Source of the DNA: Pirellulales bacterium
Lineage (GTDB): Bacteria; Planctomycetota; Planctomycetia; Pirellulales; JADZDJ01
Length of the DNA: 32,525 bases
NCBI GenBank assembly: GCA_035499655.1
Contig: DATJYL010000012.1
Location: 1-32,525 of the forward strand
Reading direction: 5' to 3'
Positions 1-32,525 of the stretch are shown here, in pieces (position 1 is the stretch's first letter; each line of letters starts with the position of its first letter). Position numbers and translations under genes: made by a program. The notes below the pieces were generated by a model. It worked only from the letters and a program-made list of their open reading frames with translations. It did not search any database and was not told where the DNA came from.

Positions 1-1
1 C

Positions 2-616
2 AATGGCCATTTGACCTTTACTGGTGGTGTCGCGGGCGCCTGGACAACTGGCACTTTCCTGCGCATTAAAAACTGGGTGACTTCAAATCCCAGCAATCCG
101 TCGGCTTCCTCGGCGACATCGCCCTTGTATCTTGGTACCTCGGACGCCAGTCCTTCCAATTCAGTGTTTCAGCAAGATCTGCTTCAGATTCACTTTACAG
201 GTTACCTGACTGGTGCAGAGCAGGTATTCGGTACTGGAGAAATCGTGCCTAATAATTCCACCCAACTTCGTCTGGGCGATGTCGATGACAGCGGTCAGGC
301 AAATGCGGGTGATATTTTGCCCATGGAGCAGGCGCTGGCGAATTTGACTAATTATGAATCGCCATATAACGCCATGACTAATCCGTGGGGCAATCATTAT
401 GGCACAACGCTCGACGTGGCCGATTTGGAGGATATTCTCGATATCAACCAGGACGGGCTGATCACCAATGCGGACTTGCAGCTTTTTGTGTACGATTTGA
501 GCCATAACATCGCGCCCACTTACGCCGTGCCTGAGCCTTCGACCTTGGCTCTGGGATTTTTGGGGGCGGTTGGCTTGGTCAGCCTGGCGCGAAAGCGCCG
601 TCGGCCCGCTGCTTAA
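2..616 (+). CDS. PEP-CTERM sorted, dockerin-like protein (5' truncated)
   Basis: The reading frame is already open at the left edge (codons start at base 2), so the true start lies outside the window; a TTG at 11 is only an internal codon. Two EF-hand/dockerin-like calcium loops are visible: one reads DVDDSGQANAGD, the second DINQDGLITNAD about 50 residues later. The C-terminus carries a PEP-CTERM sorting tail: VPEPS, a hydrophobic stretch, then a basic end (ARKRRR). The tail is known to direct proteins to an exosortase-type system for cell-surface anchoring or release, so this is probably an extracellular or envelope protein. The specific role cannot be read from this fragment. It is convergent with the lipoprotein gene that ends at 659. 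Confidence 0.85.
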   Translation, partial: NGHLTFTGGVAGAWTTGTFLRIKNWVTSNPSNPSASSATSPLYLGTSDASPSNSVFQQDLLQIHFTGYLTGAEQVFGTGEIVPNNSTQLRLGDVDDSGQANAGDILPMEQALANLTNYESPYNAMTNPWGNHYGTTLDVADLEDILDINQDGLITNADLQLFVYDLSHNIAPTYAVPEPSTLALGFLGAVGLVSLARKRRRPAA

Positions 617-658
617 CGAGCAGTCGGGTTGCCATGAACGCATCACAACTCATCGGTC

Positions 659-1291
659 TTACGGCGACGACGCATTGATCGCCGTGCCGTAGGCCGATCC
701 CCCTGGGGCACTGCTTGGCAACGTATTGCTTGTGGGCAGCGGTGCAGCAGGAATCGGCGCCAACGGCGCCATGCCGCTTGATGCCGGCGCTACAGCGGGC
801 GAAGTGGTTCCCAGCGGCGGCGCCGTCGCCCCGCCCGGCAAATAAACTGCGCCCGGCGGAGGCGCGGCACCGCCCGGTGATGCTCCCGGCGGATAAACAA
901 TCGGCGCTCCGGCCGGTGCGGCGCCAAGCGGATAAACCGCCGGTGCAGGCGCGCTGCCCGCCGGATAGGAGTAATACGGCGCCGGAGGATACGCGGCGGC
1001 CGGCGGATACGCACTGGCCGGCGGTCCAGCGGCAGGCCCGGCGATAAACGGCTGCAGCTTGGTCTCGTCGGGATTGGCCCGAGGATTTGTATAATCCCGC
1101 GGACGCGCCCCGGTCATGTCCCCTCCCACGGTCGGATCGGGATATGGATCGAACTTTTTAGCGACCGCCACCTGGTACGCTTGCGAACCCGGATTGCACA
1201 GCGTCGGCAAATCGGTGTTGGCGCAACCGGCCAGTGCGCAGACCAGCGGCAGCCAACATGGCGCGAACTCAAAGCGGCGCGGCGGCGACAT
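659..1291 (-). CDS. Proline/alanine-rich lipoprotein, function unknown
   Basis: The 210-residue protein starts with a lipoprotein signal peptide ending in a lipobox (ALAGC, Cys23), so it should be lipid-anchored in the envelope. Residues 24-90 form a short polar region with NTDLPTLCNPGSQAYQVAVAKKFDPYPDP. The rest, from about residue 84, is a low-complexity repeat of Pro, Ala, Gly and Tyr (YPPA, YPPG, YPLG units), likely extended and unstructured. A good ribosome binding site (AGGAG, about 7 bases before the ATG at 1291) supports the start. No enzymatic domain is recognised. Similar Pro/Tyr-rich tails occur in planctomycete envelope proteins, but the family is not identified. Confidence 0.75.
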   Translation of the reverse strand: MSPPRRFEFAPCWLPLVCALAGCANTDLPTLCNPGSQAYQVAVAKKFDPYPDPTVGGDMTGARPRDYTNPRANPDETKLQPFIAGPAAGPPASAYPPAAAYPPAPYYSYPAGSAPAPAVYPLGAAPAGAPIVYPPGASPGGAAPPPGAVYLPGGATAPPLGTTSPAVAPASSGMAPLAPIPAAPLPTSNTLPSSAPGGSAYGTAINASSP

Positions 1292-1526
1292 CAGTGACTC
1301 CTAAGCATTGGGCAACGATGCGCGCTTGGACGAGGAGCGAGATTACTGCCGCGCATCGATGTGCAGCTCAATAAGGGGCGGAATTTTAGTCTCGCGGCAG
1401 CGCCTTAGCCAGAGCGGTTCCCGTTGGCAATCCACTGCTGGCACGTCGACCCGTCCCCTTGGAATGTCCTGATTTGACACACCGATATCAATCGGCGGTT
1501 TCAGGGAATGGGTCGTGCGGCCCGGC
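1292..1526. other. Gene-free gap upstream of the lipoprotein
   Basis: No convincing coding sequence lies here. The stretch must hold the promoter of the minus-strand lipoprotein gene, but no good -35/-10 pair was found. A small dyad (CCGAT, 4-base loop, ATCGG) is present around 1481-1494. The right end of the gap is occupied by the palindromic repeat that begins at 1527. Confidence 0.4.
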
Positions 1527-1640
1527 TAGAGATCGTCTCACGATCATGTAGCGGCCCCGGCGCGCCGGGGTCCCCAGCCGCTGAGGATCCCGGCGCGCCG
1601 GGACCACTATATCCGCTACACGTTCGTGGGATGCGCTCTA
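1527..1640. repeat. Palindromic dispersed element, copy A (TAGAG...CTCTA ends)
   Basis: This 114-base GC-rich element starts TAGAGATCGT and ends GATGCGCTCTA, giving 5-base inverted termini. Inside are nested dyads: an outer GTAGCGG/CCGCTAC pair and two GGCGCGCC-centred hairpins. Copy C at 3559-3662 is nearly identical over its first 60 bases and last 30 bases. The right terminus (CTA on the plus strand) is the TAG stop codon of manA. The strong hairpins sit just after manA and could act as a transcription stop or RNA-stability element, but there is no T-run. Confidence 0.75.
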
Positions 1641-2609
1641 AGGCAGATAAATATCCAGCACCGTGGCGGATTGTTTGGGGGTCAGCAGGCAAGGCGCCAG
1701 CGCGGCCGGCAAAAGCATGGTTTGGCCGCGCGCTAGCGGCGCGCCGGATGGATCGCCCGCCGCCTCAATTTCTCCCTCAATCACCGCCACAAGATGAAAC
1801 TGCCCGTCGCCGCCGACAGGTTCCGGCCGGCTGAACCGCCAGCGATCGAGCACGAACTTGTCGCACGTCACCAGCCGCTGCACGTGCGGCCGCTCCGTCG
1901 GCCGCGGCGACTGCGGTGTTAACGGTCCCAGCTTGTAATCAATGGCGGCCAGCGCCTGATCGACGTGCAGGGGTCGCGGCCGGCCATCGGGGCCCAGGCG
2001 GTTCCAATCGAACAAACGGAACGTGGCGTCGCTGGATTGTTGAATTTCGGCAATGACTAACCCCGCTCCCAATGCATGAACGGCCCCAGCCGGCAGGAAC
2101 AAGCAATCGCCCGGCTGAGGTTGAAAACGATACAAACACAATTCGCAGGCGCCGCGCTGCACTTCGCGTTCCAGGGCATGCCGATCGAAGCCGCGCTTCA
2201 GCCCGGCATAAATCACGCTGCCCGGCTCGGCGGCCAACACCACCCAGGCTTCGGTTTTGCCGAAGTCGGGCGGGTTCAGCCGGGCTGCTTGTTCATCGTC
2301 CGGATGCACCTGGACTGACAGCGTTTTTTCGCAATCCAAGAATTTGAACAGCAGCGGAAATCGCGGCTGCGGATGATGTCGTCCCAATAGCTCCAGGCCG
2401 TGTGCCTGCATCAATTCGTTCAGCGAAGTTCCGGCCAAGGGTCCGGCTGCCACGCGGCTTTGATCGGCCGCTCGATCGACCACTTCCCAGCTTTCGGCGT
2501 AATCGTTCCCTTCGCCCAGGGGCTTGCCCAACAGCGTGCCCAACTTGCGGCCGCCCCATAGGTAACGGCGCAACAGCGGTTCAAAGCGTAAAGGGTACAG
2601 GGGGGCCAT
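1638..2609 (-). CDS. manA: Mannose-6-phosphate isomerase, type I (short, Bacillus-like form)
   Basis: It interconverts mannose 6-phosphate and fructose 6-phosphate in the cytoplasm, linking glycolysis to mannose-containing glycans. The 323-residue length fits the short bacterial class I enzyme. Zinc ligands of the cupin fold are visible: Gln100 and His102 in SVQVHPDDE, Glu120 in KTEAW, His178 in PAGAVHALG. The substrate-side motif ATFRLFDWNR (about residues 195-204) is also present. I chose the ATG at 2609 (MAPLYPLRF) because the family begins with a PL.F.P.....WGG pattern; an upstream start at 2651 would add 14 poorly conserved, His-rich residues. The TAG stop lies within the end of a dispersed palindromic repeat. 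Gene context does not suggest an operon with the next gene beyond simple co-direction (45 bases). Confidence 0.93.
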   Translation of the reverse strand: MAPLYPLRFEPLLRRYLWGGRKLGTLLGKPLGEGNDYAESWEVVDRAADQSRVAAGPLAGTSLNELMQAHGLELLGRHHPQPRFPLLFKFLDCEKTLSVQVHPDDEQAARLNPPDFGKTEAWVVLAAEPGSVIYAGLKRGFDRHALEREVQRGACELCLYRFQPQPGDCLFLPAGAVHALGAGLVIAEIQQSSDATFRLFDWNRLGPDGRPRPLHVDQALAAIDYKLGPLTPQSPRPTERPHVQRLVTCDKFVLDRWRFSRPEPVGGDGQFHLVAVIEGEIEAAGDPSGAPLARGQTMLLPAALAPCLLTPKQSATVLDIYLP

Positions 2610-2654
2610 GTCGGGTATTGTTCGATGGTGAATGTGGTGCCCGCCGATCATGCC

Positions 2655-2825
2655 TTACTGCCGCGCGTAGCCTTCCAAAATGCGGCCGATCCAAAACGCC
2701 GACACCGCCGCCACGAGCATCAACAACATTTGTCCCAGCGTAATGGCCCCTTGTAGTTGCAGCACGATCGACAAGGGAGGCAACACCAATCCGACAATTT
2801 GCAATAAACGGCCAAAACTTGCCAT
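2655..2825 (-). CDS. Small membrane protein, unknown function
   Basis: A 56-residue protein with two likely membrane helices: residues 8-25 (LQIVGLVLPPLSIVLQLQ) and 29-46 (GQMLLMLVAAVSAFWIG), ending in a short basic tail. It lies 45 bases upstream of manA on the same strand. The frame stays open further upstream to 3113, but that extension runs through palindromic repeat copy B and lacks any protein-like character, so the ATG at 2825 is preferred. No good ribosome binding site is visible, which lowers confidence. The protein family is not recognised. Confidence 0.55.
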   Translation of the reverse strand: MASFGRLLQIVGLVLPPLSIVLQLQGAITLGQMLLMLVAAVSAFWIGRILEGYARQ

Positions 2826-2890
2826 GGCGAAGGTCCGGGCCAAAGTGGATGGTTCGATGTGTGCCGGTCGACCGGCGGAATCCAGGGCGC

Positions 2891-2979
2891 ATTTAAGCCG
2901 TTGTAGCGGTCGCTGTCGCCAGCGACCTACAAGCTGCTGCGGACAGCCGGCGCTACATTGACAAGGGATGCGCTCTAAA
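2891..2979. repeat. Palindromic dispersed element, copy B (diverged)
   Basis: This is a diverged relative of copies A and C. It keeps the right terminus GGGATGCGCTCTA and the GTAGCGG start of the dyad, but its hairpins differ (for example TGTAGCGGTCGCTG pairing with CAGCGACCTACA). The left terminus is not clearly conserved (TTTAAG instead of TAGAG). It lies in the divergent gap between the small membrane protein gene and the DUF983 gene. Confidence 0.55.
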
Positions 2980-3033
2980 AGGTCCTGCAAAACCAGCGGA
3001 TTGTCATCATAATGTGCTGGGGACAATCGTGCC

Positions 3034-3561
3034 ATGAGCCTACCAAATTCCACTCTGCCGCCCGACGATCCAATTCGCCAGCCCGCCGCAGACGCTTGCG
3101 CACCGACCGGCAAAAATATCGATTCTGCCGCTGGTGTTCACCCCGCCGCAGCGAGTTCGCTCGTGACGCTGTTGTGGCGGGCCGTTCGCCTGCGCTGCCC
3201 GGTTTGCGGCCAGGGGAAATTATTTCGTGGCTGGTTCACCATGTACCCGCGCTGCGAGCAGTGCCACTTTCGCTTCGAACGCAGCCCCGGTTATTGGTTG
3301 GGGTCGATTTTCGTGAACTACGGGCTCACGGCGCTGATTGTGACCGCGGCCTATTTTGCACTGTTCTTCACCGAAGCGCTGCCGCCAGACTGGATCATGC
3401 GTTTGCTGTTGGCTTTTTGCCTGTTGTTTCCGCTGTGGTTTTTTCGCTATGCCCGCGGCATTTGGATCAGCGTCGATTTGTATTTCGATCCTGAGCCGGC
3501 GACGAAACTTGTGTCGGCCAAAAAAGCGGAAACCTCAGCTTCATCTCCACCGCAAGTTTAG
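3034..3561 (+). CDS. DUF983 family zinc-ribbon membrane protein
   Basis: The 175-residue protein has a Pro/Ala-rich head (1-45), then a zinc-ribbon with two Cys pairs, CPVC (55, 58) and CEQC (74, 77), in the DUF983 signature RCPVCGQGKLFRGWFTMYPRC. Two membrane helices follow (about residues 88-113 and 119-140). DUF983 proteins are often encoded beside cytochrome oxidase genes, and this gene converges on the end of such an operon here, so a link to oxidase biogenesis is plausible but inferred. Its TAG stop is formed by the first three bases of palindromic repeat copy C. Confidence 0.85.
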   Translation: MSLPNSTLPPDDPIRQPAADACAPTGKNIDSAAGVHPAAASSLVTLLWRAVRLRCPVCGQGKLFRGWFTMYPRCEQCHFRFERSPGYWLGSIFVNYGLTALIVTAAYFALFFTEALPPDWIMRLLLAFCLLFPLWFFRYARGIWISVDLYFDPEPATKLVSAKKAETSASSPPQV

Positions 3562-3662
3562 AGATCGTCACACGATCATGTAGCGGCCCCGGCGCGCCGG
3601 GGTCCCCAGCCGCTGAGGACAGCGGCCACTACATCCGCTACACGTTCGTGGGATGCGCTCTA
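3559..3662. repeat. Palindromic dispersed element, copy C (TAGAG...CTCTA ends)
   Basis: This 104-base copy sits in the convergent gap between the DUF983 gene and the last gene of the respiratory operon. It has the same ends as copy A (TAGAGATCGT and GATGCGCTCTA) and the same left hairpin. The central part is shorter: the second GC hairpin of copy A is replaced by CAGCGGCCACTAC. The first TAG is the stop of the DUF983 gene, and the other end lies 8 bases from the stop of the 3671-4093 gene. A role as a two-way terminator is possible. Confidence 0.75.
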
Positions 3663-3670
3663 GTGCGGCC

Positions 3671-4093
3671 CTATACTTCCACCAGTTCGCGAGGGTTTGA
3701 ATTGCAGCTTTCCGTGACGCCGCTTTCGGCATGCTCAGCGGTTGGAAACGGTTCGGCAGCGGCCGCGGCCGGCAACAGCGGCTTGTTCGGCGCGGACGTT
3801 CCACCAGAATTTTGGGCGGCATTGCGAGCCCGGGCCTTTTTCACTTCCCAATACATGTACCCGCAAAAGCAGGCGAAAATGGTGTACGGCATGCCCATCA
3901 TGAACAAGATGCTGTAGAAGTAGCCCTTCACCATGTGCTCGTGTTCCGGATCGTTGGCGGCCGCGGCTTCGCTGCAGGTGGGGCAAGCCCAAACTGTGTG
4001 GACCGTGGAAAATATGGCCGCCAACGCGATCAGGAGCGGCGCAAAACGGCGGACGAAAAACGTGGCGTTCGTGCGTTTCATGGTTCGCTTCAT
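3671..4093 (-). CDS. CPxC membrane protein at the end of the oxidase operon
   Basis: The 140-residue protein begins with a signal-like hydrophobic segment (residues 15-35) followed at once by WACPTC (Cys37, Cys40), which would lie outside the membrane. A second helix (about residues 57-82) contains ACFCGYMYW, and a charged Ala/Pro/Ser-rich tail follows. A periplasmic CPxC next to SCO and DUF420 genes suggests copper or thiol handling during oxidase assembly; this is inference. It starts 9 bases after the DUF420 stop. An alternative start four codons in (ATG at 4081) gives the same signal and has a better purine-rich leader. The family is not known to me by name. Confidence 0.7.
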   Translation of the reverse strand: MKRTMKRTNATFFVRRFAPLLIALAAIFSTVHTVWACPTCSEAAAANDPEHEHMVKGYFYSILFMMGMPYTIFACFCGYMYWEVKKARARNAAQNSGGTSAPNKPLLPAAAAAEPFPTAEHAESGVTESCNSNPRELVEV

Positions 4094-4102
4094 TTTATTC
4101 GT

Positions 4103-4588
4103 TTAGTCTTGCGACTGGACCGTGGCTGGCCCCTTGATTGTATCGTCTTGCCGGCTGGGCGGGTAGAGATGATACAGCATGAAATAAATCAACACCCCGG
4201 TGATCGAAACGTACAGCCAAATCGGAAACGTCCATTGGGCCCAGCGGCGATGTGCCATACGCCGATCGCACAGGCCGAGGTAAATGGTTCGTCCCGCCAA
4301 CACCGGCACCGTGGCCGCCAGAATCACGTGGCTGATCAGCATTGCGTAATACACAGTGCGAACAGGTTGCGGACCGCCGAACACGGTATGCCATGTTTTC
4401 ATCGCGTGGTACGTCAGGTAGCACGCCAAGAACAGCATCGACACGCCGAACGCCGACAGCATCACCCGTTTGTGGGCCACCTCGCGCCGCCGTTTGATTA
4501 ACCAATAACCGACCAACAACAGCACGGTGGCCGTGGCGTTGAGCGAAGCGTTGACAGTGGGCAGGTATTCGATCACGCGGCAGCACAA
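4103..4588 (-). CDS. DUF420 membrane protein (CtaM/YozB-like oxidase assembly factor)
   Basis: The sequence matches DUF420: LPTVNASLNATATVLLL at the N-terminus, a conserved HKRVMLSAF loop, a His-containing second helix (YHAMKTWH), and a third segment with YYAMLISHVILA. Four to five membrane helices span about residues 12-150. In Bacillus subtilis the DUF420 protein CtaM is needed to make an active heme-copper oxidase, which fits this position after SCO and the oxidase genes. The longest frame uses a TTG at 4588; a GTG four codons downstream (4576) also fits the family's usual start. A 36-base gap separates it from the SCO gene. Confidence 0.85.
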   Translation of the reverse strand: MCCRVIEYLPTVNASLNATATVLLLVGYWLIKRRREVAHKRVMLSAFGVSMLFLACYLTYHAMKTWHTVFGGPQPVRTVYYAMLISHVILAATVPVLAGRTIYLGLCDRRMAHRRWAQWTFPIWLYVSITGVLIYFMLYHLYPPSRQDDTIKGPATVQSQD

Positions 4589-4624
4589 GCAGCTTTCGAA
4601 TGAGGATATAAGTATGCAACGGGT

Positions 4625-5314
4625 TTATTTCACAGGTTGATCGGCTGCGGAGCCATCGGTTTCGGCCGCGGGAGCAGCATCCGGCGTCGGTTTTTCGTCC
4701 AACAATTGTCGGATTTGCGTTCGCAACTCCTCGACTTTAGCCGGGTCGAGCATATCGAAGCTGTTGCGGATTTTGCCGTCGCGATCGATCAACAACGCCC
4801 GATTCAGGTGCGAGCCTTCCTGCACATATTGCAAAAACACATCGCGCCCAATGCGTTTGATATATTCCAAATCGCCGGTCAAAAACACCCAGCGGTAAGG
4901 ATCGGCCGGAAAGCGGTCGGCGTAACGCGTCAGCACTTCGGGCGAATCGTTCCGCGGATCGCAGGTGATGCTGACCAAACGCAAATCGGTGTCTTTGAAT
5001 TCGTCTTGAATTTTCTTCAGCGCCTGGTTTTGCTGCCAGCACGGTCCGGGGCAACTGGCGAAGAAAAAGCTGCCGATCCATACGTGCCCTTTGAGTTCCT
5101 GAGAATCGAACTCCCGGCCGCTGCGCTCGATAAGTTTGAAATCTTTGATGCGCGGGCCCGGCGGCGGCGCAGGCGGATAGTTGCTTTGCCAGGCCGGCGC
5201 GCTCACGTGGCGCGGCTCGGCCGTCTGAAAGGTCCGCCATGCCACCCACGACCCGTATGCGGCGGAACTGACCAGGGCCAGGGTCACCCAAAACGCCAAG
5301 GCTTTGCTTTTCAT
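4625..5314 (-). CDS. sco1: SCO1/SenC-type copper chaperone
   Basis: The 229-residue protein has an N-terminal membrane anchor (about residues 6-24) and a thioredoxin-fold SCO domain facing the periplasm. The copper ligands are visible: Cys88 and Cys92 in ASCPGPC and His169 in GSHLNR. SCO proteins deliver copper to, or reduce, the CuA site of oxidase subunit II, which is encoded in the same operon. The ATG at 5314 is favoured by GGAG seven bases upstream and by the ATGA overlap with the ABC permease stop. The C-terminal 20 residues are an acidic Ala/Pro tail. Confidence 0.93.
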   Translation of the reverse strand: MKSKALAFWVTLALVSSAAYGSWVAWRTFQTAEPRHVSAPAWQSNYPPAPPPGPRIKDFKLIERSGREFDSQELKGHVWIGSFFFASCPGPCWQQNQALKKIQDEFKDTDLRLVSITCDPRNDSPEVLTRYADRFPADPYRWVFLTGDLEYIKRIGRDVFLQYVQEGSHLNRALLIDRDGKIRNSFDMLDPAKVEELRTQIRQLLDEKPTPDAAPAAETDGSAADQPVK

Positions 5315-6243
5315 GTTGCATCTCCGATCGAACGAACCGATGCCACGCGCCAGGCCAGGGCGAACATGGCACACACAAACACCAGCGTCACCAGCGCGCT
5401 AAACCACGCCGACGGCAATCCGGCCAAGACGGCTTCTTTGACCGCGGGATCGGCCCCCCAGTATAAAATTCGCCGCAGAAGGGCCAGGCAATACGTCAGC
5501 GGATTGAAGCACACGATCCAACCGATCCAATTATTGCCCGGCGGTGCAAACGCCCCGGACAACAACCACATGGGCAGCAAAAACACCATCATGATGGCGT
5601 GAAACCCCTGCGTCGATTGCATGGGCCACGCGATCGCCAGCCCCAGCGAAGTGAGCGCGATCCCGATCACAAACAACAGCACCAGCACCGCCGGCACCGT
5701 CAGCAGCGTCAGCGGCACCTTCAGCGTGAAGCACAGCAGCATAAACACGGCGGCATGGGCCAGCGCAATCAGCGCGCCCCCCAACACTTTGCCGATGACG
5801 ACCGACCACCGCGGCACCGGCGCCACCAAGACCGATTGCAAAAACCCTTCGCGCCGATCTTCAATCACCGAAATCGTGGCGAAAATCGCCGTGAACAAAA
5901 TGATCATCACCAGCGTGCCCGGGAAAAAATATTGAGCGTAGGACACCGTCACGAGACTATCCGTAATAGCGCCAGATCCAGCGGCCAGGGTGTTTTGCCC
6001 CACCGCGCCGCCGGCGTTCATTTGGAACGACGACCCCAGCAGCCCGCTCAGCAAAATCCAAAAAATAATCGGCTGACCCAGCGCCGCAAACACCCGGTTG
6101 CCTTGCCGGATGAAGCGCACCCATTCGCGGCGGCACAGCGTCCACGCCGCCAACCACGGGCGGGGCCGAATGCTCGCCAGCGGCAGCGCGGCTGCGGAGC
6201 GGTCCGCTTCGGTCGTGTTTAAGGGTGAAGTGGCAGTGCTCAT
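5311..6243 (-). CDS. ABC-2 type transporter permease
   Basis: A 310-residue ABC-2 membrane protein with about six helices. The N-terminal cytosolic part includes WTLCRREWVRFIRQ, followed by the first helix (FAALGQPIIFWILLSG). The typical ABC-2 stretch with SVIEDRREGFLQSVLVAP and the later MWLLSGAFAP and FNPLTYCLALLR are present. It pairs with the ATPase gene just upstream (50-base gap) and overlaps the SCO gene by ATGA. The substrate is unknown; genes of this class near oxidase assembly factors suggest heme, copper-site or lipid handling, but drug/export pumps (DrrAB/NatAB type) look alike. The frame is open further upstream, but the ATG at 6243 is the first sensible start. Confidence 0.9.
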   Translation of the reverse strand: MSTATSPLNTTEADRSAAALPLASIRPRPWLAAWTLCRREWVRFIRQGNRVFAALGQPIIFWILLSGLLGSSFQMNAGGAVGQNTLAAGSGAITDSLVTVSYAQYFFPGTLVMIILFTAIFATISVIEDRREGFLQSVLVAPVPRWSVVIGKVLGGALIALAHAAVFMLLCFTLKVPLTLLTVPAVLVLLFVIGIALTSLGLAIAWPMQSTQGFHAIMMVFLLPMWLLSGAFAPPGNNWIGWIVCFNPLTYCLALLRRILYWGADPAVKEAVLAGLPSAWFSALVTLVFVCAMFALAWRVASVRSIGDAT

Positions 6244-6293
6244 GGATTGTTTGTGTCGTATTTTGCTCGATGGTGCAGTTTTCAGGCAGCGTT

Positions 6294-7259
6294 TTAGTGC
6301 CGCCGCTTTTTCTTGGGCGGTTCCTCTTCTTCCACGGTTTCCAGCCGGTGCCCGGTGCGGTCGATAAACACATCTTCCAGCGTCGGCTTGCCCAGCGTGA
6401 TGGCGCTGATTTGCCCAGGAAACGCTTCGACGAGCCGAGCAACCCACTGATGCCCCTCCGGCATCTCCAGCCGCACGTTCCCTTCCATCACGCCGGCAGT
6501 GCATCCGAAGCGATCGCGAATCCCTTCCGCCAACGCTTCCGGCGAGGCGCTTTGAATCGTAATGGCGTCGCCCCCCACGGTCGAACGCAAAGCGTCGGGC
6601 TTATCCAGCGCGACAAGCTTTCCGCGGTCCAAAATCGCTATACGGTCAGCCTTATCGGCTTCTTCCAGCAGATGCGTGGTCAGCACCACGGTCACGCCAT
6701 CCTGCTGGCGCAGTTGGTGCAAATAACTCCAGACGTCGCTGCGGGCCGCCGGATCCAACCCCGTGCTGGGCTCATCGAGCAGCAATAACTGCGGACGGTG
6801 CAACAGCCCTTTGGCTAATTCCACGCGCCGCCGCAGGCCGCCGGAAAGCGTTTCCACCCGGTCGCGCACCCGGTCGGTCAGCCGAAAGCGTTCCAGCAAT
6901 GTTTGGCTGCGGCGGGCCAAATCCGCGCCGCTCAATCCGTATAAATGCCCCTGATGCAGCAGATTTTCCCCTACCGTCAGTTTCCGATCGACGCTGGCAG
7001 ATTGAAACACCACGCCGATGTGGGCGCGAATTTCGCCGATTTGCCGCTGCAAATTAAATCCCAGGACTTCGGCTTCCCCTTGTTGCAGCGGCAACAGCGT
7101 GCTGAGCAAGCGAAACAGCGTCGATTTTCCTCCGCCGTTGGGTCCCAAAAACACAAACACTTCGCCGGCCGCTATTTCAAACGAAACGTCGTTTAGCGCG
7201 TGCCGCTGGCCATACCAGTGGTTCACTCCGTCGACGCGAATGGCGGGCAAATGGTTCAT
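6294..7259 (-). CDS. ABC transporter ATP-binding protein
   Basis: A 321-residue ATPase of the DrrA/NatA type that should power the ABC-2 permease encoded next. Visible motifs: Walker A GPNGGGKST (39-47), Q-loop Gln86 in VVFQSAS, signature LSGGLRRRVELAKG (138-151), Walker B LLLLDEP (158-164) and the switch His196 in TTHLLEEAD. A roughly 100-residue C-terminal domain follows, ending in a run of acidic then basic residues (EEEEPPKKKRRH). The ATG at 7259 overlaps the ctaF stop as ATGA, indicating coupled translation with the oxidase subunit. Confidence 0.95.
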   Translation of the reverse strand: MNHLPAIRVDGVNHWYGQRHALNDVSFEIAAGEVFVFLGPNGGGKSTLFRLLSTLLPLQQGEAEVLGFNLQRQIGEIRAHIGVVFQSASVDRKLTVGENLLHQGHLYGLSGADLARRSQTLLERFRLTDRVRDRVETLSGGLRRRVELAKGLLHRPQLLLLDEPSTGLDPAARSDVWSYLHQLRQQDGVTVVLTTHLLEEADKADRIAILDRGKLVALDKPDALRSTVGGDAITIQSASPEALAEGIRDRFGCTAGVMEGNVRLEMPEGHQWVARLVEAFPGQISAITLGKPTLEDVFIDRTGHRLETVEEEEPPKKKRRH

Positions 7260-7756
7260 GAGGCGGGCTCCGCCGCTGGTTGCGGTGCGGCGGGCGGACT
7301 GGCTTGTTCGGGCGGGGGTTCTGCAGCTTGGAATTTCCGTTCTTCCGAAGCATGACGCAAACGCATGCCGATGTCCGGCACCAGCATCAGCAGCAAAAAA
7401 ATCGACATCAACATGGCCGGAATGGTCAACACAAATTTCCAATTGGCTTCCCACAGTACGTGCATGAAAAACAGAATGACCAATAGCGCTTTCGTGCACG
7501 ATACCGCCATCATCAGCATCCGGCTTTCCGTGACCGAAAAGTATTCGTGCCACCAATGGAACGACGTAAGAAACGAAAGCGTCGTCAGCAGGCAAAGTGC
7601 GATAAATACGTAAATGTATTGGGCGATGCCCGTCGAATGGCCCGCATGGCCGCCGTGGGCATCATGACCATGAGCATCCTGTCCGTGCGCAACGTGACCG
7701 TGGGCATCCTGCGTTTCCACCACCGGCCCATGCGACGTAGGTAAATTCTCCGACAT
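7256..7756 (-). CDS. ctaF: Cytochrome c oxidase subunit IV (CtaF family), His-rich head
   Basis: The 166-residue protein has three membrane helices (about residues 44-65, 77-98 and 106-127) in the order typical of prokaryotic subunit IV: IYVFIALCLLTTLSF, a SCTKALLVILFFMHV helix and a third ILLLM-rich helix. Subunit IV is a small accessory subunit of caa3/aa3 oxidases. The first 42 residues are unusually rich in His, Gly, Asp and Ala (HGHVAHG, HGHDAHG), which could bind metal. The tail is Pro/Ala-rich. GGAG about nine bases before the ATG supports the start. The gene overlaps the ABC ATPase start. Confidence 0.88.
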   Translation of the reverse strand: MSENLPTSHGPVVETQDAHGHVAHGQDAHGHDAHGGHAGHSTGIAQYIYVFIALCLLTTLSFLTSFHWWHEYFSVTESRMLMMAVSCTKALLVILFFMHVLWEANWKFVLTIPAMLMSIFLLLMLVPDIGMRLRHASEERKFQAAEPPPEQASPPAAPQPAAEPAS

Positions 7757-7760
7757 TGGG

Positions 7761-7802
7761 CAAACTCCAAATGCTAATTGCTCACCGCTAATTGCTGCTT
7801 CA
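7761..7802. repeat. Heptad array between ctaE and ctaF
   Basis: The spacer is made of 7-base units in register. On the minus strand the unit GCAATTA occurs twice, exactly 14 bases apart, with GCGGTGA between them and GCATTTG, GAGTTTG after. The array begins at the ctaE stop codon side (stop at 7805) and its last unit supplies the Shine-Dalgarno-like GGAG of ctaF. Confidence 0.7.
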
Positions 7803-7804
7803 CT

Positions 7805-8830
7805 TCAAAACAAATACAACAGCGGAAACAGGAAAATCCACACCAAGTCGACAAAGTGCCAATACAAGCCCGTGTTTTCCAAAAACCCGGCCCGCGTGGC
7901 GTTCAAATCCATCGTCATCAAGATTACGAACACAATCAATCCTACGATCACGTGCAAGGCGTGGAAACCCGTCAACAAAAAGTACGTACTGGCCCACATG
8001 TTGCCCCCCGGCACCACAAACGGAAGTTTCAGCCACGGGTATTGCTCGTTCAGCCCTGGGTGTTCTTCTTTTTCCCAGGGCAAGCCCGAAGTGTTTTGGT
8101 CGGGAGGCGGATATATTTTGTTGCTCAGTTGCACCAAATCCACCGTCGGGTCTTCCAGTTTCAGCTCCGCGGACAAATCGGTGCAGGTCTGCGAGCGCGA
8201 TTTCAGCTCGGCAATCTGCGGCGAAATGGCCGCGTATGCCGCCTGCGTTTCTTCCGACCACGGCTTTTTTTCCAACTCGCCGATTTGCGCTTTCTGCTCG
8301 TCGCTCAGGTTGTTGAATAAATCTTTCGTTTGGTCGCCATACTGGGCCGTCAGCGTCTTCAATCGTTGCCTCACCGCCGACCCATATTCCAAATTCGCCT
8401 TTTCGTAAATTTGGCTGTGCGGGCTCCAAGGATACAAGCCGTGGGAAAACTTCGCGTTGTATTCATAAGCCTTTACGCCCAAGAACACGCTACCCAATAA
8501 AAACGTGATCAGCGTGAAAAACTTGGCCACGCGTGCTTTGTTGGCCCGAGCGGCTTCCAAGGCCAGGACGATCGACACGCTGGAACAAATCAGCACGAAA
8601 GTGTTGAACGCGCCGATCGGTTCGCTCAAGTGCACCTCATGGGTCATCGGCCACGTGGGCGCTCCAAACCGCAACACCACGTAAGTGCCGATCAACCCGG
8701 CGAAGAACATAATTTCCGTCGATAAAAACAGCCACACGATGGTTTTGCCCAGTGGGATCGGCAGCCCCGGCTGATATTGCAGCTTAATGTGCCCGGCATG
8801 ATGTTCATCAGCATGAGTAGCAGTGGCCAT
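7805..8830 (-). CDS. ctaE: Cytochrome c oxidase subunit III with a large soluble insertion
   Basis: A 341-residue subunit III. Family regions are clear at both ends: [28 protein letters not shown] (28-54) and, at the C-terminus, [15 protein letters not shown] and [20 protein letters not shown]. Between them, about residues 130-275, lies a charged, hydrophilic insertion with several helical segments and Pro-rich stretches ([16 protein letters not shown]) that ordinary subunit III lacks. It falls between membrane helices and should face one side of the membrane. Subunit III stabilises the oxidase. The ATG at 8830 is preferred to an in-frame TTG at 8878; neither has a strong ribosome binding site. 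Confidence 0.93.
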
Positions 8831-8885
8831 GCGGTTTACTTTAGGTTCGATGAATGTGGTTGATAATGGTTTTCCCAACGCCGCA

Positions 8886-9818
8886 TTACACCCACGGCGA
8901 CAAAACCAGCAGGATTAATAGCACGGGCAAATACACGAGCGAAGTTTGTAACAAAAATCGTGCGCTTCGCTGATCGCGTCGCCAACAAAAAAGCACGGCG
9001 GCCGCCAGGTAAGCAATGCTCAGGGAAAGCGCGCCGGCCAAATACACTCGGCTGGGCATTTGCAACGCAGGCAACAAACTGATGGGCGCCAATGCCAGCG
9101 CGCCCAATACCGCCTGGGCGCCGGCGCGGCGGCCTGTGGAATCCACCACCGTCAGCATTTGGAGCCCGGCTGCGGAATATTGGTGGCGATAAATCCAGGC
9201 GATGGCCATGAAGTGCGGAAATTGCCACAAGTAAACAATCAAAAACAGCGCCGCCACATACATTCCATCCGGCAGTGGACCGCCGGTAATCGAAAACGAC
9301 GCGCCAACCGCGGCCCAGCCAATTAGCACGGGCAGCGCTCCCGCGACGGCTCCCACCGCCGTGTTGGCGGCGGTTTTGGATTTCAGCGGCGTGTATAAAA
9401 CCACGTAAAAAAGCCACGTCAAACCGCCCAACAAAGCCGCGAGCATGTTCACCAACAAAGTTAATTCGGCGACCCCAATCGCCAGCGTCACGACGCCAAA
9501 CGAAATGGCCTGCTTGGTGGTCAGCCGGCCCGATGGCAGGGGACGCCCGGCGGTTCGTTCCATGCGAGCGTCGCAGGAACGCTCCAACAGCTGATTGAAC
9601 GTGCTGGCGCTGGCCGCGACCAATGCCGTGCCCAACAACGTGTGCAACCAAATCCAAAGCTGCGGCGGACCCCAATGGCCGGCAAATGCGGAAACGGCCA
9701 CCACCACCAGCACCAACGATGCAATCCGCGGCTTGCTCAGCTCCAAATAGGCGTTCAACCTTGCCAACGCCAGTTCCCGGCGCGAGGCGTACACATAGCT
9801 GGAGCTGGTGATGCTCAT
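8886..9818 (-). CDS. ctaB: Protoheme IX farnesyltransferase (heme O synthase)
   Basis: It transfers a farnesyl group to heme b to make heme O, the precursor of heme A for this oxidase. The 310-residue UbiA-family membrane protein shows the first Asp-rich motif in [15 protein letters not shown] (prenyl-diphosphate/Mg site), the RPLPSG that follows, the YTPLK segment and a second active-site loop around DSTGRRAG. Eight to nine helices are expected. The ATG at 9818 overlaps the ctaA stop as ATGA, so heme O and heme A synthase are likely co-translated. Confidence 0.95.
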
Positions 9819-10861
9819 GCTACGGCCTCCGCCAGTGAATTCGATTGGATCCGCCGCGCACTACGTTGCCCCGGCAGAAACGCACTTTGAACAGCCAGCA
9901 TGCTCACACTGCGCACCGCCAACACCGTGGAAATTGCCAGAATCAGCGATCCTGTGGCCACGTGCGCCGTCGTGATTTGCGCTTGCCACCAACTGCGGGC
10001 CTGCACGGTGAAGGCCGACGCTGTGGCCGAATCGGCCAGAAACGCCGGCCAACCGTATTTCACTACCCAGGTCGATGCGCCCAGCGCCAATTGCAAAAAG
10101 ATCAGTCCGGCCAGCGCGGTTGCCGGAATAACCAGCGCCCTCACGTCTTTCGCCTTTCGCCAAAACACGAAGGCCATGCCGAAAATATATCCGGTCAGAA
10201 CTAGCGCCAGTCCCACGTGCGATAACACCACTCTGCGGAACGCGGCCGGCGAACCATCGGCCGCGAAATGCCGCAAGTGAGCGCCCAGCACCAATTGCAA
10301 ATAAGCCAGCACCGGCGCGATCACCGCCAGCAACCGCAGCGTTTTCGCCGCTGACACATTGACAGTGCGCCGATTTTCTTGCCAGTGCCGCGAAGTGACA
10401 ACCGCCAACGCCGCGGTAAAGGCAAAAAAAGCGGGCCCCACGCAGCCGTGCGTCATGGCCAACGTGCGCTCATCGAGCAATACTCGCAGGCCGCCCAACA
10501 CGCCTTGCAATATCACGCCCCCCAGGGCGATAAAGCCGAGCGCTTTCAACCACTTCGGCTGCTTGGTCACCCACAGCGTGATGCACAAGATAACCGTCAA
10601 CAGCCCCACCAGGGACGCGAACAACCGATGCCCGTGCTCAATGAATAAATCCCACGGTCCCAACAGCCACGTTTGCCACGGATACAAAAACAGGTTGTAA
10701 CCGTACGTGGTGGGCCAATCGGGCACCGCCATGCCCGCCTGATACGTGGTGACTGTTCCGCCGATCCAGATCAGCGGAAACGTGGCGCAGCACAACCACA
10801 CCGCCAGCCGATGCGGCCAGCGAGAGGGTTCGGGGTTCAGGGTTCGGATTTTGCCACTCAT
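9815..10861 (-). CDS. ctaA: Heme A synthase (CtaA/COX15 family)
   Basis: It oxidises heme O to heme A in the membrane. The 348-residue protein has eight predicted helices in two four-helix halves. Conserved His residues appear as EHGHR, MTHGCVG, LSHVGLAL and TAHVATG, and the family's GGTVTTYQAGMAVPDWP loop near the N-terminus is intact. The ATG at 10861 is used; one codon upstream is a TTG. The first 15 codons are built from a 7-base DNA repeat (see the array at 10827-10847), so the N-terminal extension before RLAVWLCC is probably not functional. It lies 50 bases after ctaD and overlaps ctaB. Confidence 0.94.
   Translation of the reverse strand: MSGKIRTLNPEPSRWPHRLAVWLCCATFPLIWIGGTVTTYQAGMAVPDWPTTYGYNLFLYPWQTWLLGPWDLFIEHGHRLFASLVGLLTVILCITLWVTKQPKWLKALGFIALGGVILQGVLGGLRVLLDERTLAMTHGCVGPAFFAFTAALAVVTSRHWQENRRTVNVSAAKTLRLLAVIAPVLAYLQLVLGAHLRHFAADGSPAAFRRVVLSHVGLALVLTGYIFGMAFVFWRKAKDVRALVIPATALAGLIFLQLALGASTWVVKYGWPAFLADSATASAFTVQARSWWQAQITTAHVATGSLILAISTVLAVRSVSMLAVQSAFLPGQRSARRIQSNSLAEAVA
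10827..10847. repeat. Heptad array inside the 5' end of ctaA
   Basis: Three adjacent 7-base units on the plus strand, GGTTCGG, GGTTCAG, GGTTCGG, lie within codons 5-12 of ctaA (minus strand: CCGAACC, CTGAACC, CCGAACC). An 18-base core of this array also occurs inside the octaheme cytochrome gene near 18408-18428, in the opposite orientation. Confidence 0.75.
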
Positions 10862-10873
10862 CAATGTACGCTC

Positions 10874-10908
10874 ATTCCGCCTTCTGCTTTCAGTCTTCTG
10901 CCTTCACA
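10874..10908. repeat. Heptad array between ctaD and ctaA
   Basis: Five consecutive 7-base units of the form NTTCNNN (plus strand): ATTCCGC, CTTCTGC, TTTCAGT, CTTCTGC, CTTCACA. The unit CTTCTGC recurs exactly 14 bases apart. The array starts two bases after the ctaD stop codon (10911) and leads into the ctaA start. Confidence 0.72.
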
Positions 10909-10910
10909 AC

Positions 10911-12713
10911 TTAGTGCCCCATATCTTCCGACACCAACGGGCGGTCCTTCGGCGGCGGTTGATTTTGCGGGTAGTAATCTTCGTCGACTTCCGGCGAGTT
11001 GTATTCGTACGGTCCGCGATAAACTACGGGCTGGAAATCAAAGTTGCCGTGCCCCGGTGGGCTGGGCGCTTGCCATTCCAGGCCGTTAGCGTGCCATGGG
11101 TTTCGCCCCACGCGCGGCCCAAAAAAGATGCTGTAGAAAAAGTTGATGATGAAAACAATTTGCACACCGACCAGGAAAATGGCGGACATCGTAATGAATT
11201 CGTTCACAGGCTGGTAATGGCGAAACACCGAAACGTGCCACGTATCGGCATACCGCCGCGGCTGACCCAGCAAAATGTGCATCGGAAAGAACACGCAGTT
11301 CAGCGCGATGAACGTGAAAAAGAAGTGTACTTTGCCCCAAAACTCGTTCATTTGCCGGCCGAACATTTTCGGAAACCAAAAGTAAATCGCGCCAAACACT
11401 CCCATCACCGTGCCGGCAAATAGCACGTAGTGGAAATGGGCCACAATGAAGTACGTGTCGTGAATAAAAATATCGATCGGCGTGGCCGCCATGAAAATGC
11501 CTGACAACCCGCCGATGATGAACATTGATACAAAGCCTACGGCAAACAACAGCGGCGTGGTGAATTGGATTTTGCCGCCCCACAGCGTCCCCAGCCAATT
11601 GAACACCTTAATAGCGCTGGGCAGCGCGATGAGCATGGTCGACACCATAAACGTCATACCCAAGGCCGGGTTCATGCCCGAGACAAACATGTGGTGCCCC
11701 CACACAATGAAGCCCAGCCCCGCGATGCCGGCGATGGCGTATACCATCGGTTTGTATCCAAAAATTGGCTTGCGCGCAAAGCAGGCGATAATGTCGCTCA
11801 CCATGCCCATCGCCGGCAAAATCATGATGTACACCGCCGGATGGCTGTAGAACCAAAACAAGTGCTGCCACAACAGCGGTTGACCGCCGCCGGGTGTGAT
11901 CGACTGGTTATTGATGATCAGCCCCTCGGGCGTGAAAAACCCGGTTCCCAAATGGCGGTCCATCAGTTGCATGAAGCCGGCCGCCGTGAGTACCGGCAGC
12001 GCAAAGGCTTGCAATATGGCGGTGATGAACATCGCCCAAATCGTCAGTGGCAAGCGAAACATGGTCATCCCCGGCGCCCGCATTTGGATAATGGTGGTCA
12101 TGTAATTGACCGAGCCCATCATCGACGAAATGCCCACGCACGTTAGTCCAACCAGCCATAACGATTGTCCGATGTAACTTCCGGGCGCAGCCTGAGTGTT
12201 GGAGGCCACCGTGGCGTACGAAGTCCAGCCCGATGCCGCCGCCCCGCCGGTCACAAAAAAACTGGCTCCAAACGCAATAAACGCCGGCCACATGAACCAG
12301 TAGCTGAGCATGTTCAGCGTGGGAAAGGCCATGTCGTCGGCGCCGATCATCAGCGGAATTAAAAAGTTGCCGAACGCCCCGGCCAAAATCGGTATGATCA
12401 CCAAAAAAATCATTACCGTGGCGTGCATCGTGAACAGCATCGTGTATGCCTCAGGCGACATTTGTCCCCCTTCGGCCGCATACAAGTGATTCAAAATGGG
12501 CACCTTGGTCCACGGCCACGCGATTTGCCACCGCACCGCCAACGCCAGCAACCCGCCAATCAAAAACCAGATCAGCGTGGAAAACAGAAATTGAATGCCG
12601 ATGACTTTGTGGTCTTTCGAAAAAACGTACTTGCTCAAAAAGCTTTGCGTGTGTGCGTGACCACCCGCGTCGCCAAAATCATGGGCATGCGAACCAACGG
12701 TAATGCTGCTCAT
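10911..12713 (-). CDS. ctaD: Cytochrome c oxidase subunit I, A2-type heme-copper oxidase
   Basis: The catalytic subunit, reducing O2 to water and pumping protons. The 600-residue protein carries the binuclear-centre motif FYSHPAVYI (288-296), with His291 as CuB ligand and Tyr295 in the place of the cross-linked Tyr. The Glu of HPEVY is replaced by Ala, and Tyr289-Ser290 precede the His: this YS arrangement defines the A2 subfamily. GHHMFVSGM (CuB His pair) and DTYFIVAHFHYVLF (heme a3/a ligands) are also present, as is the early MTMHATVMIF-like segment (LFTMHATVMIFL). The Gly/His-rich N-terminus (GSHAHDFGDAGGHAH) is not conserved. AAGG nine bases before the ATG supports the start; it lies 9 bases after ctaC. 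Confidence 0.97.
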   Translation of the reverse strand: MSSITVGSHAHDFGDAGGHAHTQSFLSKYVFSKDHKVIGIQFLFSTLIWFLIGGLLALAVRWQIAWPWTKVPILNHLYAAEGGQMSPEAYTMLFTMHATVMIFLVIIPILAGAFGNFLIPLMIGADDMAFPTLNMLSYWFMWPAFIAFGASFFVTGGAAASGWTSYATVASNTQAAPGSYIGQSLWLVGLTCVGISSMMGSVNYMTTIIQMRAPGMTMFRLPLTIWAMFITAILQAFALPVLTAAGFMQLMDRHLGTGFFTPEGLIINNQSITPGGGQPLLWQHLFWFYSHPAVYIMILPAMGMVSDIIACFARKPIFGYKPMVYAIAGIAGLGFIVWGHHMFVSGMNPALGMTFMVSTMLIALPSAIKVFNWLGTLWGGKIQFTTPLLFAVGFVSMFIIGGLSGIFMAATPIDIFIHDTYFIVAHFHYVLFAGTVMGVFGAIYFWFPKMFGRQMNEFWGKVHFFFTFIALNCVFFPMHILLGQPRRYADTWHVSVFRHYQPVNEFITMSAIFLVGVQIVFIINFFYSIFFGPRVGRNPWHANGLEWQAPSPPGHGNFDFQPVVYRGPYEYNSPEVDEDYYPQNQPPPKDRPLVSEDMGH

Positions 12714-12722
12714 TCCAATACC

Positions 12723-13613
12723 TTATTCGTTTGTTTTTGCCAGGGGCGATGTTGCTTCGTTCGGCGGAGCTGATTGCTGGGGTTGCGCGGCGACGGGTTG
12801 CGCATCTTCCGGCTCCGCTTCCGCAGTTTGTTGTGCCGTTCCCGGCGGACTCACCGCATTTTGCCGCGTCTTCAAATCAGCCAGATACTTTTCGTAAGCT
12901 TCCCGCGATTCGACGACCAGCCGACCCTTCATCTTGTAATGTCCCCAGCCGCATAATTCGGCGCAGGGAATATCGTATTCCCCTTCCTTCATGGCACGGA
13001 ACCAAACGGGAATTTTCATGCCCGGAACCGCGTCTTGTTTGACCCGCAAATTCGGCAGGAAAAAGCTGTGCAACACGTCCATACTTTTCAAGCTGACCAG
13101 CACCTCTTCCCCGACCGGCACGTGCAGTTCGTTCACGTCGAACAAGTCGTCCTTGGTTCCCAATATTCCGTCTTCGCCGGGATACCGCAGCCGCCACTCG
13201 AATTGTCGGCCCGTAACTTCCACCGTGAACGGAATGTCGTGCCCGCCGGCCATCGGCGTGCGCATTTTCGCCGCCGCCCAGGTGTTCATTTGATAAATGG
13301 CGATGAACAACAGCGTCGCCGCCGGCACAATGGTCCAGCATATTTCCAGCGTGTGGCTGCCGTGCGAAAACTTAGCCGGTTGCTTGTTGCTTTTGCCGTC
13401 GTACCGCCACAAGAACAAAAACAAAGTCAATTCGGTGCCCAGGAATACAATGCCCGTCAGCGCCAGAATGAATTTAAACAAGTGATCGATGGAATACGCC
13501 GTTTCCGCGCCGACGTTTTCCGGCAGCCACACGCCCTTGGCGGGGCCGTAAATAAACATGGCCACACCGAAAATCGGCACGCACAAAAATACCAAGGCCC
13601 AAAATTTACCCAT
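12723..13613 (-). CDS. ctaC: Cytochrome c oxidase subunit II (CuA subunit, no fused cytochrome c)
   Basis: It accepts electrons on the outer face and passes them to subunit I. The 296-residue protein has two membrane helices (about 45-70 and 92-112, plus an N-terminal hydrophobic segment 4-24) and a cupredoxin domain with a complete CuA site: His182 (VLHSFF), Cys217, Glu219, Cys221, His225 and Met228 in CAELCGWGHYKM. The end is a Pro/Gln/Ala-rich tail; there is no CXXCH, so this is not a caa3-type fusion. Electrons must come from a separate carrier, and a diheme cytochrome c gene lies directly upstream (36 bases). Confidence 0.96.
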   Translation of the reverse strand: MGKFWALVFLCVPIFGVAMFIYGPAKGVWLPENVGAETAYSIDHLFKFILALTGIVFLGTELTLFLFLWRYDGKSNKQPAKFSHGSHTLEICWTIVPAATLLFIAIYQMNTWAAAKMRTPMAGGHDIPFTVEVTGRQFEWRLRYPGEDGILGTKDDLFDVNELHVPVGEEVLVSLKSMDVLHSFFLPNLRVKQDAVPGMKIPVWFRAMKEGEYDIPCAELCGWGHYKMKGRLVVESREAYEKYLADLKTRQNAVSPPGTAQQTAEAEPEDAQPVAAQPQQSAPPNEATSPLAKTNE

Positions 13614-13649
13614 GATTTCGCACTTCGGAGGAGGCGTTGAAATGGTTCG

Positions 13650-14837
13650 CTATAGCAATTCGCGCGGCGGAGCTTTCATGTGTTCGTCGTTGTGGTATTG
13701 GCTGCCCGGTTCGTATGGCAAATCCAAAATAAAATCGATCAAATGCCAAATATCGTCGCTCGTCATGCCAGGCGTAGTGCCAATGCCCGGCATTTGCGAC
13801 GGGAAAATTCCATTGTTCAGCCGATAAAACAACTCGTACGGCTCGCGGCCTCCCCGCAAGATGCCGGCCCGCAAATTACGCGGCTCCCCTTCGCGCGGCG
13901 GCAAGGCATCGACCCGCAACGCGTAGCTTAATTCCGACAATTTGGCCGGGTCGGCGGATTCGGCCACCTTCACGTCCATTTTATGAATTGCTTCACTCCA
14001 CATGTCCCACACCAATTGCCCATCTCCCAGCGCTGTGGGCCCGTGGCATTTCACACAGCCGCCGGTGGTGTAAAACACCTGCTTGCCGCGCTCGATGGAA
14101 GCCGTGCTGCCGAAATCTTTCGGCGGCGTCGGCACCTGGGTCGATTGGCTGGGAGCATTTTTCCACTTGGCCGCAATCGGCGAAATCACCGTGTTGACCA
14201 AAAACTCTTTCGTCGTGGGGAAGTCTTCTTTATCCGGATCGAAAGCATCCGCCAGTTTGTACTGATTGATCAGCTCCAACTCCGTCTGGCCACGCATGCT
14301 CAAATATTCCACGTATTCCACCAACGCATAAATTTCCCCTTCAGAAAGCAGCTTGAACGAAGGCATCGCCGTGCCCGGAATGCCTTCTTGCAGCGTACGC
14401 ACTAAATCGGCATGAGTGGGCGGCTGATTCGATGGCGTCGATTTGAATTTGAACCACCCTTCGCGGTAATCGCGCGGGTACGGTTTCAAAAACAGCGCCG
14501 TCGGCCCCATGCCGTCGCCGGTAATGCCGTGGCAGTGGACGCAGTGCAAGCGGAACAAGCCTTGCGTGTAGCCCTTCACCGGCCCGGCCGCGATCTTCAA
14601 CTTTTGCAAATCGAGCCCCGTTTCCGGCAGCACGAAAGGATCGTCCGGGGTGCCGAACATGGCCAGCAAAATATCGGCAATTTGCTGCTGATGCTTGTCG
14701 GAAACGTTGGTATCGGCCAGTTGCACCAGGTTGGCATGAAACCGCGCCGGCGACGATTCGCCGCAGCCGGCCGCAAGCGGCAACACCACCAACATCGTCA
14801 CGCTAAGCCAGCCAGTATTTCGCCAAGAATTTAACAT
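13650..14837 (-). CDS. Diheme cytochrome c lipoprotein
   Basis: The 395-residue protein begins with a lipoprotein signal peptide (lipobox LAAGC, Cys25), so it should be tethered in the periplasm. Two c-type heme sites are visible: CVHCH (99-103) in an N-terminal cytochrome domain with TAMPSF as likely Met ligand region, and CVKCH (261-265) in a C-terminal domain with FPSQMPGIG near the end. It lies just upstream of ctaC, which lacks its own heme c, so it is the best candidate for the direct electron donor to the CuA site. The tail ends in a Pro/Glu-rich stretch. Confidence 0.9.
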   Translation of the reverse strand: MLNSWRNTGWLSVTMLVVLPLAAGCGESSPARFHANLVQLADTNVSDKHQQQIADILLAMFGTPDDPFVLPETGLDLQKLKIAAGPVKGYTQGLFRLHCVHCHGITGDGMGPTALFLKPYPRDYREGWFKFKSTPSNQPPTHADLVRTLQEGIPGTAMPSFKLLSEGEIYALVEYVEYLSMRGQTELELINQYKLADAFDPDKEDFPTTKEFLVNTVISPIAAKWKNAPSQSTQVPTPPKDFGSTASIERGKQVFYTTGGCVKCHGPTALGDGQLVWDMWSEAIHKMDVKVAESADPAKLSELSYALRVDALPPREGEPRNLRAGILRGGREPYELFYRLNNGIFPSQMPGIGTTPGMTSDDIWHLIDFILDLPYEPGSQYHNDEHMKAPPRELL

Positions 14838-14926
14838 GGGCCCAAGGGAAAGTTTGATATCAGATCAAAATGGTTTTGGATTTAGATTCGCCACTGCGTG
14901 TCGTATTTTCGAGCTTCTATTTTGCA

Positions 14927-15841
14927 TTACTTTGCCGCCAGCGTCGCCGCCGGCACTTTAATATCTTTCAAATCCAGCACCTGGTCCGGCTGCAGAGTGA
15001 CCGTGAACCGCCCGTTGGGCTGCCACTTCAAATCAGGCCGGTCGGCTTGCAAGGCGCCGTTGGAGCCGCTCGACGATTCATGCCACGCCTGGAACTCCAA
15101 TGGAATGCCGGCCGGCACGTTTTTCAATTCGAACGTGCCGTCTTTGTTCGAGACGGCCACATACGGATGCGATTGCACCACCACGTAGCCTTTCATCCAT
15201 GGATGAATGTTGCACACCGCGGTGGCGGGCGAAGGCTCGGCACTACCCAGCTTTTGCACCGCCGGCGGCGAGCCCGAGGGAATAATGGCGTTGAACGGCG
15301 CGTTGCTGGCAAAGGCGATGTTGGTGTTGTGGCTCACCGTGTCGGAGTTTTTAATATCCAGCGGTTGCCCGGTCCGAACCGCGACAATGTGCGGCACAAA
15401 GTGACAATCGTGATTATCCAGCAGCACGGGCTGTTCGGCGGTGGCTGCGTAATCGGGATGCACTTCGATATTTTTGTTGCGAGCAAACAACACCACGTTG
15501 GCCAGCCCGCCGTCGCTGGAAACCAGCAGCGCTTCGTTGGCCAACGGATGTTTGCCGCACACCTCGGGATCTTTCGTGATGGAAAGATTAGCCGGCGTTG
15601 GCGGCGCGCCGTCGTACACAAACCGGCCTTTCATCGTCCCCCAGCCCGTGGCCTTCGCCGCCGCTGGCGTTTCCACCGCGGCTCCGCCTCCGGACGCAGT
15701 GGCATTGCTCACCAGCGTCAGCCGAATTTTATCCGCCGCCTCGGCATTGCCCGGCGAATCGTTGGGCATCGGCCGGGCACAGCCTGCCATCCACAGGAGC
15801 GCCAACAAATCAATCATCGAAAACCACCTGAACCACTTCAT
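14927..15841 (-). CDS. Cupredoxin-like copper lipoprotein (MauL-like), paralog 1
   Basis: A 304-residue lipoprotein (lipobox WMAGC, Cys21). It shows plausible type 1 copper ligands: His171 in DTVSHNTN, then Cys210, His213 and Met216 in CNIHPWM. A second conserved cluster, DNHDCHFVPH (142-151), lies upstream. A short carboxypeptidase-regulatory-like region (DGTFELKNVPAG) follows the copper site. Such proteins are often annotated as methylamine-utilisation-like; in this operon a role as electron carrier or copper donor between the octaheme cytochrome and the oxidase is inferred. GGAG eight bases before the ATG supports the start. It is a paralog of the gene encoded next to it (15955-16752). Confidence 0.82.
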   Translation of the reverse strand: MKWFRWFSMIDLLALLWMAGCARPMPNDSPGNAEAADKIRLTLVSNATASGGGAAVETPAAAKATGWGTMKGRFVYDGAPPTPANLSITKDPEVCGKHPLANEALLVSSDGGLANVVLFARNKNIEVHPDYAATAEQPVLLDNHDCHFVPHIVAVRTGQPLDIKNSDTVSHNTNIAFASNAPFNAIIPSGSPPAVQKLGSAEPSPATAVCNIHPWMKGYVVVQSHPYVAVSNKDGTFELKNVPAGIPLEFQAWHESSSGSNGALQADRPDLKWQPNGRFTVTLQPDQVLDLKDIKVPAATLAAK

Positions 15842-15903
15842 CGACTGTTCTCCGCTTCAACCTTCCCGGACACGCCGGGAACTAAAAAACCGCCCACTTG
15901 CCT

Positions 15904-15954
15904 CCGACCTCCAACTATTTATTTCCAATCACTAACCAATCACCTCCTCACCAT
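15904..15954. repeat. Short-period repeat between the two cupredoxin genes
   Basis: This spacer, directly after the stop of cupredoxin paralog 2, is a purine/pyrimidine-skewed stuttered sequence: CCAATCAC occurs twice 11 bases apart, and minus-strand units such as GAATGGT, GAGGAGGT and GATTGGT follow each other with a 7-8 base period. It is less regular than the other arrays of this operon. Confidence 0.4.
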
Positions 15955-16752
15955 TCACTCCTTATTAAACAGCGACGGATCAAGCTTGATATCGCCCAAA
16001 TCATTTGCGCCCGCCTTGACGGTGTACTTAAACCGTCCACGGTTATCCGTTTTTGTGCTATCAATTTTGGTGTTTGCCACATTGCCCGCTTTTTCTTGCC
16101 ACACTTGGAATTCCAACTCCGTGCCGGCGGGCAGGTCCTTAATTTCAAACTTCCCGTCCTTACCCGACACGGCAAAATACGGATCGGGCCGCACCAGCAG
16201 ATAGGCGTTCATCCAGGGGTGAATATTGCACGTGATTTTCGCCGGAAATGGCTCCCCCAAGGACAGCGTCATATCTTCGTCTTTGCCCGAGGGAATGACG
16301 CCATTGAAGGGTGCATTGGCTTTCAGATCGGCCCCGTTGGTGTTGTGGCCCATGGGATCGGAGTTTTTAATTTCCAGCGTTTGCGTCGTGCGAATGGCCA
16401 AGGCGTGCGGTTGGAAGCGGCAATCGTGATTGTCCAGTACCACCTTTTCATTCGCCGTGGCCGCATATTCCGGCGCCGCCTTCACGTCTTTGGTGCGCAC
16501 CCAAACAAACACGTTTGCCAAGCCACCGTCGTCGGCCACGACCAGGCTCTCGTTGTTGAGCGGATGCTTGCCGCACACTTCCACATCTTTATCAGGAGTG
16601 ATTTTCGCCGGCACTGGCGCCTTGCCGTCATACACAAACCGCCCGGTCAGCGTGCCCCAATCGTCGGCGTGCGCGGCACTATTAAACATTGCGGCGGCAA
16701 CGGTCACAGCAATGGCAAAAAGCGTCATAAGAATACTGCGAATCGTTTTCAT
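15955..16752 (-). CDS. Cupredoxin-like copper protein (MauL-like), paralog 2, secreted
   Basis: The 265-residue protein has a cleavable signal peptide (about residues 1-29, ending SAAHA) instead of a lipobox, so it should be soluble in the periplasm. Likely copper ligands: His136 in PMGHNTN, Cys175, His178 and Met181 in CNIHPWM; the cluster DNHDCRFQPH (107-116) is shared with paralog 1. The regulatory-like segment DGKFEIKDLPAG follows. An excellent ribosome binding site (GGAGGA, about 8 bases upstream) fixes the ATG at 16752. It follows the octaheme cytochrome gene by 48 bases, and probably acts as mobile electron carrier or copper protein of this respiratory chain; that role is inferred. Confidence 0.85.
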   Translation of the reverse strand: MKTIRSILMTLFAIAVTVAAAMFNSAAHADDWGTLTGRFVYDGKAPVPAKITPDKDVEVCGKHPLNNESLVVADDGGLANVFVWVRTKDVKAAPEYAATANEKVVLDNHDCRFQPHALAIRTTQTLEIKNSDPMGHNTNGADLKANAPFNGVIPSGKDEDMTLSLGEPFPAKITCNIHPWMNAYLLVRPDPYFAVSGKDGKFEIKDLPAGTELEFQVWQEKAGNVANTKIDSTKTDNRGRFKYTVKAGANDLGDIKLDPSLFNKE

Positions 16753-16800
16753 GGTGTGTGTCCTCCGGTAGCGGCAAGTAGATATGGCATGATGCATGGT

Positions 16801-19800
16801 CTATGGGTTATTGCTCGTACTGCCTGTCGGCGGTGTGGCACTCGCCCCGGCGCCTGGGGCAGCGCCGCCTGAACTGGCCCCGCCGGTCGCCCCTGCGGCC
16901 GGTTTAATCCACGATTTCAGCGTGAATTGCGCCTTGGTGAATCGATCCCAATTCATCAGCAAATCGATCACGCCGTCAAGCTGCTGTTGGCTGTTGCCTG
17001 GGAACAAATCTTGCGCCACCGGTTGGCCCGGCGGAATGTTCACCGGCATGCCGGTGTACGGCAAAATGCGCTTGGGATTTCCCACCCAGTGTTCCACGTA
17101 GTCGGGCCGCAGCCGTTCGTTGACGCGATCTAATTGCGGACCCATGGCCCGTACGCTGCCGCCGGGAGTGTAATCGCCCACCAGGTGGCACTTCACGCAG
17201 TAGTTGTTGTTCGTCACGATTTTAAGCGCATCAACCAGGCGGTTGTGATGGCTTAGTTCCTGGGCCGTGAGGTAATCGCCGCTGGTTCGGGCATCGAACT
17301 CGTAAGGCGCGGGAGCGTCGTCCCGCGCGGCGAAAAAGTCGACCAACGCGGTGGCGTCGTTGGAACTCATGTTGAATTTCGGCATCCGCAGCACGACCGC
17401 CGGACGAATGGGGTACGGCTCCAACAGGAAATCGTGCAGCCAGCGGGTTTGCACTTTTTGGCCTTCGCCGATCAGCGGCGGCGGCAGCCAACCCCACGCT
17501 TCATCCGCCTTGGCGTTGGGATTTATTTTTTGCTCGTCGGCCACTACCGTCGGATAAATCCAGCGGCCTAAATCGCCGCCACGCCCGGAAAACTTGGCCG
17601 TGACGCAATTGTCGGGCACCAGCGGATTTTTCGAACCCACGAGCCAGGCCTTGCCGTCCAGCAACGTGTCATGCCACAGCGTGAAGCGTTCGCCCAGGCC
17701 GCCCCCTTCGAATTTGTCGCCGTCCTCGTTTTCGTCGGTGGTGGCAACTTCCCCTTTGGCGTCGACCACCGGCCGGCCGTACAGTTGCGCGTGCAACAGG
17801 CCGCGGCGATCTTCCTTTTGCGAATCCTCAATTTGCGCCGGCGTGAAGTGCGGCATCTCGAACGGATAATCGGCCGTCTGCACGGCCGCGCCCAGCGAAC
17901 CGGCCTTGTAGGCCACATCCCAGCGGTCAAACTCCAACTGGTGGCACCCCGTGCAATTGAATTGCTCCACCATCTTGATGCCGCCAATCACGGCCTGTTC
18001 GCGCGGATTTTCGCTGTAGCTGGCCACATATTGCGGCGCCGGCGGTTCCGAAACCAGGCCCAACACAAACGTCATGATGGCTTCAATTTCGTCCTCTTTG
18101 AACGGAAATTGCGGCATCCGCAGGCGCTCGTTGTAGCCCTTGTTTTCGGTCTTCTTGAAGTCGTAGCTGCGTGGCGAGTGGAGTTTTTGCCAGATGAATC
18201 CTTCGCGCTCGTGCCCCAACAGTTTTTCCATCAGCCAGCCCTGCGTGGGGCCCAGTTCGTCGATGGCGTAATCCATGTTTTCCTGCGGCTCACTGGCCGG
18301 CCGAGCTGGCGTGCCATACGGCATGTGATCTGCAACTTGCGAAGCCGCCGCTTGATTTTGAACACTCGCTCCCTGATTCCCTCCGCCGGACTGCTCCTTG
18401 CTTTTCCCCGAACCCTGAACCCCGACCCCAGTGCCCTCCTGCTGCGGCCAGGCGTAGTGGGTCACATACTCGCCAATTTGCTCGAACGCCAACCGTGAAG
18501 GATCTTTCCGCCCCCAGTCGGCCAGCGCCGTGCCGATCGGCTTGGCGTCTTCAAACCCGGGAATGTCGTGGCAGCCGAAGCAGCCGTACTTGCTGATGGC
18601 GCGGCGGCCCACATATTTCAGCGCCCGCTCGGCCGCGGCGCCTTCTTTGATTTCGCTCTGCTTGGAATTCTGAATCAACTCGATTTCCGCTCCCGTCACC
18701 CCGACGGCGCGATCCTGCGGAATCCCTTCCTGCAAGTATTGCTTCGCACGCTCGGTCGGATATTTTTCTTTCAGATACACGAGCGCCAAATCAAACAAGG
18801 CCGCTTGTTCGGCCGGTGTCAGCTCGTTTTCCGCAGGCACGTCGGTCGGCTTCCAGCCTTCCGTCGATTGCATTAAGAAAGCCACGATGTCCGCAATCGG
18901 GTCGCTCACGCTCCCGTCGGCCGCTGTGACCGGCGTCAGCATGGTGTTGGGCATCACCGTGCGGGCGTGATAGTGGGCCGGATTTTTAATCCAACTGTAC
19001 AGCCACTGCGCGCCATATGGCTCCAGCGACAGCTTAGCCCCCACGCGCGATAAGTTCGGACCTTGCGTGGCCATCGCCTGAGGAAAATCGGCGTGTTGAT
19101 GGCAGGCGATGCACCGCATCTCAAACGCTTTTTTGCCACGCTCCGCCGACGGCTGCGCGGTAACGCCGGAAAACGGCTCCAAATAATCAAACGGTTGGCT
19201 GTTCGTCAGCAGATACTTCGCGATTGCCCGTATTTCCACCGGCTCGTAGCGCTGCGCATCGACGAACCCGGGGCTGTCTTCGTAAACCAGGTTGCCTTTG
19301 TCGTCGCGCATCGGCTGACCTTTGGCATCCAATTTTTCGGTCGGGACCAGGTGATCCCATAACCCGAAGAACCGCGGCATTTTTGTGCTGGGCCGAAAAT
19401 CTCGCGGATTGCGAATCCACGAATAGAGGAAGTCGAACCCGTCTTTGCTGCCCACGTATCGCAAGCTGGGACCCACTTTGCGGAACGTGCCGGGGGTTTC
19501 CACGTCTTTCAGCGCGCCCTCCAAATGATCCGTTGCGGGTGCCAGCACCGGCGTCGCCGGCTCTTTGGTTGCCGCATCTGCCACCAAAAATTCGCGCAAG
19601 CGGCGGCGAGCGGAGTCATCGTCCGGATGGCCGATCAGACGTTCCACCCAGCTCTTTTCTTCATCCGTTAATTTTGCAAAACCAGGATCGGCTTTGATTT
19701 GCTGTGCCGCGGCGTAAAACGTCGGTTCGGCTCGCACATCGGGTCCCACGCGCGTGTTCGGCCCGTTGAATCCGTTGATTTCGTGGCAGCCGAAGCAGCC

Positions 19801-21459
19801 GTAATTCCGCACCAATTCGTAACCCTTTAGCAACGTCGGCGCCGGCGGGTCGGGATATTTCGCGCTCGGCTCCAAATCGACCACTTCATGATGGCATTTC
19901 AGGCAGCTCGCTTCGTCGAACGCCCGTGGATACATCGGGAAAATCCAATGGTGGTTGTTGAACCAGCCGTAATCGTGCGCCCAGTCGCGCCCCTGCTGCG
20001 GCGAATTTGGCGTGTGCGAGGCCCATTCGAACGACGTCGCGCTCCCCTGCCCTTGATGGCATATCGTGCAGCCGAATTTATCCTTGGGATGCGGGCTGCT
20101 GCCGCCCACGAACAAATCCAGCCGGGGATGCGAACTGAACGGCTCCGGCACGCCGCGGCGGATGGTCAACTCCAACGGCTGGCCCCACTTCACGTTCGTC
20201 AGTAAATTCACCAGCGCACGATCAAAATCAACCACGCGCGCATCGTTGATTTTTACCAGCACGTCGCCGGCAATCAATCCGGCCAGCGCTGCCGGACTTT
20301 GGGGAAACACGGCGCCGATAGTCACGTCATCGCTCTTCACCATGCCCCGGTCGGCTAGCGCAAACCCGTATACTTGCTCCACATTCACGGGAACTTCGTC
20401 CCCCGCAGAATCTTTCTGCGGCTGCGGCGCCTCTTTGGGCGTGGCCAGCGAAACCGTGAAGTTATGCGTTTGCTCATAAGCGGGCAGCACCGCCGAACCA
20501 GGCTGCGTTTTTTCGATGGCCTGATGGCACGTCGTGCAATGATCGAACCGCGCCACTTCTTTGAAATTGTTGTTTAGCGTCAGGTCCGGAAGCCAGATCT
20601 GATCGATCTTCAGCGCGCTGTTGAAAGCGTCAAGAATGGGCATTTCCAAGACTTGCTTGCCCGGGTTGGCCTTGCGTTGCACAAATGCCTTCCGCAACTG
20701 CTCCAACTTGTGTTGATGCTCCTGCAGGTTTTTCGCCGCTACATCCTCCTCCGACGTAATTTGTTTGAAAATGGAATCCAATTCCTTGCGGTGCGTTTGC
20801 TCCTGTTGTTGCATGGCTGTCAGCCCGTCGACATCGTGTTTGGCCTGGTCGATGTTCAACTGCAACTGCGCGGTTTGTTCCGCCGGCGCACTTTCGCCTA
20901 CCGCCAGGCTGTAGGTCGCCATGGCCTTATCGAGAACCGCCTTCCGGAATTTGAGATTGCTCGTGAGATTGTCTTCGCGGAATTTCACCCGGCTGATGAG
21001 GTCGCGCATTCGGTTATACAAATCCATCCGCAAATCGCGCCGCTGGCTGGCATCGGTGTAGCCGGCCAGTTTTTCGACGTCGGCGGAAACCAAATCAGCG
21101 GCCTGGGAATCTGCGGCGGCTTGCGATGCATCTTGCGCGTCGGTTTTCTTTTTCGCTTCGGTCACGAACTTCGCAAACAGTTGCCGACCTGTGTCCGAAA
21201 GCGCCGCCCCTTGCACCGCCTCCAATTGTTGCTTGAGTTGCGTTTCCGTCAGGCTGAAATCGGCGTTGTTTTGTTCATTGATTTTGGCGTCGGCCGTCCA
21301 CGTTTCGATGTCCCGAAATTCCCGCTGGTAGTTTTTCCACGACCGGTTATGGTCCGCCGCCAGCATCCACACCGTGGTCACCAGCATAATCACGCTGGCC
21401 ACGCCGAACACGACGTGCATCGACTTCATCGTGCGCCAGGTTGATTCGGTTGCGGGCAT
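16801..21459 (-). CDS. Giant membrane-anchored octaheme cytochrome c with PDZ domain
   Basis: A 1552-residue protein. An N-terminal helix (about 13-33) anchors it; a long charged, coiled-coil-like region follows (about 40-290). Eight CXXCH sites bind heme c: first Cys at residues 308, 464, 519, 555, 783, 960, 1169 and 1421. A PDZ-like domain (about 355-436, with PAALAGLIAGDVLVKIND) sits between hemes 1 and 2. Hemes 5-8 belong to separated cytochrome c modules with RMP/KMP-type Met ligand regions. It lies in the place where a bc complex operon would have cytochrome c1 or f, right after the cytochrome b genes, so it likely takes electrons from the Rieske protein. A 40-residue Gly/Gln/Ser-rich linker (about 1003-1040) is encoded by a 7-base DNA repeat. 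It ends in a Gly/Ala/Ser/Pro-rich tail. Confidence 0.93.
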   Translation of the reverse strand: MPATESTWRTMKSMHVVFGVASVIMLVTTVWMLAADHNRSWKNYQREFRDIETWTADAKINEQNNADFSLTETQLKQQLEAVQGAALSDTGRQLFAKFVTEAKKKTDAQDASQAAADSQAADLVSADVEKLAGYTDASQRRDLRMDLYNRMRDLISRVKFREDNLTSNLKFRKAVLDKAMATYSLAVGESAPAEQTAQLQLNIDQAKHDVDGLTAMQQQEQTHRKELDSIFKQITSEEDVAAKNLQEHQHKLEQLRKAFVQRKANPGKQVLEMPILDAFNSALKIDQIWLPDLTLNNNFKEVARFDHCTTCHQAIEKTQPGSAVLPAYEQTHNFTVSLATPKEAPQPQKDSAGDEVPVNVEQVYGFALADRGMVKSDDVTIGAVFPQSPAALAGLIAGDVLVKINDARVVDFDRALVNLLTNVKWGQPLELTIRRGVPEPFSSHPRLDLFVGGSSPHPKDKFGCTICHQGQGSATSFEWASHTPNSPQQGRDWAHDYGWFNNHHWIFPMYPRAFDEASCLKCHHEVVDLEPSAKYPDPPAPTLLKGYELVRNYGCFGCHEINGFNGPNTRVGPDVRAEPTFYAAAQQIKADPGFAKLTDEEKSWVERLIGHPDDDSARRRLREFLVADAATKEPATPVLAPATDHLEGALKDVETPGTFRKVGPSLRYVGSKDGFDFLYSWIRNPRDFRPSTKMPRFFGLWDHLVPTEKLDAKGQPMRDDKGNLVYEDSPGFVDAQRYEPVEIRAIAKYLLTNSQPFDYLEPFSGVTAQPSAERGKKAFEMRCIACHQHADFPQAMATQGPNLSRVGAKLSLEPYGAQWLYSWIKNPAHYHARTVMPNTMLTPVTAADGSVSDPIADIVAFLMQSTEGWKPTDVPAENELTPAEQAALFDLALVYLKEKYPTERAKQYLQEGIPQDRAVGVTGAEIELIQNSKQSEIKEGAAAERALKYVGRRAISKYGCFGCHDIPGFEDAKPIGTALADWGRKDPSRLAFEQIGEYVTHYAWPQQEGTGVGVQGSGKSKEQSGGGNQGASVQNQAAASQVADHMPYGTPARPASEPQENMDYAIDELGPTQGWLMEKLLGHEREGFIWQKLHSPRSYDFKKTENKGYNERLRMPQFPFKEDEIEAIMTFVLGLVSEPPAPQYVASYSENPREQAVIGGIKMVEQFNCTGCHQLEFDRWDVAYKAGSLGAAVQTADYPFEMPHFTPAQIEDSQKEDRRGLLHAQLYGRPVVDAKGEVATTDENEDGDKFEGGGLGERFTLWHDTLLDGKAWLVGSKNPLVPDNCVTAKFSGRGGDLGRWIYPTVVADEQKINPNAKADEAWGWLPPPLIGEGQKVQTRWLHDFLLEPYPIRPAVVLRMPKFNMSSNDATALVDFFAARDDAPAPYEFDARTSGDYLTAQELSHHNRLVDALKIVTNNNYCVKCHLVGDYTPGGSVRAMGPQLDRVNERLRPDYVEHWVGNPKRILPYTGMPVNIPPGQPVAQDLFPGNSQQQLDGVIDLLMNWDRFTKAQFTLKSWIKPAAGATGGASSGGAAPGAGASATPPTGSTSNNP
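18359..18435. repeat. Heptad array inside the octaheme cytochrome gene
   Basis: Within the coding sequence (linker between hemes 6 and 7) the plus strand reads CCGAACC, CTGAACC, CCGACCC (18408-18428), followed by CAGTGCC and CTCCTGC in the same 7-base register; weaker units extend upstream. The core is shared with the array at the start of ctaA in opposite orientation. Since 7 is not a multiple of 3, the repeat has no meaning at the protein level except as a low-complexity linker. Confidence 0.65.
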
Positions 21460-21466
21460 AAAACGC

Positions 21467-21567
21467 GGTCCGTGGTCAGTTGTCCGTTGTCACTGGTTTG
21501 AATCACCCATGATCTGAATGTCCGCTTGCGGTTTAGCAAATGACAAAAGACCACTGACAAATGACAA
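21467..21567. repeat. Two heptad arrays between the cytochrome b C-half and octaheme genes
   Basis: The 110-base spacer holds two blocks. Block 1 (21467-21494) is four units GGTCCGT, GGTCAGT, TGTCCGT, TGTCACT. Block 2 (21533-21567) is five units TTAGCAA, ATGACAA, AAGACCA, CTGACAA, ATGACAA, with CAAATGACAA repeated exactly 21 bases apart. Block 2 ends two bases before the stop codon of the cytochrome b C-half gene (21570). Confidence 0.78.
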
Positions 21568-21569
21568 TT

Positions 21570-22943
21570 TCAAAAATTTAAAAAATACTCCGGAATCGCG
21601 ATGATGTATTTCAAATTCACCGTCCAACGCAGCACCATTTTGATGGGCAGCGTCATCATCAGCAGCAACATGTTCGACATCAGCATGTAGCGGAAAAAAC
21701 CCATCTTCACGAAAAACTTCCGGAAGACCGTTACCGCCATCAGCGGCGGCAGCACAATGAAGTACGCCAACACCGCCAGAATGCCCGGCGCTTCGCGCAG
21801 CAGGATGTACCCCAGCGATTCGCCAAAGCTCGCCCCGGGCGGCGCATGCGGCAGCGATTGCCCCAGCCAGTTGATCCAAAAGTATTCCGACAGGTTGCGG
21901 TTATTCAGCACGTCCACCTTGTGCATGTCCCACGTTTCAAACGGCCCGAAAATGTTCCAATTCGGCCCGCGCAAAAATGTGCCCAGCACAATCAGCGTCA
22001 CCCACAATTCCAAAAATCCAAACTGAAACACCAGGTAACTGAACTTCCGCTCGGCAATGGTGTAGTAGCCATTCCCTTTTTTGTTGAAATCCATGTACGG
22101 AATGGCCATCAGCCCGAAAATCACCAAACTGGGCAGCACCACGCCGGCATACCACGGATCGAAATACACCAGCATTTCCTGCAGACCCAAGAAGTACCAC
22201 GGCGCCTTGGACGGATTGGGCGTTTTCACGCGGCTGGCCGGTTCTTCCAGCGGCGCTTTCAGCGCGATGGCCCACACCAATAGCAGCGCCGTCAAGGCGA
22301 TCATGCAAATCAACTCGGTGTACACCAAGTCGGGCCAGACCAGTACTTTTTCGTCGTCCAGTTTTTCCAGCGGCACTTCGCCCCGGGCGGTGCGCTCGTC
22401 GTTTTGCACCGCTTTGTTGGCGGCCAGCCAGGTAAAAAAGCCCAGCAGAAACACCATCGAAACGATGGGCACGTTGTCCGGCTTGGTGACGATCGCCGCG
22501 AAGTTGGGATCGGTCATGGCCATGCCCATGACCAGCAGCACCACATTGAGCATGGTCCAAGCGACCAGCGGCTGCACGAAGAACTTGCGAAACACAAAAA
22601 ACACGATCAGCAGTCCGCTGGTACCCAAGCTGTACATGGTCGGGCTGGTAAGTTTGTCGACCGTATCGCGCACAAACTGCGGCAACTGCGGCATCATGGC
22701 TTCGTTGGCGCTAGCCGCCAGCGGCGACAAAATAACAAACCCAACCGCCACGGCCACCCAAACGAGCGCCGCCCCTATCGCACCCTTGCGCTTCCACAGC
22801 ACAAACGCCATCACGGCGTTCATCATGGCCAGTGCCAAATAGTACCCGCCCAGGAAGCCGGAAATCCTATCCAAAAATTCCGGCAAATTCCCCTCGGCCG
22901 CCAAGAGCGGCACCACAGCCTTCAGCGTAATGTGGACGTCCAT
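21570..22943 (-). CDS. Cytochrome b C-terminal half, enlarged subunit IV-like protein
   Basis: A 457-residue polytopic membrane protein with roughly ten helices. The cytochrome b C-terminal signature appears as PSKAPWYFLGLQE in the middle, corresponding to the PEWY loop of the quinol oxidation site but with Ala-Pro in place of Pro-Glu. Helices after it (LPSLVIFGLMAIPYMD and RKFSYLVFQFGFLELWVTLIVLG) match subunit IV-type topology. Before it lies about 240 residues with extra helices absent from the 160-residue subunit IV of b6f complexes. It follows the b6-like gene by 86 bases. Together the two proteins should form the quinol-oxidising membrane core of the complex. Confidence 0.88.
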   Translation of the reverse strand: MDVHITLKAVVPLLAAEGNLPEFLDRISGFLGGYYLALAMMNAVMAFVLWKRKGAIGAALVWVAVAVGFVILSPLAASANEAMMPQLPQFVRDTVDKLTSPTMYSLGTSGLLIVFFVFRKFFVQPLVAWTMLNVVLLVMGMAMTDPNFAAIVTKPDNVPIVSMVFLLGFFTWLAANKAVQNDERTARGEVPLEKLDDEKVLVWPDLVYTELICMIALTALLLVWAIALKAPLEEPASRVKTPNPSKAPWYFLGLQEMLVYFDPWYAGVVLPSLVIFGLMAIPYMDFNKKGNGYYTIAERKFSYLVFQFGFLELWVTLIVLGTFLRGPNWNIFGPFETWDMHKVDVLNNRNLSEYFWINWLGQSLPHAPPGASFGESLGYILLREAPGILAVLAYFIVLPPLMAVTVFRKFFVKMGFFRYMLMSNMLLLMMTLPIKMVLRWTVNLKYIIAIPEYFLNF

Positions 22944-22976
22944 GGAAGCTAATTCCGGCTCAATTTAGTACACCCA

Positions 22977-23032
22977 CCGATCACCATCCACCGCCAGCCG
23001 ACCACTGCCTATCGCGTATCGCCTATCGTTCA
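22977..23032. repeat. Heptad array after the cytochrome b N-half stop codon
   Basis: Eight consecutive 7-base units on the plus strand: CCGATCA, CCATCCA, CCGCCAG, CCGACCA, CTGCCTA, TCGCGTA, TCGCCTA, TCGTTCA, with C at position 2 and mostly A at position 7. Read on the gene strand, the first unit contains the TGA stop codon itself (TGAACGA, then TAGGCGA). This is the most regular array of the window. Confidence 0.8.
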
Positions 23033-23803
23033 CAGCGGCCCGCTGATTCCGCCGTCTTTGCGCACGCGCCAAAAGTGAATGGCCATGAGCGTGGCCGCCG
23101 CAATCGGAATCGCCACGCAATGCAGCACGTAAAATCGGTTCAAGGTTTCTTCGCCCACGAAGCGCGCGCCCAGCAAACCAAAGCGCGCATCGCTAGCGTT
23201 GGTAATCATGTCGCGCCCGCCAATCGAAAGCAGCGCATGCCCGGGACCTTCGTGTCCCAATAGCGGCGTCGCCCGGGCCATGTTCGAACCCACCGTGATG
23301 GCCCAAATCGCCAACTGATCCCAGGGCAACAAATACCCGGTGAACGACAACAGCAGCGTCAACAGCAGCAAAATCACACCCACTACCCAGTTGAATTCAC
23401 GCGGCGGTTTGTAACTGCCCGTCAAAAACACTCGATACATGTGCAGCCACACCGTAATCACCATGGCATGAGCGCCCCAGCGATGCAGTTCTCGCATAAT
23501 GCCCAGGCTCACCACGTCGCGCAGCGCCAAAATATCGTTATAGGCCCATTCCAGCGTGGGCCGGTAGTAAAACATCAGCAGCACGCCGGTGACCGTTTCG
23601 ACCAGAAACAGAAAAAACGTCACGCCCCCCATGCACCAGGTGTAGCTCAGCGCGATGCCCTGTTTTTTAATCGATACCGGATGCAAATGCAGGAAAAAAT
23701 TGGTGAGCATCACCACGATGCGATTCCGCCGATCCACCGGCATGGGATGGCGGAATATGCTCTTCCAAATTTGACTATTGCGAATCGTTTCGCCGAGAGA
23801 CAT
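23030..23803 (-). CDS. Cytochrome b N-terminal half (cytochrome b6-like)
   Basis: The 257-residue protein has four main helices and two b-heme His pairs: His107/His121 (13 between) and His228/His243 (14 between). The 14-residue spacing in the second pair is the b6f type. Cys57 in TWCMGG aligns with the Cys of b6 and Bacillus QcrB that covalently binds the extra heme c(i). [11 protein letters not shown] (158-168) and the C-terminal ISGPL also match b6. It is the high/low-potential heme core of a menaquinol or plastoquinol-type oxidoreductase; menaquinone is expected here but not shown by the sequence. The start at 23803 lacks a clear ribosome binding site. Confidence 0.92.
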
Positions 23804-23860
23804 GGATGCGAGTTAGTTCAAAGATTTGATGATTGTGCAAATCCACCACGGACGCCACCG

Positions 23861-23945
23861 AAAGTCAAAAAAGTCGAAGAGTCTAAAAGTCAAAGGGTGC
23901 GATGAACTGTTTCATTTTTCGACTCTTAGACTTTTCCATTCTTCC
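23861..23945. repeat. Inverted, octad-like repeat between Rieske and cytochrome b genes
   Basis: The arms 23869-23888 and 23916-23935 (AAAAGTCGAAGAGTCTAAAA and its near inverse, 18 of 20 positions matching) could form a hairpin with a 27-base loop. Each arm is itself a stuttered series with an AGTC core about every 8 bases. It lies shortly after the Rieske stop codon (23958), and there is no T-run of terminator type. Confidence 0.6.
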
Positions 23946-23957
23946 ACCTACTCCTTC

Positions 23958-25106
23958 TCACACCGGCACAAAACAATCGGGATCGGTCCACTGCCCCAAC
24001 TCTTCCTGGAACGTACGGCTTTTATCCACTTCCAATTGACCATCGTCGCCAATGTGGATGGCATACCGTTCCAGAGGCCGGGGTGCTGGGCCTTCAAAAT
24101 TAATTCCGTCTTTGTAAAACCCGCTGCCGTGACAGGGGCATTTGAATTTTTGTTCCGCTTCCAGCCAGTTGGGGGTGCAGCCCAGATGCGTGCAAACGGT
24201 TTTTAGTGCATAAATTTCCGGCTTGCCGTTGTACTCGCCGTTCACGATCCACACGCCATTGGAGGCCACGAATTTGGTTTCCACCTGCCCGGGCGCGAAG
24301 TTTTCCTTGGGACCCACTTTGAACTGGCTGGGGGGCTCAGTCAGCACGTTCGGGAACATGAAGCGCGCAAAGCCAAGCGTCCACAAACCGCCGGTCGCAG
24401 CCATCGCCGTCATGCCCACCGCCAACGCCGAGCCAAAAATCGTCCCCAAAAAACTGCGGCGATCTTCTTCCGCGGCCGCCGGCTTGGCGGGCGAAAGTTT
24501 CGCATATGCCGGTTTCGGCGGCATCGGCGGCACCGCCATTTTTTCTTTCGCCGGCGCTTTGGGCGATGCCTTGGCCGCAGGCAGTGCCGCCGCTTGTGCC
24601 TTCGTCATTGGACCCGGCTTTGCTCCCGCGCGAGCGGCGGCCAAAATGCTGGCAGTATCTTTCTCTTTCACCACCGCCGCTGCCACGGGTTTGGCAGCAG
24701 GCTTAGTCGCGGCTTTCTCCGGGTTTGCTTTTGCGACGGCGGCCGCGGGCTTATCGCCCGGAGCTTTGGCAGCAGGCTTCGGCGCGGCAGATTTCGCCGC
24801 CGGAGCAGCACCCGGTGCGGCGCCAGGCTTGCCGGCGCGGGCCATGGCCAATATATCTTTCACGCTGGGACGTTCGCCCGCCGCCAACGGTTTGGCAGCC
24901 GGCTTAGCCGCAGGTGCGGGAGCATCCTCCGCAGCGACAGGTTCTGCCGCGGCTGGCGCAGCTTCTTCCGCAGGTGCAAAAGCCTCTTCGGCGCCTGCCG
25001 CTGCCACGTCAGCTTTGCTCGCCGGTGCAGCGCCGCCTTCTTTGCCATCTGCCTTACGGGCCGCCGCCAGAATTTCGGCGACCGACATCTTTTTCTTGTC
25101 TGCCAT
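23958..25106 (-). CDS. Rieske iron-sulfur protein with a long Ala/Pro/Lys-rich N-terminus
   Basis: A 382-residue Rieske protein, the one-electron acceptor from quinol in the cytochrome b complex. The [2Fe-2S] site is complete: Cys305 and His307 in CTHLGC, Cys323 and His326 in CPCHG, with disulfide partners Cys310 and Cys325. The membrane anchor is at about 218-250 (RRSFLGTIFGS onward, with no twin-Arg-free alternative). The first 215 residues are low-complexity Ala/Pro/Lys and hold three copies of an ILAxAR motif: 8-18 (SVAEILAAARK), 81-91 (SVKDILAMARA) and 150-160. This part would lie in the cytoplasm. The ATG at 25106 (MADKKK) is preferred over a 46-codon upstream extension without protein-like content. 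It is the first gene of the respiratory operon. Confidence 0.93.
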   Translation of the reverse strand: MADKKKMSVAEILAAARKADGKEGGAAPASKADVAAAGAEEAFAPAEEAAPAAAEPVAAEDAPAPAAKPAAKPLAAGERPSVKDILAMARAGKPGAAPGAAPAAKSAAPKPAAKAPGDKPAAAVAKANPEKAATKPAAKPVAAAVVKEKDTASILAAARAGAKPGPMTKAQAAALPAAKASPKAPAKEKMAVPPMPPKPAYAKLSPAKPAAAEEDRRSFLGTIFGSALAVGMTAMAATGGLWTLGFARFMFPNVLTEPPSQFKVGPKENFAPGQVETKFVASNGVWIVNGEYNGKPEIYALKTVCTHLGCTPNWLEAEQKFKCPCHGSGFYKDGINFEGPAPRPLERYAIHIGDDGQLEVDKSRTFQEELGQWTDPDCFVPV

Positions 25107-25110
25107 AACG

Positions 25111-25124
25111 CTAATCCCTAATCC
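25111..25124. repeat. Tandem heptad in the Rieske leader
   Basis: Two exact copies of CTAATCC lie in tandem 5-18 bases before the Rieske ATG; on the gene strand this gives GGATTAG twice, covering the ribosome-binding region. It shares the 7-base period of the other arrays of this operon. Confidence 0.5.
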
Positions 25125-25289
25125 GCCGGCTTTCCTTGCAGGCGGCACACAATCGCCGGCGCTATCCGCCTGGGTTGGAAAGACACCCGCGATTGATTCA
25201 CATCCCAATCCTTCAGAATGCACAGCATTGAACCGTGCCGGCACTCGGTTGAGGAGGGGTTTGTGAGATTTTTCACGAAGTATCCCATG

Positions 25290-25317
25290 TTGTAGCTACC
25301 ATTCAACTTTTGTCAAC
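25290..25317 (-). promoter_or_regulatory. Candidate sigma70-type promoter of the respiratory operon
   Basis: On the minus strand a perfect TTGACA (25312-25317) is followed after 16 bases by TACAAC (25290-25295, 4 of 6 to TATAAT). Transcription would start near 25283, leaving a leader of about 175 bases before the Rieske gene. No other strong promoter was seen within the operon. Confidence 0.45.
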
Positions 25318-25619
25318 CGGGAATCTCCCCACGAAGAGCACCCTTTTTAATTTTACGCACAACGCACAATCGCACGAAATCCCCTCGTTCGGGCCGCAAA
25401 AATCATGACCTTCCCTAGCCATTTTTCTGCGTTTTCTCCATTGTGCCCGTTCGCTCCCAGCCACACTCATGCCACGGCGCTTGATGCTTTTGCCAACCGC
25501 TCGCACAATACACTGCGTAGCCATTGCAAAGAGAGTTACCAACAGAGAATGCTGCTGCATCATCATTGACAAGCAACGGACCGGCAGCACGCGGCACAAC
25601 TCACGGAGGATCGCAACTT

Positions 25620-26909
25620 ATGAACATCTTGATTATTGGCGCCGGCGGGCGCGAACACGCCTTGGCCTGGAAAATTAAGCAGAGCCCGCGGGTCAAGCGA
25701 GTTTTTGTCGCCCCCGGCAATGCCGGCACGGCCGCCGACGCGGAAAATGTCGATCTTTCCCCGACCGATTTTCCGCGCCTCATCCGCTTCGCCAAAGAAA
25801 ACGAAATCGCTCTAACCGTGGTCGGCCCGGAAGCGCCGCTGGTGGCCGGCATTGTCGACGCCTTTCAGGCGGAAAAGCTGCGCATCTTCGGTCCCTCCAA
25901 ATCCGCCGCCGAATTGGAAGGCAGCAAAGTCTTCTGCAAAAACTTGCTCCGCCAGGCCGACGTCCCCACGGCCGAGTATCAAGTCTTCCGCGAAATTACC
26001 CGCGCGCTCACCTACCTGCGCGATCGCGAAGATGTGCCCGTCGTGGTGAAGGCCGACGGCTTGGCCGCCGGCAAAGGCGTCTTCGTCTGCCGCGGCCGCG
26101 CCGAAGCCATGGATGCGGTCAACAGCCTGGCTAAACAAAAAATGTTTGGCGAGGCCGGCCGCCAAATCGTCATCGAAGAACGACTCGAAGGCCACGAGGC
26201 CAGCGTCTTGGCCATCACCGATGGCCGCACCATTCTCACGCTCCCCGCCGCGCAAGATCACAAGGCTGCCTTCGACGGCGATACCGGCCCCAACACCGGC
26301 GGCATGGGCGCATACTGCCCCACGCCGCTCATCACCGAAGCCGATCTCCACCGCATCGAGGAGCAAGTCCTGGTCCCTGTGGTCCACGCCCTCAAACGGA
26401 TGCGTCGACCCTTCCGCGGCGTGCTGTACGCCGGGCTGATGATGACCGGCCAAGGCCCCCGCGTGCTGGAATTCAACGTCCGCTTCGGCGATCCCGAATG
26501 TCAGCCGCTGCTGATGCGATTGCAAAGCGACCTGGTCGATTTGCTCGAAGGCGTCGTCGACGACCGATTAGTTACCGTCGGGCCGCCGCAGTGGGATCCG
26601 CGCACGGCCGTGTGTGTCGTCATGGCCAGCGCCGGCTACCCGGGCAGTTACGAGCGCGGCCTGTCCATCCGTGGCCTGGACGAAGCGGCCAAAGTCCCCG
26701 ACGTAAAAGTGTTCCACTCCGGCACCGCCACTGCCGACGGACGCGTGGTAACCAACGGCGGCCGTGTGCTGACCGTCACCGCGCTGGGCAATTCCATCCC
26801 CGCCGCCAAACTTTCCGCCTACACTGCCGTCAAGCAAATCCGTTGGGAAGGCGCCTGGTGCCGAAAAGATATCTCCGACAAAGCCCAAGGCTACACTCAT
26901 AGAGAGTAG
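25620..26909 (+). CDS. purD: Phosphoribosylamine-glycine ligase (GAR synthetase)
   Basis: Joins phosphoribosylamine and glycine with ATP in step two of purine synthesis. The 429-residue protein has the usual family length and motifs: GAGGREHALAWK at the N-terminus, the ATP-grasp lid VVKADGLAAGKGV, DGDTGPNTGGMGAYCP, and the metal-binding EFNVRFGDPECQ. The start at 25620 gives the canonical MNILIIGAGG and has GGAGG about ten bases upstream. It is divergent from the respiratory operon and appears to be a single-gene unit. No disruption is seen. Confidence 0.97.
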   Translation: MNILIIGAGGREHALAWKIKQSPRVKRVFVAPGNAGTAADAENVDLSPTDFPRLIRFAKENEIALTVVGPEAPLVAGIVDAFQAEKLRIFGPSKSAAELEGSKVFCKNLLRQADVPTAEYQVFREITRALTYLRDREDVPVVVKADGLAAGKGVFVCRGRAEAMDAVNSLAKQKMFGEAGRQIVIEERLEGHEASVLAITDGRTILTLPAAQDHKAAFDGDTGPNTGGMGAYCPTPLITEADLHRIEEQVLVPVVHALKRMRRPFRGVLYAGLMMTGQGPRVLEFNVRFGDPECQPLLMRLQSDLVDLLEGVVDDRLVTVGPPQWDPRTAVCVVMASAGYPGSYERGLSIRGLDEAAKVPDVKVFHSGTATADGRVVTNGGRVLTVTALGNSIPAAKLSAYTAVKQIRWEGAWCRKDISDKAQGYTHRE

Positions 26910-26983
26910 CTCTCATGGAAGAAATAATTCCCGCGATGGAATTGCCAATCTGCGAGCGGATGCAAGAAGCAATGACCTGCCAC

Positions 26984-27385
26984 TCAGCCGTAAATCACCT
27001 TGGCTGCATAGCGAAACAGCAATACCACCGCCCCAACAAAAATCACCCCAGCGCCCAAAATTTCGATCACTAGCGCCACAGGAAATGTCGTCGAGCCACC
27101 CGTATTGCCGCCCCCTCCGGGCAAATCGTATTGCGGTACAACCTGCGGGTCAGAATCCTCCCGCGTAGTCGCCAGCGTTTCGGTACGAATTCCAGATGCA
27201 GGAGTTTCCTCTAAGCTGGACACAGTTTGCACGCCCTGCAATGGGCTCGCGTCCAAATTCGACAGGGAAGTTTCCAGTGTCTTCAAACTCGACGAGGGTG
27301 AATCGGGAACGGTTTGTCCCTGGGCCCTGGCGAAAACAAACAAGCCGCCAATCAGAAATGCCCCAACCAGCGATGGCTTGAACAT
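26984..27385 (-). CDS. Secreted or membrane protein of unknown function
   Basis: A 133-residue protein with a signal-like N-terminus (FKPSLVGAFLIGGLFVFARAQG), a polar Ser/Thr/Leu/Glu-rich middle (about 25-95), a short Gly run (LPGGGGNTGG) and a C-terminal membrane helix (FPVALVIEILGAGVIFVGAVVLLF) with a small basic end. The ATG at 27385 gives the best signal peptide; an upstream TTG/ATG start near 27442 would add 19 residues. The helix plus short basic end resembles a surface-anchor tail, but there is no PEP or LPXTG motif. Convergent with purD (74-base gap). Family not recognised. Confidence 0.55.
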   Translation of the reverse strand: MFKPSLVGAFLIGGLFVFARAQGQTVPDSPSSSLKTLETSLSNLDASPLQGVQTVSSLEETPASGIRTETLATTREDSDPQVVPQYDLPGGGGNTGGSTTFPVALVIEILGAGVIFVGAVVLLFRYAAKVIYG

Positions 27386-27470
27386 AGATGCAGAAGACTC
27401 TCGAAAAAATCCGAGCTCCTCTGCCTGGTCACCCCTCATCAAATCATAATCAAAGCCTTCTATTCCATGA

Positions 27471-27487
27471 CACCCATCGTTTGGGTG
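27471..27487. terminator. Small hairpin between two minus-strand genes
   Basis: CACCCA (27471-27476) pairs with TGGGTG (27482-27487) across a 5-base loop, extended by two flanking bases on each side (GA/AC region). It lies after the PEP-CTERM gene start region's neighbour and upstream of the small secreted protein's start at 27385. Without a T-run its role as terminator is uncertain. Confidence 0.25.
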
Positions 27488-27522
27488 ACACTATTTAATC
27501 AACGCTCGTCCCCCCGCACAAA

Positions 27523-28302
27523 TCATGCAGATGCATCGTAACGCAACCACCGCCCACCACGTCGACAACGTGGTAATGCCAATCCCATCAATCCCGCCGC
27601 GGCCATCGCAGCCAATATCGCGCTGGCCGGTTCCGGAACCGGCGCGGTAATAATCCGCACTTCGTCCACGGCGCCTCCCACTTCCAAGCTCAAGGCCGTC
27701 ACCGTGCGCGAAAAACCGATACCGACGTCCCCCGGCACGCCAATCTCCAGACTGTCGTTGCCTTCCAACGGGTCGACCGTCGCTCCCCGATATTGATATC
27801 CGTTTGGATAAGTCGTGCTTGAACTACCGACAATCCCGTCGCTCAAGTCGAGATTACTATCCGAAAAAATCGCGCCGATAATGTTTTCGTCAGTGACCAC
27901 TTCGCATGCCGCCGTGTCAGGGTCAAATGCTCCTCCCGCGGTATCAAAGTGAATCATAAAACTGCTCACCACCGTTCCCGCGGGAATAACACCGGGAAAC
28001 GTCGTGCTTGGAGTTGAATACAATCCCGGAATGCCGTGGCCCCAGCCGTTGGTGTCGGTGTGCAGATCGCTGGGCAACACAAAGTCGGTCAATTCGTCAA
28101 ACACCGAAACCTGTCCGGTCAGCGCACCCTTGAGCAACGACGCTGGCGGCGTGGACAATAACACGGCTGGAAAAGGGTAGTCGTTAAAGGTAATGACTTG
28201 CGTTACTTTGGCCCGGCACACACGCGGTGCGATCAATGCCACCAGAAACAACCCAATGGCCGACCCCCACGCCAGAAGCGAAATGCCTTGCCTTCGTATC
28301 AT
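27523..28302 (-). CDS. PEP-CTERM sorted secreted protein
   Basis: The 259-residue protein has a signal peptide (about residues 9-31, GSAIGLFLVALIAPRVCRA) and a C-terminal PEP-CTERM tail: VPEPAS, a hydrophobic Ala/Leu/Gly stretch and a basic end (RCRRGGR). The middle is a beta-rich domain of the sort seen in planctomycete PEP-CTERM proteins (VTQVITFNDYPFP; a later SRTVTALSLEVGGAVDEVRI). The residues after the basic cluster (WLRYDASA) extend slightly past a usual tail. It should be exported and processed by an exosortase. The ATG at 28302 has GAGG upstream; a promoter candidate lies at 28356-28384. Specific role unknown. Confidence 0.82.
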   Translation of the reverse strand: MIRRQGISLLAWGSAIGLFLVALIAPRVCRAKVTQVITFNDYPFPAVLLSTPPASLLKGALTGQVSVFDELTDFVLPSDLHTDTNGWGHGIPGLYSTPSTTFPGVIPAGTVVSSFMIHFDTAGGAFDPDTAACEVVTDENIIGAIFSDSNLDLSDGIVGSSSTTYPNGYQYRGATVDPLEGNDSLEIGVPGDVGIGFSRTVTALSLEVGGAVDEVRIITAPVPEPASAILAAMAAAGLMGLALPRCRRGGRWLRYDASA

Positions 28303-28355
28303 GGGCCCCTCGTGATGCTTGCCCCCCAAAAAAAGGGTATGCGATATGCTCCGGC

Positions 28356-28384
28356 ATTATAAACCTCCCTTGAGTAGGGGTAAA
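28356..28384 (-). promoter_or_regulatory. Candidate promoter of the PEP-CTERM gene
   Basis: On the minus strand a perfect TATAAT (28356-28361) lies 17 bases after TTTACC (28379-28384, 4 of 6 to TTGACA). Start of transcription would be near 28349, about 47 bases before the ATG at 28302. A small dyad (CCCT, 5-base loop, AGGG) overlaps the spacer. Confidence 0.5.
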
Positions 28385-28497
28385 GCAAATTGTCAAGAAA
28401 TGCTGGGAACGCTCGCCCGCCCTGCCGTCGGTTCGCCGCCCATTGCGCAACACGCCAAACTACATTACATTAGAAATCAACCGTAAATTCGCCGAAT

Positions 28498-29388
28498 ATG
28501 CCCACTGAAGTGACCCCTCAACCTGAACCTGCGCTGCGGAACATTTCCGACACGGCGCGCTGGGTCGCCGTGTATCGGGCCCGCGAAACCCAGCGGCCCG
28601 ACGCCGTGTTCCGCGATCCGTTTGCCGCCCGACTGGCCGGCGAGCAGGGGAAGCAAATCGCGGCCGGTTTCTCGCTCAGCGAAACGCACGCCTGGTCGTT
28701 CGTGGCCCGCACGTTTCTCATCGACCGATTCATCACCCAGGAAATCCAGCGCGGCGTCGACATGGTGGTGAATTTGGCCGCCGGCCTCGATGCCCGACCT
28801 TACCGGATGGCGCTGCCCAAGGAGCTGCGCTGGGTGGAAGTCGATCTGCCCGATTTGTTGGATTACAAAGAATCGGTTTTGAAAGACGACAATCCGCTGT
28901 GCAGCCTGGAGCGCGTCCGGCTGAATTTGGCCGATGTCGACGCCCGGCGCACGTTGTTCGCCGAGCTTAGCGGCCAGGCGAAAAAAGTGTTGGTGCTGAC
29001 CGAAGGCTTGCTCATTTATTTAGCCGCCGACGAAGTGCGCAGCCTGGCGGCCGATTTGGCCCAAAAGCCCGCGTTCCGCCACTGGATTTTCGATTTGGTT
29101 TCCCCCGCCCTGCTCGCCATGTTGCAACAAGGCATGGGGCAGCAATTGGATGCCGCCGGCGTGCCGCTGAAATTTGGACCGCCGGAAGGCCCCGATTTTT
29201 TCCAGCCCTGCGGCTGGCAGCCCAAAGACGTGGCCTCGCTGTTGAAAACGGCCGCGCGCTTAAAACGACTGACACTGGGCATGCGGCTGATTGCGTTGCT
29301 GCCCGAAAATAAACCCTGGCGCAGCGCGCGGCCCTGGTCGGGCATTTGCCTGATGCAGCGCAGCGCGTCAACTTCCGCTGGCCTGTGA
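28498..29388 (+). CDS. SAM-dependent methyltransferase, TIGR00027/leucine carboxyl methyltransferase-like
   Basis: The 296-residue protein belongs to the LCM-like class I methyltransferases. It has the family start (ISDTARWVAVYRARETQRPDAVFRDPFAARLAG), the SAM-binding motif NLAAGLDARPYR (92-103), the acidic WVEVDLPDLLDYK loop and LVLTEGLLIYL (motif IV region). The substrate is unknown; relatives act on small molecules or polyketides. It is divergent from the PEP-CTERM gene. The ATG at 28498 gives the normal family N-terminus, though the leader has no strong ribosome binding site. Confidence 0.9.
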   Translation: MPTEVTPQPEPALRNISDTARWVAVYRARETQRPDAVFRDPFAARLAGEQGKQIAAGFSLSETHAWSFVARTFLIDRFITQEIQRGVDMVVNLAAGLDARPYRMALPKELRWVEVDLPDLLDYKESVLKDDNPLCSLERVRLNLADVDARRTLFAELSGQAKKVLVLTEGLLIYLAADEVRSLAADLAQKPAFRHWIFDLVSPALLAMLQQGMGQQLDAAGVPLKFGPPEGPDFFQPCGWQPKDVASLLKTAARLKRLTLGMRLIALLPENKPWRSARPWSGICLMQRSASTSAGL

Positions 29389-29433
29389 CAATTCCTGGTG
29401 GTGGGACAATTTGAAATTCCGACAGGCGCTTTT

Positions 29434-29452
29434 CCCGACTGACACAGTCGGG
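29434..29452. terminator. Perfect 8-bp hairpin after the methyltransferase gene
   Basis: CCCGACTG (29434-29441) pairs perfectly with CAGTCGGG (29445-29452) around the loop ACA, 45 bases after the methyltransferase stop. A TTTT run precedes rather than follows it on the plus strand, so it is not a standard intrinsic terminator for the methyltransferase; it may mark an RNA end or be a repeat element. Confidence 0.4.
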
Positions 29453-29569
29453 CTATGTTCAAATTGGCCCACTACCCAATTCCTTGGCGACTTGCATCTG
29501 ATAGTAATGGCCCTTACGATGAAAAATTCCCTAACGAATTCAGAAAATCGAATACGACGAGAACACCCC

Positions 29570-30895
29570 ATGCGCGCCGCTAAACTTTTGGCCGGTGTCA
29601 TTTTCGCCTGGCTGGCCCTGCACTTTCCGATTTCTACCCCGGCCGTCGCCGCAGATTCCGCCGGCAAAAACACCGTGCTCTGGATCAGCGTCGACGGCAA
29701 CCGCGGCGATTACGTGGACCGGGGTGTAACCCCCTTCCTCAATAGCCTGATGCAGCACGGCGATTACTCCAAGCAATTGACCCCCATTTTCCCTTCCCTC
29801 ACTTTTCCCAGCCACACCTCCGAAGTCACGGGCGTTCTTCCTGGCATTCATGGCATCGTCTCGAACAAATTTTTCGACACCAGCGTTGGCAAACTGTTCG
29901 ACTTGCCCAGCATGGGCCCGAATCAGCTTGAAGCCGAACCCATCTGGCAAACCGCGACGCGTCAAGGAGTTCGCACGGCGGTGTGGGATTGGCCCCTTTC
30001 CTCCAACGAAAACAGTTTGCCCGCCGGCGCCACGCAGGCCGCCATTTATGATCCCAGCGATGCTTTCGATGTGCACGAAACCGATGCTCAGCGGTTGGAA
30101 AAGCTGGTCGACGCCTACCGCAAGGATTGCGACAATCCCGACAACAAACAGCCGCTGCGACTGTTGATGGGTTACGCTTTTTCCGTCGATCACGCGGGTC
30201 ACGGCGACGGTCCGGAATCGGAAGGCGTCACCAAGGCCATCCACGAGGTCGATCAAGACTTGGAAAAAGTCGTGGGCGAAGTGGCCGATGTCTTCAAGCA
30301 GCACATGCACCCGGACCAGGGTGACGCGCTGTACGTGCTGATTACCACCGATCACGGCATGGACATCATCAAAACGCTCGTGAACTTAAATTGGCTGATC
30401 GGCCGCACCGACGTTCCGGCGCCCGATCCGGTGCGTGCTATCTGGAGCGGCAGCGTCGCCAACATTTATTTGAACGATGTTCCGGGATCCCAGCGCGAAG
30501 TGGTGAAGAACAGCATCCTGGAAAATCTCCGCAAGGCTTCCTATCTGAAATGTTGGACGCGCGACGAACTTCCCACGACATGGAATTACGCCAATGCCGA
30601 TCGCACCGGCGACATCGTCGTCAGCCTGGACCCCGGCTACTACTTTACCAGCCACGATCTGGCCGGAACTGAGCCGGCCGAAGCCGACCCCAAATCGCTC
30701 AAAGGGATGCACGGTTACGATCCGGCGTTGGACGACAAAATGTTGGGATTCATGGTGCTGGCGCGATATGGTTCCGATCAGCCGGGCCATGATTTGGGAC
30801 CTGTTAGCACGCTCCGGCTGCATCCCACGGTGGCCAAACTGCTGGGCATTCAACCGGCCGCCGGTGCAAAAGGTCCCCCGCTCGACATTCCTTAG
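29570..30895 (+). CDS. Secreted type I phosphodiesterase/nucleotide pyrophosphatase-like protein
   Basis: An alkaline-phosphatase-superfamily hydrolase of the NPP type that cleaves phosphodiester or pyrophosphate bonds outside the cytoplasm. The 441-residue protein has a signal peptide (about 1-28, ending PAVAA). Metal and catalytic residues are visible: Asp42 in WISVDGNRGDY, nucleophile Thr78 in PSLTFPSHTSEVTGVLPGIHG, an Asp/His pair in GYAFSVDHAGHGDGP, Asp/His in TTDHGM, and a late His in GMHGYDP. The ATG at 29570 gives the clean signal peptide; earlier in-frame starts would bury it. The actual substrate cannot be told from sequence. Convergent with the next gene (14 bases). Confidence 0.92.
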   Translation: MRAAKLLAGVIFAWLALHFPISTPAVAADSAGKNTVLWISVDGNRGDYVDRGVTPFLNSLMQHGDYSKQLTPIFPSLTFPSHTSEVTGVLPGIHGIVSNKFFDTSVGKLFDLPSMGPNQLEAEPIWQTATRQGVRTAVWDWPLSSNENSLPAGATQAAIYDPSDAFDVHETDAQRLEKLVDAYRKDCDNPDNKQPLRLLMGYAFSVDHAGHGDGPESEGVTKAIHEVDQDLEKVVGEVADVFKQHMHPDQGDALYVLITTDHGMDIIKTLVNLNWLIGRTDVPAPDPVRAIWSGSVANIYLNDVPGSQREVVKNSILENLRKASYLKCWTRDELPTTWNYANADRTGDIVVSLDPGYYFTSHDLAGTEPAEADPKSLKGMHGYDPALDDKMLGFMVLARYGSDQPGHDLGPVSTLRLHPTVAKLLGIQPAAGAKGPPLDIP

Positions 30896-30909
30896 AAAAT
30901 GACTTTACC

Positions 30910-31101
30910 TCATTTCCGCTTGCGTCCGACTTTGCCTTTCCCCTTAGCGGATTTCGCCGCCGCCGCTTTCGCAGGCGCCGTTTTCGCTTTGGCGGTTTTT
31001 GTGACCGCCGCTTTTGTCGCTGGGGGTTTTCCCACCTTGCTAAATGCTCGTTCCCAGCCTGTGGCATATTTGTGCGTGGCGCCAATCCGCAAAATCGTCA
31101 T
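30910..31101 (-). CDS. Small basic protein with Lys/Ala-rich tail
   Basis: A 63-residue protein with a conserved-looking head (MTILRIGATHKYATGWERAF) and a tail of Lys/Ala repeats (KTAKAKTAPAKAAAAK, then KGKGKVGRKRK) like the tails of histone H1-type bacterial proteins. AAGGA eight bases before the ATG supports it. Such short proteins with an ILRIG..KY...W head are common in planctomycetes as I recall, usually annotated hypothetical. Nucleic-acid binding through the tail is plausible. The plus-strand frame over the same bases is a shadow. Confidence 0.8.
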   Translation of the reverse strand: MTILRIGATHKYATGWERAFSKVGKPPATKAAVTKTAKAKTAPAKAAAAKSAKGKGKVGRKRK

Positions 31102-31269
31102 GCTGTGATCCTTCGGTTTTAATGTTGTGCTGACGGATGTTGGAAATCAAGTTGTTTGATTTTCAAAATACCATGAAAATGTGGTGAACCGTCAAGGGGA
31201 CGTGGTGGCGAGGCTTTGCGATTTATCTGCAGCGAATGGCGATGGTAGCATGTGCTTTATTATTTCGGG

Positions 31270-31297
31270 TTGCTTGATTGAGGAGCATCGCGATAAT
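31270..31297 (+). promoter_or_regulatory. Weak promoter candidate for the PQQ-like membrane protein
   Basis: TTGCTT (31270-31275), 16 bases, then GATAAT (31292-31297, 5 of 6 to TATAAT), about 83 bases before the ATG at 31380. The -35 is poor. The remaining 278-base divergent gap has no other feature I can support. Confidence 0.28.
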
Positions 31298-31379
31298 TTA
31301 CAATCATCAGCAACTTGATCGACGGTTTTGCACCGTCATGGTTTATCTGGTTGCAAAAATCGCTTGAGGAACTGCTGTC

Positions 31380-32525
31380 ATGAGCACTGCTGCTACGCCG
31401 TCGAGCGGAAGCAATTTGCCTGTATCCGCAATGCCGCACGGCAGCATTCGCAACGGGGCTAGCCGGTCCGCGCGCAAATTGCGTTTGTGGCCCGCCATCA
31501 TCATCGTGGGGGTTCTGTGGGGATTTCACTTCGCTGCCGATCACATGGAAATGTCGATGTTTGTCCGCTTTGTTTCGCGGTTCGGCATGTATGGCGTGGT
31601 GCTGCTGGTCTTTGTCGTTTGGTGGATGTTTTTCAGCCGCGCACAATGGTCCGATCGGTTTTTGGCGCTCGCCGTATTGATTGCCGCCGCAATCGTAACC
31701 GGCCTGTTGGCCGATAAAAAAAGCTTTGGTTCCATGGGAATGATGGGCGTGTTCATGGCTAGTTTCCCGTTGGTGCTGTTGGCTTGGACGGCGTGGCTGT
31801 TGGTCTCCAACACGTGGTTTCATTTTTCGCCTCGTGTCGAACGAGTCGGTTTATGCGGCGTCATTTTGGTAACGGCCGGTTTTTTTGATTTGGTTCGTTG
31901 GGAAGGGCTCGATGGCGGCCAGCATTCCGCGTTTGCCTGGCGGTGGAGTCCGACTTCCGAAGACCAGTTTTTGGCGGAGCATACGAAGGCGAATTCCGTT
32001 GCCACGGCCAGCCCCAACCCCATCGCGGCAAATGCCGGCCCGGCGTTGCAAATTCTTCCCGGCGACTGGCCGGAGTTTCGCGGTCAAAATCGCAACAATC
32101 AAGTGCCCGGTCTGAAAGTGGCGACCGATTGGCAGCAGCAGCCTCCCAAGCAGTTGTGGCGACATCGGGTGGGGCCCGCCTGGTCCAGCATGATTGTAGT
32201 CCATGGCAAATTGTTTACCCAGGAACAACGCGGCGAGCAAGAATGTGTGGTTTGCTACCATGCCGCCACGGGAGATGAAATTTGGGCCCACGAAGATGCC
32301 GCTCGCTTCGAGGAGCCGCTGTCCAGCGCTGGACCGCGCGGCACGCCCACGTTTGCCGTAGGGCGCATTTATTCGCTCGGTGCGACAGGCATATTGAATT
32401 GCTTGGATGCCGCCACGGGCCGGCCGATTTGGTCGCACGATATTGTGGCCGATGCCGAAGCTGATCCCAAGCCCGCGCCTTTTACGGCCCGGCAATGGGG
32501 ATATTCCAACTCCCCGCTCGTCGTC
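31380..32525 (+). CDS. Five-helix membrane protein fused to a PQQ-like beta-propeller (3' truncated)
   Basis: The frame starts at the ATG at 31380 (GAGGA ten bases upstream) and is open to the right edge, giving 382 residues so far. After a polar head (1-37), five membrane helices occupy about residues 38-180. From about residue 227 the PQQ-like repeat fold begins with the planctomycete entry motif GDWPEFRGQNRNN, then blades with LWRHRVGPAWSSMIVVHGKLFTQEQ, CYHAATGDEIWAHED and CLDAATGRPIWSHD. Propellers of this type are common in planctomycete envelope proteins; whether a quinone is bound is not shown by the visible part. The likely topology is membrane anchor plus periplasmic propeller. Function unknown. 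Confidence 0.88.
   Translation, partial: MSTAATPSSGSNLPVSAMPHGSIRNGASRSARKLRLWPAIIIVGVLWGFHFAADHMEMSMFVRFVSRFGMYGVVLLVFVVWWMFFSRAQWSDRFLALAVLIAAAIVTGLLADKKSFGSMGMMGVFMASFPLVLLAWTAWLLVSNTWFHFSPRVERVGLCGVILVTAGFFDLVRWEGLDGGQHSAFAWRWSPTSEDQFLAEHTKANSVATASPNPIAANAGPALQILPGDWPEFRGQNRNNQVPGLKVATDWQQQPPKQLWRHRVGPAWSSMIVVHGKLFTQEQRGEQECVVCYHAATGDEIWAHEDAARFEEPLSSAGPRGTPTFAVGRIYSLGATGILNCLDAATGRPIWSHDIVADAEADPKPAPFTARQWGYSNSPLVV

Follow-up and report, generated by a model that had tools for sequence, protein, structure and literature searches.

A gene-less element of about 105 bases, with MITE-like ends around a pair of REP hairpins, appears to have moved around a planctomycete genome

Three related hairpin-rich elements, here called copies A, B and C, lie within 2.2 kb of the window, a stretch of 32,525 nucleotides that makes up contig C12 of a draft planctomycete genome (G000; 4.54 Mb, 244 contigs). 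We consider it probable that the three copies belong to a small MITE family with a REP/BIME core, the ends of which are read in trans by a DDE-type transposase that duplicates a TA target. By such a mechanism, the 28-bp ends would be read by a trans-supplied enzyme of the IS630/Tc1 or IS5/IS427-like kind, the element would enter a Y-TA-R site, and the TA would be duplicated. Read in frame, a YTAR site contains a TAR stop; because the element begins with G, its insertion there would rebuild TAG at the same codon and leave the protein unchanged, which would make stop codons safe sites. The core would be a REP pair belonging to a RAYT family of which G000 retains only a broken gene; its multiplication would now be passive, within MITE shells, and shells would be exchanged when the cores that they have in common recombine.

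Table. Elements, their parts and adjoining genes in the window (G001 is a congener of the source genome)
Feature	Position	Strand	Evidence
Copy A, intact 114-bp element with TAGAG...CTCTA ends	1527-1640	+	similarity search; empty counterpart in G001
Copy A, left inverted end, TAG-N17-TGTAGCGG, which includes the small palindrome GATCGTctcACGATC	1527-1554	+	
Copy A, right inverted end, TAGAGCGCATCCCACGAACGTGTAGCGG read on the - strand	1613-1640	-	
Copy A, REP unit 1, GTAG tag and GC hairpin	1546-1573	+	match to model R1
Copy A, REP unit 2, inverted	1585-1612	-	match to model R1
Copy B, degenerate relative, left boundary uncertain	~2883-2977	+	copy B absent from G001
Copy B, two inverted REP units	2901-2928; 2931-2958	+; -	
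Copy C, intact 104-bp element	3559-3662	+	copy C absent from G001
Copy C, REP unit 1	3578-3605	+	match to model R1
Copy C, REP unit 2, inverted, with hairpin GCCGCTGTCCTCAGCGGC in place of that of copy A	3607-3634	-	match to model R1
End sequence of the TAGAG shell, TAGAGCGCATCC			
manA-like phosphomannose isomerase gene (start of longest ORF), TAG stop within right end of copy A	1638-2651	-	
DUF983 gene, TAG stop (3559-3561) within left end of copy C	3034-3561	+	
IS1-type MITE, 80 bp, 18-bp inverted ends	29397-29476	+	

The first-pass annotation had described three related elements in this interval, and copies A and C are indeed real, with exact TAG...CTA bounds at the coordinates that it gave. 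Both enclose nested GC hairpins and are alike except for the second internal hairpin and a handful of bases. Copy B is a degenerate relative, the right end of which (GGGATGCGCTCTA) is identical and intact and the left end of which has decayed, and its span is shifted from 2891-2979 to that in the table. RNA folding gave z-scores of -10.0 for A, -4.3 for B and -4.7 for C, all far better than shuffled sequence. The search of the whole genome that had been proposed at the first pass returned additional copies on other contigs. Full copies lie on C88, C46, C213 and C116, with E-values between 1e-31 and 1e-45, and C66, C183 and C142 carry truncated or diverged ones. G000 holds six intact copies, either 104 bp (n = 4) or 114 bp (n = 2) long and 95 to 97% identical inside each length class, as well as four that are degenerate or chimeric. 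The presence of the copies is far from chance.

Relatives had also been proposed as a place to look for empty sites, and in the congener G001, where gene order is kept at 76 to 77% nucleotide identity, sites A, B and C are all empty. The empty sites indicate that the element moves and is not a terminator fixed in place; the copies are neither confined to the window nor conserved in position, the two outcomes that had been named as favoring a fixed terminator. It is therefore highly improbable that the elements are fixed transcription terminators or mRNA-stabilizing hairpins of manA and DUF983, a reading suggested by their placement where two genes end (3′) and by the very high stability of their hairpins but opposed by the vacant sites amid the same gene order, by the dispersed copies elsewhere, and by the lack of a T-tract or any terminator-like site at the elements. 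The empty G001 sites and the missing T-tract together rule out a fixed terminator, and the hairpins may well act as terminators or mRNA stabilizers after insertion. A structured RNA of known kind was also rejected, as no Rfam family came near its gathering score. We conclude that the dispersed copies and empty congener sites bear out the earlier suggestion of a small nonautonomous mobile element and that, judged by sequence comparison, a gene-less unit of about 105 bases appears to have moved around this genome.

The outer shell has the makeup of a MITE. Its ends are imperfect inverted repeats 28 bp long (TAG-N17-TGTAGCGG, 22 of 28 positions identical), and the element is short (104 or 114 bp, where MITEs are below 300 bp), carries no transposase gene, occurs as dispersed near-identical copies, and has empty sites in a relative. 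A contig pattern scan located the shell end in one other published planctomycete MAG, HKST-UBA20 (G029 by matching loci), where most of the 16 pattern matches belong to a 94-bp MITE with the same TIR and an unrelated interior. A related end was found by pattern scan in a third family of the order. We conclude that there is a strong case for the shell being a MITE.

Target choice was read from 17 TAGAG-shell insertions in two genomes (6 in G000 and 11 in G029). The base before the TA was a pyrimidine in 16 of the 17 and the base after it a purine in every one (P ~2e-9). The single non-YTAR insertion, L144 (G029:C256), has A before the TA. TA flanks both sides of all intact copies, and the G001 ortholog, at 76 to 77% identity, has a single TA at site A. 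At locus L076/L148 (G029:C447), two TA-type MITEs lie head to tail with one TA in common; the second has the ends TAGAGCGTATCTCA...TGAAATGCGTTCTA and represents a further family. No target duplication longer than TA was found at TAGAG-shell insertions. A 4-bp YTAR duplication was rejected, as the two sides do not have the same outer bases (CTAG/CTAA at A and TTAG/CTAG at C), and IS1-type mobilization of the TAGAG shell was rejected because there is no 8-bp duplication. Together, the YTAR flanks, the lack of a longer duplication, the shared TA in G029 and the single TA in G001 indicate that TA is likely duplicated on insertion, as read from the flanks and one ortholog. The sites agree with the TA target, with CTAG preferred, of the IS630/Tc1-mariner group. 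Within that group, ISY100 duplicates its TA target (PMC2170065), and a preference of IS630 for TA in CTAG is given by the title of Tenzen and Ohtsubo 1991, cited in the same paper.

No autonomous element with TAGAG-shell ends was found among the DDE_3, DDE_Tnp_1, PF13340 and Y1 genes of the genomes searched, which are draft MAGs, from which multicopy ISs are often lost to assembly gaps. Neither draft G000 nor G029 contains an IS630 DDE_3 (PF13358) transposase or one with PF13340, the N-terminal domain of the IS5/IS427 type, and the DDE_Tnp_1 and Y1 genes that are present have no matching ends around them. IS630, IS5/IS427-type (PF13340) and general DDE_Tnp_1 genes were each rejected as the partner, as none with matching ends was found in these drafts, and because PF13358 is missing from both genomes, the element is not filed as IS630-derived. 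An autonomous partner is usual for a MITE but not required, and many MITEs have none that is known.

The shell encloses two inverted GTAG-tagged hairpins. A census of REP units by covariance model R1 counted 67 in G000, 45 in G001 and 0 in the family member G002, and, in 17 more distant genomes, one marginal match in each of two. A RAYT gene in G000 (C80:8904-9380) matches NF047646 (95.6 bits; cut-off, 80), is broken by an in-frame TAA, and has R1-type BIMEs, that is, inverted REP pairs, on either side. The best relatives of this RAYT are 41 to 44% identical to it, and the nearest is flanked by TGTAG hairpins of its own. No copy of the C80-type RAYT was detected in G001, though REPs are present there. 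The core has the features of a GTAG REP/BIME, namely, tag and hairpin, inverted pairs, many copies, and a RAYT flanked by the same repeats. Based on the census, the RAYT flanks and the hairpins of the relative, we conclude that the core is a RAYT-type REP/BIME family and that the link between RAYT and core is strong.

A linked REP-type transposase had been listed at the first pass as something to look for, and the RAYT supplies it. The likeness to a single REP-type element holds in part, as a RAYT linked to the hairpins exists in the genome, but two kinds of element are combined here and the RAYT explains the core only. It is conceivable, though improbable, that a RAYT (HUH Y1) moves the whole 104- to 114-bp unit as a REP/BIME-type element, with the outer ends as an extra stem joined to the REP pair. 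The GTAG-tagged inverted hairpins and the linked RAYT are in keeping with such movement, as are the composite REP structures of Pseudomonas putida and P. fluorescens and the TAG stops that GTAG termini give to ORFs (PMC3733652). The outer ends, however, are missing from the BIMEs at the RAYT and recur without a REP core in another family (G029), so the element as a whole fails as a RAYT-linked repeat. Moreover, HUH transposition is not known to leave a target duplication, whereas the flanks show a TA target, and the only RAYT of the family is broken, yet six copies are 95 to 97% alike per length class.

The REP core of A and C also occurs in other shells. In both G000 and G001 it is found inside IS1-type MITEs with 8-bp TSDs, the shells of which end in GGTAGTGGGTCAGTTTGA or GGTCGTCGCYTAATTTGA. 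An 8-bp duplication accompanies the GGTAGTGGG and GGTCGTCGCC shells but not the TAGAG shell; it reads ATAATTCG at L217, and at L119 TGTTCATC flanks a MITE of the IS1 type. Longer elements with the first IS1-type end (GGTAGTGGGTCAGTTTGA) encode IS1-like transposases, which fall below the curated cut-off of the NCBIfam IS1 model and, in L113, lie above the cut-off of Pfam DDE_Tnp_IS1. One locus, L209 (G000:C142:2200-2700, at ~168-264), joins an IS1-type left end to a TA-type right end around the shared REP core, and no target duplication was found at this chimera. Such a structure would arise if shells were exchanged through recombination in the core.

The window itself contains an IS1-type MITE with a like composite build, at 29397-29476, around which a perfect 8-bp duplication, CAATTCCT, lies at 29389-29396 and 29477-29484. 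Its interior is a REP of a different RAYT family, matching the repeats around the RAYT gene L059 (contig C145), and ends like its own number at least about 20 in G000. Two loci of G001, L126 and L128, are IS1-type MITEs in which the interior, a GGGTGGCTGGGGTCGA... palindrome, differs again, being the third sort seen, which suggests many hairpin cargos. Two longer elements of 2.8 to 3.3 kb, L112 (G001:C135, 296-3575) and L113 (G029:C288, 329-3116), have IS1-type MITE ends and an IS1-like transposase together with passenger genes that were assigned by eye as HTH/ImmA-like and Fic-like. Passenger genes are unusual for IS1.

Both overlaps with gene ends reported at the first pass were seen, as copy A lies at the manA stop, which is the CTA at 1638-1640 (TAG on the - strand) and the right TA of the copy, and the left end of copy C is the DUF983 stop. 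The stop codons were thought to be donated by the element, but insertion instead re-forms a stop whose TA was already in place. In G001, manA stops at the corresponding codon (LDIYLP*), which is TAA there and TAG in the window, and thus the TA preceded the insertion. An in-frame YTAR is a pyrimidine-ending codon followed by TAA or TAG, and because the left copy of the target reads TA plus G once the element is in, TAG is restored.

Each empty site was rebuilt, and ORFs were called alike for all sites by simple ORF calling. Stop codons account for 9 of the 16 YTAR insertion sites, or 10 if L158@2778 is counted, a site cut by the locus end. At L002, a 168-amino-acid frame ends at the element but is dropped by simple gene calling and was not counted as a stop. 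The expectation, taken as the stop share of other noncoding YTAR sites nearby, is 14 to 21% (P = 6e-4 to 6e-3), and stop codons are overrepresented relative to those sites with an odds ratio of 4.8 to 7.6. None of the 17 insertions lies inside a called gene. We conclude that the excess at stop codons is real, in what is a small sample of 17 sites with simple ORF calling.

Whether the excess at stops reflects mere survivorship is, in our judgment, evenly balanced: a random YTAR inserter without targeting could leave the same pattern if insertions into genes and promoters were lost. Called genes are free of insertions though about half of the nearby YTAR sites are genic, and few YTAR sites in GC-rich DNA are harmless, the TA of a stop being one of them; survivorship would fit with both. 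Stops are enriched, however, even over other noncoding YTAR sites, a comparison with small numbers that allows for losses within genes only. Survivorship is compatible with the MITE-shell explanation and bears only on why stops are common. A more tentative proposal, which we think possible but doubtful, is of a modular system: REP pairs of the RAYT would pass as cargo between the unrelated TA-type and IS1-type shells by core recombination and so outlive the RAYT, and one shell would have evolved ends (TA plus G) that allow it to settle at stops without altering the protein, with a stop preference that is real and not the product of survivorship.

Each half of the element has known counterparts. 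RUP of Streptococcus pneumoniae, a 107-bp MITE of IS630-Spn1, is likewise gene-less with short inverted ends and TA termini and target, but its sequence is unrelated, its partner IS is known, and the paper describes no REP core (PMC2229807). BOX of the same species supplies the stop at the extreme 3′ end of 36 genes, with no clear truncation, according to the passages on BOX in PMC3049150; unlike the present element, it is modular (boxA/B/C), and those passages note no link with REP or RAYT. Of the Tc1/mariner elements IS630 and ISY100, the latter duplicates a TA target, as proposed here, and the former prefers TA in CTAG, but no transposase of that family was found in draft G000. GTAG REPs, BIMEs and REPtrons share with the core the GTAG tag, the hairpin, the inverted pairs, and a RAYT bordered by the same repeats; GTAG REPs are already known from planctomycetes, and REP termini often provide TAG stops (PMC3733652). 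The pair described here differs in being wrapped in two unrelated types of MITE end, and its copies would move with MITE-type target duplications. In the composites of P. putida and P. fluorescens, GTAG-1 is joined to an unrelated stem-loop repeat and multiplied in the genome, as here, but those composites flank the RAYT gene itself, whereas here the partners are MITE ends with targets of their own, TA or 8 bp (PMC3733652). Our search of the literature for REPs carried along in MITEs brought up nothing closer than these composite units. We conclude that a TA-inserting MITE family with a GTAG REP pair is a new combination of two known kinds, a RUP/BOX-like MITE and a GTAG REP.

How REPs persist after loss of their RAYT is a standing question. 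In G000, where the RAYT is broken, REP pairs are kept inside MITEs that transposases other than the RAYT could mobilize, and the same pattern in G001, where the C80-type RAYT was undetected, makes such a hitch-hiking route testable. The geometry of YTAR and TAG would also give a simple physical reason why small repeats, such as BOX and GTAG REPs, so often supply stops. Finally, G000 has six Y1_Tnp genes (L055-L060), at least five of which are flanked by inverted palindromes of their own that differ from gene to gene, and from these palindromes we conclude that several REPtron-like units coexist in this genome.
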